Part shown: positions 1 to 64,000 of the stretch, one piece after another
Position numbering within the stretch: the stretch's first letter is position 1
How the letters are laid out: each line of letters begins with the position of its first letter
Source: Halorubrum persicum
Lineage (GTDB): Archaea; Halobacteriota; Halobacteria; Halobacteriales; Haloferacaceae
Direction: 5' to 3'
Assembly (NCBI RefSeq): GCF_002727125.1
Contig: NZ_NHOA01000084.1
Span: 1 to 64,000 of the forward strand
DNA: 64,000 nt
Program-made: the position numbers and the translations under genes
Notes under the pieces: generated by a model
Database searches by the model: none
Told to the model about the DNA's origin: nothing
What the model saw: only the letters and a program-made list of their open reading frames with translations

Positions 1-70
1 TTGCTTCTCGCTCCACAAACTCTAAGTTGATCTCGTCTAAACAGCCGCTGAGGCGGTCGTTTTCGGGCAT
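1..70 (-). CDS. IS6-like transposase, N-terminal part cut by window edge
   Basis: Reading the minus strand from the ATG at 70 gives 23 codons beginning MPENDRLSGC and continuing into LEFVERE, after which the window ends. This opening resembles the N-terminus of haloarchaeal IS6-family (ISH14/ISH15-like) DDE transposases, which cut and rejoin the ends of their own insertion sequence. Only the N-terminus is visible, so the catalytic residues cannot be checked. The base composition around it is clearly more AT-rich than in the following genes, which fits a mobile element. The match is from memory of the family and is not proven. Confidence 0.6.
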   Translation of the reverse strand, partial: MPENDRLSGCLDEINLEFVEREA

Positions 71-176
71 AGATCACTTTGAAAACGCACCGCCTCTCCT
101 TTCAATCCTTATCTGAACACCGCCATCAGAAACCTGGCTCGGTGAGACCCGCCGTTCCGAGACCGGTCGCGCTCGA
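71..176. mobile_element. Probable terminal region of the IS element
   Basis: This AT-richer stretch lies between the transposase start codon and the first chromosomal gene. IS6-type elements have a short untranslated end with a terminal inverted repeat just upstream of the transposase start, so the IS boundary should fall in about 71-140. I could not fix the exact boundary or a target duplication because the other end of the element is outside the window. Confidence 0.4.
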
Positions 177-1316
177 CTACCCCGACTCCCCGGAGTCCCG
201 CAACACCAACGGACCGATCGCGAGCGTCCGCTTCGCGAGCGTGAGGACCCGGAGCACGTAGGCAACGAACAGCGAGAACGGCAGGAGTGTGGCCGCGAAC
301 GCGCCCCCGACGACGAGTGTCACGTGGTCGATCCCGAGCGTCTGCCCCGGGAACGTCTCGGCGTCGACGACCGCGACCATGAACCCCGCGGCGAGCAGCG
401 CGGGCACCGCGGCGTAGAGGATCAGCCGCGAGAGGTCGATCAGCGCCCACTGGAAGTACAGCGTCTTGACGTGCTCGCGGGCGGGGGCGAACAGCGACAG
501 CGACTCCCTTAGCTCCCCGAGGCGGTCTCGCTCCGCTTCGGTGAGCGCCTCGTCGTGGTCGGCGAGGATATGCTCGATCCGAGCGATCTTTCGGCTGTAG
601 TTGAAGTCCAGCGCGGCGAACACGACGTCGAAGGAGCCGAACGTCGCGCCGTCGAGCCGACCGCGCACGGCGGAGGCGTTCTCGACGACATCCGCGGTGA
701 GGTCGTCGATATCGGCTTCGAGGGCAGTCCCGGCCGGCCCGCCATCGCCGTTCCCCCGACTGCGCACCGACTCGCGGAGGTCCCGCGCACACCCCGACGC
801 GGCGCCGAGGATCGCGTCGAGGAACGCGGCGGGGTTCGTGGGAGCCGGCGCACCGGTCAGCGCCGCGACGTCGTCTCTAACCGCGAGCGTGTCGTCCATC
901 CGCTGCCGCTGGTCGCCGAGGGGGCCGTTCTCCTGCGTGAGCACGAGCTGGCCGATCGTGACGACGAGCGTCGCTCCGGTGACGATCGCCGTGATCATCG
1001 AAGCGAACAGCGTCTCGATCGGGTCGCTCGCCCCGACCTTCCCCGCGAGAGACGGGGAGAACGCGGCCGCCACGGCGACGAAGGCGAGGAAGACGACGAC
1101 CGTCAGGACGCCGGCGACGACGAGCCGGTTCGCGCGCACCAGCAGCCAGATCTTCAGTCGACTCTCGTCGGCGCGTTCGCGCATCGTGTCGGCGGTAGTT
1201 GCGTCGCGCTCGCCGTCGACCGCGCGACCGTCGTCGGTCGCGTCCCCGTCGTCGTCGGTCGCGGTACTGTCGTCGTCATCGGGCGCACCTGATCTCGGGT
1301 CCGTCGTCCCGCTCAT
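177..1316 (-). CDS. Membrane protein of unknown function, four TM segments
   Basis: The protein has 379 residues. It starts with a highly acidic, Asp/Thr-rich stretch of about 65 residues and then has a hydrophobic helix around 80-105 and a second around 120-150. A long hydrophilic, charged and probably helical region follows, and two more hydrophobic helices lie near the C-terminus. I do not recognise the family. The ATG at 1316 was chosen because the peptide before it is Arg-rich and not protein-like, and because this ATG overlaps the stop of a small upstream ORF (1313-1435) in an ATGA arrangement, which suggests translational coupling. Expected location: cytoplasmic membrane. Confidence 0.75.
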   Translation of the reverse strand: MSGTTDPRSGAPDDDDSTATDDDGDATDDGRAVDGERDATTADTMRERADESRLKIWLLVRANRLVVAGVLTVVVFLAFVAVAAAFSPSLAGKVGASDPIETLFASMITAIVTGATLVVTIGQLVLTQENGPLGDQRQRMDDTLAVRDDVAALTGAPAPTNPAAFLDAILGAASGCARDLRESVRSRGNGDGGPAGTALEADIDDLTADVVENASAVRGRLDGATFGSFDVVFAALDFNYSRKIARIEHILADHDEALTEAERDRLGELRESLSLFAPAREHVKTLYFQWALIDLSRLILYAAVPALLAAGFMVAVVDAETFPGQTLGIDHVTLVVGGAFAATLLPFSLFVAYVLRVLTLAKRTLAIGPLVLRDSGESG

Positions 1317-1435
1317 TGCGGTTCGACGGGCTCCGGGCGGTCGTCGACGTAGTGGGTCGCGTCGGCCTGCCGGATCACCGCCGCGCCGGCGACGCCGATC
1401 CCGGCGCTCCGCCGAGGCAGACGCCGCCCTCTCAC
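1313..1435 (-). CDS. Small ORF (40 codons) coupled to the downstream membrane protein
   Basis: This minus-strand frame starts at a GTG at 1435 and ends in a TGA that overlaps the ATG of the next gene by ATGA. Nearly all codons end in G or C, as in real genes of this genome, and the peptide has an ordinary composition: a short hydrophobic AGIGVAGAAVI piece and then an acidic tail ending RPEPVEPQ. A TATA-like element at 1482-1489 would start transcription near 1457. The size is at the limit of what can be judged by eye. It may be a real small protein or a leader peptide for the membrane protein gene. Confidence 0.45.
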   Translation of the reverse strand: MRGRRLPRRSAGIGVAGAAVIRQADATHYVDDRPEPVEPQ

Positions 1436-1481
1436 GGCGCGCCACGTCCGTTCATAACGGGCGACACGACGCCCGACCGAC

Positions 1482-1489
1482 ACATAAGT
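1482..1489 (-). promoter_or_regulatory. TATA-like box for the 1435-177 transcript
   Basis: The minus strand reads CTTATGTG here, about 25-30 nt before the expected transcription start near 1457. It is the only AT-rich element in the 278-base gap between 1317 and 1594. Apart from the small ORF, nothing else was seen in that gap. Confidence 0.4.
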
Positions 1490-1594
1490 TCACGGTGCGT
1501 GACGGAGCGCGTCGGACGTTCCCCCCGGTAACACCGCCTTGCGAGAACGCCCACCGACTCACGACACCGTGAGGGGCGCCGGTCCAGTTCGCGA

Positions 1595-2407
1595 TCACGC
1601 GACCCGGATCAGCACCGCGGACACCCCGACGAGCGCGACGTGGAACGCGGCGTGTGCCGCCATGGCGGTTTCGAGCGACCGCCGCCAGAACAGCCAGCCG
1701 AGCGCGATCCCCGCGAGCGCGTTCAGGAGCACGGTGCGGACGATCAGGGCGGGCGCGGACCCGACCGTCGAGACGAGCGCAGGGAGGTGTCCGACGCCGA
1801 ACGCGACTGCACTGACGACAATGGCGATCCACATCGTCGTCTCCCCCGGCGCCGCCGAGGGCTCGCCGATCCTGTTCCGAACCCACCAGACGACGAACGC
1901 GACCGGGGCCATAACGCCCCAGCGGAGGAGTATCTCCTCCGTCACCCCGCCGTAGAGCAGTCGCATCGGGACCGACGCGTAGAGGTCGCTCAGCGCCCCG
2001 CTCCCGGCCGACAGCTCCCCGAGAGACGCCCGGGTGAACTGCGCGAACGCGGCGTCCAGCACGGCGATGACGGCGAAGAGAACAACGCCCGCGACCGCCG
2101 CGAGCGGGAGCGACCTTCGGAAGGCGCTCCAGTCGGGGTCGCCGCCGGTCGCCCACGAGAACACGTGCGAGTCGAGGTCGAGCCGCGGAGCGGTCAGCGC
2201 TCCCGCACCGGTGAACACCGCCAACAGCAGCAGCGAATTGACCGACGCGATCGCCACGAGCGCCGCGTATGGCAGCGACGCGAGCTCGGGGGTCTCGCGG
2301 AGCGACGGCACCGAGTACGTCGCGAGGGCGAGCACGCCGAGCGTGCCGAACGCGAACAGCGCCCCCGCGCCGCGGACGAGGGCCCGGCGATCGGGAATGT
2401 CGGCCAT
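1595..2407 (-). CDS. CPBP family intramembrane glutamic protease
   Basis: This is a multi-pass membrane protein of about 270 residues with the CPBP (Rce1/CAAX-like, Abi) motifs in order: an EExxxR motif (EEILLRW), an FGVGH motif with the catalytic-site His, and a final HxxxH motif (HAAFH). These residues form the active site of glutamic intramembrane proteases, which cleave membrane-embedded or prenylated peptides. The archaeal substrate is unknown. An alternative ATG three codons upstream (2416) cannot be excluded. The gene is divergent from the threonine synthase gene. The only anomaly is that its function cannot be predicted from context. Confidence 0.85.
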   Translation of the reverse strand: MADIPDRRALVRGAGALFAFGTLGVLALATYSVPSLRETPELASLPYAALVAIASVNSLLLLAVFTGAGALTAPRLDLDSHVFSWATGGDPDWSAFRRSLPLAAVAGVVLFAVIAVLDAAFAQFTRASLGELSAGSGALSDLYASVPMRLLYGGVTEEILLRWGVMAPVAFVVWWVRNRIGEPSAAPGETTMWIAIVVSAVAFGVGHLPALVSTVGSAPALIVRTVLLNALAGIALGWLFWRRSLETAMAAHAAFHVALVGVSAVLIRVA

Positions 2408-2527
2408 CGGAAGCATCCATCGCCGCCGGTCGACATATACCTGCTGGCGAGAGCGGCGGGGGCGGGTGAGCGGACAGCCGCCGAAACGCAAGAAAACGCC
2501 TATCTTTCCGGCCGTCACAGCGTCGGT

Positions 2528-3730
2528 ATGCCCCGCTCGTTGAGCTGTTACCGCTGCGGAGAGCGCTACGACGACGACCGCGTCCGATGTGCCTGCGGTG
2601 AGCCGCTCTGGATCGACGCGCGGCCGACGGCGTTCTCGTGGGACGACTGTCGAAGCTGGGACGGAATGTGGCGGTACGAGGCGCTGTTGCCGATCGATCG
2701 CCCCGAGGGCGTCTCGCGGGCCGCGGGCGGCACGCCCCTCGTTCGGAGCCCCGGGCTCGACGAGGTCGCCGGCGCTCGGGTGTTCGTCAAGGACGAGGGC
2801 GAGAGCCCGACCGGCGCGTACAAGGACCGCGGGAGCGCGGTGGCGGTTCCCCACACGATCGCGACCGGCGACGACGTCGTGGGGACGGTTTCGTACGGCA
2901 ACATGGCGATCAGCACCGCCGCGCACGCGACGAGCCTCGACCGGGAGTGCGTCGTGTTCGTCCCGGCGGACATCCCGGCGGGTCGGCTGGAGCACATCGC
3001 TCGGTACGAGCCGACCGTCGTGCAGGTCGACGGCGACTACGGGGAGCTGTACGGCGACGCGCTCGACCTGTCCGAGCGGCTCCCGATCGACGTCCTCGTG
3101 AGCGACGCGCCGACCCGCATCAGCGGGTACAAGACCGCGCTGTTCGAGATCTGCGAATCGTTCGCCCCGGAGACGCCCGACGTGATCGCGCTGCCGGCGA
3201 GCTCCGGCGGGTTCGCCTCGGGCGTCTGGCTCGGTATCCGGGACCTCGAACGCGCGGGGCTGATCGACGAGTCCCCCCGGCTGTGTCTCGTCCAGACCGC
3301 CGCCAGCGACCCGCTGACCCGGGCGTTCGAGGCGGGCGCGACGGATCCGACGCCGCTGTCGCCCGACGAGACCGGCGAGACGATCGCTCACTCGATCGGG
3401 AACCCGAACCCGCCGAGCGGCGCTCGTGCGCTCGCCGCAGTTCGCGACACGGACGGCGCCGTCGTCTCCGTCACCGACGACGAGATACGCACCGCGACGC
3501 GCCAGTTCGCGGTCGACGGTGGCTTCTGCGTCGAGCCGTCGTCCGCGACGACGCTCGCGGGCGTGTCGCGTCTCGCGGACCGGGGCGAGATCGACGCCGA
3601 CGAGTCCGTCGTCCTCGTCCCGACCGGAACGGGGTTCAAGGAGTCGGGGGCCGGCGGGACCGACGTCTCGACCGAAAAGGTCCGCCGGGACGATCTCGCG
3701 GACCGACTCGCGTCGATGCTCCCGGCGTAG
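2528..3730 (+). CDS. thrC: Threonine synthase (PLP-dependent)
   Basis: The 400-residue protein belongs to the fold-type II PLP enzymes and would convert O-phosphohomoserine to threonine. An N-terminal zinc ribbon has Cys7, Cys10, Cys21 and Cys23. The PLP lysine is Lys99 in GAYKDRG, and an SSGG phosphate-binding loop lies near residue 223. A zinc ribbon before the PLP domain is typical of archaeal threonine synthases. The start is set by the ATG at 2528, about 25 nt after a weak CTATCTTT element. No other threonine genes are adjacent. Haloarchaea often carry several ThrC paralogs, so another beta-elimination or replacement substrate is possible. Confidence 0.85.
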   Translation: MPRSLSCYRCGERYDDDRVRCACGEPLWIDARPTAFSWDDCRSWDGMWRYEALLPIDRPEGVSRAAGGTPLVRSPGLDEVAGARVFVKDEGESPTGAYKDRGSAVAVPHTIATGDDVVGTVSYGNMAISTAAHATSLDRECVVFVPADIPAGRLEHIARYEPTVVQVDGDYGELYGDALDLSERLPIDVLVSDAPTRISGYKTALFEICESFAPETPDVIALPASSGGFASGVWLGIRDLERAGLIDESPRLCLVQTAASDPLTRAFEAGATDPTPLSPDETGETIAHSIGNPNPPSGARALAAVRDTDGAVVSVTDDEIRTATRQFAVDGGFCVEPSSATTLAGVSRLADRGEIDADESVVLVPTGTGFKESGAGGTDVSTEKVRRDDLADRLASMLPA

Positions 3731-3792
3731 GGCGGGGAACACCGATCGTATCTCCCGGCGGTACCACTCCTCTTGGTGGTCGTCGCGAAAAG

Positions 3793-3866
3793 GTCCGGGT
3801 GCGAGAATCGAACCCGCGTCTCAGCCTCCACAAGGCTGAAGGATAGTCCACTACCCTAACCCGGAC
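3793..3866 (-). tRNA. tRNA-His (GTG)
   Basis: The minus strand folds into a cloverleaf with acceptor arms GTCCGGG and CCCGGAC. The anticodon stem CAGCC/GGCTG encloses the loop TTGTGGA, giving the anticodon GTG. The T-arm contains GTTCGATT. The pairing leaves an extra 5' G opposite C73, the G-1:C73 pair that is the identity element for histidyl-tRNA synthetase, so G-1 is encoded in the gene. Confidence 0.95.
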
Positions 3867-3887
3867 ACGCGTCGATATCTATCCCGC

Positions 3888-3900
3888 TTTGATAAATAAC
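3888..3900 (-). promoter_or_regulatory. TATA-like promoter of tRNA-His
   Basis: The minus strand has a GTTATTTATC element centred about 27 nt before the tRNA 5' end, the expected archaeal TATA distance. Confidence 0.55.
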
Positions 3901-3990
3901 CGTTACGACTCCCGGACGGGCGTGTGACGCGGTGCCGTCCGGTGAGCGGCGTCGGGCGCCGGCGCGTCGACTGCCACCGCGACCACGTCG

Positions 3991-3998
3991 CTTTTACT
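3991..3998 (+). promoter_or_regulatory. TATA-like box for the gene at 4025
   Basis: CTTTTACT lies about 30 nt before the GTG at 4025. It predicts a leaderless transcript and supports the GTG as start. Confidence 0.5.
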
Positions 3999-4024
3999 CC
4001 CAGCCGGCGTATTCGCGGGTAACC

Positions 4025-4480
4025 GTGGCGTTCACCGACAAGATCTACGTGAAGAACCACCGGCAGCTCGCCTCCCAGCTGGAGACGAACATCCCGAAGG
4101 GAGCGTTCGCCGGCGCGACGCTGGACATGCTGTTCACCGGCGACGGGCTCTCGAAGCTCGACTCGACGACGCGGGACCGGATCTTGGACTTCGCGGAGGA
4201 TTTCCTCGACTGCGACTGTCAGGCGAACCCCTACTGCGGCTGTCCGGAGGAGAAGTTCATGCGGTACGTGTTGGAGCTCCGCGCGGAGGGGCTCGGGCCG
4301 CAGGCGATCGTGGACGTGATGAGCGACGACTACATGGTGTACGCCTACACCGGCGACGTGCTCTCGTTCCTCGACGACTCGGTGCGGCAGCTGGAGGCGC
4401 TCGAGACCCTCGCCGACGTCGAGGGGAACGAGGAGATGTCGGACCGGGCCCGCCGCGCGAAGCGGGAACTGTCGGGGTAA
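4025..4480 (+). CDS. Small haloarchaeal protein, DUF5814-like
   Basis: The protein has 151 residues and starts with GTG (MAFTDKIYVK). It has a cluster of Cys residues in the middle (CDCQANPYCGC), suggestive of metal binding or redox sensitivity, and an acidic helical C-terminus. It resembles the conserved small haloarchaeal proteins filed as DUF5814, a domain I also associate with haloarchaeal helicases, but I give this from memory and with moderate certainty. The upstream in-frame peptide is Arg/Pro-rich and was rejected as coding. No biochemical role can be stated. Confidence 0.75.
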   Translation: MAFTDKIYVKNHRQLASQLETNIPKGAFAGATLDMLFTGDGLSKLDSTTRDRILDFAEDFLDCDCQANPYCGCPEEKFMRYVLELRAEGLGPQAIVDVMSDDYMVYAYTGDVLSFLDDSVRQLEALETLADVEGNEEMSDRARRAKRELSG

Positions 4481-4585
4481 GGGCGGGCCGTCGCTGTCTC
4501 CTCGATCGCTGTTCTCCGGTCACCGCGTTCCCGCCCGCGTGGAGCCTCCGAACGGTCTAAGTGCGCTCAAACCCGAACTCGACCA

Positions 4586-5479
4586 ATGAGTCTTCGGCCC
4601 GCGTGGTTGACCTTCAGGCGATACGCGGCGACGACGACCGGGATGACGCTGGTGTTGTTCGCGCTCGGCGTGTACACCGCGGCGACCGGCTCAGGGCTAG
4701 CGTGTCAGGCCCAGTGGCCGCTCTGCTCCGATCAGTTCATCCCCACGCTCACTATCAACCCGGACTTCATCGAGTGGTTCCACCGCGTGTGGGCGATGGT
4801 CACCGGGTTCCTCATCATCGGCGTCGCCGGCTGGTCGTGGTTCGGCGGTCGGGACCGTCGAACCCGGCTGGCGGCGACGCTCGCGGTCGCGATCCTCCCG
4901 CTGCAGATCACGGTCGGCGCGCTCACCGTCACCCTCGGCGGACTCGTTCCCGGCGGCTACACGGTGTCGACGCACGCGGCGCACCTGATCGTCGCGCTGG
5001 GGATCTTCACGCTACTCGGGCTGGCGACCATCTGGGGCGGCGGCCGCGGCTCCCCCCGGCTGCTCAGGGCCGCGGTCGCGGTCGCCGCGGTCGGGATCGT
5101 CGCCAGCGCGGTGTTCTCGCGGGCGGTCCCCTTCGTCACCTACTCGCCGGGCGCGCAGGCGGGGTTTTACGTGACCGGGCTCGCCGGCCACCTCGGGCTC
5201 GTCGCGACCGTCGCGTACGCCACGGAGGCCGTCCGCAGCGGCTACCCGGGGCTCGACCGGTCGACCGCGAAGACGGTCCGCCTGCTCGCCGCCGGGTCGA
5301 TGGCCGCGCTGGTCGGAACCCTGCTCCTCGGCCGGGATCTGGTGTTGTACACCGCGTTCTGGCAGCAGCTCAACCTCGTCGCCCTCGGCGTCGCGGCCGC
5401 CCTCGCGCTCGGCGCCGCGTGGGCGGTCAGAGACGTCGGGTCGGAGGGGGCGACGACCGGTCCCGTCCGCGGCGACTGA
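4586..5479 (+). CDS. ctaA: Heme A synthase, COX15/CtaA family
   Basis: The 297-residue integral membrane protein has about eight TM helices in two four-helix bundles, as in CtaA/COX15. These enzymes oxidise the C8 methyl of heme O to the formyl of heme A for cytochrome oxidase. Candidate heme-ligand histidines lie in EWFHRVWAM and in STHAAHL. The Cys pair near the first extracellular loop (LACQAQWPLC) matches the redox Cys of many CtaA proteins. No other oxidase assembly gene is next to it. The start is the ATG at 4586, preceded by a weak TCTAAG element about 30 nt upstream. Confidence 0.9.
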   Translation: MSLRPAWLTFRRYAATTTGMTLVLFALGVYTAATGSGLACQAQWPLCSDQFIPTLTINPDFIEWFHRVWAMVTGFLIIGVAGWSWFGGRDRRTRLAATLAVAILPLQITVGALTVTLGGLVPGGYTVSTHAAHLIVALGIFTLLGLATIWGGGRGSPRLLRAAVAVAAVGIVASAVFSRAVPFVTYSPGAQAGFYVTGLAGHLGLVATVAYATEAVRSGYPGLDRSTAKTVRLLAAGSMAALVGTLLLGRDLVLYTAFWQQLNLVALGVAAALALGAAWAVRDVGSEGATTGPVRGD

Positions 5480-5561
5480 GGCGCGGAGCGATCGGTGAGA
5501 ATCCCGCTTGAGCGCGTGCAACGGCGCGTCCGGGCACGAATCACGCGCCCAAGGAGGAAAG

Positions 5562-5569
5562 GTTAAAAA
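5562..5569 (+). promoter_or_regulatory. TATA-like box of the amino acid ABC operon
   Basis: GTTAAAAA follows a purine-rich AAGGAGGAAAG stretch (possible BRE) and lies about 27 nt before the ATG at 5592. It predicts a leaderless four-gene operon transcript. Confidence 0.55.
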
Positions 5570-5591
5570 CGATTCCCGTTCTCCCACCGGT

Positions 5592-6389
5592 ATGTCATAC
5601 CGCGCGGAGACGGACATGAGCCGTCGCACGTACCTGAAGCTGACCGGCGGGGCCAGCGCCGTCGGACTCACCGGCGTCGCCGGCTGCCTCGGCGACGACA
5701 GCACCACGATCACTCCGGGTACGGCGCCCGGCTTCCCGCCGTTCGAGATGCAGCAGGACGGCGAGCTGGTCGGCTTCGACATCGACCTGCTGGAGGCCGT
5801 CGTCGGAGAGACCGACTACGAGCTGGGCGAGTGGGCCACCTTCGAGTTCGACTCGCTCATCCCCGCGCTCACCCAGAACGAGGAGATCGACGTGATCGCC
5901 GCCGCGATGACGATCACCGAGGACCGGCAGGAGACGATCGCCTTCTCCGACCCCTACTGGGAGTCGGATCAGGCGATCCTCGTGCGCGAGGGCGGCGACT
6001 TCCAGCCGTCGGCGTGGGAGGACTTCGAGGGCGTCCCCGTGGGCGCGCAGTCCGGGACGACCGGCGCCGACCAGGTGTCGGCGAACCTCATCGATCCGGG
6101 CATCATCGCCGAGGGCGACTACTCCTCGTACGACAGCTACGTGTTCGCGGTCGAGGACCTCGTGAACGAGAACGTGGACGCCGTCGTCATCGACCTCCCG
6201 GTCGCGGAGACGTTCGCGGCCAACCGCGACGTGGCGGTCGCGTTCGTCGAGGAGACCGGCGAGCGGTTCGGCTTCGGTATCCGGCAGGGCGAGTCGGAGT
6301 TCCAGTCGGCGCTGAACGACGGGCTCGCGACCGTCCGCGACGACGGGACGTACAGCGAGATCACGAACAACTGGTTCGGGCAGGAGTAG
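5592..6389 (+). CDS. Polar amino acid ABC transporter, substrate-binding lipoprotein
   Basis: The 265-residue extracellular binding protein belongs to the family-3 (GlnH/HisJ-like) solute-binding proteins. It has a twin-arginine signal SRRTYLK followed by a lipobox GVAGC, so it should be exported folded by Tat and lipid-anchored. The bilobed core carries family features such as GFDIDL near the start and the acidic substrate pocket. The second ATG (MSRRTY) 11 codons downstream is an alternative start, but the TATA spacing favours 5592. It heads an operon with two permeases and an ATPase. The exact amino acid cannot be read from sequence. Confidence 0.9.
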   Translation: MSYRAETDMSRRTYLKLTGGASAVGLTGVAGCLGDDSTTITPGTAPGFPPFEMQQDGELVGFDIDLLEAVVGETDYELGEWATFEFDSLIPALTQNEEIDVIAAAMTITEDRQETIAFSDPYWESDQAILVREGGDFQPSAWEDFEGVPVGAQSGTTGADQVSANLIDPGIIAEGDYSSYDSYVFAVEDLVNENVDAVVIDLPVAETFAANRDVAVAFVEETGERFGFGIRQGESEFQSALNDGLATVRDDGTYSEITNNWFGQE

Positions 6390-6390
6390 G

Positions 6391-7176
6391 ATGTCGGACC
6401 CGGGGACGCTCGCGCTCGCGGCGATCGCCAGCGTCGCGGCCGATCTCCCGGCGGGAGCGGCGCTCGCGGCGCTCGCGTTCATCGGCGAGGCCGCGGACTG
6501 GGAGTTCGTCGTCAGCAACGCCGACTACCTCGGTGTCGGCGCCCTGTTGACGATCGGGATCACGGTCGCGTCGATCCTCCTCGGTTTCGTCGTCGGGTTC
6601 CCCGCCGGTGCGGTCGAGGTGTACGGTGACGGACTCCTCGAACGGGCCGTCAGCATTGTCGGCATCGTGCTTCGCGGGACGCCGATCGTCGTGATCCTCA
6701 TCGTGATGTACTTCGTCGTCGGCGTTCCGCAGATCAACCTGGGCGTCGTCTCGATCTCCTCGGCGATGACGGCGGGGATACTGGGACTCGGCCTGCGCAG
6801 CGCCGCGTACCAGTCGCAGATCTTCCGGGCGACCCTCTCGAGCGTCGACGACGGCCAACTCGAGGCCGGGCGCTCGATCGGCCTGTCCCGGTTCGAGGCG
6901 GTCCGGTACGTCGTCGTGCCGCAGGCCCTGCGCCGGTCGATCCCGGGCTTTCAAAACGAGTTCACGATCGTGTTGAAGGACACGAGCATCGTGTTCGCAA
7001 TCGGGCTCGCGGAGCTGCTCACTCGGGGGTACGACCTGTTCTCGGAGCAGACGACCGCAGTGCTCGAAGTCATCCTCTTCATCAGTGCAATCTACTTCGT
7101 CCTCACGTTCACGACGAACCGCGCGCTCGATTACCTCGGCGACCACTACGCGATCCCGGAGGGTGAGTCGGCGTGA
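6391..7176 (+). CDS. Polar amino acid ABC transporter permease 1
   Basis: This 261-residue membrane permease is of the His/Glu/Gln type. It has about five TM helices and the cytoplasmic EAA coupling motif (EAGRSIGLSRFEAVRYVV), followed by VPQALR, which docks onto the ATPase. It begins one base after the stop of the binding protein and ends by overlapping the GTG of the ATPase gene, so the operon is translationally coupled. It probably forms a heterodimer with the permease at 7919. Confidence 0.9.
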   Translation: MSDPGTLALAAIASVAADLPAGAALAALAFIGEAADWEFVVSNADYLGVGALLTIGITVASILLGFVVGFPAGAVEVYGDGLLERAVSIVGIVLRGTPIVVILIVMYFVVGVPQINLGVVSISSAMTAGILGLGLRSAAYQSQIFRATLSSVDDGQLEAGRSIGLSRFEAVRYVVVPQALRRSIPGFQNEFTIVLKDTSIVFAIGLAELLTRGYDLFSEQTTAVLEVILFISAIYFVLTFTTNRALDYLGDHYAIPEGESA

Positions 7177-7919
7177 GTGACGACGACTTCCTCCGCGTGA
7201 CGGACGTCTCGAAGTGGTACGGCGACGAGCAGGTGCTCAACGAGGTCTCCTTCGAGATGAACCGGGGCGACGTGACCGTCCTGATCGGGCCGTCCGGCTC
7301 CGGGAAATCGACCATGCTGCGCTGTGTCAACCGGCTCGCGGAGGCGCAGGAGGGATCGATCCGACTGGACGGCGAAGAGGTGCTCTCGCCCGACCTCGAC
7401 GTCAACGCCCTCCGCCGCGAAGTCGGGATGGTGTTCCAGGGGTTCAACCTGTTCGCGCACCTCACCGCGGTCGGTAACGTCGCGCTCGGCCCGCGCCGCG
7501 TGCTCGGGCTCTCGGAGGCGGAGGCCCGCGACCGCGCCGAGGCCCAACTGGAGCGCGTCGGGCTCGGCGAGCAGTTCGACTCCTACCCCGCGGAGCTCTC
7601 CGGGGGCCAACAGCAGCGGGTCGGCATCGCCCGCGCGCTGGCGATGCAGCCGAAGCTGATGCTGTTCGACGAGCCGACGAGCGCGCTCGATCCGGAGCTC
7701 ATCGGCGAGGTGTTGGAGGTGATGCACGGGCTCGTCGACGAGGGGATGACGATGCTCGTGGTCACCCACGAGATGAGCTTCGCCCGGGAGGTGGCCGACG
7801 AGATCGTGTTCTTGGACGACGGCCACGTGATCGAGCGCGGACCGCCGGAACAGCTCTTCGAGAACCCCGAGGAGGACCGGACCGGCCGGTTCCTCGAACG
7901 GATCGCGAGCCACGACTGA
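7173..7919 (+). CDS. Polar amino acid ABC transporter ATPase
   Basis: The 248-residue ABC ATPase has Walker [10 protein letters not shown] at 39-47, Q-loop VFQGFN near 88, signature LSGGQQQR at 142-149 and Walker [14 protein letters not shown] near 162-174. An H-loop His follows in VTHEMSF. It energises import by the two flanking permeases. The GTG start overlaps the stop of the upstream permease (GTGA), and its own TGA overlaps the ATG of the next gene by one base. It is closest in type to GlnQ/HisP ATPases. Confidence 0.93.
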
Positions 7920-8845
7920 TGGCGAGCGCGACGAGACCCGCGACGGTCCGGGAACGCGTGGCGGACTCCGACCGCTCGGTCGGCCGGCTCCTCCTCCTCT
8001 CCGTCGGCGCGCTGTTCTGGAGCTGGCTCGTCGTCAGCTGGGTCAACCGGTGGCTCGGCGGCGTCCTCGTTCCGGTCGGCCAGCCGCTCCTCCCGCCGGG
8101 CGCGGTCGAGGCGACCGTGGCGGCGGTCCCCGGACTCGCCGCGTACGCCGCCGACGCCGCCTTCGTCGTCGATCTCACGCCGGAACTGGCGCGGGGAACG
8201 TGGCTCACGGTCGTGATAACGGCCGTGAGCCTCGTGTTCGGCTTCTTCATCGCCGTGCCGCTGGCGGTGTCCCGCGTGTACGGGCGGTTCTCGGCGTGGC
8301 TCTCGCTCGCGTACACCGAGCTGTTGCGCGGGACGCCCCTCCTCGCGCAGCTGTTCGTGCTCTACTACGGGCTCAACCTCGCGAGCTACGTGCCCGGCGC
8401 GTTTTCCGGCGTCTTCGTTCGCGACGTGGTCTGGGTGGCGATCCTCGGCTTCACGCTCAACGGGGCGGCCTATCAGGCCGAGTACATCCGAGGCGCCTTA
8501 GAGAGCGTCGAGGAGGGACAGATCACCGCCGGCCGCGCGATCGGGCTCTCGAAGCTGGAGACGATATACCACGTCGTGCTCCCGCAGGGGCTCCGGTACG
8601 CGATCCCGTCGTGGACGAACGAGTTCGTCTACCTGATCAAGTACTCGTCGCTCGCGGCCTTCATCACCGTCCCCGAACTGTACTACCGGGCCGACCAGGT
8701 CGCCTCCGAGACGTTCCGGTACACGCTCATCTTCGTCGTGACCGGGGTGACGTACCTCGCCCTGGTCCTCACCGCGTCGAAGCTGATGGAGCGCGTCGAA
8801 GAGCGCGTCGCGATCCCCGGACTCGGCGTCGAGCGCGAGGAGTGA
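7919..8845 (+). CDS. Polar amino acid ABC transporter permease 2
   Basis: The 308-residue permease is homologous in its C-terminal two thirds to the one at 6391. It has the EAA motif [18 protein letters not shown] and the following [12 protein letters not shown]. The N-terminal region is about 90 residues longer than in the partner and includes an extra hydrophobic helix plus an extracytoplasmic stretch. The gene ends the operon. Different permeases in one operon suggest a heterodimeric translocation pore. Expected location: cytoplasmic membrane. Confidence 0.9.
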
Positions 8846-8849
8846 GGCG

Positions 8850-9932
8850 CTACCCGTCGAACTCCGTGACGACCTCGACGCCGCGCGCGTCGTACTCGTT
8901 CATCCCGGCGAGCCGCGCCGAGACCTCGGAGAGGGCGAGCTCGTCGCTCACCAGCGCGGCGGGATCCACGTCGGTCGCCTCGACCAGCGCGAACAGGTCG
9001 TCGTAGCTGGTGGGGGACATGCCGCGCGAGCCGACGAACGACACCTCCCAGCGGGTCATCCAGTCGGTCGGGAGCGACACCTCGCCGCGTTCGGCGTCGG
9101 TGGTCAGCCCGACCTGCACGTGGGTCCCCCGCGGCCGCACCGACCGAACCGAGTTGCGGCACGTCTCGGCGATCCCCAGCGCGTCGACCGACACGTCGGC
9201 GCCGCCGTCGGTGAGGGACCTGACGCGCTCGGGGACGGGTTCGCTCTCCTCACCGCCGAGCGTGCTCGGGTTCACGGTCTCGTCGGCGCCCACGTCGCGG
9301 GCGAGCGAGAGGGCGCCGTCGTCGACGTCGACGGCGACGATCCGCGCGCCGAGCGCGTCGCCCAGCTGGATCGCCGAGAGCCCGACGCCGCCGCAGCCGT
9401 GGACGGCCAGCCACTCGCCGCCGTCGAGCCCGGCTCGGTCCGCGAGGGCGTGGTAGGCCGTCATGTACCGGCAGCCGAGCGCGGCCGCCGCGGTCGCGTC
9501 GAGCCACGGCGGGCGTTCGACGAGGTTGTAGTCGGCGTCCGGGACGGCGACGCGCTCGGCGAACGCTCCGGGGGCGTCGGGCTCGAACCCGAGCGCCCGC
9601 CCGTCGTCGCAGACGTTCCCGTGCCCCCGCCGGCAGCGCGGACAGGTCCCGTCACCGAGCGAGAAGGGGACGACGACGCGGTCGCCCGGCGCAAACCGAT
9701 CCACCGCGTCGCCGACGGCGACCACCTCGCCGGCGGGCTCGTGGCCGAGCACCTGTCCGCGGGGGACTCGGTCGTCGGCCCACTCGCCGTGCCCCGCCCA
9801 CGCGTGCCAGTCGCTCCGACAGACCCCGCAGGCCGCCACGCGGACCACGGCGCCGTCGGGGCCGGGCTCCGGCTCGGGGATGTCGCGGATGGCCAGCGGT
9901 TCGCCGTATTCGCGAAGGATCGCCGCGCGCAT
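8850..9932 (-). CDS. Zinc-dependent alcohol dehydrogenase (MDR family)
   Basis: The 360-residue medium-chain dehydrogenase has an N-terminal GroES-like catalytic domain with the catalytic-zinc residues CGVCRSD and GHE. The structural-zinc Cys cluster CPRCRRGHGNVC lies near 98-109. A Rossmann domain with GCGGVGLSAIQ binds NAD(P). It would oxidise or reduce an alcohol/aldehyde pair whose identity is not given by the sequence. It converges with the ABC operon, ending five bases after it. Its start near 9932 is preceded by TTAAT on the minus strand. Confidence 0.88.
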   Translation of the reverse strand: MRAAILREYGEPLAIRDIPEPEPGPDGAVVRVAACGVCRSDWHAWAGHGEWADDRVPRGQVLGHEPAGEVVAVGDAVDRFAPGDRVVVPFSLGDGTCPRCRRGHGNVCDDGRALGFEPDAPGAFAERVAVPDADYNLVERPPWLDATAAAALGCRYMTAYHALADRAGLDGGEWLAVHGCGGVGLSAIQLGDALGARIVAVDVDDGALSLARDVGADETVNPSTLGGEESEPVPERVRSLTDGGADVSVDALGIAETCRNSVRSVRPRGTHVQVGLTTDAERGEVSLPTDWMTRWEVSFVGSRGMSPTSYDDLFALVEATDVDPAALVSDELALSEVSARLAGMNEYDARGVEVVTEFDG

Positions 9933-10153
9933 ACCGGGACCACGATCCCACGGTGATTAAAACCGATCTCCCGGTCATCCCGCCGTCAGACACGTGATCC
10001 GAACATGATACGAATTAGATAGATGGTAGATCCAACGGTTGTTTTCAGGCATAAAACGATGTATCAACGTCTCTGAGGCACGAATGATGTTAGCATCGTG
10101 TCAACACGACCTCCAAAATAACTGATATTTGAGAAAGGTTTATTATTCTACAG
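9933..10153. promoter_or_regulatory. AT-rich divergent promoter region
   Basis: This 221-base gap between two divergent genes is markedly AT-rich for the genome, including a GTTTATTATT element just before the histidine kinase start and ATGATACGAATTAGATAGATGG near 10003. It probably holds promoters for both genes. I see no ORF and no RNA gene in it. Confidence 0.5.
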
Positions 10154-11242
10154 ATGAGTGGACCACGTGTGACGGACCCAATGGAGCGTCGGCCGGGGGT
10201 CGCGTATCGGCGACCGGACGGCGACCCGACCCGACTCGTCGTCGAGGCCGCCGGCGAGTCGTATCTGAACCCGGAGGCGCTGCCGCGGTCCGACTGGCTC
10301 CGGGTCGTCGCGTCCGACGACAGGGGCCGGCTCCGCGACGCGCTCGACGAGGGCGCGGTCGACGTGACGTACCGGATCACGGCGAGCGACGAGTGCGAGT
10401 GGGTCCACGAGCGCGGCGCGCGTGACGAAACCGGCGACGTGGTGGGTTATCTCTTCCCGGCCGACGAGCGGGTCCAGCGGCGCAAACAGCTCGAACAGCA
10501 GCGGGAGCGGTTAGAGGAGTTCGCCAGCGTGGTCTCTCACGACCTGCGAAACCCGCTGTCCGTCGCGGTCGGGAACATCGAACTCGCCGGCGACGCCGAC
10601 GGCGAGGCGGTCCGCGAGCGGTTGGACCGCGCCCACGACGCGCTCGATTACATGGACAGCCTCATCTCGGACCTCCTCGCGCTCGCCCGCGAGGGGGAGT
10701 CGGTCGAGGAGACCGCGACGACCGACCTCCGGTGTGTCGTGGATCGGGCGTGGAAGACGATCGACGCCCCGTCGGACGCCGCCCTCACGGTCGACGAACC
10801 GCTGCCGTGGATCGAGTGCGACCAGAGCCGGCTCCGTCAGGCGTTAGAGAACGTGTTCCGGAACGCGATCGAACACGGGGCAGAGGACGGATCCCCGCTC
10901 CAGGTGTTCGTGGGAGGGTTGTCGGACGGCTTCTACGTCGCCGACGACGGGACGGGGATCGACCCGTCGGAGCGCGACACCGTCTTCGATCCCGGCCACT
11001 CGGCCGACAAAGACGGGACCGGATTCGGGCTCTCCATCGTCGAGCGCATCGTGGAGGCCCACGGCTGGGAGGTGGCAGTGGCCGAGAGTCGGACGGGGGG
11101 CGCCCGGTTCGAGTTTACCGATGTCGATCTCACCGATCCCGAGGAGAGCGGCGCCCCCGACGCCGCGCCGGACAGGCGGGTCGCGCCCCGCTCCGACGGG
11201 GCCGGTTCGGAGACCGGATCCGGGACGCCGCCGGACGAGTGA
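10154..11242 (+). CDS. Soluble sensor histidine kinase, PAS-like plus HisKA/HATPase
   Basis: The 362-residue protein has no TM helix and so is cytoplasmic. Residues 15-105 look like a PAS-type sensor fold. The HisKA dimerisation helix carries the phosphorylated His129 in SHDLRNP. The ATPase domain has the N-box NVFRNAIEHG (Asn237), the G1 box DDGTGID near 264 and the G2 box GTGFGLSI near 288. No response regulator is adjacent, so it is an orphan kinase, as is common in haloarchaea. The C-terminal 35 residues are a disordered Pro/Asp-rich tail. The stimulus is unknown. Confidence 0.9.
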   Translation: MSGPRVTDPMERRPGVAYRRPDGDPTRLVVEAAGESYLNPEALPRSDWLRVVASDDRGRLRDALDEGAVDVTYRITASDECEWVHERGARDETGDVVGYLFPADERVQRRKQLEQQRERLEEFASVVSHDLRNPLSVAVGNIELAGDADGEAVRERLDRAHDALDYMDSLISDLLALAREGESVEETATTDLRCVVDRAWKTIDAPSDAALTVDEPLPWIECDQSRLRQALENVFRNAIEHGAEDGSPLQVFVGGLSDGFYVADDGTGIDPSERDTVFDPGHSADKDGTGFGLSIVERIVEAHGWEVAVAESRTGGARFEFTDVDLTDPEESGAPDAAPDRRVAPRSDGAGSETGSGTPPDE

Positions 11243-11285
11243 CCGTCGCGCCGACCGCGCGGGCGCCCCCGAGCGCGCGCTCTCG

Positions 11286-12800
11286 CTAGACGAAGTCGCT
11301 CAGTCCCGCCTGTCCGTCGTCATCGTCGGCAGCGTCATCGCCGCTGTCACCGCTGTCGCCGTTTTCACCGCTTTCGCCGCCACCGCCGCCAGGTTGATCG
11401 CCGGTCGTCGCCCCCTCGTGGCCGGCGGCAGCGCCCGAGTCGTCGTCCGCTGGAGCACTCTGGTCCGCCGGGCGGCGGCCGCCGGCGAAGGCGCCCTCGG
11501 CGTGGTCCTCCATCCGATCCTCGCGCAGCGCCTGCGCGTCCTCGACGATCGACGCCACCTTGTTCGTCGACTCGCCGGAGCCGGTGACGAAGGCGACGCC
11601 CGCCTCGTCGAGGTCGTACGCGGCCGCCATCGCGACCGTCAGTTCGCGGGGCTTGCAGTGGTGGGTGACCGCCTGCAGAAACGGGAGCACCTCGCGGCGC
11701 GCGGTCGCGACGCTACACCCGCTCTCTGCCGCGATCTGTCCGACCACTTCATCCGCGGTCGCGTCGGAGGAGCTCCAGAACTGCGGGCGACCGTAGCGCG
11801 TCCACCCGCCCTTCGTCCCGTCGCGCGCGGCGGCGACGCCCGCCGCCGCGTTGTCGGTGGCGTACCGCCAGTAGGTGTAGTTCTGGGTGGCCCGAACGCG
11901 GCCCAGCCACACGTCGGCGTTCGCGAGGAAGTCGTACGCGCGGACCGCCTCCATCGGGTCGTACACGTCGAGGACGTTGTTCTCGATCCACTTCGTCAGA
12001 TCGTCCGGCGTCTCGTCGACGGCGTACGCCGACTGGAGCGCCTCCTCCGCCGACTCCTCCTTGAGGACCGCGTCGAGGAACGGGAACAGCCCGAGCGCCT
12101 TGTCCCGGTCGCCGGTGACAACGTCGTCGACCGTGATCGAACCGCGCCCCTCCGTGGCCGCCTGCAGGTCGTTCACCGCGCCCCGGAGGTCGCCGCGGTT
12201 CCGCTCGGCGATCCGTTCGAGCGCGTCCGACTCGAACTCGATCCCCTCCTTCCGGCACACGTCGCGGAGGACGGGGACGATGGAGCGCGCGGAGACGTCG
12301 CGGAACTCGATCTCCTGCGTGGCGTTGCGGAGCCCGCGCGCCATGTCGTAGTAGTCGTTGGCGATGAGGACGATGGGCTGGCCCGACTCCTTGACCAGCT
12401 TCGTGATCGCGGAGGCCCCCCCGCGGTCGTAGTTGCCGTGGATGTTGTCGGCCTCGTCGAGGATGACGAGCTGCCGGGAGGCGGTGTCGCCGCCCGCCGC
12501 GCCGCCGTCCGCCGCGCTCCCGCCGAGGGTGGCGTTGCGCGCGGCCCGTCCCGCGAACCGCTCGATGACGTCGGCGGTGCGCTGGTCGGAGGCGTTCAGT
12601 TCGACGGTCTCCCACCCCATGTCGTTCGCGAGCGCGTGCGCCGCGCTCGTCTTCCCGACGCCCGGGCTCCCGTGGAGGACGACGGCCTCGCGGTGGTCGT
12701 CCCACGAGCGCGCCCAGTCCGCGAACGCGTCGCGGGCCTTGTCGTTGCCGCGGACCTCCGAGAGCGTGCTCGGGCGGTACTTCTCCGTCCAATCGGCCAT
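11286..12800 (-). CDS. rfcL: Replication factor C large subunit
   Basis: The 504-residue AAA+ clamp loader subunit loads PCNA on primed DNA together with RfcS. Walker A is GSPGVGKT at 44-51 and Walker B is LDEADN near 114-119. An Ala/Gly-rich insert separates them around 90-108. After the RFC collar domain, the last 90 residues are acidic and Gly-rich, and the protein ends QAGLSDFV. That is close to a PCNA-interacting (PIP) box Qxx(L)xx(F)(V), as expected for archaeal RfcL. No small RFC subunit gene is nearby. The start is the ATG at 12800. Confidence 0.95.
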   Translation of the reverse strand: MADWTEKYRPSTLSEVRGNDKARDAFADWARSWDDHREAVVLHGSPGVGKTSAAHALANDMGWETVELNASDQRTADVIERFAGRAARNATLGGSAADGGAAGGDTASRQLVILDEADNIHGNYDRGGASAITKLVKESGQPIVLIANDYYDMARGLRNATQEIEFRDVSARSIVPVLRDVCRKEGIEFESDALERIAERNRGDLRGAVNDLQAATEGRGSITVDDVVTGDRDKALGLFPFLDAVLKEESAEEALQSAYAVDETPDDLTKWIENNVLDVYDPMEAVRAYDFLANADVWLGRVRATQNYTYWRYATDNAAAGVAAARDGTKGGWTRYGRPQFWSSSDATADEVVGQIAAESGCSVATARREVLPFLQAVTHHCKPRELTVAMAAAYDLDEAGVAFVTGSGESTNKVASIVEDAQALREDRMEDHAEGAFAGGRRPADQSAPADDDSGAAAGHEGATTGDQPGGGGGESGENGDSGDSGDDAADDDDGQAGLSDFV

Positions 12801-12899
12801 TACCGAGGCAAGGAGCGAGCCGCGTTTAGTGGTTGCGGAGCGGCGCCCGCGGCGGCCGTCCGGCTCCCCCGCCTGCGTCCGCGCCTCGGTGTGAAGCCG

Positions 12900-14003
12900 C
12901 TACTCGGTCGCGATGCCCGCGCCGTCGTCGAGCGCCGGACGGCCGACCGCGCGGTCGAACGAAAGCGGGCCGGACCCGAGCGTGAAGACGGCCGACGCCA
13001 TCCCGAACAGCGCGACGTGAGCGAGAACCGGGTCGTCCGGGAGGCCGAACAGCGTCGTCGTGAACAACACGAACGAGAGCGCGGCCGCGCCGCGGGTGAA
13101 GAACCCGGCGATGAGCGCCACCCCCACCGCGATTTCGGTCACGCCGGCGCCGACGACCCACAGCCCCGGGTCGACGGGGACGACCGACGTGAGGTCGTAC
13201 TTCTCGACGACGAGCAGCGCCCGTCCGGGGTCGGCGAGCTTCTCGATGAGGCCGAGGTAGACGAACGTGACCCCCATTCCGACGCGGAGGACGGTCGGGA
13301 CGTACCGGCGCAGTGGGGCCGTCGACGCGTCGAGGAACGACTTCAGGTGGTGGACGGGGTCGATCCGACCGTAGTACGACCCCGGTGTGCTCGCGACCGC
13401 CAGCAGCATGTCGTCGGCGCTCGGGCGCCCCCCGCCGAGGATCACGAGCGCGGTCAACACCGGGACGTACTCCATCGCGATGACGGCGGCGGCGTCGACC
13501 GTGAGGAGGACCCACGCGTACGTCAGCAGGCCGACCGCCGCAGCGATCCGCGTCGCGAGCCCGAAGAGGACGAAGAAGCCGAGCCCGATGAACAACACCC
13601 GCAGGAACGGGCTTGCTCCGGTGTCGAACGCGAGCGTCGGGGCGAAGAGGTACCCCTGGAACCCGGCGCCGACGAGCGGGAGGCCGATGGCGAGCCGCAG
13701 CATCCACGGGACGAGGTCGCCGTAGCCGGCGAGCTTCTCGCGGAGGACGACCACGTCGGTGATCGTCGGCCGCACCCGGAGATACACGGCGATCCCGGCG
13801 ACCGCGGCGAGCCCGCCACCTGCGAACACCGCGGCGTTCAGCGGGTCCGACAACACGTCTGCGGTGAACGTCGCCGCGTCGATCGGGTCCCCCGCGTCTT
13901 CGGTGACGTAGTCCACGTGGGCCGCGACCGGTCGCGCGACCAGCGTCGCGATCAGGGCGGACGCGGCGACAGCGACGGCGACCGGCCGAGAGCGGACGGA
14001 CAT
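12900..14003 (-). CDS. DoxX-like membrane protein
   Basis: The 367-residue protein has an N-terminal signal-like hydrophobic segment followed by about eight TM helices. The C-terminal part has the features of DoxX/SURF4-type membrane proteins: an amphipathic LRVGMGVTFVYLGLIEKL segment and a later GFFTRGAA turn. Haloarchaeal DoxX-like proteins of this double-length type are common but uncharacterised. Some DoxX proteins act with quinol oxidase or in redox stress. The start is the ATG at 14003; an in-frame codon eight residues upstream was not chosen. The neighbours give no functional clue. Confidence 0.75.
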   Translation of the reverse strand: MSVRSRPVAVAVAASALIATLVARPVAAHVDYVTEDAGDPIDAATFTADVLSDPLNAAVFAGGGLAAVAGIAVYLRVRPTITDVVVLREKLAGYGDLVPWMLRLAIGLPLVGAGFQGYLFAPTLAFDTGASPFLRVLFIGLGFFVLFGLATRIAAAVGLLTYAWVLLTVDAAAVIAMEYVPVLTALVILGGGRPSADDMLLAVASTPGSYYGRIDPVHHLKSFLDASTAPLRRYVPTVLRVGMGVTFVYLGLIEKLADPGRALLVVEKYDLTSVVPVDPGLWVVGAGVTEIAVGVALIAGFFTRGAAALSFVLFTTTLFGLPDDPVLAHVALFGMASAVFTLGSGPLSFDRAVGRPALDDGAGIATE

Positions 14004-14194
14004 AGCCTCCCTACGGGCCGAACGCACCTAACGGTGTTTCCTCATGGACGTTCGGGAGCGACCCTGACAACCCCGATCCCGTCCGCATCTGGCGGCTCAC
14101 GATCGGGGCGCCAACGACGGACAGTACGCCGGCGTCGTCTCGTCACTCAGATCCGCAGTACCAGCGACGGAGCTAGCCTATTTCGACGCGACCA

Positions 14195-14340
14195 CTCCCG
14201 GACAGGTACGGCGAGAAGCTCGAGGCGATCGCGGCCGACACCGGGGAACAGTTCGGGTTCGGCCTCGGCGCGCCGCGGGCTGCGCTCGGCCGAGATCCGC
14301 GATGTCGCGCCGCAGCACGTCCATCTCGTCGACGCGCCCG
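14195..14340 (+). pseudogene. Decayed coding remnant resembling a tyrosine recombinase
   Basis: Within the 468-base gap from 14004 to 14471, two short plus-strand stretches use codons ending almost always in G or C. From 14195 one frame reads RYGEKLEAIAADTGEQFG. From 14277 a second frame reads GLRSAEIRDVAPQHV, which resembles the helix carrying the first catalytic Arg in haloarchaeal tyrosine recombinases (integrases). The frames do not join, there is no start codon or downstream catalytic H-R-Y part, and the rest of the gap looks non-coding. I read it as a frameshifted relic. The first piece alone is not recognisable. Confidence 0.35.
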
Positions 14341-14471
14341 CTCGGGCGCTGGCCCTAAAACGCGCACGGGGGGCTCGCCGACCGGGAAGACGCGCGCGAC
14401 TCTGACCACGCGGTTGCGGACGTCTCTGTACCACCGGTACGCTTTTTCGAGCACACGTCGAACCGCGGAGC

Positions 14472-15251
14472 GTGACGAGGCCAGACATTGACGACCTGGC
14501 GGCGGTCGCCCGCGGGGCCGTCCTCGCGGGCGGGGCAGAACTCCACGAGCGGTACCAGGACGGCGACGACGAGGCCACCTACGGCGCCCATGACGTGAAG
14601 GCCGCGGCCGACGAGGCGGCCGAGGCGCGGATGCTCCCGATCGTTCAGCATGCGTTTCCCGACCACGCCGTGTTCGCCGAAGAGGCCGGCGAGTTCGCCG
14701 GCAGCGAGCCGTACCGCTGGATCATCGACCCGCTGGACGGGACCAACAACTTCGCCGCGGGACTGCCGACGTTCGCCTCCTCGGCCGCGGTCCTCCGAGA
14801 CGGCGAGCCGTTGGTCGCGGCAGTCCACCAGCCCGCGACCGGCGAGACCTATGTCGCCCGCCGCGGCGACGGCGTCCGGTACGGGGGCGAACCGACGACC
14901 GCCGAGAACGACGTGGAGATAGCGGCCGCCACCGTCGCCACGATCGTCGGGCGGGACGTGCCACGCGATCCCGACCTCACGAGGCGGGCCAAGTCGATCC
15001 GGACGTCGCTGGAGGAGCAAGTCAAGCGGGTGGTCTCCAGCTGGTCGCCGACCGTTCACTCCGGGCTGTTCGCTCGGGGACGCGTTCAGGGGCTCGTGCA
15101 GTTCCACCCGGACGAGGAAGAACAGGCGGTCACGGAGCTGTTCGCGTCGGCGGCCGGTGGCGTGACCCGCCGAGAGGGACCGCTGTACGTTGCGGCCGTC
15201 GACGAGCCGACGCTGGCGACGCTGTGGGAAGCGGCCCGCCCCGACTCGTGA
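14472..15251 (+). CDS. Inositol monophosphatase family protein
   Basis: The 259-residue protein of the IMPase/FBPase superfamily has the metal-binding motif IIDPLDGTNNF with Asp86 and Asp89, preceded by the Glu70-Glu71 pair. Family members hydrolyse sugar phosphates such as inositol-1-phosphate, fructose-1,6-bisphosphate or PAP. The usual C-terminal WDxAAG motif is not visible; the equivalent region reads HPDEEEQAVTEL. A loss or shift of the third metal ligand is therefore possible and the substrate uncertain. It starts with GTG at 14472, supported by a CTTTTTCG element about 28 nt upstream. It stands alone. Confidence 0.8.
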   Translation: MTRPDIDDLAAVARGAVLAGGAELHERYQDGDDEATYGAHDVKAAADEAAEARMLPIVQHAFPDHAVFAEEAGEFAGSEPYRWIIDPLDGTNNFAAGLPTFASSAAVLRDGEPLVAAVHQPATGETYVARRGDGVRYGGEPTTAENDVEIAAATVATIVGRDVPRDPDLTRRAKSIRTSLEEQVKRVVSSWSPTVHSGLFARGRVQGLVQFHPDEEEQAVTELFASAAGGVTRREGPLYVAAVDEPTLATLWEAARPDS

Positions 15252-15444
15252 GGAGGGGCTCGCTTCCGGTGGCGCTCTCACGGCTCATACGACGGAAGAA
15301 ACCACGCCCGAGACAGGATGGGATCGGTCGTGTTCGTCGCCGGAACCGCCGCCGAGGCGGGTCATAGCGCGCACCCCCGAACGCGGTTTGCGGGCGTTAG
15401 ATGGCGCTGAGACTGCTGATAATGAGGAGCAGTCAGAATTTTTA

Positions 15445-15515
15445 TGGGACCGCTGAGAGTCGAACTCAGGTCATACGGACCCCATCCGCATAGGATACCA
15501 CTACCCCACGGTCCC
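15445..15515 (-). tRNA. tRNA-Pro (GGG)
   Basis: The minus strand gives acceptor arms GGGACCG and CGGTCCC with discriminator A. The anticodon stem TGCGG/CCGTA has one G-T pair and encloses ATGGGGT, so the anticodon is GGG. The T-loop is GTTCGACT. A TTAATTAC element lies about 27-30 nt before the 5' end on the same strand and is its likely TATA box. Confidence 0.93.
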
Positions 15516-15590
15516 TGTCTGCATCAGAAAAAACGAGAGTCCGGTAATTAAGGACTTCGTTTCACTCCGCGCTCGTCGGTCGCGACCGCC

Positions 15591-16622
15591 TCAGACGAGG
15601 ACGCGTTCCAGCGAGACGACGACGCCCGACTCGGCGTCCGGATCGCCGACCAGTCGCCCGAGACAGACCGCGGCGCCGTCGGGCGTGTGACAGGCGACGA
15701 GCGGGGGTTCGTCTGCGGCGTCGGCGTCGTCGCTCTCCTCGCGTTCCGACATCGGGTCCGCGTCGATGACGCCGGGGGCGTAGACGGGCGCGCCGGTGGC
15801 CACGTTGCGCGCGGCGGAGGGCGCGATCGTCACCGACGGGAGGTGGACCAGCGCGTCCTCGGCGGGGCGGACGACCTCGCGGAGGAGCGCGTCGTCGCCC
15901 GCCTCGGCCCACGCGAGCCCGTCGACGAGGTCCTGTAAGGGGTGCAGATCGCGGTCGTCGAACGGGTCGGTGGCAGTCCGGCGGAGATGGCCCATATGCG
16001 CGCCGACGCCCGTCGCGAGGCCGATGTCGTGACACAGCTTCCGGACGTACGTCCCGGACTCACACCGGATCCGGAGCAAGGCCTGTCGGTCGTCCACCTC
16101 CAACACGTCGAGGTCGTGGACGGTGCGGGTGCGGAGCCGACGCGTCACCGCGCTCTTGCGCGGCGGCTTCTGGTAGATCTCCGCCTCGAACTCGGCGACC
16201 ACGTCGCGGAAGTCCGCCGGCGGCGGTCCGTGCAGCTCAAGCACCGAGACGTACTCCTTGCTCCCCTCCAAGAAGACCTGCGCGGCTCGGGTGGCGTCGC
16301 CGGTCAGCGTCGGGAGACAGCCCGTGACCTTGGGGTCGAGCGTCCCGGCGTGCGCGACCCCCTCGATCGGGGCGCCGTCGGGGTCCAGCGCGGCGAGCGT
16401 CTCGTTGATCGCGTCGCGCACCCACGCGGAGAGCTGGTGGGAGGAGGGCCCGGCCGGCTTGTCGACGTTGACGACACCGAACCGGAGCAGTTCCGGGACC
16501 GACCGCTCGTCCGGCGGCGATCGGAGGAGATCGTCGGCACCGCGCTCGGCGGTGCCGTCGTCGGGATCGGTGTCGCTGGAGTCGGCGTCGTCGGAATCGG
16601 CGTCGTCGGGGTGTCGGGTCAT
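15591..16622 (-). CDS. cbf5: tRNA/rRNA pseudouridine synthase Cbf5 (TruB family)
   Basis: The 343-residue protein has the TruB-type catalytic motif HAGTLDPKVTGCLP, whose Asp is the nucleophile for uridine isomerisation, followed by the family segment KEYVSVLEL. Residues about 265-343 form a PUA RNA-binding domain. In archaea Cbf5 works in the H/ACA RNP with Nop10, Gar1 and L7Ae and can also modify tRNA U55. The first 40 residues are a highly acidic haloarchaeal extension. It lies 22 bases downstream of cytidylate kinase on the same strand, a conserved archaeal pairing, and is probably co-transcribed. Confidence 0.92.
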   Translation of the reverse strand: MTRHPDDADSDDADSSDTDPDDGTAERGADDLLRSPPDERSVPELLRFGVVNVDKPAGPSSHQLSAWVRDAINETLAALDPDGAPIEGVAHAGTLDPKVTGCLPTLTGDATRAAQVFLEGSKEYVSVLELHGPPPADFRDVVAEFEAEIYQKPPRKSAVTRRLRTRTVHDLDVLEVDDRQALLRIRCESGTYVRKLCHDIGLATGVGAHMGHLRRTATDPFDDRDLHPLQDLVDGLAWAEAGDDALLREVVRPAEDALVHLPSVTIAPSAARNVATGAPVYAPGVIDADPMSEREESDDADAADEPPLVACHTPDGAAVCLGRLVGDPDAESGVVVSLERVLV

Positions 16623-16644
16623 GCGGGGATGGTGAGTGGAGCAG

Positions 16645-17223
16645 TTAGAAGTCGTAGCTCACGTCCTCGATCGGCGCTTTCCCCTCGTCGCTCACGGGGT
16701 CGTACGCGTCGATGGTCGCGGCGAGGACGTCGATGAACGCCTCCGGGCCCCACCGGGCGGTATTGTACGCGGCGTCGTAGATCGAGAGGTCGTCGATATC
16801 GATGTCGTAGTACTCGCGGTATCGCTTCTTCTCCGAGGCCTCGCGGCGCTCGGTCTCTGCCTTCGCGCGGTCGACGGGTTTCCCCTCGCGCTCGGCGATG
16901 CGTTCGGCGCGGATCGACACGGGGGCGTCGAACCAGAACCGGAAGTCGGCGTGGTCCGCGGAGAGCCACCCGGCGAGCCGGGACTCCAACACGAGGTCGT
17001 CGCGGCCCGTGGCGATCTCGTGAAGCCGGTGGTCCAGGTCCCGATCGATCTGCGGATCCTCCTCCGCGAACTCGTTGAACTCGACGGGCGTCATACCGTG
17101 TTCGGCCGCCATCTCCCGGAAGATGTCGCCGCCGGAGACGTGATCGAGGCCGAGCCGATCGGCGAGCCCCGCGGCGTTCGTGCTCTTCCCGCTTCCCGGC
17201 GGGCCGGAGACGGTGATCAACAT
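16645..17223 (-). CDS. cmk: Cytidylate kinase, archaeal type
   Basis: The 192-residue P-loop kinase phosphorylates CMP or dCMP with ATP. The N-terminus [15 protein letters not shown] is the Walker A loop, followed by the [10 protein letters not shown] segment that is characteristic of archaeal Cmk (AF_1395 type). The short lid region contains several Arg residues ([13 protein letters not shown]). It precedes cbf5 with a 21-base gap. The length is normal for the family. Confidence 0.92.
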
Positions 17224-17308
17224 ATCGCTACTGCGCGGGTGTCGTTCAAAACGGTTGTCGTTCGGCCCGCGGAAGGGGCGCGGAGCGCCACCGAACGGCG
17301 GAACGACC

Positions 17309-17644
17309 CTACTGGGTCCGCGTCGCCGCGGTCATCGACCAGACCGCGACCGCGCCGAGCAGGAGGGCCGGGACGAGCGGTAAGGCGAGATACGTCGCGA
17401 AAAACGAGAAGCCGAGCGCTCCCGCCGCGTACGGGTACACGTAGATGATGCCGGGGATGACGAGGACGCAGGTGAAAAGCACCGCCGTCAGCACCCAGCC
17501 CTTTCGGCCGAACCCGTCGGCCTCGGGTTCGGACGCGCCGGCGCCCCCGCTGACGTCGTCCCCGTCTCCGCCGACCTCGTCGGGCACGTGGACGTATCCG
17601 CCGTCCGGGCTCTCTCCCGCGTCGCCGTCGGCTTCAGAGCTCAC
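17309..17644 (-). CDS. Small two-TM membrane protein
   Basis: The 111-residue protein starts at a GTG at 17644 that lies inside the last codons of the upstream dehydrogenase gene (11-base overlap), which suggests translational coupling. The first half is acidic, Gly-rich and probably disordered. The second half has two hydrophobic helices, about 50-75 and 80-105. I do not recognise a family. A longer in-frame N-terminus is possible but would overlap the dehydrogenase further. Location: membrane. Confidence 0.65.
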
Positions 17645-18674
17645 TATCTGGTTTAACGACCACTTTGCCAAAGCCCTCACGGTTCTCGATCATCTCGTGT
17701 GCGCGGGCGGCCTCGCTCATCGGGAGCGTCTTGCGGACGTGCGGTTCGAACGTGCCGTCCCAGACGAGTTCCAAGACGTCGTCGACTTCGCCGGGGGTCG
17801 CCATCGTCGAGCCGATCACGGACAGCTGGTTCCAGAAGATGCGGTTGAGCCCGGCGTCGGGGTTCGGGCCGGTCGTCGCGCCGCAGGTGACGAGGCGGCC
17901 GCCGTTCGCCATCGACTTCAGCGAGTCGGGATAGGTCGCCTCGCCGACGTGGTCGACGACGACGTCGACGCCGCGCCGCCCGGTCTGCTCGGCGATCTCC
18001 TCCGCGAAGTCGTTCGTCTCGTAGTCGATGACGTGGTCGGCGCCGCACGCCTCGGCGTGCGAGAGCTTCTCCTCGGAGGAGGCGGTCGCGAACACCTCGC
18101 AGCCGGCGTGGTCCGCGATCTGTACCGCGGCGTGGCCGACGCCGCCGGAGGCGCCGAGGACGAGCACTTTCTCGCCGGCCTCGATGTCGGCGCGCGTCTG
18201 GAGCATCCGCCACGCGGTCTGGAAGACGAGCGAGGCGGAGCCCGCGACCTCCCAATCGACGCCCGAGGGGACCGGGACGAGGTTCTCCGCGGGCACGGCC
18301 GCGAGCTCGGCGTGGACGCCCCGAACGTGCTCGCCGATGATGTGGAAGGACGGGCACAGCGACTCCTCGCCGTGCCGGCAGAACTCGCACTCGCCACAGG
18401 AGACGCCGGCGCTCACGGCGACGCGGTCGCCGGGCTCGAAGCGCGTCACGTCCTCCCCGACGGCGTCGACGACGCCGGCCGCGTCGCTGCCGGGGATGTG
18501 GGGCATCTCCAGGTCGATGCCGGGCATCCCGCGCCGCGTCCAGATGTCGAGGTGGTTCAGCGCACCGGCCTTGACGTCGACGAGGACTTCGCCGCGGTCG
18601 GGCTCGGGGTCGGGGAACTCGCCGTACTCGATCACGTCGCGGTCGCCGTGGGTGTCGAACTGGACGGCCTTCAT
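17634..18674 (-). CDS. Zinc-type alcohol dehydrogenase / quinone reductase-like protein
   Basis: The 346-residue medium-chain dehydrogenase has an N-terminal GroES-like domain with HLDIWTRRGMPG and HIPGSDAAG, a structural-zinc Cys cluster CGECEFCRHGEESLC and a nucleotide-binding GASGGVGHAAVQ. The classical catalytic-zinc Cys and His are replaced (HLDIW instead of CxxD), as in the YhdH/quinone oxidoreductase-like branch that keeps the structural zinc. The start at MKAVQF (18674) was preferred over the seven-codon extension. The substrate is unknown. Confidence 0.85.
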   Translation of the reverse strand: MKAVQFDTHGDRDVIEYGEFPDPEPDRGEVLVDVKAGALNHLDIWTRRGMPGIDLEMPHIPGSDAAGVVDAVGEDVTRFEPGDRVAVSAGVSCGECEFCRHGEESLCPSFHIIGEHVRGVHAELAAVPAENLVPVPSGVDWEVAGSASLVFQTAWRMLQTRADIEAGEKVLVLGASGGVGHAAVQIADHAGCEVFATASSEEKLSHAEACGADHVIDYETNDFAEEIAEQTGRRGVDVVVDHVGEATYPDSLKSMANGGRLVTCGATTGPNPDAGLNRIFWNQLSVIGSTMATPGEVDDVLELVWDGTFEPHVRKTLPMSEAARAHEMIENREGFGKVVVKPDSEL

Positions 18675-18831
18675 ACGGGGATCCACCCTCGGCACCTACT
18701 AAACAGTACGCCAAACGGCTCCCACTGCTCGTTCCCGCAGATGCGGGCCGACGCCGCTCGGAAGACACGCGCCGCGGATAGCCGCCGAGAGCCCGTGTGA
18801 ACGGGGCACAGCCCCCCGCGACTTTCGTGAT

Positions 18832-18839
18832 GTTTAAGT
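18832..18839 (+). promoter_or_regulatory. TATA-like promoter of the tRNA-Ser/S13 operon
   Basis: GTTTAAGT lies about 85 nt before the mature tRNA-Ser, so the primary transcript probably has a short 5' leader that is trimmed off. The gap 18675-18918 otherwise shows no gene. Confidence 0.45.
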
Positions 18840-18918
18840 ACTGAAGGCCGGACGGTACAGATGCACGAACTGCAGGGGCGTCGGGTCCCGAGTCCGAGAG
18901 GGCGATGTTACGACGCGA

Positions 18919-19004
18919 GTTGCGGTAGCCAAGCCTGGCCCAAGGCGCAGGGTTGCTAACTCTGTGGCGTCACTGCCTCCGGGGTTCGAATCCCCGCCGC
19001 AACG
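18919..19004 (+). tRNA. tRNA-Ser (GCT)
   Basis: This is a class II tRNA with a long variable arm. Acceptor arms are GTTGCGG and CCGCAAC with discriminator G. The anticodon stem CAGGG/CTCTG encloses TTGCTAA, giving anticodon GCT. The T-arm is GGGGTTCGAATCCCC. It lies 57 bases upstream of the S13 gene on the same strand and is probably co-transcribed. Confidence 0.96.
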
Positions 19005-19061
19005 CTCGAACGGACCGAGCACCGCCGGATTCGCGCCGGTAGGGCTCACCACAACCAACAC

Positions 19062-19583
19062 ATGAGCACGGAAGAATCACAGGACGACTCGCCGGAGGAG
19101 GAGGAAGACCTCCAGTACTTCGTCCGGATCGGGGGCGCTGACCTCGACGGGACGAAGACGGTCGAGCGAAGCCTGTCCGAACTCGACGGCATCGGCACGC
19201 GCACGGCGCGGCTGGTCGCCGAGAAGGCCGACGTGGACCGAAACGCCACGTTCGGGCTCCTCGACGAGGAAGATCTCGACGCGGTGGTCGACATCGCCGA
19301 GAACCTCGAAGACCACGTCCCGTCGTGGATGACGAACAGACAGAACGACTTCTTCACCGGAGAGACGACCCACCTCGTCGGCACCGACGTCAGCGAGAAG
19401 CGTCGTCACGACATCAACCGGATGAAGATCATCGAATCGTACAAGGGCGTTCGCCACAAGCGCGGCCAGAAGGTACGCGGCCAGCGCACGAAGTCCACGG
19501 GTCGCTCGGAGGGGACCATCGGGGTCAACGTCGAGGAGATCCGCGAGGAGATGGCCGAAGACGAAGCGGGTGACGAGGAATGA
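19062..19583 (+). CDS. rps13: 30S ribosomal protein S13
   Basis: The 173-residue head protein of the small subunit contacts 5S-bearing 50S and P-site tRNA. The archaeal features are the YFVRIGG start of the folded part and the C-terminal [20 protein letters not shown] basic segment. The N-terminal ten residues and the C-terminal tail are acidic, as is usual in halophiles. It is the first protein gene of the archaeal S13-S4-S11-RpoD cluster, and its stop overlaps the ATG of S4 (ATGA). Confidence 0.97.
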
Positions 19584-20107
19584 GCACCGGCAAGAACACG
19601 AAAGGCTACGAGACGCCGAATCACCCGTACCAGGGCGAGCGCATCGCCGAGGAGTCCGATCTCCTCTCGCGGTACGGTCTGAAGAACAAAGAGGAGTTCT
19701 GGCGCGCCCAGTCCGAGCTGCGCAGCATGCGACGCGAGGCGCGTCGCCTGCTCGGCGAGGCACAGGGCGACGTCGACGCCGCCCAGGAGGCCGGCGCGGA
19801 GTTCGTCGCACGACTCCGCCGCATCGGCATCCTCGGCGACAACGACGACATCTCTGCGGTCCTCTCGCTGGACGTGACCGACCTGCTCGAGCGCCGTCTC
19901 CAGACGGTCGCCTACCGACAGGGGTTCGCGTCCTCGACCCAGCAGGCCCGCCAGTTCATCGTTCACGGCCACATCACCGTCAACGGCGCCCGCGTCACGC
20001 GTCCGTCGGTGAAGGTCGACGTGGACGACGAAGGCGCCATCGCCTTCGACGAGAACAGCCCGCTCGCGGATGATCTCCACCCCGAGCGCGCGGAGTCACA
20101 GGAGTAA
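19580..20107 (+). CDS. rps4: 30S ribosomal protein S4
   Basis: The 175-residue primary 16S rRNA-binding protein has the S4 RNA-binding fold in its C-terminal half. The segment [14 protein letters not shown] is the hallmark of S4 domains. The ATG overlaps the S13 stop codon by four bases. The normal archaeal length and the operon position leave little doubt. Confidence 0.97.
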
Positions 20108-20113
20108 CCAACC

Positions 20114-20503
20114 ATGAGTGAATCCGAGGACGGAAAGTGGGGAATCGCCCACGTGTACGCGTCGTTCAACAACACGCTCATCACGGTCACCGACGAGACG
20201 GGCGCCGAGACGATCGCCAAGTCGTCGGGCGGCACCGTGGTGAAGCAGAACCGCGACGAGGCGTCGCCGTACGCCGCCATGCAGATGGCGGAGGTCGTCG
20301 CGGAGCGCGTCAAGGATGCCGGCCTGGAGGGCGTGCACGTTCGCGTGCGCGGCCCCGGCGGCAACCTCAACAAGTCCACCGGTCCCGGTGCGCAGGCGAC
20401 GATCCGCGCGCTCTCGCGTGCGGGCGTCGAGATCGGCCGGATCGAGGACGTCACGCCCATCCCGCACGACGGGACGAAGGCGCCCAAGAACAAGCGAGTC
20501 TGA
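20114..20503 (+). CDS. rps11: 30S ribosomal protein S11
   Basis: This is a 129-residue platform protein of the small subunit near the mRNA exit. Recognisable stretches are [15 protein letters not shown] at the start, AAMQMAE in the middle and [18 protein letters not shown] near the end. It follows S4 after six bases and precedes RpoD after one base. Confidence 0.97.
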
Positions 20504-20504
20504 C

Positions 20505-21257
20505 ATGACGGAAGACGAATTCGACGTCCAGTACGTCGAACGGGACGAACGCAGCGCGCGGGTGCTGATCCGCGGGCTCACGCCGGCGTTCGCCAACGGC
20601 ATCCGCCGCGCGATGATCGCCGACGTCCCGACGTTCTCGATCGACACCGTTCGGTTCGTCGAGAACTCCTCCGTCATGTTCGACGAGATGATCGGGCTTC
20701 GGCTGGGGCTCGTTCCCCTGACGACGCCGCTCGACGACTTCGAAATCGGCGACGAGGTCACCCTCGCGCTCGACGTCGAAGGACCGGCGACGGCGTACTC
20801 CGGCGACATCGAGTGCGCGGACCCGCTCGTCGAGGTCGCCGACGACAACATCCCGATCATCGAGCTGAAGGAAGGACAGCGGTTGGAGTTCGAGGCCGAC
20901 GCGGTGCTCGACACCGGCAAGGAGCACGCCAAACATCAGGGCGGCGTCTCCGTCGGCTACCGCCACCTTCAGCGCGTCTCCGTCGAGGGCGACCTCGGCG
21001 AGTTCGACGACGACGAGCCCCGGATCCTCCGCGGCGTCATCGAGACGCCGGAGGGCGAGATCGAGCTCACCGACGAGTTCGACAACGACCTCTCGGAGCG
21101 GTTCCCCGGGAAGGAGGTCAGCGTCGAGGATGTCCCCGGCGCGTTCGTGTTCCACATCGAGACGGACGGCTCGTTCGACGTCGAGGAACTGCTGCTCCGC
21201 GCGATCGACTCCATCGAGGAGCGCGCGGACGAACTACAGACGAAAGTCGCAGTCTAA
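20505..21257 (+). CDS. rpoD: DNA-directed RNA polymerase subunit D
   Basis: The 250-residue protein is the archaeal alpha-like assembly subunit (Rpb3/alpha homologue) that pairs with RpoL to nucleate the polymerase core. The alpha motif region reads [14 protein letters not shown], followed by LRLGLVPL. No Fe-S Cys motif is visible in the middle domain, as in other haloarchaea. It ends the first half of the ribosomal block; tRNA-Leu follows 168 bases later. Confidence 0.96.
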
Positions 21258-21383
21258 CGTAATGACGGACCTTCAGACCACACGCTCGGCGCTCGCCCCT
21301 GCACGGAGCCGCGGCGCCGCGCTCCGGTCCGACGCCGCGTCGGATCGCTTTGCGCCCGAGTCGGATCGCCCCGACGACGGGAC

Positions 21384-21401
21384 CGAAAGTGGTTTGAAGG
21401 G
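21384..21401 (+). promoter_or_regulatory. Probable promoter of the tRNA-Leu/L18e operon
   Basis: A CGAAAG box followed by GTGGTTTGAAG lies 24-41 nt before tRNA-Leu and has the look of a BRE plus weak TATA element. The rest of the gap 21258-21424 shows no gene. Confidence 0.4.
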
Positions 21402-21424
21402 AGCCGGATTACGCAGGAGTGCAC

Positions 21425-21509
21425 GCAGGGATAGCCAAGTCAGGCCAACGGCGCAGCGTTCAGGGCGCTGTCCTGTAGAGGTCCGCAGGTTCAAATCCTG
21501 CTCCCTGCA
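21425..21509 (+). tRNA. tRNA-Leu (CAG)
   Basis: This is a class II tRNA with acceptor arms GCAGGGA and TCCCTGC and discriminator A. The anticodon stem CAGCG/CGCTG encloses TTCAGGG, giving anticodon CAG. The variable arm and the T-arm GCAGGTTCAAATCCTGC are complete. It lies 39 bases upstream of L18e. The same tRNA-Leu/L18e arrangement is known from other haloarchaeal ribosomal operons. Confidence 0.96.
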
Positions 21510-21548
21510 CTCCGTTTTCACTAACTCTCCACTTCAGGAGGGACAGCT

Positions 21549-21902
21549 ATGAGTAGCAAGACGAATCCGAAACTACAGAACCTCATCGCCGATCTGAAGT
21601 CGGTCTCGCGCGACTCCAACGCCAACGTGTGGCAGGATGTCGCCGACCGACTGGAGAAGCCACGGCGCACGCACGCTGAGGTCAACCTGGGCCGTATCGA
21701 ACGATACGCGCAGGAAGACGAGACGGTCGTCGTCCCCGGCAAGGTGCTGGGCAGCGGTGTGCTCGAAAAGAACGTCACCGTCGCCGCCGTCGACTTCTCG
21801 GGAACCGCCCGCACGAAGATCGACCAGGCCGGCGAAGCGGTGTCGCTCGAACAGTTCATCGAACAGAATCCCGAAGGGAGCAACGTACGGGTGATCCGAT
21901 GA
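21549..21902 (+). CDS. rpl18e: 50S ribosomal protein L18e
   Basis: The 117-residue archaeal/eukaryotic-specific large-subunit protein starts [13 protein letters not shown] and contains [11 protein letters not shown] and VPGKVLGSG, typical of L18e. A good Shine-Dalgarno sequence CAGGAGGG lies 7-14 bases upstream of the ATG. The stop overlaps the ATG of L13 (ATGA). It is the first protein of the L18e-L13-S9-RpoN-RpoK-eno-S2 operon. Confidence 0.97.
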
Positions 21903-22348
21903 GTCTCGCAAAGATCGACGCGGACGTCGTCGTCGACGCACGGGACTGCATCCTCGGTCGCGTCTCCTCGAAGGTCGCACAGCGCGTCCTCGACGGCGAG
22001 ACGGTCGCCGTCGTCAACGCCGAGCGCGCGGTCATCACCGGCAACGAGGAGGCGACGATGGAGACCTACCACAAGCGCGCGGAGCTCGGGTCCGACAGCG
22101 GGCCGTACTACCCCAAGCGCCCCGACCGGATCTTCAAGCGCGCCATCCGCGGCATGCTGCCGTACAAGACGGAGGACGGCCGCGAGGCGTTCTCGAACGT
22201 GCGCGTGTACGTCGGGAACCCCTACGAGCGCGACGAGGACGCCGAGAGCGTCGTCCTCGACGACACCTCGCTCGACCGCCTCTCGAACATCAAATTCACG
22301 ACGCTCGGGGAGATCTCCGAGTCACTGGGAGCCAACGTCACATGGTAA
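21899..22348 (+). CDS. rpl13: 50S ribosomal protein L13
   Basis: The 149-residue early-assembly protein of the large subunit has [16 protein letters not shown] at the start, the NAERAVITG strand and [13 protein letters not shown] in the middle, all typical of L13. The gene overlaps L18e by four bases and S9 by seven bases. Confidence 0.97.
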
Positions 22349-22740
22349 CTAACACCTCAGGCAAGAAGAAGACGGCCGTCGCCCGCGCCACCGTGCGCGA
22401 CGGCGAGGGCCGCGTTCGAATCAACTCCCAGCCAGTCGAGCTGGTCGAACCGGAGCAGGCACGGCTCAAGATGCTGGAGCCGTTCCGCATCGCGGGCGAG
22501 GAGCTCCGCGCCGACGTCGACATCGAAGTCAACGTCGAGGGCGGCGGCTTCAGCGGTCAGGCCGACGCGACGCGGACCGCCATCGCGCGCGGTCTCGTCC
22601 AGCACCTCAGCGACGCCGAGCTGCGCGACGCGTACATGAACTTCGACCGCACGCTGCTGGTCAACGACGTGCGCCAGTCCGAACCCAAGAAGTGGGGCGG
22701 ACCCGGTGCGCGCGCTCGCTACCAGAAGTCCTACCGCTGA
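22342..22740 (+). CDS. rps9: 30S ribosomal protein S9
   Basis: This is a 132-residue protein of the small-subunit head. It has [12 protein letters not shown] at the start and the basic C-terminal [11 protein letters not shown] tail that reaches the P-site tRNA anticodon. It overlaps L13 by seven bases. Its TGA is part of a strong Shine-Dalgarno sequence for RpoN. Confidence 0.97.
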
Positions 22741-22748
22741 GGTGATCC
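22738..22748 (+). promoter_or_regulatory. Strong Shine-Dalgarno for rpoN overlapping the rps9 stop
   Basis: TGAGGTGATCC is complementary to most of the 16S 3' end (anti-SD CCTCC region) and sits four bases before the ATGATG at 22753. It links termination of S9 to initiation of RpoN. Confidence 0.6.
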
Positions 22749-22752
22749 AGTC

Positions 22753-22947
22753 ATGATGATCCCCGTCCGGTGTTTCACGTGCGGCAACGTCGTGGGTGAA
22801 CACTGGGAGGAGTTTAAGGAGCGCGCCCGGGAGGGCGACGAGGACCCCGGCGAGGTCCTCGACGACCTCGGCGTCGACCGGCACTGCTGTCGCCGCATGC
22901 TGGTCAGCCACCGCGACCTCGTCGACGTCGTCTCGCCGTACCAGTAA
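22753..22947 (+). CDS. rpoN: DNA-directed RNA polymerase subunit N
   Basis: This 64-residue polymerase subunit (Rpb10 homologue) has the zinc-binding motif CFTCG near the N-terminus and CC in HCCRRM in the second half. These four Cys form the unusual CX2C...CC zinc bundle of the family. The first of two tandem ATG codons is taken as start because the usual haloarchaeal protein begins MM. Confidence 0.97.
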
Positions 22948-22950
22948 ACC

Positions 22951-23130
22951 ATGTCAGGACAGCGATACAATCGATACGAGAAAGCACGAATCCTCGGCGC
23001 GCGAGCGCTGCAGGTGTCCTACGGGGCACCCGTGCTGATCGAGACGGACCAGACGGAGCCCATCCTCGTCGCCGCCGAGGAGTACGATGCGGGTGCGCTC
23101 CCCTTCACAGTCCGGAGGGAGTCCAACTGA
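22951..23130 (+). CDS. rpoK: DNA-directed RNA polymerase subunit K
   Basis: This 59-residue protein is homologous to Rpb6 and bacterial omega and clamps the largest polymerase subunit. It starts [19 protein letters not shown] and continues [11 protein letters not shown], the conserved Rpb6 core. It is short enough to be missed by length cut-offs. It follows rpoN after three bases, and its TGA overlaps the enolase ATG by one base. Confidence 0.95.
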
Positions 23131-24332
23131 TGACTCGAATCACCGGCATCTCGCTGCGCCGCGTGCTCGACTCCCGGGGGAACCCCACGGTCGAGGCCGA
23201 CGTGCTCACCGAGTCCGGCGGCTTCGGCCGCGGGGCGGCGCCCAGCGGGGCGTCCACCGGCGAGTACGAGGCGATCGAACTCCCGGCAAACGAGTCCATC
23301 GCGGCGGCCCGCGAGCACGCGGTTCCCCGTCTCGAAGGCGTCTACGCCGGCGACCAGCGCGCCGTCGACAACGCGCTGCGCGCGGCCGACGGCACCGACG
23401 ACTTCTCCGCGATCGGCGCCAACAGCGCGGTCGCGATCTCGATGGCGGCCGCGAAGGCCGCCGCCGACGTGCTCGGTGCGCCGCTGTACCAGCACCTCGG
23501 GGGCGCGTTCCGCGGCGAGAACTTCCCGATCCCGCTCGGCAACGTCGTCGGCGGCGGGGAGCACGCCAAGGAGGCGACCCACATTCAGGAGTTCCTCGCG
23601 GCGCCCGTCGGCGCGCCCAGCGTCTCGGAGGCCGTCTTCGCGAACGCCGCGGTCCACGCGGCGGTCGCGGACGTGCTCGACGAGCGCGGCGTGCCGGCCG
23701 CCAAGGGCGACGAGGGCGCGTGGGCGCCCCCGATCTCGGACGCCGACGCGTTCGAAGTCGTCGAGGAGGCGGTCGACCGCGTCGAGGAGGAAGTGGGCTT
23801 CGAGATCCGCTTCGGCCTCGACATGGCGGCCGCAGAGCTGTACGACGACGACGAGGGCGCGTACGTGTACGGCGACGAGACCAAATCGACCGGCGAGCAG
23901 ATCGACTACGTCGCCGACCTCGTCGACGAGTACGACCTCGCGTACGTCGAGGACCCCCTCGACGAGAACGATTACGAGGCGTTCGCGGAGCTGACCGACC
24001 GAGTCGGTGACCGCACGCTGATCTGCGGCGACGACCTGTTCGTCACCAACGTCGAGCGGCTCCAAGACGGGATCGACACGGGCGCGGCCAACAGCATCCT
24101 GATCAAGCCGAACCAGATCGGGACGCTGTCGGACGCGTTCGACGCGGTCGAACTCGCCTCCCGCAACGGTTACGAGACGGTCATCTCCCACCGTTCGGGC
24201 GAGACCGAGGACACCACCATCGCACACCTCGCCGTGGCGACCGATGCCGGGTTCATCAAGACCGGCACGGTCGGCGGCGAGCGCACCGCCAAGCTGAACG
24301 AACTGGTCCGCATCGCGGACGACGCGGTATGA
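23130..24332 (+). CDS. eno: Enolase
   Basis: The 400-residue glycolytic enzyme interconverts 2-phosphoglycerate and phosphoenolpyruvate. It has the enolase start [15 protein letters not shown], the [10 protein letters not shown] loop, the metal ligands in the barrel ([18 protein letters not shown]) and the catalytic [10 protein letters not shown] and [10 protein letters not shown] segments. Its place between RpoK and S2 is a conserved haloarchaeal arrangement. Confidence 0.97.
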
Positions 24333-24348
24333 CGGGCCCACACCACGC

Positions 24349-25176
24349 ATGACGGAAGACAACGACGCGGTCGAACTCGACGACGACGCGGAGACCGAGG
24401 CGGTCGACGCGGCGGTCGAGGAGGAGGCCGACACGACCGAGGAACCGACCGCTGACGCGGCTGCCGAGGAGGCACCCGCCGACGCCGAGAGCGCTGCCGC
24501 CGACGCGGCCGCGGAGGACGCAACCGCCGAGGCCGACGACGCCGCGGACGAGGAGGACGCCTCCCCGTTCGACGACGACGTCATGCCAGACGACGACGTC
24601 GACCTGCTGATCCCCGTCGAGGACTACCTCTCCGCCGGTGTCCACATCGGGACCCAGCAGAAGACGAAGGATATGGAGCGGTTCATCCACCGCGTTCGCG
24701 ACGACGGCCTGTACGTGCTCGACGTGAGCACGACGGACCAGCGGATCCGCACCGCCGCGGACTTCCTCGCGAACTACGACCCCGAGCAGATCCTCGTCAC
24801 GTCGTCGCGCCAGTACGGTCGGTTCCCGGCCGAGAAGTTCGCGGACGCCATCGGCGCCCGCGCACGCACGGGACGCTTCATCCCCGGCACGTTGACGAAC
24901 CCCGACTACGCCGGCTACATCGAGCCGGACGTCGTCGTGGTCACTGACCCGATCGGCGACGCGCAGGCCGTCAAGGAGGCCATCACCGTCGGCATCCCGG
25001 TCATCGCGATGTGCGACTCCAACAACCAGCTGTCGAACGTCGACCTCGTCATCCCGACGAACAACAAGGGTCGACGCGCGCTGTCGGTCGTCTACTGGCT
25101 CCTCGCCAACGAGACGCTCGACCGCCGCGGCGCCGACACCGTGTTCGCCCTCGACGACTTCGAGGACGAGCTGTAA
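24349..25176 (+). CDS. rps2: 30S ribosomal protein S2 with long acidic N-terminus
   Basis: This is a 275-residue protein of the small-subunit back. The S2 core starts near residue 80 ([16 protein letters not shown]) and contains [10 protein letters not shown] and [20 protein letters not shown]. The first 75 residues are almost only Asp, Glu, Ala and Thr, far longer than in non-halophilic S2, and probably disordered. A start further inside cannot be excluded, but the reading frame is continuous with haloarchaeal codon use. It ends the operon. Confidence 0.96.
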
Positions 25177-25217
25177 GTCGGTCTTCGACGTCGAGTTCGA
25201 CTTTTCTGCCAGTCCCC

Positions 25218-25266
25218 GGCCGTCGTAGCTGCTGCCGTCTCCGTCGCGACTGCGGCAGCGACGGCC
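25218..25266. terminator. Long hairpin between convergent genes
   Basis: GGCCGTC (25218-25224) pairs with GACGGCC (25260-25266), and GCTGCCG (25231-25237) pairs with CGGCAGC (25253-25259). The 14-pair arm has one six-base bulge and a 15-base loop. It lies between S2 and the convergent gene ending at 25323 and may terminate both. A T-rich stretch CTTTTCT at 25201 precedes it. Confidence 0.45.
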
Positions 25267-25322
25267 CGACGGGACGATTCACGAGCGCCGCCGAAAGCGC
25301 GAACGGGCTCGTGCCCGGGTCC

Positions 25323-25670
25323 TCAGAGGATATCCGGGGTGTACGGATACGAGTAGACCTGTCCGTTGTTGGCTCGTAGGGTGGCTATCAGGACCAACAC
25401 GAGGTCGAGCAGTCCGATGAGCGGGAGGAGCAGAAAGCCGACGAGCACGACCGTCAGTAGCCCCGAGACGACCATCGCGATGAAGATGATCAGCTGGAAG
25501 TTGAGCGAGTTTTTCGCGTTTCGCTCGACGAGGTCGTCGTCGTCGTCCGCGAGTATCAGGAACAGCAGCGGTCCCAGGAAGGAGGCGACGAGCGCCGACG
25601 CGTGTGAGAGCGCCGCGAGAGTCGTATCTCCCTCTACGGTTTCCGTGGTTGCCTCTGGTTGCGTGGACAT
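25323..25670 (-). CDS. DUF4870-like small membrane protein
   Basis: The 115-residue protein has an N-terminal polar, Thr/Glu-rich stretch and three or four hydrophobic helices. The pattern ALSHASALVASFLGPL, the NAKNSLNFQL segment and the closing YPYTP match the DUF4870 (TMEM-like Tic20-related) family. The function is unknown. On the minus strand an ACTTATGAG element at about 25695-25703 gives the right spacing for a leaderless transcript from the ATG at 25670. Confidence 0.82.
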   Translation of the reverse strand: MSTQPEATTETVEGDTTLAALSHASALVASFLGPLLFLILADDDDDLVERNAKNSLNFQLIIFIAMVVSGLLTVVLVGFLLLPLIGLLDLVLVLIATLRANNGQVYSYPYTPDIL

Positions 25671-25787
25671 GTTGACGTATCTCTCAGAGTCACCTCATAA
25701 GTATTGGGTGCTCAACCTGTCCGAATGCAGAAACTATCTCCCGTTGATGGCCGCTCACGAGGCGGGACGCCGGTCGCAGAAACGCCG

Positions 25788-26354
25788 TCACTCGTCCGCG
25801 TTCGATGACCCCTCCCCGTCCGGCAAGTCGTGGGTCCACCGTGACTCTATCTCCCGGTTCGCCAAGACGACGCGGTCGCCGGCGTCCGTGTCGATCCGGG
25901 TCTTCCGAAGCTCAATCGCGGCGACCGTCCCCGTCACCCCCTTCGCTTCGACGCGGTAGCCCGGGTTGAAGTCGGGGTCCCGGAGGAGGTAGACGCCCGC
26001 CACCGTGTCCTCGATCATCTCGGAGAGCGCGTACGAGACGCCCAGCGCGATGAAGCCGACGGCGGTGCCCAGACTCGCCGCGATGTCGCCCATCCCGACG
26101 ACCTTCAGAAACGTCAGCGCGACGCCGAACCACAGGAAGATCGCCGCGAGCGTGACGATGAGATCACCCACCAGCTCGCGGTCGCCGATGTAGATTCGGC
26201 CGATCGACGACCGGACGAGCGCGAGGAGGATCCGCACCGTCACGTACGCCAGCGCGAGGAAGACGAGCCCCGAGAGCAGCCGCGGTATCGCGACCGCCAG
26301 CCCCTCGACGAAGTTCGTGAGCGACCGCGCGAGCAGCGACGGTATCCGGGTCAT
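25788..26354 (-). CDS. Small mechanosensitive channel, MscS family
   Basis: The 188-residue protein has three TM helices followed by a short cytoplasmic beta domain. The third helix and its exit match the MscS pore segment (GDIAASLGTAVGFIALG, then ALSEMIEDTVAG). After it comes the beta domain with GVTGTVAAIELRKTRI. MscS channels release solutes on hypo-osmotic shock. It lacks the large C-terminal alpha/beta domain of full-length MscS. The ATG at 26354 was taken; the longer frame starts in unlikely sequence. Confidence 0.85.
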   Translation of the reverse strand: MTRIPSLLARSLTNFVEGLAVAIPRLLSGLVFLALAYVTVRILLALVRSSIGRIYIGDRELVGDLIVTLAAIFLWFGVALTFLKVVGMGDIAASLGTAVGFIALGVSYALSEMIEDTVAGVYLLRDPDFNPGYRVEAKGVTGTVAAIELRKTRIDTDAGDRVVLANREIESRWTHDLPDGEGSSNADE

Positions 26355-26482
26355 GGCCCACGCGACGGCGGCCGTCGGTGAAAAGGTGGCGGGGGTGGGG
26401 GAGTTCACGTCCGCACCGGAGCGCCATCCGCGACGGCCCCGCAAGCGCAACGCCTGTAAGCCCGCGGAGAGAGGGAGTTCGT

Positions 26483-27499
26483 ATGACCGTCTGTGAAGCG
26501 CCGGGGAAGGTGTACCTCTTCGGCGAACACGCCGTCGTCTACGGCGAGCCCGCTGTGCCGGCGGCGATCGAGCGGCGCGCCACGGTGACCGCCGAGCCCC
26601 GGTCCGACGACCACGTCCGCGTCGAGGCCGAGGACCTCTCGCTCGACGGGTTCACCGTGGAGTACTCCGGCGGGAACGGCGACCGCCCCGACGTGGACGT
26701 GCCGACCCCGCTGGTCGAGGCCGCGATGGGGTACGTCGACGCCGCGGTCGAACAGGCGCGCGACGCGGCCGACGCCCCCGACGCCGGCTTTGACATCACC
26801 GTCGAGAGCGACATCCCGCTCGGCGCCGGGCTCGGGTCGTCGGCCGCCGTCGTGGTCGCCGGGATCGACGCCGCGACCCGCGCGCTCGGCGAGCCGCTCG
26901 ACCGCCGAGAGCTGGCCGACCGGGCGTACCGCGCCGAGTACGAGGTACAGGAGGGGCAGGCCTCGCGCGCCGACACGTTCTGCTCGACGATGGGCGGGGC
27001 GGTCCGCGTCGAGGGCGACGACTGCGAGCCGATCGAGGCGCCGAACCTCCCGTTCGTCGTCGGCTTCGACGGCGGCGCCGGCGACACCGGCGAGCTCGTC
27101 GCCGGCGTGGGCGCGCTCCGCGATGAGTACCGCTTCGCCGCGGACACCGTCGAATCGATCGGCGACCTCGTCCGGACCGGCGAGGAACTGCTCGCCGACG
27201 CCGTCTCGGGGGGGGACCCGTCGCTCGAGCTGCTCGCGGAGCTGGGCGAGCTGATGGACTTCAACCACGGGCTGCTCGCCGCGCTCGGGGTCTCCGCGCG
27301 CTCGCTCGACGCGATGGTGTGGGCCGCCCGCGACGCCGGGGCCCACGGCGCGAAGCTCACCGGCGCGGGCGGCGGCGGCTGCATCGTCGCGCTCGACCCG
27401 AGCGACGCGACGGAGACGGCGCTCTCGTTCACGCAGGGGTGCGAGGAGGCGTTCCGCGCCGAGCTGGCGCCCGAGGGCGTCCGGGTGGTGGAGCCGTGA
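26483..27499 (+). CDS. mvk: Mevalonate kinase
   Basis: The 338-residue GHMP kinase phosphorylates mevalonate to 5-phosphomevalonate for isoprenoid lipids. It starts TVCEAPGKVYLFGEHAVVYG, has the ATP-binding glycine loop PLGAGLGSSAA near 113-123 and the C-terminal GHMP motif KLTGAGGGGC. Its TGA overlaps the GTG start of isopentenyl phosphate kinase, so the two steps of the archaeal mevalonate pathway are coupled. The length is normal. Confidence 0.95.
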   Translation: MTVCEAPGKVYLFGEHAVVYGEPAVPAAIERRATVTAEPRSDDHVRVEAEDLSLDGFTVEYSGGNGDRPDVDVPTPLVEAAMGYVDAAVEQARDAADAPDAGFDITVESDIPLGAGLGSSAAVVVAGIDAATRALGEPLDRRELADRAYRAEYEVQEGQASRADTFCSTMGGAVRVEGDDCEPIEAPNLPFVVGFDGGAGDTGELVAGVGALRDEYRFAADTVESIGDLVRTGEELLADAVSGGDPSLELLAELGELMDFNHGLLAALGVSARSLDAMVWAARDAGAHGAKLTGAGGGGCIVALDPSDATETALSFTQGCEEAFRAELAPEGVRVVEP

Positions 27500-28293
27500 G
27501 CGCGGACCGAGGGCCGTCGGGAACGGGGGGCGGGGAGGCGCCCCCCGTCGTGCTCAAGCTCGGCGGGAGCCTGATCACGGAGAAAGACCGTCCGGAGACG
27601 ATCGACGACGAGGCGCTCGCCGCGGCCTGCGACGCGGTCGCCGGCGCGCTCGCCGACGGGGCGGTCGAGCGCCTCGTCGTCGTCCACGGCGGCGGGAGCT
27701 TCGGCCACCACCACGCCAGCGAACACGGCGTCTCGACGACGGCCGGGACCGACGACGCGGGCGCGGTGATGGATATCCACGGCGCGATGACGGAGCTCAA
27801 CGACGCCGTCCTCGACCGGTTGCACGAGCGAGACGTGCCCGCGGTGCCGGTCCGTCCGCTCTCGCTTTCGGCCCGCCCAGCGGGACCCGACGGCGACCTC
27901 GACCTGCCGCTCTCCTCGACGGCGACGCTGCTCGGCGAGGGGTTCGTTCCGGTGCTCCACGGCGACGCCGTCGCGACCGCGGGCGCGGGCGTCACCGTCG
28001 TCTCCGGGGACGAGCTGGTCGTCGATCTCGCCGCCGGGCTCGGCGCGCGCCGGGTCGGCGTCTGTTCGACGGTGCCGGGCGTCCTCGACGGCGACGGCGA
28101 CGTGATCGCGTCGATCGGCTCGTTCGAGGCGGTGGCCGACGCGCTGGGCGCGAGCGACGCGACCGACGTGTCCGGCGGGATGGCCGCGAAGGTGCGGGAG
28201 CTGCTGGCGCTCGACGCGCCGGCACACGTGTTCGGCGCGGCAGGGCTGGCGGGGTTCCTGCGCGGCGAGGACGCCGGAACCCGGATCGACTGA
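27496..28293 (+). CDS. Isopentenyl phosphate kinase
   Basis: This 265-residue amino-acid-kinase-fold enzyme converts isopentenyl phosphate to isopentenyl diphosphate, the last kinase step of the archaeal mevalonate pathway. The motif LKLGGSLIT follows a short Gly/Pro-rich leader, and HGGGSFGHHHA contains the substrate-phosphate His that separates IPK from other family members. It starts with GTG inside the stop of mevalonate kinase. Confidence 0.93.
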   Translation: MSADRGPSGTGGGEAPPVVLKLGGSLITEKDRPETIDDEALAAACDAVAGALADGAVERLVVVHGGGSFGHHHASEHGVSTTAGTDDAGAVMDIHGAMTELNDAVLDRLHERDVPAVPVRPLSLSARPAGPDGDLDLPLSSTATLLGEGFVPVLHGDAVATAGAGVTVVSGDELVVDLAAGLGARRVGVCSTVPGVLDGDGDVIASIGSFEAVADALGASDATDVSGGMAAKVRELLALDAPAHVFGAAGLAGFLRGEDAGTRID

Positions 28294-28307
28294 TCGAGTG
28301 ACAGAAC

Positions 28308-28316
28308 CCTTATTCG
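28308..28316 (+). promoter_or_regulatory. TATA-like box of the Mrp ATPase gene
   Basis: CCTTATTCG lies about 27 nt before the ATG at 28339, fitting a leaderless transcript. Confidence 0.5.
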
Positions 28317-28338
28317 ACCCACGACCCTCCCTCCGGGC

Positions 28339-29388
28339 ATGAACGAAGCGGACGTACGGGAGCGGCTCGCGGACGTGCGGGACCCCGACCTCGGCGACGA
28401 CATCGTCTCGCTCGGGCTGGTGAACGACGTTGCACTGACGGAGGAGGGGAGCGAGGGGACGGTCCGCGTCTCGCTCGCGCTCGGCGCCCCCTTCTCCCCG
28501 CACGAGTCGGCGATCGCCGACGACGTGCGGACGGCGCTCGCGGACACCGGGCTCGACGTGGAGCTGTCGGCGTCGATCCCGGACGAGCTCGACGCGGACG
28601 AGCAGGTGCTTCCCGGGGTGAAGAACGTGATCGCGGTCGCCTCCGGGAAGGGCGGGGTCGGCAAGTCGACGATGGCGGTCAACATCGCGGCGGGGCTCTC
28701 GGAGCTCGGCGCGCGCGTCGGACTGTTCGACGCCGACGTGTACGGCCCGAACGTCCCGCGGATGGTGTCGGCCGAGGAGCGCCCGCAGACCGACGGCGAG
28801 ACGATCGTCCCGCCCGAGCGCTTCGGCGTGAAACTGATGAGCATGGACTTCCTGACCGGCGAGGACGACCCGGTCATCTGGCGCGGACCGATGGTCCACA
28901 AGATCATCACCCAGCTCGTCGAGGACGTGGAGTGGGGCGAGCTCGACTACCTCGTGATGGACCTGCCACCCGGAACCGGCGACACCCAGCTCACGATCCT
29001 CCAGACGCTCCCGCTGACGGGCGCCGTGATCGTCACGACGCCCCAGGAGGTCGCGCTCGACGACGCGGTGAAGGGGCTTCGGATGTTCGGCAAACACGAC
29101 ACGAACGTGCTCGGGATCGCCGAGAACATGGCCGGCTTCCGGTGTCCGGACTGCGGCGGGTTCCACGAGATATTCGGCTCCGGCGGCGGGAAGGCGCTGG
29201 CACAGGAGCACGAGCTCCCCTTCCTCGGCGGCGTCCCGCTGGATCCCGCGGTCCGAACCGGCGGCGACGACGGCGAGCCGGTCGTGCTCGACGAGGGAGA
29301 GACCGCGGACGCGTTCCGGGTGATCGTGGAGAACGTCGCGAACAACGCCGGGGTGGTGCGCCGCCGCGGAGCGAGCGGAGAGCGATGA
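28339..29388 (+). CDS. Mrp/NBP35-type Fe-S cluster carrier ATPase
   Basis: The 349-residue protein has an N-terminal MIP18/DUF59-like domain (about 1-85), then a MinD-type ATPase with deviant Walker A GKGGVGKS at 103-110. The closing part carries the Cys pair CPDCGG near 272 that bridges an Fe-S cluster in ApbC/Nbp35 dimers. It delivers Fe-S clusters to apo-proteins. The stop overlaps the start of a small acidic protein gene (29385), hinting at a partner. Confidence 0.93.
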
Positions 29389-29714
29389 GCGGGGAGAAAA
29401 GCGGACCGGACGGCGACGATACGAGCGGCGACGACGCGGACCCCCTCGACGCGGCCGGCATCGACCCGGTGGTTCCGGAGGCGGCCGCGGACGCGGCGGA
29501 CGAGTCGTTCGCCGAGGACGACGAGGTCCGCGAGTTCCTCCGCGAGATCGCCGCCGACGTGCGGGGCGACAGCTCCGAGAGCCGGCAGCTCTCGGCGATC
29601 CTCTACCGCGTGTCGGACCTGTACGACCCGGACGAGCAGACCTCGCCGGAAGAGATCTACCTGAACGTCCGGCACATCATGCGGATAAAGGCGCAGGGTG
29701 GGATCGAGCGCTGA
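29385..29714 (+). CDS. Small acidic protein coupled to the Mrp ATPase
   Basis: The 109-residue protein overlaps the Mrp gene by ATGA. The first 45 residues are Asp/Ala-rich and probably disordered. The rest is helical with [15 protein letters not shown] and [17 protein letters not shown] do not recognise the family, though such a gene next to the Mrp ATPase may be conserved in haloarchaea. Coupled translation suggests a role with Fe-S delivery, but that is inference only. Confidence 0.7.
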
Positions 29715-29727
29715 ACCGGCGGCCGGG

Positions 29728-29871
29728 TCAGACGGCCTCGTCGAGCACCGTCTCGGTACCGTGGCGGACTTCGACGCGCTCGGGAACGGATCCCCACGGC
29801 GGAGTCGGACACCCGGCGATGGAGGCGGTCGAAACGGCGGCCGCCGTCGAGAGGAGGGCTCTGCGGCGCAC
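29728..29871 (-). CDS. Mini lipoprotein with Arg-rich signal and lipobox
   Basis: From a GTG at 29871 the frame encodes 47 residues: an [12 protein letters not shown] signal, a lipobox SIAGC and a mature part of only about 26 residues ending [19 protein letters not shown] element at 29897-29905 lies about 28 nt upstream, right for a leaderless start. The signal and lipobox are convincing. The tiny mature part suggests either a real surface peptide or a lipoprotein cut short by deletion next to the gene ending at 29714. Confidence 0.45.
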
Positions 29872-29968
29872 GGGTGAGGGGCGCACGCCGGCGGGCGTTA
29901 ACGTTGCGGCCGCGGGAACCTCACCGATCGATCGTTTCATACTGGTAGCACGTCTCACGGTAACACAC

Positions 29969-31084
29969 ATGAGCGACGACCGGATTCCCGTCACCGTTCT
30001 CAGCGGGTACCTCGGTGCCGGGAAGACGACCATGGTGAACCACCTGCTCGCGAACCCCGGCGACAGGCGGATCGCCGTCATCCTGAACGACATGGGCGAG
30101 GTGAACGTCGACGCCGACCTGGTCGCTCGCGAGAACGAGTCGGAGGGGATCGTCGATCTCTCGAACGGCTGCATCTGCTGCCGGCTCCAGGACGACCTGC
30201 TGAGCGAGGCCGCGGCGCTCGCCGAGTCCCGCGAGTTCGACTACCTCCTCGTGGAGTCGTCGGGCATCTCCGAGCCGATTCCGGTGGCGCGGGCGTTCAC
30301 GGAGGGGACCGAGGAGTCGGCGATCGACCCGACCGAGCGCTTCCGGCTCGACACGATGGTGACCGTCCTCGACACCTACGGGTTCTGGAAGGAGTTCGAC
30401 GCGGGCGAGAGCCTGCCGGATGACGGTGAGCCGGCGGCCGACCGGCCCCTCGCGGACGTGCTCGTCGAGGGGATCGAGTTCTGCGACGTGCTCGTGTTGA
30501 ACAAGACGGACATGGTTCCCGACGACGTGCTCGACGAGATCGAGTCGGTCGCCGACCGGCTCGGCCCGCGGGCGAAGCGGATCCGGACGAGCTACTCCGA
30601 GGTCGACCCGGGCGACGTGCTCGACACGGGGCGGTTCGACTTCGAGACGGCGAAGCGGTCGCCGGGGTGGAAGCGGGCGATCGCGGAAAGCGAGGGCGGG
30701 GACGGCTCGACGGGCGAGCACCGGGGTCACGACCACGCCGAAGGCGCCGCCGCGGCCCACGGGGTGGACTCGTTCGTCTACCGCTCCGCCGACGCCCTCG
30801 ATCCGGGGTCGTTCGCCGACTGGCTCGCCGACTGGGACGGCGATATCATCCGAGCCAAGGGCGTTGCGAACGTCGCGGGCACCGACGAGGTCATCGGCGT
30901 GAGCCAGGCCGGCCCCTCGGTGCAGGCGGGGCCGATCGGCGAGTGGGGACCGACCGACGACCGACGCACGCGGCTCGTGTTCATCGGCAGCGAGCTGGAC
31001 GAATCGCGGATCCGCAGCGAGCTCGACGGACTGGCGGCGTCTGACCCGCAGTCGGTCGAGAGCGCGGACGCCTTCCCGCTGTAG
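29969..31084 (+). CDS. CobW/COG0523 family GTPase metallochaperone
   Basis: The 371-residue G3E GTPase has Walker [11 protein letters not shown] at 12-21, the metal motif CICC (Cys68, Cys70, Cys71), a DxxG-like ESSGIS loop and the guanine-specificity NKTD. A His-rich linker [11 protein letters not shown] around 250-260 precedes the CobW C-terminal domain. Family members insert zinc, cobalt or other metals into client enzymes. The client is unknown. The start is the ATG at 29969 with a CATACT element 27 nt upstream. Confidence 0.9.
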
Positions 31085-31090
31085 GGGGAA

Positions 31091-31243
31091 TCAGAGCCCC
31101 AACTCGGCCTGCAGGTCGTCCCAGTCCTCGTGGAACCCGTGGGTGGACTCGGTCTCGGCGCCGACGGCCGACTGGTACACGTCGTCGTACTTCAGCAGCT
31201 CCCCCCAGCCGTCGTGGAACGCCCAGTTGCAGTACTTACACAT
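31091..31243 (-). CDS. Tiny putative zinc-binding protein (50 aa)
   Basis: This minus-strand ORF of 51 codons starts MCKYCNW and contains HGFH near residue 35. The Cys2-Cys5 and His35-His38 pairs could bind one zinc ion. Nearly all third codon positions are G or C. It is convergent with the CobW gene, ending six bases after it. I do not know the family. Small CxxC proteins of this size are frequent in haloarchaea. No clear TATA box is visible upstream. Confidence 0.6.
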   Translation of the reverse strand: MCKYCNWAFHDGWGELLKYDDVYQSAVGAETESTHGFHEDWDDLQAELGL

Positions 31244-31382
31244 ACCGACCGGAACGGACGGGACCGTCATACCGGTTTCGGCGGGTCGGACGGAGCGAGC
31301 GCGCTTCGCGAGCGCCGACAGAGTGAACCCCGCCCGCGGCGTACGTTAGCTATCGGCGCGGTCGACCCGCGACGAGACGCCC

Positions 31383-31550
31383 ATGGTCACGTACAGACGC
31401 GGCGGACACGTACAGAGCGGGGACGACGCGGTCGAACGCACCTGCGAGCACTGCGGCTGGCACTGCGTCGCCGACGGGTATCCGGAGCTCGTCGGTCGGT
31501 ACCAGTCGCACCTCCGCGACGAACACCCGAAGGCGTGGCTCCGGGTCTGA
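31383..31550 (+). CDS. Small C2H2-type zinc finger protein (55 aa)
   Basis: The 56-codon ORF has the motif CEHCGW at residues 21-26 and HLRDEH at 43-48, a compact CxxC-x(n)-HxxxxH zinc finger with an extra Cys (WHC) after the first pair. An N-terminal basic stretch YRRGGH may contact nucleic acid. Codon use is haloarchaeal. Many one-domain zinc finger micro-proteins of this kind are known in Haloferax and relatives, with roles in regulation and stress. The specific role here is not known. Confidence 0.65.
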   Translation: MVTYRRGGHVQSGDDAVERTCEHCGWHCVADGYPELVGRYQSHLRDEHPKAWLRV

Positions 31551-31598
31551 CGCTCGGGACGGTGAAAAATCGGAACTGCGGCGAGCGGCCGCGCCGAC

Positions 31599-32768
31599 TT
31601 AGGGTTCGAGAAGGACCTTCGTGACGCCCTCCTCGCGGGCGTCGAACGCCTCGTACATCTCGGGCGCCTCGTCGAGGTTGACGCGGTGCGAGACGACCCA
31701 GCTCGGGTCGGCTCGCCCCTCGATGATCATGTCGCGGAGGTACCGGTTGTACTCCTTCACGTTACATTGGCCCGTGCCGCATTTGAGTCCCTTCTCGAAG
31801 AACTTCCCGAAGTCGATGCCGAGCCGCCCCTGCGCGGCCATGTCGTCGGGCGCGCCCGGGTCCTCCGGCACGTACAGCCCGGGGATACCGAGCTCGCCAG
31901 TCGGTCGGACAACGCGGATGAGGTTGTTGATCACGACCGCCGGGTTCTCCTTGGCCGGCTGGTAGGAGTAGTCCTCGGTGTCGGTGTCGACGTTGTCGGG
32001 GTCGGTCGCCTGATACCCGACCGCGTCGACACCCTTGTCGACCATCCCGCCGTGCTCCTCGATGATCTGGTCGACCGGGTCTCCCTCGGAGAAGTCGATG
32101 GCGTGGGCGTCGCAGTGCTCCTCGGCCAGTTCGAGTCGACTCGGCACCTGATCGACGACGTAGATCTCGGCGGCGCCCTTGATCTTCGCGCTGTACGCGG
32201 CCATCAGCCCGACCGGGCCGGCGCCGAAGATGGCGACGGACTCACCGGGCTGGAGGTTCGCCAGTTCGGTGCCGTGCCAGCCGGTCGGGAAGATGTCCGC
32301 GAGCAGCGAGAACGCGTCCTCGTGTTCGCGTCCCTCGGGGAGTTTCAGCGCGTTGTGGTCCGCATACGGGACGCGCAGTTTCTCGGCCTGTCCGCCCGGA
32401 TACGGGCCCATCGCGACGTAGCCGTACGCCCCGCCGGCGAAGCCGGGGTTGACGTTGGTACAGAAGCCGGTGTACCCCTCCTCGCAGTTCTGACAGAATC
32501 CGCAGGAGACGTTGAACGGCATCACGACGCGGTCGCCCTCCGCTAACGTCGAGACCGCGTCACCGACCTCGGAGACGATCCCCATGTTCTCGTGGCCGAA
32601 CACGATCCCCTCCTCGGCGGCGGTTCGCCCCTCGTACATGTGGAGGTCGGAGCCGCAGATACACGAGGTCGTGATGTCGACCACGACGTCGTTCGGGTGT
32701 TCGATCTCCGGGTCGTCTACGTCCTCAACGGCAACGTCGTACGGGCCTTGGTATACAACAGCTCTCAT
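31599..32768 (-). CDS. Glutathione-independent formaldehyde dehydrogenase-like enzyme
   Basis: The 389-residue zinc-dependent medium-chain dehydrogenase resembles Pseudomonas glutathione-independent formaldehyde dehydrogenase. It has the catalytic-zinc motif SCICGSDLHMYEGR, FGHENMG, the structural Cys cluster CGFCQNCEEGYTGFC and the long insertion with PGGQAEKLRVPYAD that buries bound NAD in this group. The Rossmann loop is GAGPVGLMAA. It may oxidise formaldehyde or another small aldehyde. The upstream region is an unusual AT-rich island. Confidence 0.88.
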   Translation of the reverse strand: MRAVVYQGPYDVAVEDVDDPEIEHPNDVVVDITTSCICGSDLHMYEGRTAAEEGIVFGHENMGIVSEVGDAVSTLAEGDRVVMPFNVSCGFCQNCEEGYTGFCTNVNPGFAGGAYGYVAMGPYPGGQAEKLRVPYADHNALKLPEGREHEDAFSLLADIFPTGWHGTELANLQPGESVAIFGAGPVGLMAAYSAKIKGAAEIYVVDQVPSRLELAEEHCDAHAIDFSEGDPVDQIIEEHGGMVDKGVDAVGYQATDPDNVDTDTEDYSYQPAKENPAVVINNLIRVVRPTGELGIPGLYVPEDPGAPDDMAAQGRLGIDFGKFFEKGLKCGTGQCNVKEYNRYLRDMIIEGRADPSWVVSHRVNLDEAPEMYEAFDAREEGVTKVLLEP

Positions 32769-32794
32769 GGTGTGATCCGTGTGATCGAATAGCG

Positions 32795-32860
32795 TCTAGT
32801 ATCCTAAACGTTTTTACATTATATATACTGTTAATAAATTAAGGTATAGTTCAATTAGCC
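32795..32860. promoter_or_regulatory. AT-rich promoter island
   Basis: About 65 bases are dominated by A and T (for example ATTATATATAC at 32818-32828 and TTAATAAATTAAGG). It lies upstream of the dehydrogenase on the minus strand and of the gene at 32990 on the plus strand. It probably contains the TATA elements of the dehydrogenase promoter. The flanking gap 32861-32989 shows no ORF. Confidence 0.55.
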
Positions 32861-32989
32861 GTCGTGGCGCTCGCTCCCCCATCGGCGACGGAAGCAGTCG
32901 GTCGTCCCGGTCTCACACGGCGATCGACGCGGCCGAGGCCGGTCTGGCCTTCCGTAATGACTATGCCCGGTCCCGATGAATCGTGACGT

Positions 32990-33307
32990 ATGGATTGGCC
33001 ACACGACCCCGACGGTGAACAGGGGAGCGAGGGCAGGCGGCAGTACGGGCACGCGGTGCTCGCGAAGAAGATCGACGAGGAGGAGGACTTCCCGCTGTCG
33101 GCCGCCGACTACGTCGAACAGTACGGCGACCATCCGATCCGGATCGACTACGAGACGGTCGTCTCCGTCGAGGACATCTTCGAGAACGTCGAGAAAGAGG
33201 AGTTCGCGGACTTCGTCGAGTTCCATCAGGAACTCGGGCGCGCGATGCGCGAGAACGGGTACTGGTTCTACGAGGGCGCCGAGCAGTTCGTCGACAGCAG
33301 CGCGTAG
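32990..33307 (+). CDS. Haloarchaeal protein, DUF5785-like
   Basis: The 105-residue acidic protein starts MDWPHDPDGEQGSEGRR and has YGHAVLAKKIDEEEDFPL, a pattern I associate with the haloarchaea-restricted DUF5785 family. It has no TM helix, signal or cofactor motif. A C-terminal aromatic stretch ENGYWFYEG is notable. The function is unknown. It is divergent from the formaldehyde dehydrogenase gene across the AT-rich island. Confidence 0.75.
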   Translation: MDWPHDPDGEQGSEGRRQYGHAVLAKKIDEEEDFPLSAADYVEQYGDHPIRIDYETVVSVEDIFENVEKEEFADFVEFHQELGRAMRENGYWFYEGAEQFVDSSA

Positions 33308-33331
33308 CCGGCGCGTCGTCGTTCGCTCACT

Positions 33332-34768
33332 TCACTGACGTTCGCCGGCGATCGCCTCGCGGTTCCGGATCTCGATCCGGCCTTCGATCCGGGGATCGAT
33401 CCCGTGTTCGCGGGCGTAGTCGGCGAGCACCTCGTACTGGATGTCGCCCTCGTCGACCCGGTGGCGCTGCGCGAGCGTCGGAAACTCGTGGTCGGAGTGG
33501 AGTAGATACTCCGAGACGGCGACGGTGTAGCGCGCCTCGGGGTCGATCGGGTCGCCGCCGACGGTCGCCTCCAGAATGAGCTCGGCGTCGGCGTCCCAGA
33601 CGACCCGCGCGTTCGAGACGTGGCCGTGCCACCAGTCGTCCTTGCCGAAGTCCACGTCGGGCGCGGCCATCTCGCGGAGCACGTCGCGCAGCTCCGCGCC
33701 CGTCACGGAGGCGAGCGCCACGGGTTCTTCGAACGGGATCAGGCTGATCAGGTCGGCCTTCGTCACGTCGCCCGTCCACGGGTCGCCCTGTCGGAGCCCG
33801 CCCGCGTTCGACAGCCCCACGTCGGCGTCGAGCGCCCACCGGAACGCGTCCGCGACGAAGTTGCCGACGCGGCACTCCCCGCCGTGGACGGTGTCGCCGG
33901 TCCGCTCGATCGGCTCGTCGACCCGACCGACGACCTCGTCGAGGTCGGCGGCGGCCATTCGCTCCACCAGCGCGGCTTCGAGCGCGGCGATCGGCTCGGC
34001 GCCGTCCGGCTCGCGGAGCGTCGCGGTGGGGGCCTCGCGCTCGGCGTCGCCGCCGGCGCCTCCCGTCTCGCCGAGGTCGACCTCGACGACCGCCTCGCCG
34101 TTGACACCGGGACGGACCAGCAGGGTCTCGGCCACGCGCTCGATGCGCGGGCTGTGGATGTGACCGCCGAGGATCGCGTCGACGTCGAGTTCGCGGGCCA
34201 GGTCCTCGTCACCCGAGCCGAGGTGCGAGAGGACGACGACGTGGTCGAGGCCGTCTCCGTCCGCGGCCGCCGCGGCGCGCATCTCGGCGAGCGCGTCCCG
34301 CGCGGCGGGAATGGGGTCGTCGAACGTGAGCTCGGCGGCCATGGGGTTCAGCGAGTCCGTCGCGGGATCGGTGACGCCGACGAAGCCGACGGTCGCGCCG
34401 CCGATCCGCCGGGTCGCCCACGGGACGACGCCCTCGTCGCGGCCGAAGGGCTCGCCGCGCTCGTCGCGGACGTTCGCGGAGACGAACGTCGCGGTGGCGT
34501 CGTCGACGAGCCCGCGCAGCGGGTCGGGTCCGTAGTCGAACTCGTGGTTGCCGAACGTGTCGAGGAGCGTGTCGGTCGCGGCGTAGAAGTCGAGCACCTG
34601 CCGTCCGGTCGCCACCAGCGAGAGGACGCCTGGGGCGGTCGTGTCGCCCGTGGCGACGACGGCGGCGTCGGGGCCCGAGAGCTCCCGGATCCGGCCGGCG
34701 AGGCGGGCCGCCCGCTCGGGGACGTCGAAGACGTTCTCGATGTCGGAGTAGTGAACGAGACGGACCAT
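33332..34768 (-). CDS. 5'-nucleotidase / UshA-type metallophosphatase
   Basis: The 478-residue protein has a calcineurin-like phosphatase domain (about 1-225) with ATGDTTAPG, GNHEFDYGPD, SHLG and GGHIHSP metal motifs, and a C-terminal 5'-nucleotidase domain (about 270-460) with NFVADAFRWA and NAGGLRQG. It lacks a signal peptide, unlike bacterial UshA, so it is probably cytoplasmic. The first metal motif reads HYSDIENV, where the usual D-x-H has Glu in place of His. It would remove phosphate from nucleotides or related esters. Confidence 0.87.
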   Translation of the reverse strand: MVRLVHYSDIENVFDVPERAARLAGRIRELSGPDAAVVATGDTTAPGVLSLVATGRQVLDFYAATDTLLDTFGNHEFDYGPDPLRGLVDDATATFVSANVRDERGEPFGRDEGVVPWATRRIGGATVGFVGVTDPATDSLNPMAAELTFDDPIPAARDALAEMRAAAAADGDGLDHVVVLSHLGSGDEDLARELDVDAILGGHIHSPRIERVAETLLVRPGVNGEAVVEVDLGETGGAGGDAEREAPTATLREPDGAEPIAALEAALVERMAAADLDEVVGRVDEPIERTGDTVHGGECRVGNFVADAFRWALDADVGLSNAGGLRQGDPWTGDVTKADLISLIPFEEPVALASVTGAELRDVLREMAAPDVDFGKDDWWHGHVSNARVVWDADAELILEATVGGDPIDPEARYTVAVSEYLLHSDHEFPTLAQRHRVDEGDIQYEVLADYAREHGIDPRIEGRIEIRNREAIAGERQ

Positions 34769-34936
34769 TCGATGTGCGGGCGGAGGGGCGAGCGACGCTT
34801 AAAAATCGCGGAGTCGGAGCGGCGCGTCGCCGTCGGGGCGCGACACGACACGCCGTGAGGACCGCCGCCAGAGCGTGGGTGAGGCCGGTCCGCCCCCCGT
34901 GACCCCCGCTCGCACACGCGCAGGACATTGAAAGCG

Positions 34937-34944
34937 CTTTTATG
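34937..34944 (+). promoter_or_regulatory. TATA box of the L7Ae-S28e-L24e-Ndk operon
   Basis: CTTTTATG after AAAGCG gives an expected transcription start near 34968, about 90 nt before the L7Ae ATG. The mRNA therefore has a real 5' leader. Confidence 0.6.
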
Positions 34945-34967
34945 GATGTCCGGACTACGTCGCTTCA

Positions 34968-35058
34968 CAGCCTCTGCGGGGTTGATGATGTGCCGTTCCG
35001 TTAGGGACCGACCACGGGACGGACACGCGAGCCCGCGCGGGGGATAGGTGAACAACAT
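34968..35058 (+). promoter_or_regulatory. Structured 5' leader of the L7Ae operon
   Basis: The leader contains TTGATGATG (34982-34990) and a hairpin in which CCGTTCC (34993-34999) pairs with GGGACGG (35016-35022), extended by GTG/CAC around a bulged A. A Shine-Dalgarno AGGTGA lies near 35045-35050. L7Ae binds kink-turns and is known to control its own mRNA in some archaea, so a kink-turn autoregulatory site is a reasonable guess. I could not confirm a canonical kink-turn. Confidence 0.35.
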
Positions 35059-35421
35059 ATGCCCGTTTACGTAGACTACGAAACCCCAGCCGACCTCGCC
35101 GAGCGATCGCTTGAGGCGCTCGAGGTCGCCCGAGACACCGGTACCGTGAAGAAAGGAACCAACGAGACCACGAAGGCCGTCGAGCGCGGCAACGCGGATC
35201 TCGTCATCGTCGCCGAGGACGTCTCCCCCGAGGAGATCGTGATGCACCTCCCCGAACTTGCCGAGGAGAAGGGCATCCCGGTCGTCTTCGTCGACACGCA
35301 GGACGAAGTCGGCCACGCCGCCGGCCTCGAAGTCGGTTCGGCCGCCGCCGCCGTCGTTGACGCCGGCGACGCCGACGACGACGTCGAGGACATCGGCGAG
35401 AAGGTCGCGGAGCTCCGATAA
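35059..35421 (+). CDS. rpl7ae: 50S ribosomal protein L7Ae
   Basis: The 120-residue kink-turn-binding protein is part of the large ribosomal subunit, C/D and H/ACA RNPs and archaeal RNase P. Typical stretches are [29 protein letters not shown] and [16 protein letters not shown]. It is the first gene of the L7Ae-S28e-L24e-Ndk operon conserved in haloarchaea. Normal length. Confidence 0.97.
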
Positions 35422-35427
35422 CCACCC

Positions 35428-35652
35428 ATGAGCGCAGAAGAGGGCACCGGCGACTCGACGACCGCGGAGGTCATCGAGGTCGTCGGCAAGACCGGGATGC
35501 ACGGCGAGGCCATGCAGGTCAAGTGCCGCATCCAGGAAGGATCGAACCAGGGCCGGATCATCACCCGGAACGTCCTGGGCCCCGTCCGCATGGGCGACGT
35601 GCTCCAGCTCCGGGAGACCCAGCGCGACGCCGACTCCATCGGAGGGCGATAA
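35428..35652 (+). CDS. rps28e: 30S ribosomal protein S28e
   Basis: The 74-residue archaeal/eukaryotic small-subunit protein has [19 protein letters not shown] and [11 protein letters not shown], the OB-fold core of S28e, and ends with the typical [12 protein letters not shown]. It lies seven bases after L7Ae and three before L24e. Confidence 0.97.
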
Positions 35653-35655
35653 CCA

Positions 35656-35844
35656 ATGGTCGAGACACGAACCTGCGACTACACCGGCGAGGAGATCGAG
35701 CCCGGCACGGGCACGATGTACGTCAAGAAGGACGGACAGATCCTCCACTTCGTCGACTCGAAGGCGGAGAAGAACTACTTCCTCGGCCGTGAGGCGCGCG
35801 ACCTCGAGTGGACCGAGGAAGGGCGCAATCAGGGTGGCGAGTAG
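35656..35844 (+). CDS. rpl24e: 50S ribosomal protein L24e
   Basis: This 62-residue protein starts TRTCDYTGEEIEPGTG and has a single Cys here, whereas many L24e proteins have a four-Cys zinc ribbon. The haloarchaeal version often lacks several of these Cys. The segments FVDSKAEKNYFLGR and LEWTEEGR are typical of the family. Its stop abuts the ATG of ndk. Confidence 0.95.
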   Translation: MVETRTCDYTGEEIEPGTGTMYVKKDGQILHFVDSKAEKNYFLGREARDLEWTEEGRNQGGE

Positions 35845-36324
35845 ATGAGCCACCACGACGAGCGCACCTTCGTGATGGTCAAGCCCGACGGCGTGCAGCG
35901 CGGTCTCATCGGCGAGATCGTCTCCCGCTTCGAGGAGCGCGGCCTGAAGCTCGTCGGCGGCAAGTTCATGCAGATCGACGAGGACCTCGCCCACGAGCAT
36001 TACGGTGAACACGAGGGGAAACCGTTCTTCGACGGCCTCGTCGAGTTCATCACCTCCGGCCCCGTCTTCGCGATGGTGTGGGAGGGCGCGGACGCGACCC
36101 GTCAGGTCCGCGCGATGGTCGGCGAGACCGACCCCGCCGAGTCCGCCCCGGGCACGATCCGCGGCGACTTCGGCTTAGACCTCGGCCACAACGTGATCCA
36201 CGCGTCGGACCACGAGGACGAGGGCGCCAACGAGCGCGAGATCGACCTGTTCTTCGACGACGACGAGCTCGTCGACTACGGCCTCGACACCGCCGCCTGG
36301 GTGTACGAGGACGAACAGCACTGA
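35845..36324 (+). CDS. ndk: Nucleoside diphosphate kinase
   Basis: The 159-residue enzyme transfers the gamma phosphate between nucleoside triphosphates and diphosphates. It has [18 protein letters not shown] at the start and the active-site phospho-His in [11 protein letters not shown] near residue 118. The C-terminus carries the acidic residues common in halophilic Ndk. Its position at the end of the L7Ae operon is conserved in archaea. Confidence 0.97.
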
Positions 36325-36348
36325 AACGGCGACGCCGTTTTCGTTTTT
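36324..36348 (+). terminator. Intrinsic terminator after ndk
   Basis: AAACGGC (36324-36330) and GCCGTTT (36334-36340) form a perfect seven-pair stem with a GAC loop, followed by TCGTTTTT. It begins at the last base of the ndk stop codon. Confidence 0.75.
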
Positions 36349-36462
36349 GCCGATGCCGCGGTCCCGAGAGCGATAGCTATTCCGACACACCTCGTTTCCG
36401 GTGAAATCACGGCTAAAAATCGGTGACTGCGACGCGTATCCGGCACAGATCGACTGATAAAC

Positions 36463-36480
36463 CCGGCCAACCGAGGCCGG
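36463..36480 (-). terminator. Hairpin terminator for the gene ending at 36487
   Basis: CCGGCC (36463-36468) and GGCCGG (36475-36480) form a six-pair stem with a six-base loop, and on the minus strand it is followed by GTTTAT. It lies seven bases after the stop codon of that gene. Confidence 0.55.
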
Positions 36481-36486
36481 TCGTTC

Positions 36487-37713
36487 TCAGTCGGATAGCG
36501 CCACGATCCGACCGTCCTCGGCGACGACGAGCACCTCGGCGCTCCCGTCACCGGTCACGTCCGCGAACAGCGGGCCCGCGTACACGACGGCGTTGCCGAT
36601 GTCGCCGCGGGCGATCGCCTCGCCGTTCTGGTTGAGCGCGAGCGCCCTCCCGTTGCGGTTCACCACGACCGGGCCCGGGGAGCCGTCGCCGTCGACGTCC
36701 GCGACGCCGGGCGCGTTCAGCCGCGTGTCGCCGCCGTACTGCTGTTTCCAGACGACCTCGCCGTCGAGCAGGTCGACTGCCCAGACGCTCCCGCTCCCGC
36801 CGACGTACACCCGCCCGGGATCCGCGTCGCCGACGGTGACGGGGAGGTCCTGTAACCCGACCTCGTAGCGACTCCCGCCGTCGGCGACATCGATCGTCTC
36901 CAGGTTTCCGTTCGCGCCGCCGAGCGCGAGCACCGGCCCGCTCCGGGTGTCGGCCGCGCTCCAGCTCAGGGGGGTGACCGACGGCGTCGTCGTCCACCGG
37001 GGCTCGCCGGTCGCGTCGAGCAGACTGATCGAGCGCTCGCCGTCGACGGCGGTCGCGACCGCGACCCCGCGGTCGGCGCTGCCATCGGAGTCGGCGAAGT
37101 CGACGGCCAGCGGCCGGCGCTCAACCGGCGCACCGAGGTCCGTTTCGAACACGGTGTCGCCGTCGGCATCGATCGCGCGAACCGTTCCGTCGGTCGTCGC
37201 CGCGGCGATCTCGGCGTCGCCGTCGCCGTCGAGGTCGCCGATCGCCGGGCGGAGCCCGCCCGGTCCGCCGAGGTCGACGGCGAGCCGCTCGGCGCCGTCG
37301 GTCGGGTCGAGAACGACGAGGGAACCCGGTTCGGTCGTGAACGCGGCGACCTCGTCGCCGCCGAGCTCGCCGGTGACGAGCCCGCTCGTCGCGGGGGGAT
37401 CGGTGCCGTCGGCGTCGTTCGCAGCGCCAGCGCCGCCGACGGTCGTCCTCCACTCCACGTCGCCGCCCGCGGCGGTGGCGCGTATCGTTCGATTTCCGTC
37501 CTCGATCGCCGGCTGGAGGACGAGCGGGTCGCCGTCCATGGTGGCGACGACCGCGCCGCTGCCGTCGTCGCCGCCGACGGGCTCGGACTCCCAGACGACC
37601 TGCGCATCGATCGTCGCGTCGTCGACGCCGACGAACGCGAAGAGCGCGACGCCGACGCCGGTCGCGCCGCCGGCCAACAGGATCAGGCTCGCGAACAGAA
37701 CGCGGCGGTCCAT
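36487..37713 (-). CDS. Membrane-anchored beta-propeller (FG-GAP/PQQ-like repeat) protein
   Basis: The 408-residue protein has one N-terminal signal-anchor helix (LFASLILLAGGATGVGVALF) and then about seven repeats rich in DGDGD and W-containing strands, for example GDLDGDGDAEIAA, DVDGDGSPGPVVV and DVTGDGSAEVLVV. These are calcium-binding integrin-alpha (FG-GAP) or PQQ-like blades and predict a propeller outside the cell. A role in adhesion or sensing is possible but not shown. The start is the ATG at 37713. The neighbour upstream is carbonic anhydrase. Confidence 0.8.
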   Translation of the reverse strand: MDRRVLFASLILLAGGATGVGVALFAFVGVDDATIDAQVVWESEPVGGDDGSGAVVATMDGDPLVLQPAIEDGNRTIRATAAGGDVEWRTTVGGAGAANDADGTDPPATSGLVTGELGGDEVAAFTTEPGSLVVLDPTDGAERLAVDLGGPGGLRPAIGDLDGDGDAEIAAATTDGTVRAIDADGDTVFETDLGAPVERRPLAVDFADSDGSADRGVAVATAVDGERSISLLDATGEPRWTTTPSVTPLSWSAADTRSGPVLALGGANGNLETIDVADGGSRYEVGLQDLPVTVGDADPGRVYVGGSGSVWAVDLLDGEVVWKQQYGGDTRLNAPGVADVDGDGSPGPVVVNRNGRALALNQNGEAIARGDIGNAVVYAGPLFADVTGDGSAEVLVVAEDGRIVALSD

Positions 37714-37865
37714 TACCGACTGGTTCGGTCGTCGCGGTGATACCGCTGTCGGATGCGGCGGGTGAGGAGCGAGCCCGGAGGGCGGACCGGACAGATGGGG
37801 GAACGGACAACGGGGCAGACGGACGACGAACCGCGAGGAGACGGCGGCGCGGCGGTCGATGGAGC

Positions 37866-38570
37866 TTACAGCAATGTGTCGACGTGGTCCGCGTGCGCCG
37901 GTCCCACCCGCTCTCGGAGGGCGTCGGGGTCGCGCTCGCCGTCGGCGTTCACGAGGTAGACCGTCCCGTCGCGGCTCCCGTACGCGCCGTGGAAGTCGTA
38001 GACGAAGCCGTACACGTCGGCGTCGGCGGCTGGTTCGATCTCGCGGGCGAGCGCGACCTGTTCGTGGACGTTGTACTCGACGAGTCGATTCCGGACGCTG
38101 GCGCCGTCGCCGTCGAGCCCCCCGGCTCCGCTGTCGCCGGCGAGCGCGTCGAGGCCGGACTCGACGATCGGAACGAGCTCCGCCACGTCGGCCCGCACGC
38201 CGGGGTCTTCGGGAAGGTCGCCGGTCCGGACCGCGGAGAGGGCCGCGCCGACCGCGCCGCACCCGGTGTGTCCGACGATCGCGAGCGCGTTCGTGCCGGT
38301 GTATACGAGGGGGTACGCGACGCTGCCGGCGAGCACGCGCTCGCCGTCGACGCGGTCGCTCACGCGGTTTCCGATGTTCCCGGCGGTGAAGAGGAACCCC
38401 GGCCGCTCGACCGCCCACATCCCCTCTTGCGACACGCGGGAGTCCGAACAGCAGACGGAGACGACCGGCGGACGCTGGCCGTCGCGCTGGTCGGCGAGGG
38501 CGTCCGCGCCGGGGGACGCGACGTGCTCGTCGTTGCGGTCGAGGAGGTCGGTCAGGAGGTCGCGTCCCAT
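37866..38570 (-). CDS. Beta-class carbonic anhydrase
   Basis: The 234-residue enzyme hydrates CO2 to bicarbonate. Zinc ligands are Cys41 in CSDSRV, His101 and Cys104 in GHTGCGAV, with the catalytic Asp43-Arg45 pair. The segment FTAGNIGNRV follows the first motif as in other beta enzymes. An acidic insertion around 145-160 (GDSGAGGLDGDG) is a halophile feature. It has no signal peptide, so it is cytoplasmic. Confidence 0.92.
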   Translation of the reverse strand: MGRDLLTDLLDRNDEHVASPGADALADQRDGQRPPVVSVCCSDSRVSQEGMWAVERPGFLFTAGNIGNRVSDRVDGERVLAGSVAYPLVYTGTNALAIVGHTGCGAVGAALSAVRTGDLPEDPGVRADVAELVPIVESGLDALAGDSGAGGLDGDGASVRNRLVEYNVHEQVALAREIEPAADADVYGFVYDFHGAYGSRDGTVYLVNADGERDPDALRERVGPAHADHVDTLL

Positions 38571-38687
38571 ACTCGTCGACTCGCTCCCGAGTCTGAAAAG
38601 GGGGACGGACGTGGCGAGAATCGAGACGGGGGGACTGCGGCGATCAGAATCGGGGCGGGACGGCGGCGGCGATCGGAGCGGATCGGA

Positions 38688-38822
38688 TCACGCGATCAGG
38701 CCGACGATCTGCACGAGGAAGCCGATGACGAAGACGGCGAGGAGAGCGATCGTCGCCACCACCACCGCGGGCGCGAGCATCTCGTCGTCCTGATCAAGCA
38801 CGAGCGACTCCATATCTTTCAT
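38688..38822 (-). CDS. Single-TM micro membrane protein (44 aa)
   Basis: The ORF starts MKDMESLVLDQDDEML and continues into one strongly hydrophobic helix (VVVATIALLAVFVIGFLVQIV). The short acidic head and TM tail are typical of haloarchaeal membrane micro-proteins. The second ATG (38813) is an alternative start. The open frame upstream in the same phase is less convincing. A GTTCAAATC element at about 38846-38854 on the minus strand could be its TATA box. Function unknown. Confidence 0.6.
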   Translation of the reverse strand: MKDMESLVLDQDDEMLAPAVVVATIALLAVFVIGFLVQIVGLIA

Positions 38823-39012
38823 GCCAAAGCCGTCGTCGCGACGGGATTTGAACGCTTCGCTCGGCGGAGCGTCCCGTTCGGAGGGGCGACGAAACGGCCC
38901 GAAAACCCTCCTTGCGCCGCCGCTGAGGGGAAGGTTCATGTACCTCTCGACGGACCGTGCGGACGGATGAGTGACGGAGGACGGCTGACGGTCGGGACCG
39001 GACGGGGTGGCG

Positions 39013-39585
39013 ATGTCGAACGGTGACGCCGCTAACGCGGCGACCGGGTCGGCGACCGCAACCGAGCCGTCGGGCGGCGCGTTGATCGTGGTCTGCGGGC
39101 TGCCGGGGGTCGGCAAGTCGACGGTGGCAAAGCGGATCGCCGACCACGTCGACGGCGAGATCCTCCGGACCGACGTGGTTCGGAAGGGACTGTTCGACGA
39201 GCCGGCGTACACCGACGCGGAGACGGAGACGGTGTACGCGGAGCTGATCGAGCGCGCTCGCGACCGCGTCGCCGACGGCGACACCGTCGTCCTCGACGCG
39301 ACGTTCGCTGACGCCCGGTTCCGCGCCGACGCCCGCGAGGTGGGCGAGCGGGTCGCGGACGAGTTCGCGCTCGTCGAGGTGACGTGCGACGAGCCGGTCG
39401 TCAAGCGCCGGATCGAGCGCCGCGACGGGATCAGCGACGCCGACTTCGAGATCCACCTCCACTTCAAGGAGCTGTTCGACCGGATCGAACCCGACCACGT
39501 CGTCGTCGACAACTCCGGCGATCAGGCGGAGACGTTCGCGCAGATCGACGCCGCGTTCGGCGAGGCGGGGCGCGACCGCGACTGA
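39013..39585 (+). CDS. P-loop kinase (AAA_33 / zeta-toxin-like or gluconokinase-like)
   Basis: The 190-residue P-loop kinase has Walker A GLPGVGKST near residue 31 and a lid region with RIERRDGISDADFEIH. The set RTDVVRKGLF and DATFADARFR is typical of the AAA_33 group, which includes small-molecule kinases, polynucleotide kinases and zeta-like proteins. The substrate cannot be predicted. A GTG two codons upstream (39007) is an alternative start. No antitoxin-like gene is adjacent. Confidence 0.8.
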   Translation: MSNGDAANAATGSATATEPSGGALIVVCGLPGVGKSTVAKRIADHVDGEILRTDVVRKGLFDEPAYTDAETETVYAELIERARDRVADGDTVVLDATFADARFRADAREVGERVADEFALVEVTCDEPVVKRRIERRDGISDADFEIHLHFKELFDRIEPDHVVVDNSGDQAETFAQIDAAFGEAGRDRD

Positions 39586-39737
39586 GCGAGAAGGTCGGGC
39601 GCCGTTGAGCGCGAGAGACCGGGCGCCGTCGGCGGCGAACCGCGCCCGTGAGGACGGCCGGCGGGTCGCGCGATCCTGACCGCTCGCCGGTCGTGCTAAC
39701 GCCCCTCACGAGAAACGCGCACACGCGTCTCCCATCA

Positions 39738-39744
39738 CTTATAC
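39738..39744 (+). promoter_or_regulatory. TATA-like box of eif1A
   Basis: CTTATAC lies about 27 nt before the ATG at 39767, predicting a leaderless mRNA. The gap 39586-39737 shows no gene. Confidence 0.6.
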
Positions 39745-39766
39745 GGCCGACCGTCGTACTACCTGT

Positions 39767-40051
39767 ATGAGCGAAGAATCCGGGCGACGGAACCTCCGAA
39801 TGCCCAACGACGACGAAGTGTTCGCCGTGGTGACGGAACACCTCGGCGGGAACCACGTGCGACTGCGCTGCGTCGACGGCGAGACGCGAATGGGCCGGAT
39901 CCCCGGCCGCATGAAGTATCGGACCTGGATCAGCGAGGGCGACGTGGTCCTCGCGGAGCCGTGGGACTGGCAGGACGAGAAAGCGAACGTCGAGTGGCGG
40001 TACGACGACGACGACGCGGACCAGCTCCGGCGCGAAGGCCACATTCAGTAA
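39767..40051 (+). CDS. eif1A: Translation initiation factor 1A
   Basis: The 94-residue OB-fold factor corresponds to bacterial IF1 and blocks the A site during initiation. It starts [22 protein letters not shown] and has [23 protein letters not shown], which is diagnostic of archaeal eIF1A. The C-terminus is acidic and then basic. It stands as a single-gene transcript. Confidence 0.96.
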
Positions 40052-40135
40052 CGCCCGCCGCCGCACCACTAGGCCGTCGCGGCCGTATCGCGTACGAAAC
40101 ACCGTTCGAACCGAGCGAGCGACAGCGCCGAGCGC

Positions 40136-41278
40136 CTATCTGCTGAACTCGATCGCCGCGCCCTGTCCGAAGCCGACGCAGAGCGTCGCGAGCCCGCGGT
40201 CGGCGTCGCGCTTCTGCATCTCGTGGATCAGGGTGACGGGGAGCCGCGCGCCGGAGGCGCCGAGCGGGTGGCCGATGGCGATGGCGCCGCCGTTGACGTT
40301 GTAGATGTCCTCGTCGATGCCGAGCTCGCGCCGTGAGTACTCGCACTGGGAGGCGAACGCCTCGTTGAGCTCCACGAGGTCGTAGTCGTCGATGGTCCGA
40401 CCGGCGCGGTCGAGCAGGCTCCGGGTCGCGGGCACCGGACCGATCCCCATCACGGTGGGGTCGACGCCGGCGACCGCGTTCGTGCCGACCTCCGCGAGCA
40501 CGTCGAGGCCGTGGTCCTCCGCGAACGCCTTGCTCGTGACGAGCGTCAGCGACGCGCCGTCGGAGATCTGCGAGGAGTTCCCCGCGGTCACCGTTCCGTC
40601 GCCGGTGAAGGCGGGAGAGAGTCCGGAGAGCTTCTCGGCGGTCGTGTCCGGGCGGATCCCCTCGTCAGCCTCGACGAGCCCGTCATCGGTCTCCACGGGG
40701 ACGATCTCGTCGTCGAAGCGCCCCGACTCGGTCGCCTCGGCGGCGCGCTGGTGGCTCCGCGCGGCGTACTCGTCTTGGGCCTCGCGGCTCACGCCGTACT
40801 CCTCGGCCACCTTCTCGGCGGTCATTCCCATCTGGAGCTGGAACACGTTGTACTGCTCCGAGAGCTCGGGGTGGAGGTGCTGGTAGGAGTCGCCGTCCAT
40901 CGGGACGCGACTCATGCTCTCGACGCCGCCCGCGACGATGCAGTCGCGGTTCCCGGCCGCGATCGCGTCCGCCGCCGAGATGATCGCCTGCATCGAGGAG
41001 GCGCACCAGCGGTTGATCGAGGTCGCCGGCACCGACTCGCCGAGGTCGGAGAGCAGCGCGATGACGCGCGCGACGTTGTTGTCCTGTTCGGTCCGCTGCT
41101 GGGCGACTCCCCACATCAGGTCGTCGACGTGGTCGCTCGTCAGCCCCGTCTCCGCGAGCGTGTGGTCGATGAGCCGCGTCGAGAGGTCCTCGCTGCGGAC
41201 GTCCGCGTAGACGCCCCCGTCTCGTCCCTGCGGCGTTCGATATGCGGCGGCGATAACCGGCGTCGTTTCGTCTGTCAT
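40136..41278 (-). CDS. Acetyl-CoA C-acyltransferase (thiolase)
   Basis: The 380-residue thiolase has the acyl-accepting Cys in [11 protein letters not shown] near 89, the [11 protein letters not shown] loop, the [19 protein letters not shown] motif and the second catalytic Cys in [10 protein letters not shown] near the C-terminus. It makes or cleaves acetoacetyl-CoA or longer 3-ketoacyl-CoA. It could feed the mevalonate pathway or fatty acid degradation. No partner genes (HMG-CoA synthase, dehydrogenases) are next to it. Confidence 0.92.
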
Positions 41279-41348
41279 GAACGATCACTGGCCGGTCGGG
41301 GACTTAAAAGGGCGTGGAACCAGAAACAATCCGACCGGAGTTCACCGT

Positions 41349-42914
41349 TTATTCCGTCAGGAGATTCTCGCCGGTCATCTCGGCGGGCCGGTCGATACCG
41401 ATCAGGTCGACGAGCGTGGGGGCGATGTCACAGAGGGAGCCGTTCTCGCGGACCGCGCGCCCGCCGTCGTCGCCGTCGGGGGTCAGGTAGACGAACGGGA
41501 CCGGGTTGAACGTGTGTGCGGTGTGAGGATTGTCGAGGGTGCCCATGTCGTCGGCGTTGCCGTGGTCGGCCGTCACGACCGCGTGACCGCCCGCGTCGGC
41601 GACCGCGTCGAGGAGCCGATCGAGCTGGGCGTCGACCGCCTCGACCGCCTCCACCGCGGCGTCGAAGTCGCCGGTGTGGCCCACCATGTCGGGGTTCGCG
41701 TAGTTCAACACCAGCAGGTCCGGGTCGTCAGCCTCGATGATCCCGACCGCCTCGTCGGTCAGCTCCGGAGCCGACATCTCCGGCTGCAGGTCGTACGTCG
41801 GCACGTCCGGGCTCTCGACGATCTCGCGCCGCTCGCCGGGGAACTCCACCTCGCGACCGCCGTTGAGGAAGTACGTCACGTGCGGGTACTTCTCCGATTC
41901 GGCGATCCGGAGCTGGGTCAGGTCGGCGTCGGCGACGACCTCGCCGATGGTGTTCTCGGGCATCTCCGGCGGGAACGCCACCGGGAAGTCGAACGTCTCG
42001 TCGTACTCGGTCATCGTGGTCATGCGGATCTCCGGCTGGTCCAGATCGAACCTCCACGCGGGTCGGGTGTCGGTGAGCATCCGGACCAGCTGGCGGGCGC
42101 GGTCCGCGCGGAAGTTGAAGAAGACGACCGCGTCGCCGTCGGCGAGCGCGGGCTCATCGGCCACCAGCGTCGGCTCGATGAACTCGTCCGTCTCGCCACG
42201 GGCGTGCGCCTCGGTCGCGGCCCCGACCGCCGTCTCGGCCACGTGGGGGGCCTCGCGCTCGACGATCGCGTCGTACGCCTTCCTGGTCCGCTCCCAGTTC
42301 TCGTCCCGGTCCATCGCGTGGTAGCGGCCCATCACGGTCGCGACGTGTCCGGTCCCGCGCTCGTCGGCCTTCGCGGTCACGTCCGCGAGGAACTCGTCGG
42401 CGATCTCCGGGGCGGTGTCCCGACCGTCCGTGAACGCGTGGCTCGTCGCCGGCACGCCCGCGTCCGCCGCGGCGTCGATCAGCGCGAGCAGGTGCTCCAC
42501 GTCCGAGTGGACGCCGCCGTCGGAGACCAGCCCCATGAAGTGGACCCGGCCTCCGGTCGACTCGACGTGGTCGAGCGCGCCCGCGATGGCGTCGTTATCG
42601 GAGAGCGACCCCTCCGCGAGCGCGTCCGTGATCCGGGTGTACGCCTGCTTGACGACCCGGCCCGCGCCGATGTTCAGGTGGCCGACCTCGGAGTTCCCCA
42701 TCTGACCCTCCGGGAGTCCCACGCGCCGCCCGTGGACGGCGAGCCGCCCGTCCGCGCCGCGCTCGGTCGCGGCGTCGAACGCCGGCGTGTCCGCCGCTGC
42801 GACCGCGTCGCGGCCCGCCGGTCGACCAGCGGGATCGACCGTCTCGCCGTCCTCGCCCGCGTCCGTCCCGCCGCCGAGACCCCATCCGTCCAGAATGATG
42901 AGCGCCGTTTCCAT
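41349..42914 (-). CDS. gpmI: 2,3-bisphosphoglycerate-independent phosphoglycerate mutase
   Basis: The 521-residue alkaline-phosphatase-fold enzyme interconverts 3- and 2-phosphoglycerate. The first metal Asp is Asp9 in LIILDGWGLG. The phospho-acceptor Ser75 is in MGNSEVGHLNIGAGR. The metal site is completed by TADHGNADDM near the C-terminus. It is the bacterial-type iPGM rather than archaeal aPGM. The ATG at 42914 was chosen because family proteins start just before this motif. An acidic insert lies at 15-45. Confidence 0.94.
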   Translation of the reverse strand: METALIILDGWGLGGGTDAGEDGETVDPAGRPAGRDAVAAADTPAFDAATERGADGRLAVHGRRVGLPEGQMGNSEVGHLNIGAGRVVKQAYTRITDALAEGSLSDNDAIAGALDHVESTGGRVHFMGLVSDGGVHSDVEHLLALIDAAADAGVPATSHAFTDGRDTAPEIADEFLADVTAKADERGTGHVATVMGRYHAMDRDENWERTRKAYDAIVEREAPHVAETAVGAATEAHARGETDEFIEPTLVADEPALADGDAVVFFNFRADRARQLVRMLTDTRPAWRFDLDQPEIRMTTMTEYDETFDFPVAFPPEMPENTIGEVVADADLTQLRIAESEKYPHVTYFLNGGREVEFPGERREIVESPDVPTYDLQPEMSAPELTDEAVGIIEADDPDLLVLNYANPDMVGHTGDFDAAVEAVEAVDAQLDRLLDAVADAGGHAVVTADHGNADDMGTLDNPHTAHTFNPVPFVYLTPDGDDGGRAVRENGSLCDIAPTLVDLIGIDRPAEMTGENLLTE

Positions 42915-43108
42915 ACCGGCAGTTCCCGGCGACGGGGTAACTACCCTTCGCTCCGACCGACCGGCGGGCGCGGCCTCCGCAACCACGGACGCGACATCGA
43001 CGCCCGCCGGTGGCCACCGGACGCGACCTCGGTGACCACCCGCGGGAGGGCGATTCGGTCGGGCGACGTAAGTCAGCCTTTTCCCTCTGCGACGCTAACC
43101 ATACGTTA

Positions 43109-43780
43109 ATGGACTCCGCGGTACTGCTCGATCTCCTCGGCAACGAGAACCGGCGGCGCATCCTCCGGCTGCTCGCCACCAAACCCTGTTACGTCACGGA
43201 GATCTCGGAGTACCTCGACGTGAGCCCGAAGGCGGTCATCGACCACCTGCGGAAGCTGGAGGAGGCCGGTCTCATCGAGTCGACCACCGACGACCAGCGC
43301 CGGAAGTACTTCCGCATCACGCGGAGCCTCCGGCTGGAGGTGAGCGTCTCCCCGTACGGCTTCGGCGCGAAGAGCGCGTACCCGGCGAAGAACAGCTTCG
43401 ACATGGCGTCGCGGTGTCAGCACCTCTCGATAGAGGTCCCCGACGGCTCCGGCTCGTCGAGCAACCTGGCCGATCTGGCCGGCGAGTTCGGCCGACTCCA
43501 GAACCTCGACCGGGAGCTCTCTCTGGCCCAGCGGTGGGTGCAGGGCCGCGTGGAGGACACGCTGGCGGAGATCGACGAACGACTCGGAACGGAGTCGGAC
43601 AGTCGGTTTTTCGCGGCGGTCCTCGCCGCGCTGGTCGAGACCGAGGGCACTCCGGCCGCGGTCGCCGACGAGGTCGGTGCCCGCGAGGAGACGGTGACTG
43701 ACGCGCTCCGCCGGCTCGCCGACGTCGGGGTCGTCGCGCGCGACGGCTCCGCCGACGTGGACCGCTACCGGATCCGATAG
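43109..43780 (+). CDS. ArsR-type winged-helix transcription regulator
   Basis: The 223-residue DNA-binding protein has an N-terminal HTH (LLDLLGNENRRRILRLL, then EISEYLDVSPKAVIDHLRKL) followed by a wing with RRKYFRI. The middle part is a longer region with a predicted coiled-coil-like helix. A second short HTH-like unit is at the C-terminus (AVADEVGAREETVTDALRRL). Proteins of this layout are frequent in haloarchaea; targets are unknown. A CCTTTT element lies about 27 nt before the ATG. Confidence 0.87.
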   Translation: MDSAVLLDLLGNENRRRILRLLATKPCYVTEISEYLDVSPKAVIDHLRKLEEAGLIESTTDDQRRKYFRITRSLRLEVSVSPYGFGAKSAYPAKNSFDMASRCQHLSIEVPDGSGSSSNLADLAGEFGRLQNLDRELSLAQRWVQGRVEDTLAEIDERLGTESDSRFFAAVLAALVETEGTPAAVADEVGAREETVTDALRRLADVGVVARDGSADVDRYRIR

Positions 43781-43868
43781 GGAACCGAGAGCGCCCCCTG
43801 GAGAGCAGATCCCTGCACGACCGGCCGCTTCCGGAACCTTTTGGCGCGCCCCCGGGAGAGGTCGATGC

Positions 43869-44789
43869 GTGAGCCGAGCACGGAATCTCGCGTTGTTTCT
43901 CGTCCTCGCCGCCGTCTGGGGCTCCGCATTCATGGCGATCAAGGCCGGGCTGGCGTACTTCCCCCCCGTGCTGTTCGCCGCCCTCAGGTACGACCTCGCG
44001 GCCGTCGTCATGATCGCGTACGCGGCGTACGTCGTCGACGACCCGATCCCGCGAGGTCGCGACGAGTGGGCCGTCGTCGCGGTCGGCGCGACGCTGATCA
44101 TCGCCGCCTACCACGCGTTCCTCTTCATCGGCGAGAGCGACCCGGCCGTGACGAGCGCGGTCGCGGCGGTGATCGTGAGCCTCTCGCCCGTCCTGACGAC
44201 CGTCTTCGCGCGTGCGTTCCTCCCCTCCGAGCGGCTGACCGTCGTCGGCGTGATCGGCCTCCTCGTCGGGCTCGTCGGGGCGGTCGTGCTGGCCGCGCCG
44301 GACCCGAACAATCTCGCCGGAGGCGGCACGGTCCCGAAACTGCTCGTGTTGCTGGCGGCGGCGGCGTTCGCGCTCGGCTCGGTGTTGACCCGGGCGTCCG
44401 ACGACGACCTCCCGATCGAGACGATGGAGGCGTGGTCGATGCTCCTCGGCGCCGCGCTGATGCACCTGCTGTCGCTCGCGCTCGGCGAGTCGCTCTCGGG
44501 CGTGACGTGGACCGCCGAAGCGGTCCTCGCGCTCGGCTACCTCTCGGTCGTCGCCAGCGGGCTCGGGTTCCTCATCTACTTCGATCTCCTCGACCGGCTC
44601 GGCCCGATCGAGATCAACCTCGTCTCGTACGTCGCACCGGTGTTCGCCGCGGTCTCGGGCTGGGTGTTCCTCCGGGAGGCGATCACGCTCAACACCGTCG
44701 GCGGCTTCCTGATCATCTGCGCCGGGTTCGCGCTGGTGAAGCGGGAGGCGTTCCAGGACGCGCTCCGGGAGTACGACGTGCTCGGGTAG
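43869..44789 (+). CDS. EamA/DMT family transporter
   Basis: The 306-residue membrane protein has ten TM helices in two EamA repeats. The first repeat starts AAVWGSAFMAIK, the classic DMT signature, and the second repeats the fold after residue 150. Family members export or exchange metabolites such as amino acids or nucleosides. It starts with GTG at 43869; an ATG in another frame at 43865 was rejected. Its neighbours give no substrate hint. Confidence 0.88.
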   Translation: MSRARNLALFLVLAAVWGSAFMAIKAGLAYFPPVLFAALRYDLAAVVMIAYAAYVVDDPIPRGRDEWAVVAVGATLIIAAYHAFLFIGESDPAVTSAVAAVIVSLSPVLTTVFARAFLPSERLTVVGVIGLLVGLVGAVVLAAPDPNNLAGGGTVPKLLVLLAAAAFALGSVLTRASDDDLPIETMEAWSMLLGAALMHLLSLALGESLSGVTWTAEAVLALGYLSVVASGLGFLIYFDLLDRLGPIEINLVSYVAPVFAAVSGWVFLREAITLNTVGGFLIICAGFALVKREAFQDALREYDVLG

Positions 44790-44853
44790 CCGGTGCGTCT
44801 CGCGTCGGCACGGCTTGCTTGCCCTGAGTCAACACGGCACACGTCCGGGGTGG

Positions 44854-44861
44854 TTTTTATA
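44854..44861 (+). promoter_or_regulatory. TATA box of the GNAT gene
   Basis: TTTTTATA lies about 27 nt before the ATG at 44884, predicting a leaderless transcript. Confidence 0.6.
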
Positions 44862-44883
44862 CGCATCCGCGAGACGTGCGCGT

Positions 44884-45477
44884 ATGTTCCCCGAGACGAT
44901 CGAAACGGACCGGTTGCGGTTAGAGCCCCGCTGGCCCGAGCGCGTCGATCTCGACGAGTGTTACCGCATCTGTTCGTCGGATCCCGGGATCGACGAGGTG
45001 ACCGAGTACGTCACGTGGGACCCTCACGAGACGAAAAAGGAGACGCTCGAGTTCCTCGAACGCGGCCGCGAGCGATGGGAGGACGACGAAGCGGCCGACT
45101 ACGTCATCCGCCCGCGCGAGGGCGAGGACGGTGCGGGCGAGATCGCCGGCTTCGGCGGCTTCTCCGTCGACTGGGAGAAACGGACCGCCCTGCTCGGGAC
45201 GTGGCTCCGCAAGCGGTTCTGGGGCCGCGGCTACTCCGGCGAGCGCGCCGCGGCGCTCGTCGCGGTCGCCTTCGAGGACCTCGATCTCGACCTCGTCGTC
45301 GTCAGCCACCTCCCCGAGAACGAGCAGTCGCAGCGGGCGATCGAGAAGTACGTCGACCGTCTCGGCGGCCGCCGCGAGGGGTTGTTGCGGAACAGTATCA
45401 CCTTCGCTGACGGCGGCGTCCACGACGAGGTCCGATACTCGATCTCGCAGGACGAGTGGCGCGAGGCGACCGAGTAG
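44884..45477 (+). CDS. GNAT family N-acetyltransferase (RimJ/RimL-like)
   Basis: The 197-residue protein starts FPETIETDRLRLEPR, a usual opening of RimJ/L-type acetyltransferases. The acetyl-CoA loop is RKRFWGRGYSGERAAAL, which is a Q/RxxGxG/A variant, followed by VVSHLPENEQSQRAIEKY. It would acetylate a protein N-terminus or a small amine. The substrate is unknown. It is transcribed alone. Confidence 0.87.
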   Translation: MFPETIETDRLRLEPRWPERVDLDECYRICSSDPGIDEVTEYVTWDPHETKKETLEFLERGRERWEDDEAADYVIRPREGEDGAGEIAGFGGFSVDWEKRTALLGTWLRKRFWGRGYSGERAAALVAVAFEDLDLDLVVVSHLPENEQSQRAIEKYVDRLGGRREGLLRNSITFADGGVHDEVRYSISQDEWREATE

Positions 45478-45557
45478 CCGGAAGCGGGGAGATGCGACCC
45501 GGCTGGTGCCCGAAACCCCGAACACGTTCGGCGCTGAGCGCGCCGACCCAACAAACA

Positions 45558-45564
45558 CTTATGA
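45558..45564 (+). promoter_or_regulatory. TATA-like box of the membrane protein gene at 45587
   Basis: CTTATGA lies about 27 nt before the ATG at 45587, which supports this start rather than any upstream codon. Confidence 0.5.
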
Positions 45565-45586
45565 TCGCCGAAACGACTCCGGGCAC

Positions 45587-46165
45587 ATGTCTGTCCCCGA
45601 CCGATCGAACCGAACGAGCGGAATCGTCGGCGGCGCGGCGGCCGGCGCCGTCGCGTACGTCCTCGGCTATCTGGTCGTCTACGTGACGCAGGGCGACCAG
45701 ATCGAGGAGGGGCTCTCGGGTATCAACTTCTTCGCCGACCTGTTCGGCGGGGACCCGATCTCCACGTGGCAGGCCGCGGGGTGGATGTTCTACAACGCCC
45801 ACTTCGTCGACATCAGCGTCCCGTCGCTGATCGGCGGCGCGCAGTCGGCGAACCTCATCTCGCAGGCGGAGGGCGGGTCGCTGGCGCTGCTCTTCGTCGT
45901 CCCGCCGCTCCTGCTCGTCGTTGCGGGCGTCGTCGCCGGTCGGGCTGCGGGAGCGTCAGATCCGGCTGACGGGGCGAAAGCCGGCGCGTTCGTCCTCGCC
46001 GGGTACCTCCCGCTCGCGGTGATCGGGGCGTTCCTGTTCCGGTACGCCGTCGGCGACGGGACCGTGGCGCCCGACCTCGTCACTGCCGTGTTGCTCGCCG
46101 GCGCCGTCTACCCGGCGGTCTTCGGCGCGATCGGCGGGGCCGCCGCATCGCTGCTGAGCGACTGA
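45587..46165 (+). CDS. Haloarchaeal five-TM membrane protein of unknown function
   Basis: The 192-residue protein has an N-terminal polar stretch, a first TM helix at about 12-33, an exposed loop rich in aromatic residues (DPISTWQAAGWMFYNAHFVD) and four more TM helices. The last helices are rich in Gly and Ala. I recognise the general type as a conserved haloarchaeal membrane protein but cannot give a function. A T-rich stretch after the stop (46190-46202) probably terminates transcription. Confidence 0.72.
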   Translation: MSVPDRSNRTSGIVGGAAAGAVAYVLGYLVVYVTQGDQIEEGLSGINFFADLFGGDPISTWQAAGWMFYNAHFVDISVPSLIGGAQSANLISQAEGGSLALLFVVPPLLLVVAGVVAGRAAGASDPADGAKAGAFVLAGYLPLAVIGAFLFRYAVGDGTVAPDLVTAVLLAGAVYPAVFGAIGGAAASLLSD

Positions 46166-46187
46166 GTCCGGAGAAGGCTGGCCGCTT

Positions 46188-46203
46188 TTTGTTCTCGTTT
46201 CGG
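46188..46203 (+). terminator. T-rich terminator
   Basis: CTTTTTGTTCTCGTTT follows the stop at 46165 after a short GC-rich stretch. T-rich tracts of this type end archaeal transcripts. No strong hairpin is present. Confidence 0.4.
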
Positions 46204-46301
46204 GAGCGTCCCGAGCGCTTCGACCCCGACTGAACCGGTCTCGACCGAATCAACCTCAACCGGATCGACCCCGGCCGCATCGACCGCACCGCCACCGACC
46301 G

Positions 46302-46754
46302 TCAGTACTCCGCGTCTTCGGGGTCGATCCGGTCGCCGTACTCCCGGGCGGGATCGACGGGTCGCCCCTCGTCCGTCTCGGGCGCGACGTAGTCGATGAA
46401 CGCCTCGACGTCAGGCTCCCGAACGCGGACCTCGACGTCGATCTCGCCGAGCTCGTCCGGCTCCCCGACGGCGAAGTTGACGACGCCCTCGAACGCCGCC
46501 TGCTTCTTGAGGGAGAAGTCGAACCCCTCCTCGGTGCTGTTCTGCAGGAACACCCGGCGGGCCGTGTCGAGGATCTCCTGCTCGTGGAGCACGTCGGAAA
46601 AGGCGTCGAGGGTGTGCGCCTCGGCGACCAGCCGACCGTCCTCGTGGACCGGCTCCGCGTCCGGGAACACGTTCCGGACCGCGTCGGCGACCCGGTCTGT
46701 CACCTCGGTGTCTCGGACGGGCGCTTCGATCCGGACGTCGACGCTGTAGATCAC
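46302..46754 (-). CDS. UPF0201 family RNA-binding-like protein
   Basis: The 150-residue archaeal protein starts MIYSVDVRIEAPVRDTEVT and has FSLKKQAAFEGVVNFAV, matching the UPF0201 (DUF54) family of small alpha/beta proteins with a fold similar to ribosomal L5. The biochemical role is not established. It overlaps the upstream kinase gene by four bases (ATGA), so the two are translationally coupled. The C-terminus is acidic. Confidence 0.87.
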   Translation of the reverse strand: MIYSVDVRIEAPVRDTEVTDRVADAVRNVFPDAEPVHEDGRLVAEAHTLDAFSDVLHEQEILDTARRVFLQNSTEEGFDFSLKKQAAFEGVVNFAVGEPDELGEIDVEVRVREPDVEAFIDYVAPETDEGRPVDPAREYGDRIDPEDAEY

Positions 46755-47365
46755 GAGCCGTCACCTCCGGCGTTCGCGGTCGCGGGACCCGCATCGCCAT
46801 CCGAGTCAGACTCGGAGTCGGTCACGCCGAGCACCTCTCGGACGCGGCGTCGGAACGCCGCCAGCGTCCCGGTGTTGTCGATCTCGATGTCGGCCCGTTC
46901 GAGCGTCTCACCGAGACCGAGTTCGACCTCGCGGGCGTCGCGCTCGCGGAGGGCCTCCATGTCGGAGTCGGAGTCGTCGCGCCCGCGGTCGTCGAGCCGC
47001 TCGGCGCGGAGCTCGAACGGGGCGCGGACCGCCACCAGCGTGAAGTCGTCGCCGAACGCCTCCCGGAAGCGCTCCAGTTCGACGGTCGATCGGAGTCCGT
47101 CGACGAGGACGGTGTCGTGCTCGCTTTCGGCCGCCGCCTCCCGGATCCGCGGGAGCGTCCGGGCGGCGATCGCGTCGTCGCCCTCCTCTTCGCGGAGCGC
47201 GCCGGCGATCCGGCCGTGGTGTTCGGCCGGATCGAGCCCGCGTCGGCGGCACTCCGCCCGGATCACGTCGCCCATCACGACGACCGGGATCCCCGCCTCC
47301 TCGGCTACGTTCGCCGCCTCCCCCTTGCCGCTGCCGGGGAGGCCGACGGTTCCGATAACGTTCAT
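46751..47365 (-). CDS. UPF0200 P-loop kinase (dephospho-CoA-kinase-like)
   Basis: The 204-residue protein starts MNVIGTVGLPGSGKGEAANV, the Walker A loop of the archaeal UPF0200 family. It has VVMGDVIRAE and VDGLRSTVELERFRE. The family is similar to nucleotide and dephospho-CoA kinases, and archaeal CoA synthesis needs such an enzyme, but the assignment is not proven here. The ATG at 47365 was chosen over an upstream non-protein-like extension. The acidic C-terminal 30 residues are probably disordered. Confidence 0.85.
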   Translation of the reverse strand: MNVIGTVGLPGSGKGEAANVAEEAGIPVVVMGDVIRAECRRRGLDPAEHHGRIAGALREEEGDDAIAARTLPRIREAAAESEHDTVLVDGLRSTVELERFREAFGDDFTLVAVRAPFELRAERLDDRGRDDSDSDMEALRERDAREVELGLGETLERADIEIDNTGTLAAFRRRVREVLGVTDSESDSDGDAGPATANAGGDGS

Positions 47366-47442
47366 TGACGGGGCTAATCCCGTGTCGGACTTAGGTCTGC
47401 TGTTGGGGAGGCGGCGCTGCCGAGCCCGCTTCGAACCGTCGG

Positions 47443-47450
47443 CGTTTTTG
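47443..47450 (+). promoter_or_regulatory. TATA-like box of tRNA-Arg
   Basis: CGTTTTTG lies about 30 nt before the tRNA-Arg 5' end. Confidence 0.45.
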
Positions 47451-47476
47451 CCGCTGGGTGAGAGACTTCGGAGTGA

Positions 47477-47551
47477 GGGCACGTAGCTCAGCCCGGATAG
47501 AGCGTCGGACTTCTAATCCGATGGTCGTGGGTTCGAATCCCACCGTGCCCG
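47477..47551 (+). tRNA. tRNA-Arg (TCT)
   Basis: Acceptor arms are GGGCACG and CGTGCCC with discriminator G. The anticodon stem TCGGA/TCCGA encloses CTTCTAA, giving anticodon TCT. The D-arm TAGCTCAGCCCGGATAGAGC and T-arm GTGGGTTCGAATCCCAC are complete. Confidence 0.96.
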
Positions 47552-47617
47552 TTCACCATCTTGGTGGGCAGGAGTTGTCGTCGCAACGTCGGAGCGTGGA
47601 CGGGCAGCGAGCCCGCC

Positions 47618-48622
47618 TCAGTCCGACACGCTCGGCGCCCCAAGATACGACTCGTTGATCTCGTACTCGCCGTCGTCGTTCTCGATCAGGTACTCGCCGT
47701 AGTAGGGGACGCGGTTCGCGACGACCGCCTCGAACGTCTCGGCGATCTCGTCGCGGGTCATCTCGCCCATCGATCGGAGGTCGTCGTTGCGGTTGAGACA
47801 TCCCTTCAGGTACCCTTCGTGGGTGACGCGGACGCGGCCGCAGTTGGCGCAGAAATCCTCGTTCTCGACGGGATCGACGATTTCGACCATACCGCCCGTC
47901 TCGCCGTCGTCGCTCTCGCCCACGTAGTACCGCTTCCGGTCGTGCATCTCGCGGCGCTCGACTCGGTCGGCCTTTCCGGCGAGCCAGTCGTGGACGCGTT
48001 CGATGTCGACGTTCCACTCCGGCTTCCCGGTCAACTCCGGCATGTACTGGATGAGCTGGAGCTGGAGCCCCTCGTTGTCGGCGACGTGTTCGACCATCTC
48101 CTCGACGTAGCCCGCGGTGTGCGTGAACACGACCATGTTGAGCTTCACGGGGTCGAGCCCGGCGTCGACGGCGGCTTTGACTCCCTCCAGCACGCGCTCG
48201 TAGGCGCCGGATTTCGTCACCTCGGCGAAGTCGTCGGGGTCGAGCGCGTCCTGCGAGACGTTCACGCGGTCGAGCCCGGCCGCCTTCAGGTCCGCGGCGC
48301 GTCCGGGGAGGAACGTCCCGTTCGTCGTCAGCGACACCTCCATCGAGTCGGGCGTGCGCTCGACGATCTCCTCGAGATCCTGCCGGAGCATGGGCTCGCC
48401 GCCGGTGAACTTCACCGAATCGACGCCGTACCCCTCGACGACCTCCAGAAAGCGGACCACGTCGTCGGCGCTCATCTCGTCGTCGCTCGGCTCCATCGGC
48501 CCTCGCGTGTCGCCTAACCCCTCGTTGTGACAGTAGACGCAGTCGAAGTTACACCGGTCGGTGAGCGAGATCCGCACCCCTGTCACCTCCCGTCCGAAAT
48601 CGTCAGCGAGTGGGCCGGCCAT
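47618..48622 (-). CDS. moaA: GTP 3',8-cyclase MoaA
   Basis: The 334-residue radical SAM enzyme makes the first intermediate of molybdopterin from GTP. The SAM cluster Cys24, Cys28 and Cys31 lie in [12 protein letters not shown]-terminal second cluster is marked by [19 protein letters not shown]. The C-terminal GG dipeptide present in well-studied MoaA proteins is not visible; the end reads [18 protein letters not shown] element on the minus strand about 27 nt upstream supports the ATG at 48622. No other moa gene is adjacent. Confidence 0.93.
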
Positions 48623-48646
48623 GCCCGAACGGAGCCGCCGCGTTCG

Positions 48647-48655
48647 CTTAAATAT
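48647..48655 (-). promoter_or_regulatory. TATA box of moaA
   Basis: The minus strand reads ATATTTAAG about 27-30 nt before the moaA start. Confidence 0.55.
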
Positions 48656-48690
48656 CTGGGTCGATCGCCGGTGAGCGTAACGTAGAGCGG

Positions 48691-49440
48691 TTACGTCCCG
48701 TCCGACTCGTTGGCCCCGTCGGTCACATTCGCCTCGACGGGCGCATCCATGCCGGCGCTCTGTCCCGCTCCGTCGGCGCTCTCGGACACCCACTCCTCCC
48801 CCACGTACGCCATCTCCCAGAATGCGAGTTCGAGGCGGGCGCTCCTGTGGAACGCGTCGCGCATCGCGTCGCGGTGGCCGGGGTACGCCTCCGCGTAGTC
48901 GTCGAGGAGACCGCGCATCGAGTCGGTCTCCGCGCGGAACGCCTCGCTCGTGTACGTCTCGATGAACGGGGTGTACCGGTGGGTCTCGTCGGCGAGGCCG
49001 GCCATGTGGTCCGCCACGTCGAGGTACCCCTGCATGCAGGGGTAAAGCGCCGCGACGGCGACCGGGACGGGGCGCTCGTGTGCCGTGCGAACGAGGAAGC
49101 TCGTGTACGCCTCGCACGTCGGGCGCTTCCGCACGGCGGCCAGCTCCTCGGGCGCGACGCCGTACTCGCCGGCGAACGACCGGTGGAGCTCGAGCTCCTC
49201 GTTCAACACGGCGTCGGCGCCGCCGAGGAGCGTCGCCATCGCCGTCTCGTCCCGCGCCTTCGACCCCGCGACGGCGTACGTCCGGGCGTAGTCGGAGAGA
49301 TACCGGTAATCCTGTTCGAGCCACCGCCGGAACGCCGCCTTGTCGAGGTCGCCGGCCGCCAGCTCGCGCACGAACGGGTGTTCGAACTGGGCCGCCCAGA
49401 TGTCCGCCCCCGCTGTCAGGAGTTCGTCGCTGAACGCCAT
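48691..49440 (-). CDS. tenA: TenA family protein (aminopyrimidine aminohydrolase)
   Basis: The 249-residue all-helical protein has the TenA core with [26 protein letters not shown] at the start and the catalytic Cys in YPCMQGY. Tyr and Glu residues expected for TenA follow (FWEMAY). TenA salvages degraded thiamine by deaminating aminopyrimidines. The last 35 residues are an acidic, non-conserved tail. No thiamine biosynthesis gene is adjacent. A TTATAC element on the minus strand about 27 nt upstream fits. Confidence 0.9.
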
Positions 49441-49486
49441 GGGCGACCCCTCGATGCGCCGCGGTATAACTTTGTGGTATTACTGA

Positions 49487-50266
49487 CTAATCCCTGTCTG
49501 CTATCGCGATCCGAAGCCCGTCGGTAGCGACCTCGACGTCGCCGCCGAACCCCGCGTCGCGGACGCTTTGTGCCATCTCGCGCTCGCGACCGCCGGTGTG
49601 GGGGTACAGGTGCGAGAGCAGCAGGGTGTCGACGTCGACGCCCGCGAGCGACTCGCCGAGCGTCGTGGGGTTCGGGTGGTTCGACACGTCGGTCCCGTCG
49701 GGGAACGAGCAGTCGTGGACCAGCAGGTCGGTCCCGTCCGCGAACGACGCCATGCCCGCGAACGCCTCCGTGTCTCCCGACAGCGTCAGCGGGCCGTCCG
49801 CGGGGTCGACGGACGCGCTCGGCGGCGAGAAACGGTAGGCGAACCCCGGCATCGAGTGGCGCGTCTCGCGGGCGGTCACGTCGAACCCGCCGGCGGCGAA
49901 GGACCGGGCCGCCGACACCTCCCGGACCGCCAGATCGATTCGGCCGTCGAGATACTCGTGGACGCCGAGGAGGTCGTCGAGGAGTGACTTGGTCCCCGCG
50001 GGCCCGACGACTTCCAAGTGCTCCTCGCCGGCGAGCCACCGGGCCTTTATCAAGGGGAGGAGCGCCGCGACGTGGTCGAGATGGTGGTGCGTTAAGAGGA
50101 CGGTCGAAACGCCCTCGTAGCCGGTCTCCGTGCCGGCCAGCCGCTGGAGGACGCCGCTGCCGCAGTCGACGAGCAGGGAGCGGTCGCCGTCGTTGAGGAG
50201 GTACCCCGCCTGCGCGCGGTCGGGGACCGGCATCGCGCTGCCGGACCCGAGAACGGTGAGTTCCAT
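49487..50266 (-). CDS. MBL-fold metallo-hydrolase (RNase Z-like)
   Basis: The 259-residue metallo-beta-lactamase fold protein has the metal motif THHHLDH near 59-65, the following SGDTEAF Asp ligand and the SHLYPH His ligand near the C-terminus. The start MELTVLGSGSAMP is the usual RNase Z/ElaC-like opening. It lacks a clear flexible arm for tRNA, so a small phosphodiester or thioester substrate is also possible. Expected location: cytoplasm. Confidence 0.88.
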   Translation of the reverse strand: MELTVLGSGSAMPVPDRAQAGYLLNDGDRSLLVDCGSGVLQRLAGTETGYEGVSTVLLTHHHLDHVAALLPLIKARWLAGEEHLEVVGPAGTKSLLDDLLGVHEYLDGRIDLAVREVSAARSFAAGGFDVTARETRHSMPGFAYRFSPPSASVDPADGPLTLSGDTEAFAGMASFADGTDLLVHDCSFPDGTDVSNHPNPTTLGESLAGVDVDTLLLSHLYPHTGGREREMAQSVRDAGFGGDVEVATDGLRIAIADRD

Positions 50267-50305
50267 GCTCGTGTGTCCGTGCCCCCAGTCACCTAACTCG
50301 GTCGC

Positions 50306-50731
50306 CTACTTGATCAGGAACACCGGTACGTTCGCGTCGTCGGCCACGCGGTCGGAGACGCTGCCGAGCGATCGGATCCGCTCGCGGGGCGACTTCCCCT
50401 CGGGGCTCATCGCGATCACGTCGATGCCGTGTTCGTCGGCGTAGTCGACGATCTCGGTGTCGGGGGTCCCCGCCACCACGTGCGTCTCGACGTCGACGCC
50501 CGCCTCCTCGGCCCGATCGGCGACCGTACCGACCGCCGCCTCGCCCTGCGACTCGAGGTCGGCGACGACCTCGTCGTGGAGTTCGCCGGAGCTCGCGGTG
50601 GCGATGCGTCGGTCGACGACGTACAGCGCGTGGATCGTCGCGTCGTGGTCGGTCGCCAGCCGGATCGCGTGATCGAGCGCCCGGTCGACCGCCTCGCTTC
50701 CGTCGGTCGGCACCAGCAGGTCGTCGTACAT
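50306..50731 (-). CDS. Universal stress protein UspA
   Basis: The 141-residue alpha/beta protein starts MYDDLLVPTDGSEAVDRAL and has the ATP-binding loop region with a later SPEGKSPRERIRSLGSVSDRVA segment and NVPVFLI at the end. Strong similarity to UspA-type proteins is clear by eye. They bind ATP and respond to stress. It follows the MBL gene start on the same strand after about 40 bases. Many paralogs are expected in the genome. Confidence 0.93.
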   Translation of the reverse strand: MYDDLLVPTDGSEAVDRALDHAIRLATDHDATIHALYVVDRRIATASSGELHDEVVADLESQGEAAVGTVADRAEEAGVDVETHVVAGTPDTEIVDYADEHGIDVIAMSPEGKSPRERIRSLGSVSDRVADDANVPVFLIK

Positions 50732-50933
50732 AGGTGCCCGTTCGATCCGGTGGCAAATAACGGTACGCCCGCTCGGTCGCTCGCTGGGAACGCGCGGTGC
50801 GGGTCGGCACTCGTTGCCCGTCGTCCCCTTCCCTCGTCGCCTCGTTCTCCCGTCGTCTCGTTTCTCCGCCCCGGCGTGGCAACCCCTCCCGCGCAAGCGA
50901 ACGGTTTTTGCGTCGACCGACTGGAGGAGACGT

Positions 50934-52550
50934 ATGGACGAGGACACCCCCCGGACGGACGGCGGGACCGAGCGCGCGGAACCGACCGAGGACGTCGCGC
51001 TCGACCCGTGGGGGTCGGCGTCGGTCGGCGACTACGCGGACCTGTTCGAGGAGTTCGGCATCGAGGCGTTCGACGAGGTTGCCGACGACGTGGTCGACCC
51101 GCACTACCTGATGCGCCGCGGCGTCATCTTCGGCCACCGCGAGTACGACGCGGTCGCCGAGGCGATGGCCAACGACGAGCCGTTCGCCGCGCTCTCCGGG
51201 TTCATGCCGACCGGCGATCCGCACATCGGCCACAAGCTCGTGTTCGACGAGATCATCTGGCACCAACGGCAGGGCGGCGACGCGTTCGGGCTGATCGCCG
51301 ACCTGGAGGCCCACTCCGCCCGCGGGATGTCGTGGGACGAGATCGACGAGCACGCGCGCAACTACCTCCTGAGCCTCCTCGCGCTCGGCTTCGACGCCGA
51401 GGCGGGGGAGATCTACCGCCAGTCCGACAACCGGGAGGTACAGGATCTGGGGTTCGAACTCGGCTCGAAGGCGAACTTCTCGGAGTTCGAGGCGATCTAC
51501 GGCTTCGACGGCGAGACTAACATCTCGCACATGCAGAGCGTGATCACCCAGACCGCGGACATCCTCTACCCCCAGCTCGTCGACGAGCCGAAGCCGACCG
51601 TGATTCCGGTCGGCCCGGACCAGGACCCCCACGTCCGCCTGACGCGCGACCTGGCGACCCGCGTGCGCTACTTCAAGGTGACCGAGGCGTTCGCCTCCTT
51701 CGAGCTCGACGACGACGAGCGGCAGCTCGTGCGGGCCGCCTACGACGCGCTCGCGGGGTCCGACGGTGACGGCGAGGTCGACGACGCCGAGACGGACGTG
51801 CGCTGTGAGGACGCCGCCGCGTGGCTCGCCGACTACGAGCCGCCCGAGACCGGGGCGGACGAGAGCGACACGCCCCTCGCCGACGCGAAGGCCGGCGCCC
51901 TCGACAAGCTCCGGGCGGGGGGGAAAGAGCCCCTTCGCCCCCGGGTGCGCTTCTTCGACCGCAACGCCACCGACGAGGCGTTCGAGGCGCTGATCGAGGC
52001 CGTGGAGGGAGAAAAGCGCGTGTTCGAGGGCCACGTCGACGCCTTCGATCTCACGCGCGGCGAGGCCGAATCGGTCGCCCGCGAGGTCGAGATCGACCAC
52101 GACGGGTTCGGCTTCCGGCAGCCCTCCTCGATCTACCACCGCTTCATGACCGGGCTCACCGGCGGGAAGATGTCCTCGTCGATCCCGGCGAGCCACATCT
52201 CCCTGCTCGACGACCCCGAGGACGGCTACGACAAGGTCCGGGCGGCGACCACCGGGGGCCGCGACACCGCCGACGAACAGCGCGAGCTCGGCGGCGAGGC
52301 CGACGAGTGTCCCGTCTACGAGCTGTACGCCTACCTGCTCGCGGGCGACGACGACGAGCTCACCAAGACCGTCTACTCCGAGTGCGTCAACGGCGAGCGC
52401 CTCTGTGGCGGCTGTAAGGAGCAGGCCGCCGAGCTGATGCGCGAGTTCCTCGAAGACCACCAAGAGAAGCGCGAGGAGGCCGAGGCACTCCTCGACGAGC
52501 TCGACATCGACCTGGACTCCGACCGCCGCGGGACGGGCGGCGAGCACTGA
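50934..52550 (+). CDS. trpS: Tryptophanyl-tRNA synthetase
   Basis: The 538-residue class I synthetase charges tRNA-Trp. The HIGH motif is at 97-100 (PTGDPHIGHK) and the KMSSS motif at 412-416. It is of the archaeal/eukaryotic type, with a long N-terminal extension and an acidic insertion around 270-310. The C-terminal region has CGGCKEQAAELMREFL. A Shine-Dalgarno sequence GGAGGAGA precedes the ATG at 50934, and TTTTTG lies near 50906. Confidence 0.94.
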   Translation: MDEDTPRTDGGTERAEPTEDVALDPWGSASVGDYADLFEEFGIEAFDEVADDVVDPHYLMRRGVIFGHREYDAVAEAMANDEPFAALSGFMPTGDPHIGHKLVFDEIIWHQRQGGDAFGLIADLEAHSARGMSWDEIDEHARNYLLSLLALGFDAEAGEIYRQSDNREVQDLGFELGSKANFSEFEAIYGFDGETNISHMQSVITQTADILYPQLVDEPKPTVIPVGPDQDPHVRLTRDLATRVRYFKVTEAFASFELDDDERQLVRAAYDALAGSDGDGEVDDAETDVRCEDAAAWLADYEPPETGADESDTPLADAKAGALDKLRAGGKEPLRPRVRFFDRNATDEAFEALIEAVEGEKRVFEGHVDAFDLTRGEAESVAREVEIDHDGFGFRQPSSIYHRFMTGLTGGKMSSSIPASHISLLDDPEDGYDKVRAATTGGRDTADEQRELGGEADECPVYELYAYLLAGDDDELTKTVYSECVNGERLCGGCKEQAAELMREFLEDHQEKREEAEALLDELDIDLDSDRRGTGGEH

Positions 52551-52581
52551 CGGCGGCCCCCGCGTCCCCTCGTCCGTCGCG

Positions 52582-52785
52582 CTACAGCTCGTTTTTCACG
52601 TAGACGCCGATGACGCCGCCCAACGAGAACACGACGAGGGCCAGGACGACGACCCCGGCGAGCGGGAGCGACGCGATCAGTCCGGAGAGCGCGCCGACCC
52701 GGAGCCCGTCGCCCGTTTCGCCGCCTTCGAGGTACGCCGCCACCGCGCCGCCGAGCACGGGGGAGATGCCCGTGAACGAGAGCAC
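52582..52785 (-). CDS. DUF5518-like membrane protein with unclear start
   Basis: The frame from a GTG at 52785 encodes 67 residues with GISPVLGGAVAAYLEGG, DGLRVGALSGLIA and a strongly hydrophobic C-terminal helix, the hallmarks of haloarchaeal DUF5518 membrane proteins. The frame remains protein-like for 19 more codons upstream (NTLLNAVIGAVATV), which belongs to the family too, but is then blocked by a TGA at 52843-52845 without any ATG, GTG or TTG in between. The gene either uses the internal GTG or has lost its start by a small indel. Confidence 0.6.
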   Translation of the reverse strand: MLSFTGISPVLGGAVAAYLEGGETGDGLRVGALSGLIASLPLAGVVVLALVVFSLGGVIGVYVKNEL

Positions 52786-52916
52786 GACCGTCGCGACCGC
52801 GCCGATGACCGCGTTGAGCAGGGTGTTGTCGGTGTTCGTGAGTCACCCGTCGCCGGGCAGCGACACAAGATCGGAGGCCCCGGGCGGGTCCCGCGGCGCT
52901 CCGGTCGAACCGAGCC

Positions 52917-52926
52917 GATAGTTTAT
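52917..52926 (+). promoter_or_regulatory. TATA-like box of the HerA-like gene
   Basis: GATAGTTTAT lies about 28-35 nt before the ATG at 52952. It argues for a leaderless start there and against the earlier ATG at 52925. Confidence 0.5.
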
Positions 52927-52951
52927 GAGGCGGGCGCCACCTCTCACGGGT

Positions 52952-55012
52952 ATGAGCGAGGAGGAGGCGATCCACGTCGCGGACGTCAGCGAGGGGATCG
53001 GCGGCGACGCGACGGCGGAACCGGGGGCGCCGGTCGAACTCCCGGTCGTCGACGTGCTCACCGGCCGGTCCTTTATAACGGGGAAGAGCGGGTCCGGCAA
53101 GAGCAACACCGCGAGCGTCGTCATCGAGAATCTGCTCGACAACGGGTTCCCCGTGATGATCGTTGACACTGACGGTGAGTATTACGGCTTAAAGGAGGAG
53201 TACGAGATTCTCCACGCCGGCGCCGACGACGAGTGCGACATCGTCGTCTCCCCCGAGCACGCCGAGAAGCTCGCGAACCTCGCCTTAGAGCAGAACGTCC
53301 CGATCATCCTCGATGTCTCCGGCTACTTGGAAGAGGAGACCGCCAACGAGCTGCTCCTGGAAGTCGTCAAACAGCTGTTCGCCAAGGAGAAGCGCCTGAA
53401 GAAGCCCTTCCTCCTCGTCGTCGAGGAGTGCCACGAGTACATCCCCGAGGGCGGGGGGATGGACGAGACGGGCAAGATGCTGATCAAGGTCGGGAAGCGC
53501 GGGCGGAAACACGGGCTCGGGATCGTCGGGATCAGCCAGCGTCCGGCCGACGTGAAAAAGGACTTCATCACCCAGTGCGACTGGCTCTGCTGGCACCGGC
53601 TCACGTGGGACAACGACACGAAGGTGGTGGGGCGCATCCTCGGCTCGAAGTACGCCAGCGCCGTCGAGGACCTCGGCGACGGCGAGGCGTTCCTCATGAC
53701 CGACTGGGACGAGTCAATCCGCCGGATCCAGTTCCACCGCAAGCAGACGTTCGACGCGGGCGCGACGCCCGGACTCGACGACTTCGAGCGCCCGGAGCTC
53801 AAGTCGGTCTCCAGCGACCTCGTCGGCGAGCTCCAGTCCATCTCCGACGAGCAGGAGCGCCGCGAGTCCGAGCTCGCCGACCTCAGACAGGAGCTCGACA
53901 AGAAGGACCGCCGGATCGCCGACCTCGAGCGCGAGCTGGAGGAGGCGCGGGACCTGAGCAGCATGGCAGACCAGTTCGCGCAGGCCCTTCTCGGGAAGGC
54001 CGAGGCGCCCTACCGGGGCGGCGGCGGGCGACCTGTCGCCGCCGCGGAAGCGACCGGCGCACGAGCAGCCGACAGCGCCAATGGCGGTGACGGCGACGAC
54101 GAGGGTGATCAATCCGTGCTCAAGTCGTACGACGAGGCGGTCGCCGCCACCGAGAGCGACGGCGACGGCGACGCAGCGGCCGCGGGAAGCGGCGATCCGC
54201 CGACCGACGGTGAGGCCTCGGCCGCCGACGGCGGCGCCGCGGAAGCCGACGCGACCCCCTCCGCGGACGACCCCGAGGCCCCGACTGCCGCCGGAGAAGG
54301 CGGTGAGGGCCCCGTTGACGACGTCGATCCGGTCACGCGCGCCGACGTGGCCGAGAGCGCGCTCCGGTTCGACGACGCGGTCGAGCTCGGCACCCGCGAG
54401 GCCGTCATCGAGGAGCTTCGGAGTCGGATCGAGTCGCTCCCGGAGCTGTCGCAGGGGATGCTCCGGCACTACCGCCGCGAGGGCGTCAGCGATCCCGTCG
54501 CCGCTCACATCGACGCCGGCGGCGACGGCGACTCCGGGCACGCGTACAGCCGCCACCGACCCGTCCGCCGGGCGGGGCTCATCCGCCACGCCGACCGCGG
54601 CCACTACGCCTACGCCGTTCCCGACCTGATCCGCGAGGCGTATGCCGACCGGCTCGACGAGGAGAGCGTCCGCGAAATCGTCCGCGCGGTCGAAACCGCC
54701 TTCGTCCCCCCGGCCGAACGGAGCTACCCGCCGGACGCCGATCCCTCGGAAGTCGGCGTCCGTGACGACCCGGACGGGGCCGGAGTCGGCGGCGAAGGCG
54801 TCCCGGCCGGAGCCGGCGAGACCGACGCCGGCGAGGCCGCTCCCGACGGGACAACCAGCGCCGGTGGAGCCGATGCCGCCGACGGAGACGGCGTCGACGA
54901 CGGTACCGACGATGGCGACCGGGAGACCGGAACGGCGCTGGACCCCTCTGAGAGCGGCCTGAGCGACGCCGCCCGGCGGATCGCGAACCGCGGACGCACC
55001 GCCGACGAGTGA
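52952..55012 (+). CDS. HerA/VirB4-like DNA translocase ATPase (DUF87)
   Basis: The 686-residue protein has a FtsK-HerA-type ATPase domain with Walker A GKSGSGKS at 44-51, the DTDGEYYG segment, Walker B LLVVEECHE near 155-163 and the ISQRPADV sensor. A coiled-coil region follows at about 290-345. After an Ala/Asp/Gly-rich linker of about 130 residues comes a second folded domain (about 475-600) and a disordered acidic tail. HerA proteins pump DNA, usually with NurA nuclease in repair or with Sir2/argonaute-type partners in defence. No NurA is adjacent. The next genes encode a ComEC-like MBL lipoprotein and DUF3006. Confidence 0.88.
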   Translation: MSEEEAIHVADVSEGIGGDATAEPGAPVELPVVDVLTGRSFITGKSGSGKSNTASVVIENLLDNGFPVMIVDTDGEYYGLKEEYEILHAGADDECDIVVSPEHAEKLANLALEQNVPIILDVSGYLEEETANELLLEVVKQLFAKEKRLKKPFLLVVEECHEYIPEGGGMDETGKMLIKVGKRGRKHGLGIVGISQRPADVKKDFITQCDWLCWHRLTWDNDTKVVGRILGSKYASAVEDLGDGEAFLMTDWDESIRRIQFHRKQTFDAGATPGLDDFERPELKSVSSDLVGELQSISDEQERRESELADLRQELDKKDRRIADLERELEEARDLSSMADQFAQALLGKAEAPYRGGGGRPVAAAEATGARAADSANGGDGDDEGDQSVLKSYDEAVAATESDGDGDAAAAGSGDPPTDGEASAADGGAAEADATPSADDPEAPTAAGEGGEGPVDDVDPVTRADVAESALRFDDAVELGTREAVIEELRSRIESLPELSQGMLRHYRREGVSDPVAAHIDAGGDGDSGHAYSRHRPVRRAGLIRHADRGHYAYAVPDLIREAYADRLDEESVREIVRAVETAFVPPAERSYPPDADPSEVGVRDDPDGAGVGGEGVPAGAGETDAGEAAPDGTTSAGGADAADGDGVDDGTDDGDRETGTALDPSESGLSDAARRIANRGRTADE

Positions 55013-55073
55013 CCGTCGGGACGGAAAGCCGCTCGGCGAAGGGTTCTCACGCACTAGATACCCCCGGTTAAAA

Positions 55074-55103
55074 AAGCGTCACGAGGGGCCACCGGTGACG
55101 CTT
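55074..55103. terminator. Perfect nine-pair hairpin after the HerA-like gene
   Basis: AAGCGTCAC (55074-55082) and GTGACGCTT (55095-55103) pair perfectly around a 12-base loop. An A-rich GTTAAAAA precedes it. It may terminate the HerA-like transcript or be an operator for the next gene, whose AT-rich promoter (TAGATATATTTCAT) starts at about 55113. Confidence 0.5.
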
Positions 55104-55168
55104 CTCGACGTAATAGATATATTTCATATTCGATCAGCTTTACAAGTCGACACCACTCATGAGAAATA

Positions 55169-56629
55169 ATGATCGTTTCTCGGGAGCTGTCGCGCGTCCT
55201 GCTCCTGCTCGGCGTCGTCGTTCTCGCGGGCTGTGCGGGCGTACCGCTCGGTGAGCCGGTGTCCACCGACACGGCACCCGACAGCGGGTCGGATGTCGCG
55301 ACGGCGAACGGCTCCCTCGAAGTTCACTTCATCAACGTCGGGCAGTCCGTTAGCACGCTCGTCATCGAACCGGACGGCGAGACGATGCTCGTCGACACGG
55401 GTCACTACAACGACGACGGGGAGTACGTGCTCGAGTACCTCAGGCAGCGGAATGTCACGCGGATCGACCACCTCGTGACCTCGCACAACGACGCGGACCA
55501 CATCGGCGGGAACGCGGCGATCATCGACTATTACGAGACGGAGGCCGACGAGATCGGCGCCGTCTACGACCCGGGGATCGCGGCGAACACGGTGACGTAC
55601 GAGGAGTACCTCGACGCCGTCGAGGCACACAACGTGACGCTGTACGAGACGCGCGAGGGCGACGCGATCCCCTTCGGCGAGGCCACGGTCGACGTGCTCG
55701 GGCCCCCCGAGCCGTATCTCGAGAACGAGGCCCGCAACGAGAACAGCATCGTTCTCAAACTCACCCACGGGGAGACGAGTTTCATGCTGTCGGGTGACGC
55801 CGAAGACGACCAAGAGGCGTACCTCGTCGACGCGTACGGCGAACAGCTGCAGTCGACGGTGCTGAAAGCGGGCCACCACGGGTCGAGCAGCTCCTCGAGC
55901 GGCGCGTTCATCGACGCGGTCGATCCCCGAGTCGCGGTCGTCTCGAGCGCCTACGACTCGCAGTACGGGCATCCCCACGAGGAGGTCCTCCAGCGCTTCG
56001 CCGACCGGTCGGTGCCGGCGTATTGGACGGCGACACACGGGAACGTCGTGCTCGTCAGCGACGGCACGAACGTCTCGGTGCGCACCCAGCGGGCCGCGCC
56101 GACGGAGCCGCGGTCGGTCCGCGACGGTGAGCCGATCGCTCCCGGGACGGCCGGCGACGCCGCCGAACGAGCTCGGATCGGCGGCGGCGGAGCGGTCGCC
56201 GTTACTGACGGCGGCGACGACGGCGACGACGGCGACGGCGGCGACGACACCGACGACGCTGGCGAGAGCGACGCCGAGACGGCGCCCGAGTCGAACGGCA
56301 CGCTCGCCGTCGCGACGATCAACGCGGACGCCGCGGGCGACGACGGGGAGAACCTCAACGATGAGTACGTCGTCTTCGAGAACGCGGGCACGGAGACGCT
56401 CGATCTGTCGGGGTGGGCCGTCGAAGACGAGGCCGGGAAACGCTACGTGGTGCCGGACGGCGTGACGCTCGCCCCCGACGAGACGCTGACGCTCAGAACG
56501 GGGAGCGGGACCGACAGCGCGCACGAACTCTACTGGGGCGCCGGCTCGCCGGTCTGGAACAACGGCGGCGACACCGTGACCGTCACAAACGCTACCGGGG
56601 ACCGCGTGCTAGCTGAGTCGTACGCATGA
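55169..56629 (+). CDS. ComEC-like MBL-fold lipoprotein with C-terminal lamin-tail domain
   Basis: The 486-residue secreted protein has a signal with lipobox LAGC (Cys22). Residues about 50-310 are a ComEC/Rec2-type metallo-beta-lactamase domain: FINVGQS, the metal motif SHNDADHIGG near 105-114, SGDAEDD and AGHHGSSSSSS. An acidic Gly/Asp linker follows. Residues about 385-485 form a lamin-tail (LTD) domain with NDEYVVFENAGTETLDLSGW. The MBL domain of ComEC is thought to act as a nuclease during DNA uptake. Here it is free and lipid-anchored. It overlaps the DUF3006 gene (ATGA). Confidence 0.88.
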   Translation: MIVSRELSRVLLLLGVVVLAGCAGVPLGEPVSTDTAPDSGSDVATANGSLEVHFINVGQSVSTLVIEPDGETMLVDTGHYNDDGEYVLEYLRQRNVTRIDHLVTSHNDADHIGGNAAIIDYYETEADEIGAVYDPGIAANTVTYEEYLDAVEAHNVTLYETREGDAIPFGEATVDVLGPPEPYLENEARNENSIVLKLTHGETSFMLSGDAEDDQEAYLVDAYGEQLQSTVLKAGHHGSSSSSSGAFIDAVDPRVAVVSSAYDSQYGHPHEEVLQRFADRSVPAYWTATHGNVVLVSDGTNVSVRTQRAAPTEPRSVRDGEPIAPGTAGDAAERARIGGGGAVAVTDGGDDGDDGDGGDDTDDAGESDAETAPESNGTLAVATINADAAGDDGENLNDEYVVFENAGTETLDLSGWAVEDEAGKRYVVPDGVTLAPDETLTLRTGSGTDSAHELYWGAGSPVWNNGGDTVTVTNATGDRVLAESYA

Positions 56630-56925
56630 CTGCGATCGATCTCGCCGACGGCGAGTACACGGCGGTCGTCGATTCGATCGAGGATGGGCTCGCGACCGTC
56701 TTCTTCGAGTCGGACGGTGACGAGGTGGGAAACGCCGTCCTCGACGCCGACCGACTCCCGGACGAGGGGCGCCACGCGGACGCGATACTGGACGTGCGAA
56801 TCGAAGCCGGATCGATCTCGACCGCGACCTACGACGCCGAACGCACGTCGACCCGGTCTGAAGCCGCTCAGGACCGGTTCGATCGGTTGTCCGAACGGCC
56901 GTCGAAAGGCGGCGATCGGGAGTAG
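56626..56925 (+). CDS. DUF3006 family small protein
   Basis: The 99-residue protein starts with YTAVVDSIEDGLATVFFESDGDE, the usual opening of DUF3006 proteins, and has ADRLPDEGRHADAILDV. It overlaps the MBL lipoprotein by four bases, so the two are co-translated. DUF3006 genes are often found next to ComEC-like MBL proteins in bacteria too, which suggests a shared process. It has no signal peptide, so it stays inside the cell. The function is unknown. Confidence 0.85.
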   Translation: MTAIDLADGEYTAVVDSIEDGLATVFFESDGDEVGNAVLDADRLPDEGRHADAILDVRIEAGSISTATYDAERTSTRSEAAQDRFDRLSERPSKGGDRE

Positions 56926-57037
56926 GGAGTCGCCTGCATAGGGCGGCTCCGAGACGCGGTCGTCACCGACTGCCGATGCGTGCCCGCGGTGAACGCTCTG
57001 TCCTCGCGGGCACAGGCTTTCGGTTTTTCCGTACGTC

Positions 57038-57217
57038 AGACGGGGCGTACGGCGTCTCGATGGACTGGGAGAAATACGGACTGAACGAGGTCGCGAAGCG
57101 CGCCGTCTTCGTCGTGGATGAGGACGGGCAGATCGCCTACGCGTGGGTCGTCGACGACACGGAAACTGGCCCGACTACGACGGCGTTATCGAGGCCGTCG
57201 ACGCCTTCACGGCCTGA
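57038..57217 (+). pseudogene. C-terminal remnant of a peroxiredoxin/redoxin gene with a frameshift
   Basis: In the 328-base gap 56926-57253, the frame AYGVSMDWEKYGLNEVA followed by KRAVFVVDEDGQIAYAWV is the C-terminal half of an AhpC/TSA-type peroxiredoxin. The frame breaks at about 57161-57166 (GGAAACTGG) and continues in another phase as NWPDYDGVIEAVDAF up to a TGA at 57215-57217. The N-terminal part with the peroxidatic Cys is missing and upstream sequence is not recognisable. It is a dead fragment. Confidence 0.8.
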
Positions 57218-57253
57218 TCGGGGCGCCCGGGCGAAGTCTCAACCTACCCAATT

Positions 57254-57547
57254 CTAACGGTTCTCTCGCTGCTCGACCTTGTTCAACTCGATCAGCAGCC
57301 GGAAGATCGCTTTCACGAGGTTGGCGTCGACGTCGAAGCGCTCCGCGTTCTCCCCGGCGCGCTCCATCACCCGTTCCTCCTGTCCCTCGTCGGTCGTCGG
57401 GAGGTCGCGCTCGTCTTTCACGGCCGCGACCGTGTCGGCGACGTAGGTCCGGCGGGCGATCAGCTCGACGATCTCGCGGTCGATGTCTTCGATCTCGTGT
57501 CGCAGTTCGTCGAGGCTTCGGTCCTCGGAGTTCGGTGTGTCACTCAT
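57254..57547 (-). CDS. Chorismate mutase, AroQ class
   Basis: The 97-residue all-helical enzyme converts chorismate to prephenate for Phe and Tyr. It has LDELRHEIEDIDREIVELIARRT, with the active-site Arg in the first helix, and the closing KAIFRLLIELNKVEQRE. It is a free-standing domain rather than fused to prephenate dehydratase. It lies 15 bases downstream of the shikimate kinase gene on the same strand, so two steps of aromatic amino acid synthesis form an operon. Confidence 0.93.
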   Translation of the reverse strand: MSDTPNSEDRSLDELRHEIEDIDREIVELIARRTYVADTVAAVKDERDLPTTDEGQEERVMERAGENAERFDVDANLVKAIFRLLIELNKVEQRENR

Positions 57548-57562
57548 TGGTAGGTAGTGGGG

Positions 57563-58456
57563 TCACTCGACGGCCGCACCGTCGTTTCTGGTGGTCGTTC
57601 GTCGCAGCGTTCCGGGTCGGTCGCTCCACGCGTCGGCGACGCGGTCGAGGTCGGTCTCGGGGTCGTCGGGGTCCGCGACGGCGACGACGCTGGGACCGGT
57701 CCCCGACAGCGACACCCCGGTGGCGTGGGGCATCGCCTCGACCGCGGGGTCGGCGTCGAAGCCGAGCGCGGCGGAGAACGCGAGCCCGTTGACGGTCATC
57801 GCCCCGGCGTACCGACCGTCGAGCGCGAGGTCGGCGACCAGGTCCGCCATCGGCGTGACGGCCTCGCAGCGGGCCACGTCGGCGTCCGCGCTGTAGGCGC
57901 GCTCGGGCGGCGTCCAGACGAGGACGTTCCAGTCGACGGCCTCGCGCGACCGCAGTTCGTCGGCGCCGTTGTCGGTGACGGTGACGCCGCCGAGCATCGA
58001 GGCGGTCGCGTCGTCGAACGCGCCCGTGACCGTGACGCCCGCCTCGCGGGCCGCTCGGACGCCGAGTCGGCAGGCGTCCAGACGGGTGACGTCGACGGAG
58101 GGGTCTGCCCCGTCGTCGCCGACTGCCAGCCCGAGCGCGTCGCAGGTCGCGATCACGGTCGCGTTGGCGGCCGCGCTGGAGCTCTTGAGCCCCGCCGCGA
58201 GCGGCACGTCGCTGTCGGTCCGGACGGTGCCGCCCTCGCCGTCGCCCCAGCGCTCGGTCGCGAGGGCGACGCAGCGTTCGATCAGGGCGGTGTCCGCGTC
58301 GGCGTCCTCGGCGATCGTTCCGTCCACGTCGTCGGCGTCGGGGTCGAGCGACACCGTCGCGCGCGTCTCGACGTCGATACCGAAGGCCGAGCCGGTGCCC
58401 GTCGCGAGCGCGTTCAACACGGTGCCGGCGCCGAGCGCCGCTGCCCGTCCCTCCAT
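57563..58456 (-). CDS. Shikimate kinase, archaeal GHMP type
   Basis: The 297-residue GHMP kinase phosphorylates shikimate. Archaea use this GHMP fold instead of the bacterial AroK fold. It starts MEGRAAALGAGTVLNALATG and has the glycine-rich ATP loop PLAAGLKSSSAAANA near 95-109 and a GHMP C-terminal GVSLSGTGPSVVAV. The ATG at 58456 is supported by the family start and a CTCTTTGTC element about 27 nt upstream. It is co-transcribed with chorismate mutase. Confidence 0.93.
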   Translation of the reverse strand: MEGRAAALGAGTVLNALATGTGSAFGIDVETRATVSLDPDADDVDGTIAEDADADTALIERCVALATERWGDGEGGTVRTDSDVPLAAGLKSSSAAANATVIATCDALGLAVGDDGADPSVDVTRLDACRLGVRAAREAGVTVTGAFDDATASMLGGVTVTDNGADELRSREAVDWNVLVWTPPERAYSADADVARCEAVTPMADLVADLALDGRYAGAMTVNGLAFSAALGFDADPAVEAMPHATGVSLSGTGPSVVAVADPDDPETDLDRVADAWSDRPGTLRRTTTRNDGAAVE

Positions 58457-58549
58457 GCAGTCACGGCTCGCGAGCGGAGACAAAGAGGTAGCGATCACGG
58501 CGAGTCTCTCGGGGCAGTCGGCGGACGAACGCGCGGAGCGCCCGCACCG

Positions 58550-59140
58550 TCACACCGGCTCCGCGCGCCGGATCGCGGCGTCGACCTCGTACCAGTCGGG
58601 GTCGGGCCGGGCGCGCGTCGACCGGCTCCGGAAGGAGATCTCGACCGTGATCCGTCTGGTTCCGTCGGTGAACCGGTCGTCCGCGGGGTAGTGGGTGTAC
58701 TCGTACGCGTAGCCGACCGCCTCGCGCTCGGCGGAGCTCGGGCGGGTCGCGTACGCGTCGGCGCGGAGCTCGACCGTACCGTAGGTGAACCGCCCGGCGT
58801 TTTCGACGGTGAGCACCGCGAGGACGGTCGTGTCGTACTTCCCGTCGGTCACGCTGAGCACGTCGACGTTCGTGACCGCGAGGCCGGCGCCGTCGGGACC
58901 GACCTCCCCCGGCGGGTTTCCGTCGTCCGTCTGCTCGGCCGCGGACTCGGCGTCTCCCGAGAGGGATTCGCGGTCGCCGTCGGTCGCGGTGTCGCTCCCG
59001 GCGTCGTCCGCCGAGGGGCCCGTTCCGTCCTCGGAGCCGCCGTCGCTGCCGGCGTCCGCGCTCGACTCCACGAGGCAGCCGGCGAGCAGGCCGGGCACCG
59101 CGGCGGCCAGCAGTCGGCGACGGCGGAGCGGGGGCGTCAT
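58550..59140 (-). CDS. Lipoprotein with acidic linker and Ig-like beta domain
   Basis: The 196-residue protein has an Arg-rich signal (RRRRLLAAAVPG), lipobox LLAGC, an acidic and Ser-rich linker of about 60 residues and a beta-rich C-terminal domain (AGLAVTNVDVLSV, TVLAVLTVENAG) that looks like FxLYD or Ig-type folds. It is anchored outside the cell. It is the last gene of a three-gene minus-strand cluster with a membrane protein and another lipoprotein. Family and function not recognised. Confidence 0.72.
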   Translation of the reverse strand: MTPPLRRRRLLAAAVPGLLAGCLVESSADAGSDGGSEDGTGPSADDAGSDTATDGDRESLSGDAESAAEQTDDGNPPGEVGPDGAGLAVTNVDVLSVTDGKYDTTVLAVLTVENAGRFTYGTVELRADAYATRPSSAEREAVGYAYEYTHYPADDRFTDGTRRITVEISFRSRSTRARPDPDWYEVDAAIRRAEPV

Positions 59141-59225
59141 GGGTCCCTCCGCGCCGCCGGGCGTTCTAAACGCGAGCGCCGAAGCGTCGAGCGGTCGCGA
59201 CGGGTGCGGGTTCGCTCCGACATGG

Positions 59226-59687
59226 TCACCCCGTCACCGACCCGAGCACGCCGGCCACCGCGCCGACGACGGCGGCGACGACCGCGGTGGTGAGTATCGA
59301 GCCGAACGCGTCGGCGATCCCGTGGGCCTGCGTCGCCGCCTCGCCCTGCGACGCGACGACGAGGACGACGACGACGAACCCGTACGCCAGCGCGCCGAGA
59401 CCGCCCCCGAGCCCGCAGGTGGCGGCCGCCCCCTGCGCGTCGTACGCCCGGGACCCGACGAGGACACCGAGCACCCCCGCGAGCAGGGGCGCGAAGGCCA
59501 GCGCGGCGGCGGTGACGGCGAGGTACGACTGCGCGACGAACACCGGGGCGAACCGCGCGGTCTCGCCGGTTGCCGCCGTGGCGAGCGCGGCCTCCGCCCA
59601 TCCGGTGGTCGCGGCGGCGACGAGACCGACGCCGGCGCCGACGACCGCGAACACCGCCGCCGTGAGCCCGACTCCGTTTCCGTCCAT
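59226..59687 (-). CDS. Four-TM membrane protein in the envelope cassette
   Basis: The 153-residue protein is rich in Ala and Gly and has about four TM helices. Its ATG overlaps the TGA of the upstream lipoprotein gene by one base, which fixes the start and indicates coupling. It resembles small haloarchaeal membrane proteins without known function. It precedes the lipoprotein at 58550 by 85 bases. No motif that would name it was found. Confidence 0.7.
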   Translation of the reverse strand: MDGNGVGLTAAVFAVVGAGVGLVAAATTGWAEAALATAATGETARFAPVFVAQSYLAVTAAALAFAPLLAGVLGVLVGSRAYDAQGAAATCGLGGGLGALAYGFVVVVLVVASQGEAATQAHGIADAFGSILTTAVVAAVVGAVAGVLGSVTG

Positions 59688-61033
59688 CAGACCATCACCC
59701 ATCCGTCCGCCAGTCGTCCCTGCCAGGCGGTGCGTTCCTCCCACGCGTCGCCCGAGAACCCGGCCGCGAGCACGAACTCGCCCGCCTGCACGACGTAGCC
59801 GTACTGGACGCCGGCGTGCTCGTCGAACCCGTACCGCTCGCCCTCGGCCTCGTGGTGGTAGAGCCGGTGCCAGCGGGTCGGCCCCCGGTACGTCGGCTCG
59901 TCGTCCGTCCCGTTTTCGCCCCCGTCTCCCGCTTCACCCTCCGCCGTCGCGTTCCCGGAGAAATCGGAGCCGGCCGCGGTGGCGTCGGGGTCGATCGGTG
60001 CGCGCCCCTCCGTCGACGCGGCGGCGATCGCCTCGTCGAGCCGGTCGCCCGCGGTCGCCGCGTCCGGGTACCGCTGGACGTACAGGGGGACGCCGTCGAG
60101 CTCGTGTGCCCACCCCTCGAACGTCCGGCTCGGGCGGTTCCCGGCGACGGGCCGAGTCGCGAACGCGACGAACAGCTCCTCGGTCCGGTCCTCGGAACGC
60201 GGGATCGGGCCGAGACGCGCACGCAGCTCCTCGCGGCGGGACGCCCCGAACGGCTGTCCGTAGATCTGGGGGATCCGCTCTCGGTCGTACTCCTCGTCGT
60301 CGTACGGCTCGTGCGCGAACGTCGCGAATCCGCGGCTCGCGAGTCCGAGCTCCACGAACGCCTCGCCGCGGACCCGCCGCCGCTCGTCGTCGTCCTCCGG
60401 GAGCGGGGACAGCAGGCGTCGCAGGAGCCGGTTGTGGATCGGATCGCGTGAGTACGCCTCCTTGGCGTAAGTTAACGTGCCGATGGCGGAGAACCCCCGG
60501 CGCATCCGCGAGAGCTCCTCCAGGAAGCGGTCGACGTCGCCCCGCGGGGCGAACTCCCGGAGCACTGCGACGTGGCGCTCGGTGCGCGAGACGATCCGGG
60601 GGCGGGGGTGGAAGTGCGGCCCCAGCGCGTCGGCGGCGGTGTCGGCGGCCGCGCGGCCCGCCTCGTCGAGTCGGTCGGCCATCCCGGCGGTCACCGTGTC
60701 GGTCTCGTCGGCCACGTCACGGACGGCGTCGATCTCGGCGACGACCTCGCGGATCGCCGTCCGGTACGTCTCGATCGCCGACGGGTACTCGGTCGCGAAC
60801 CACACCACGTCGTCGACGACGTTCCGCGTCGCCGTCGCGAGATCCTCGTTCGGGACGGGTTCGCCGTCGTCGTCGGCTCCGTCGTCGTCGCTCCCGTCGC
60901 CGCCGTCCTCCGAAGTCGGCGGTCCCTCGTCGGCCGCGTCGGGGTACTCGACACCCTCGACCCCGAGACACCCGGAGAGCCCGGCGGCTGCGGCAGCGCC
61001 GACGCCCAACAGGCCCCGTCGCGTCCGTTGCAT
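59687..61033 (-). CDS. Large haloarchaeal lipoprotein of unknown function
   Basis: The 448-residue protein has a Tat-like signal TRRGLLGVG and lipobox GLSGC, then an acidic Asp/Gly-rich linker, then a mostly helical domain at about 65-230 with DVVWFATEYPSAIETYR. A mixed domain follows to the C-terminus with GYVVQAGEFVLAAGFSG near the end. I do not recognise the family. It is exported and lipid-anchored and heads the three-gene cassette. An alternative longer N-terminus (61138) was rejected because it lacks a signal. Confidence 0.7.
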   Translation of the reverse strand: MQRTRRGLLGVGAAAAAGLSGCLGVEGVEYPDAADEGPPTSEDGGDGSDDDGADDDGEPVPNEDLATATRNVVDDVVWFATEYPSAIETYRTAIREVVAEIDAVRDVADETDTVTAGMADRLDEAGRAAADTAADALGPHFHPRPRIVSRTERHVAVLREFAPRGDVDRFLEELSRMRRGFSAIGTLTYAKEAYSRDPIHNRLLRRLLSPLPEDDDERRRVRGEAFVELGLASRGFATFAHEPYDDEEYDRERIPQIYGQPFGASRREELRARLGPIPRSEDRTEELFVAFATRPVAGNRPSRTFEGWAHELDGVPLYVQRYPDAATAGDRLDEAIAAASTEGRAPIDPDATAAGSDFSGNATAEGEAGDGGENGTDDEPTYRGPTRWHRLYHHEAEGERYGFDEHAGVQYGYVVQAGEFVLAAGFSGDAWEERTAWQGRLADGWVMV

Positions 61034-61150
61034 GGGATCCCCTCCCGGCGGAGGAACCTTAAATGTGCCATCCCCGATTCTCGCTTCTGAATGAGCGAGA
61101 CGCGAGCGCCGAGCGCGCCCCTTTTGGGGCACGCGCACCGAGCGTCGCGT

Positions 61151-61609
61151 ATGTCAGCACCCTCACGCAGCGATGTCCCCCCCACCTCGATCGGGATCGA
61201 CCTCCGCGAGGAGGGCGTGGTCGTCGAGTACCTCGACGGACGGACCACCCTCTACCGCGGCGTCCCCGACGCCGCCGAGGGGTCGGTGACGACCGGCCCG
61301 GGCAAGGAGACGCACGTGCTCGTCACCGATCCGACGGAGACGGAGGGCGTGATGACGTACGTCAACGACTACAACACCGACGACGAGATTCTCGAGGACT
61401 CCGGCGTCGGTCGCGTCATCGTCGACGAGGGCGAGCGCGACGAGGTGTTCCCCGGCGTGATCGTCGGGCGCACAGGCCAGCGCAACGAGGTGGTCGCCGA
61501 TCCCGAGATCGCCGGCGGCCGCGTGTTCGTCTTCGTCGAGGACGGCTGGACGGAGCGGAGCTACGAGATCGTCGAGGCGCCGGCGGACGGGCTCGACGCC
61601 CACCGGTGA
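61151..61609 (+). CDS. Haloarchaeal protein, DUF5796-like
   Basis: The 152-residue acidic protein has GVVVEYLDGRTTLYRGVP, HVLVTDPTETEGVMTYVN and EVFPGVIVGRTGQ, a pattern I associate with the haloarchaeal DUF5796 family. It has no TM helix or signal and is probably all-beta. The function is unknown. A GCCCCTTTTGGGGC palindrome lies 20-33 bases before the ATG. The last codons and stop are partly duplicated 23 bases downstream. Confidence 0.78.
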   Translation: MSAPSRSDVPPTSIGIDLREEGVVVEYLDGRTTLYRGVPDAAEGSVTTGPGKETHVLVTDPTETEGVMTYVNDYNTDDEILEDSGVGRVIVDEGERDEVFPGVIVGRTGQRNEVVADPEIAGGRVFVFVEDGWTERSYEIVEAPADGLDAHR

Positions 61610-61704
61610 GGGCCATTGACGCCCATCAGTGAGCGCGCCCGGAGGGGCACCCGACAGCTGAAAACGACCGACAGACGAAAGGCCGGCGGGGGCCGATCAC
61701 GGGT

Positions 61705-62055
61705 ATGAGCGACGAGGCGGACGCCGACGACGAGGTGCTGCGCGCGAGCGACATCGGCGGCGAGGGACCCCCGATCGAGGAGAAACCCTACAAGATCGTC
61801 TTCGAGGCGAACAAGTGCTTCGGGGCGGGCAAATGCGCCGAGGTCGGCGACAACTGGGTGATGGACGTGCAGAGCGGGATGGCGAAGCCGCGGTCGTACT
61901 ACATCGGCGAGGACGAACTGGAGGAGAACATCCGGGCCGCCGAGGTGTGTCCCGCGAAGAAGGAACGGGGCGTGATCCACGTCGTCGATCGCCGCACCGA
62001 CGAGGAGATCGCGCCGAATCCGCACGGCGACGGAACGCTCTCGGTCGACTGGTAG
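61705..62055 (+). CDS. Ferredoxin with three Cys (3Fe-4S type)
   Basis: The 116-residue small redox protein has Cys38 and Cys44 in KCFGAGKCAEVG and Cys82 in AEVCPAKK, the CX5C...CP pattern of single-cluster 3Fe-4S (or [4Fe-4S] with non-Cys ligand) ferredoxins. The N-terminus is an acidic extension of about 25 residues. Family members pass electrons to cytochromes P450 or oxidoreductases. No such partner is adjacent. The start is the ATG at 61705. Confidence 0.85.
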   Translation: MSDEADADDEVLRASDIGGEGPPIEEKPYKIVFEANKCFGAGKCAEVGDNWVMDVQSGMAKPRSYYIGEDELEENIRAAEVCPAKKERGVIHVVDRRTDEEIAPNPHGDGTLSVDW

Positions 62056-62149
62056 GGCACAAGCGGCGATGAGCCGGACCGCCGGTGCACCGGCGAGCCC
62101 CCGGGACATCCGAAAGGGGTTTGACCCCGCCGCGGGAATCCGGATCCGC

Positions 62150-62234
62150 GCGGGGGTGGCTGAGCCTGGCCAAAAGCGGCGGACTTAAGATCCGCTCCTG
62201 TAGAGGTTCGAGGGTTCGAATCCCTTCCCCCGCA
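62150..62234 (+). tRNA. tRNA-Leu (TAA)
   Basis: This is a class II tRNA with acceptor arms GCGGGGG and CCCCCGC and discriminator A. The anticodon stem GCGGA/TCCGC encloses CTTAAGA, giving anticodon TAA. The variable arm and the T-arm GGGTTCGAATCCC are complete. Its last 23 bases are repeated downstream at 62328-62350. Confidence 0.96.
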
Positions 62235-62235
62235 T
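62213..62235 (+). repeat. Direct repeat copy 1 (tRNA-Leu 3' end), putative att site
   Basis: These 23 bases run from the T-arm to one base past the tRNA end and are identical to 62328-62350. Archaeal tyrosine recombinases often use tRNA 3' ends as attachment sites. Confidence 0.75.
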
Positions 62236-62276
62236 ATCGCGGCGCTCACAGGTCGTGAGCACCGCGTCTCGGATTA

Positions 62277-62289
62277 GAAGGGATTCGAA
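62277..62289 (-). repeat. Inverted 13-base copy of the repeat core
   Basis: GAAGGGATTCGAA is the reverse complement of TTCGAATCCCTTC found in both direct copies. It lies between them. Confidence 0.5.
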
Positions 62290-62327
62290 GCAGGGAACGA
62301 AGCGAGCGCAGCGAGCGGAGTGACCGA

Positions 62328-62350
62328 GGTTCGAATCCCTTCCCCCGCAT
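62328..62350 (+). repeat. Direct repeat copy 2, putative att site
   Basis: This is an exact 23-base copy of the tRNA-Leu 3' end without a tRNA body. The 92 bases between the copies hold no gene, so any inserted element has been lost. The remaining gap 62351-62464 shows no gene. Confidence 0.75.
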
Positions 62351-62464
62351 TCCTGCTGCGAGCGACTCGCGAGCAGCGGAAATCGGACACGCAGGAGTTC
62401 GAAGCAGGTCGAACGCTCCCCTCCCCGTCGACTTCCGCCCGTTCCGACAGCGACGAGATCGCCC

Positions 62465-63802
62465 TCAGCAGGCGCAGTAGTAGTCGCGGTCGACGAACTC
62501 CGTCTCGAACAGCTTCGCGGCCGGGGCGGGGTCGGAGGGGCGGTAGACGCCGGTCGTCAGGTCTCCCTCGCGCTCGAACTCGCCGGCGACGAGCCGCCGC
62601 CAGTCGGCGCGCGACAGCTGGTCCCAGAACGCGTCGTCGCCGGCGAGCAGCGCGAGGTAGTCGCGGAGGTACACCCACCGCGTCGGTTCGATCCCCGGCG
62701 ACTCGTACTCGGCGTCGGTGACGCCGGCGTACGCCGCCATCGGCAGGTTCGCCCCCGCGGCGACGGGCATCCCGATCCACTTCCACGGGCGGGTGTTGAC
62801 GTCGAGGAGGAGGAACTCACCGCGATCGTCGTCGTACACGAACTCCGCCTCGCTGATCCCGTGGTAGCCGGCGTCGTCGAGCACCGCCAGCGCGCGGGCT
62901 TCGATCTCCGGCTCGTCGGCGGTCTCGACCAGACAGGAAGTGCCGAACTGCTGCGGGAACCGCACCGCGGCGTTGCCGACGACCCCGAGCGCGTCCTCGA
63001 TGCCGGAGGGCGGGACGTACGACGCGAGCGAGTGGTCCCTCCCGGTCGCGATGTCGACGCGCTTCTGCGCCATCACGGCGACCCCCGCCTCGCGGGCGGC
63101 CGCGACCGCGTCCGCGAACTCCTCGCGGTCGGCGACCTCCAGCACGTTGGTGCCGAACGCCTCCTCGAAGTCGCGCTTGAGTTCGGGTTTCACGACGAGC
63201 GGGAACCCGAGCGCCGCGGCCGCCTCGTCGAGTGTGGCGTCGGGGTCCGGGTCGCCAGTCGCCGCGTCCGCGGTCTCCGCGAGCCGGTACGTCTCGGGGT
63301 ACGGGACGCCGAGCGCCTCGCAGGTCGCGTACAGCTCCGACTTGTTCAACACGTCGTCGAGCGTGTCGATCCCCGCGAAGGGGAGGCGGACGCCCTCGGG
63401 GTCGGCCCGCGCGTACGCCAGCGCCCACTCGTCCATGCAGCCGAACGCGACCGCCTCGCGGCCGATCGCGTCGACGATCGCCTCCACGTCCTCGCGGAAC
63501 CCGTCGAGGTCGTCGAGGGGGTACGTCACCGCGCCCGCGAAGTCGACCGCGTCGGACGGGGGTGCGAGCCCGTCGTGGCGGCGGGCGCCGTCGTCGCTCG
63601 CCGCGCCGCCGCCGCTCCCGCCGTCGGTCGCATCGCCGCTCGGCCGGTCGAGCGCGATCACGGGCACGTCGTGCGCGTCGAGCGCGCGAGCGACCCCGAG
63701 TCCGGTCACGTGTGCGTTGCTGACGAGGGCCGGCGGCCGGTCGAACGAGGCGTCCGCGAGCGCGTCGATCAGCGCCTCAGTCGAGCGAAACTGCGCTGCC
63801 AT
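62465..63802 (-). CDS. ATP-grasp carboxylate-amine ligase-like protein
   Basis: The 445-residue protein has an N-terminal Rossmann-like domain with SNAHVTGLGVARAL and an ATP-grasp domain with FPLVVKPELKRDFEE (nucleotide lysine) and the catalytic LLDVNTRPWKWIG. It resembles the D-aspartate ligase and carboxylate-amine ligase branch, which joins amino acids or modifies peptides or glycans. A Gly/Ser/Asp-rich insert is at about 52-75. The end DRDYYCAC has two Cys. The start at 63802 is supported by a CTTTGTATC element about 27 nt upstream. The substrate is unknown. Confidence 0.82.
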   Translation of the reverse strand: MAAQFRSTEALIDALADASFDRPPALVSNAHVTGLGVARALDAHDVPVIALDRPSGDATDGGSGGGAASDDGARRHDGLAPPSDAVDFAGAVTYPLDDLDGFREDVEAIVDAIGREAVAFGCMDEWALAYARADPEGVRLPFAGIDTLDDVLNKSELYATCEALGVPYPETYRLAETADAATGDPDPDATLDEAAAALGFPLVVKPELKRDFEEAFGTNVLEVADREEFADAVAAAREAGVAVMAQKRVDIATGRDHSLASYVPPSGIEDALGVVGNAAVRFPQQFGTSCLVETADEPEIEARALAVLDDAGYHGISEAEFVYDDDRGEFLLLDVNTRPWKWIGMPVAAGANLPMAAYAGVTDAEYESPGIEPTRWVYLRDYLALLAGDDAFWDQLSRADWRRLVAGEFEREGDLTTGVYRPSDPAPAAKLFETEFVDRDYYCAC

Positions 63803-63953
63803 ACCGCTCCTCGTCGGTCCGGATACAAAGGCGCACCAGTATCGGCTCGGCGTGCCACCACCGGTGACGGCGGCGAGGCGGACGGGCGGGGGACCGCGCC
63901 ACCGCCACCCCCGACACAACGCGCTTTTACTCGCGTGTCGCCTCCGATCGGGT

Positions 63954-64000
63954 ATGAGCGAGCGCGAGAGCGAAGCCGAGACCGAGACCGACCCCGCGGG
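63954..64000 (+). CDS. N-terminus of a gene cut by the window edge
   Basis: The ATG at 63954 opens a frame reading MSERESEAETETDPAG to the end of the window. A GCTTTTAC element at about 63922-63929 lies about 28 nt upstream, as for other leaderless genes here. The acidic start is typical of halophilic proteins but does not identify the gene. Confidence 0.5.
   Translation, partial: MSERESEAETETDPA

Follow-up and report, generated by a model that had tools for sequence, protein, structure and literature searches.

NucA–Nin of Bacillus subtilis combines a nuclease with an inhibitor. In Moorella glycerini, the MBL domain of ComEC acts on DNA as a Mn-dependent endonuclease and 5′–3′ exonuclease (PMC12455585). 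For the haloarchaeal MBL-lamin-tail protein, surface cutting of extracellular DNA was proposed in 2014 and 2016 (PMC3929857, PMC5118699); the homologue Hlac_1867 shows increased levels in DNA-dependent biofilms (PMC5118699), and a thermonuclease with the same lamin tail is required for growth on DNA (PMC3929857).

We analysed a protein of this type from Halorubrum persicum, encoded in a 64,000-nucleotide stretch of contig NZ_NHOA01000084.1 (the window). It has the lipobox, MBL domain and lamin tail of the haloarchaeal MBL-lamin-tail proteins typified by Halobacterium NRC-1 ComA, and its stop codon is overlapped by 4 nt by the start codon of a DUF3006 gene (ATGA). A first-pass annotation had joined both genes with an upstream HerA-like ATPase gene as a candidate set for DNA import or processing. 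ORF calls and domain models place all three genes, with the domains it had named, as follows (window positions):

52952–55012, + strand: HerA-like ATPase, 686 aa; a neighbour, outside the two-gene unit
about 55073–55102, no strand: stem-loop in the gap between the HerA and MBL genes, GCGTCAC...GTGACGC
about 55105–55165: AT-rich, promoter-like stretch after the stem-loop, upstream of the MBL gene
55169–56629, + strand: MBL-lamin-tail lipoprotein, 486 aa; ComEC_Rec2 model E = 5e-37, LTD E = 2e-20
55484–55501, + strand: codons of the metal-binding motif H106-x-D108-x-D110-H111 in the MBL domain, from alignments
56626–56925, + strand: DUF3006 protein, 99 aa, acidic; PF11213 E = 5e-8

The hairpin reported between the first two genes is thus present. 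Folding of the whole intergenic stretch is not unusual (z −1.6); the stem-loop and the AT-rich stretch together suggest that the HerA and MBL genes are transcribed separately.

A predicted ComEC-type nuclease at the cell surface

The MBL protein comprises a signal and lipobox (residues 1–22), a ComEC-type MBL domain (about 48–306), an acidic linker and a lamin tail (374–480). Its N-terminal hydrophobic stretch ends in the lipobox LAGC, which is kept across haloarchaeal homologues and would, judging from the motif, place the haloarchaeal enzyme on the external face of the membrane. Most homologues lack an RR motif, and the export route looks like Sec. A second lamin-tail protein is encoded elsewhere in the genome, on contig C83 (L002 232–1701, − strand); it has no MBL domain and carries a twin-arginine-like signal.

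The description of the protein as lipid-anchored and ComEC-type held up, with the lipobox for the anchor and an intact predicted nuclease active site. The closest solved relative is the Moorella glycerini ComEC MBL domain (PDB 9ic4; phmmer 1e-31), and an AlphaFold2 model of the MBL-lamin-tail protein (pLDDT 87) matches the same structure in Foldseek with an E value of 1e-24 and a TM score of 0.88, the next best match being about 10 orders of magnitude weaker. ComEC residues D600, D602, H603, H725 and S728 (PMC12455585) correspond to D108, D110, H111, H236 and S239. The last four of these are invariant in 49 archaeal homologues, and the metal ligands are kept throughout the archaeal and Bacillota alignments except at D108, which is replaced by histidine in methanogens and most clostridia. 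The motif reads HxHxDH in these last two groups and HxDxDH in haloarchaea and many Bacilli. In bacteria the protein comes with Ada-type metal-binding, lamin tail or Excalibur domains; ComEA-like helix-hairpin-helix domains are matched by two members. From the conserved residues, the MBL-lamin-tail protein is probably a metal-dependent DNA nuclease.

The first-pass annotation had further linked the protein to DNA import of the ComEC type, and this part found no support. TIGR00361 matches the MBL part only, below the full-protein cut-off, and the competence pore domain PF03772 is absent from the 486-aa protein and from all 99 family genomes searched, the same search being positive in 10 of 14 control genomes. 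Without a pore in any of these 99 genomes, ComEC-type import is not supported, and we rejected identity with the ComEC/Rec2 DNA channel. The best reading is of a putative surface nuclease acting on extracellular DNA.

DUF3006 accompanies the MBL domain in archaea and Bacillota

A DUF3006 gene lies directly behind 85 of the 87 MBL genes in the family genomes; the two exceptions are one match split in two and one at a contig end. The start/stop overlap is kept in 35 of 40 haloarchaeal loci, upholding the earlier view of DUF3006 as a co-translated partner, and no other neighbour is conserved in more than 6 of 41. The pair sits on chromosomes and on plasmids, including a Halorubrum trapanicum plasmid and pNRC200 of Halobacterium NRC-1, in which DUF3006 again directly follows the MBL-lamin-tail gene. 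The real unit at this locus is therefore two genes, an MBL-lamin-tail lipoprotein and a translationally coupled DUF3006 protein.

The pair also occurs in methanogens and Bacillota, in several gene orders. When loci were chosen by DUF3006 alone, taking the best-scoring ones rather than a random draw, an MBL gene lay no more than 1.5 kb away in 27 of 30 archaeal loci (phylum-wide) and in 26 of 30 Bacillota loci; no natural fusion of the two was seen among the latter. Of 84 Bacillota loci chosen instead by MBL, with a Bacillota MBL alignment, 61 had a linked DUF3006 gene: it lay downstream in 51, no more than 300 nt upstream in 7, divergent in 2 and farther upstream in 1. Annotated bacterial pairs include those on Geobacillus pGS18 and on Exiguobacterium and Priestia plasmids. 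That linkage stays while gene order changes argues for a functional tie. DUF3006 linkage tracks the MBL domain rather than the lamin tail: MBL versions without a lamin tail still keep DUF3006.

Across 249 Bacillota genomes, with 26 ambiguous ones left out, 106 had both families, 15 MBL only, 16 DUF3006 only and 86 neither, giving an odds ratio of 38 in a Fisher test that ignores shared ancestry. DUF3006 is encoded elsewhere in 11 of 12 Bacillota genomes with an unlinked MBL gene, one of these matches being below the cut-off. The 15 of 121 MBL-carrying genomes with no detectable DUF3006 nevertheless have intact MBL active sites, indicating that DUF3006 is not strictly required. Some clostridial DUF3006 genes lie away from MBL, and three of these (L227, L231 and L233) immediately precede a type I signal peptidase gene. 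DUF3006 is also absent where a Listeria MBL homologue (L122 2908–3750) has lost its metal ligands, with H changed to N and HH to TQ. A strict coupling of DUF3006 loss to active-site decay, which this one case would fit and the 15 intact ones do not, was considered and rejected as a general rule.

A tentative guard model for DUF3006

The DUF3006 protein scores 33.4 bits against PF11213, just above the gathering cut-off of 32.3, and alignment with 56 relatives backs the assignment. It has no apparent signal peptide. Median pI is 4.8 for DUF3006 proteins of Bacillota, whereas three MBL partners from plasmids are at about 9.7. The model (pLDDT 77) shows a small β-barrel of five strands and a helix at the C-terminus. 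It looks OB-like, with EF-P domain II as the best match at a Z score of 7.7, which is a common value. The conserved residues (D16, E19, P45, D52 and T74) appear unlike a nucleic-acid-binding surface.

We propose, with a probability of roughly 0.45, that the locus is a mobile two-gene unit for a secreted surface nuclease and a cytosolic DUF3006 protein handling or guarding that enzyme until it is exported. The first gene would specify a metal-dependent nuclease with a ComEC-type MBL domain that is secreted and lipid-anchored. At the cell surface it would cut extracellular DNA, either to scavenge nutrients (phosphate) or to turn over biofilm DNA, with the lamin tail as an accessory module that may bind the surface or the substrate. 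The small, acidic DUF3006 protein would be made in step with the nuclease in the cytosol and act on it there, most simply as an inhibitor that stops it from cutting intracellular DNA. This proposal is built on the domains, the intact active site, the lipobox, the coupling and the conserved pairing; from these we infer nuclease activity, DNA as the substrate, physical contact between the proteins and the guard function.

Guarding is weakly favoured, and an export or folding role for DUF3006 is its close rival. A Sec-like route carries unfolded protein, which makes a cytosolic inhibitor less clearly needed, and the clostridial DUF3006 genes adjoining signal peptidase I, unlinked to MBL, fit an export role as well. 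DUF3006 might thus serve the same surface nuclease as a factor dedicated to its export, folding or translation, with no inhibition involved. The missing signal peptide, the translational coupling, the minority of intact MBLs without DUF3006 and the modelled OB-like small barrel all agree with such a factor, but the structural matches of the model are no stronger than is commonly seen (Z up to 7.7) and we know of no export chaperone with a DUF3006-like fold. On balance we hold this alternative to be possible but unlikely.

A lower probability still attaches to the idea that the substrate of the MBL domain is an envelope phosphodiester other than DNA, as for the pneumococcal phosphorylcholine esterase Pce. 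Pce is the second-nearest solved structure to the domain; in both sequence and structure, however, ComEC is much nearer, a substrate-binding serine of ComEC (S728) is conserved as S239, and the accessory domains are those of nucleases. To our knowledge, haloarchaea have no choline-teichoic acids.

The HerA-like gene is a neighbour

The HerA-like protein has a DUF87/HerA central domain (E = 2e-12) and the Walker A motif GKSGSGKS, and HerA models match it far below cut-off. As first described, no NurA gene accompanies it at the locus; the genome's NurA is on another contig, C14. In haloarchaea the HerA-like ATPase gene is near-universal and single-copy, occurring in 135 of 148 family genomes with or without the MBL and DUF3006 genes, and normally once (121 of 129 good family genomes). 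The 87 MBL matches are spread over 79 family genomes, and HerA adjoins the MBL gene in only three of them (G000, G105 and G081).

The order trpS–DUF5518–HerA is kept across the genus. In two relatives (G115 and G141), chorismate mutase and GHMP kinase genes also lie downstream of HerA, and unrelated DNA with AbrB/MazF-like gene pairs fills the stretch that separates HerA from chorismate mutase. Positions 55015–57252 of the window are hence a variable spot, occupied here by the MBL–DUF3006 pair. Between DUF3006 and chorismate mutase lies a C-terminal fragment of a thiol peroxidase (57061–57254, + strand; PRK00522, E 2e-5), apparently a remnant.

The co-occurrence expected of the three genes elsewhere was found, strongly, for MBL with DUF3006 and not for the trio. 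A single DNA import or processing set that includes HerA is refuted as a conserved set and very improbable altogether: in this genome and two relatives the genes are adjacent and share a strand, but the next-nearest HerA–MBL distance is 40 kb, HerA has its own context and occurs without the pair, unrelated DNA takes the pair's place in G115 and G141, and the ComEC pore is missing from the 99 family genomes searched; we therefore rejected HerA as a member of the unit.

Comparison with known systems

Where an organism lacks the channel, a stand-alone ComEC-type protein is still routinely labelled a competence protein, and a near-constant partner offers a direct handle on its role. The pairing is also a first functional lead for DUF3006, and it turns external-DNA processing by haloarchaea and many Bacillota into a testable question. 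One could go further and see in DUF3006 a cytosolic antidote or controller of widespread secreted ComEC-type nucleases in archaea and bacteria, forming an undescribed two-gene system for extracellular DNA; we regard this wider view as doubtful, if conceivable. The literature searched, from which subscription journals were mostly absent so that an earlier description is possible, contains no mention of DUF3006 or PF11213.

The nearest described proteins, NRC-1 ‘ComA’ and Hlac_1867, share the lipobox, the COG2333 MBL domain, the lamin tail and the lack of a pore domain, and the term DUF3006 is absent from both papers on them (PMC3929857, PMC5118699). The ComEC/Rec2 MBL domain (9ic4) has the same fold and catalytic residues, but the protein described here has neither pore nor OB domain and is a predicted secreted lipoprotein instead of a membrane channel. 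HVO_1477, a thermonuclease-lamin-tail protein needed for growth on DNA, is likewise a surface lipoprotein with a lamin tail, whereas its nuclease fold is unrelated. Pneumococcal Pce/CbpE, the next-nearest MBL structure, shares 18–19% identity and acts on a different substrate. As a working model, NucA–Nin resembles the pair in concept, as a surface nuclease with a small cytosolic partner, with no sequence relationship claimed. Set against these systems, the MBL-lamin-tail protein was known already, and what looks new is its near-constant partnership with DUF3006 across two domains of life.
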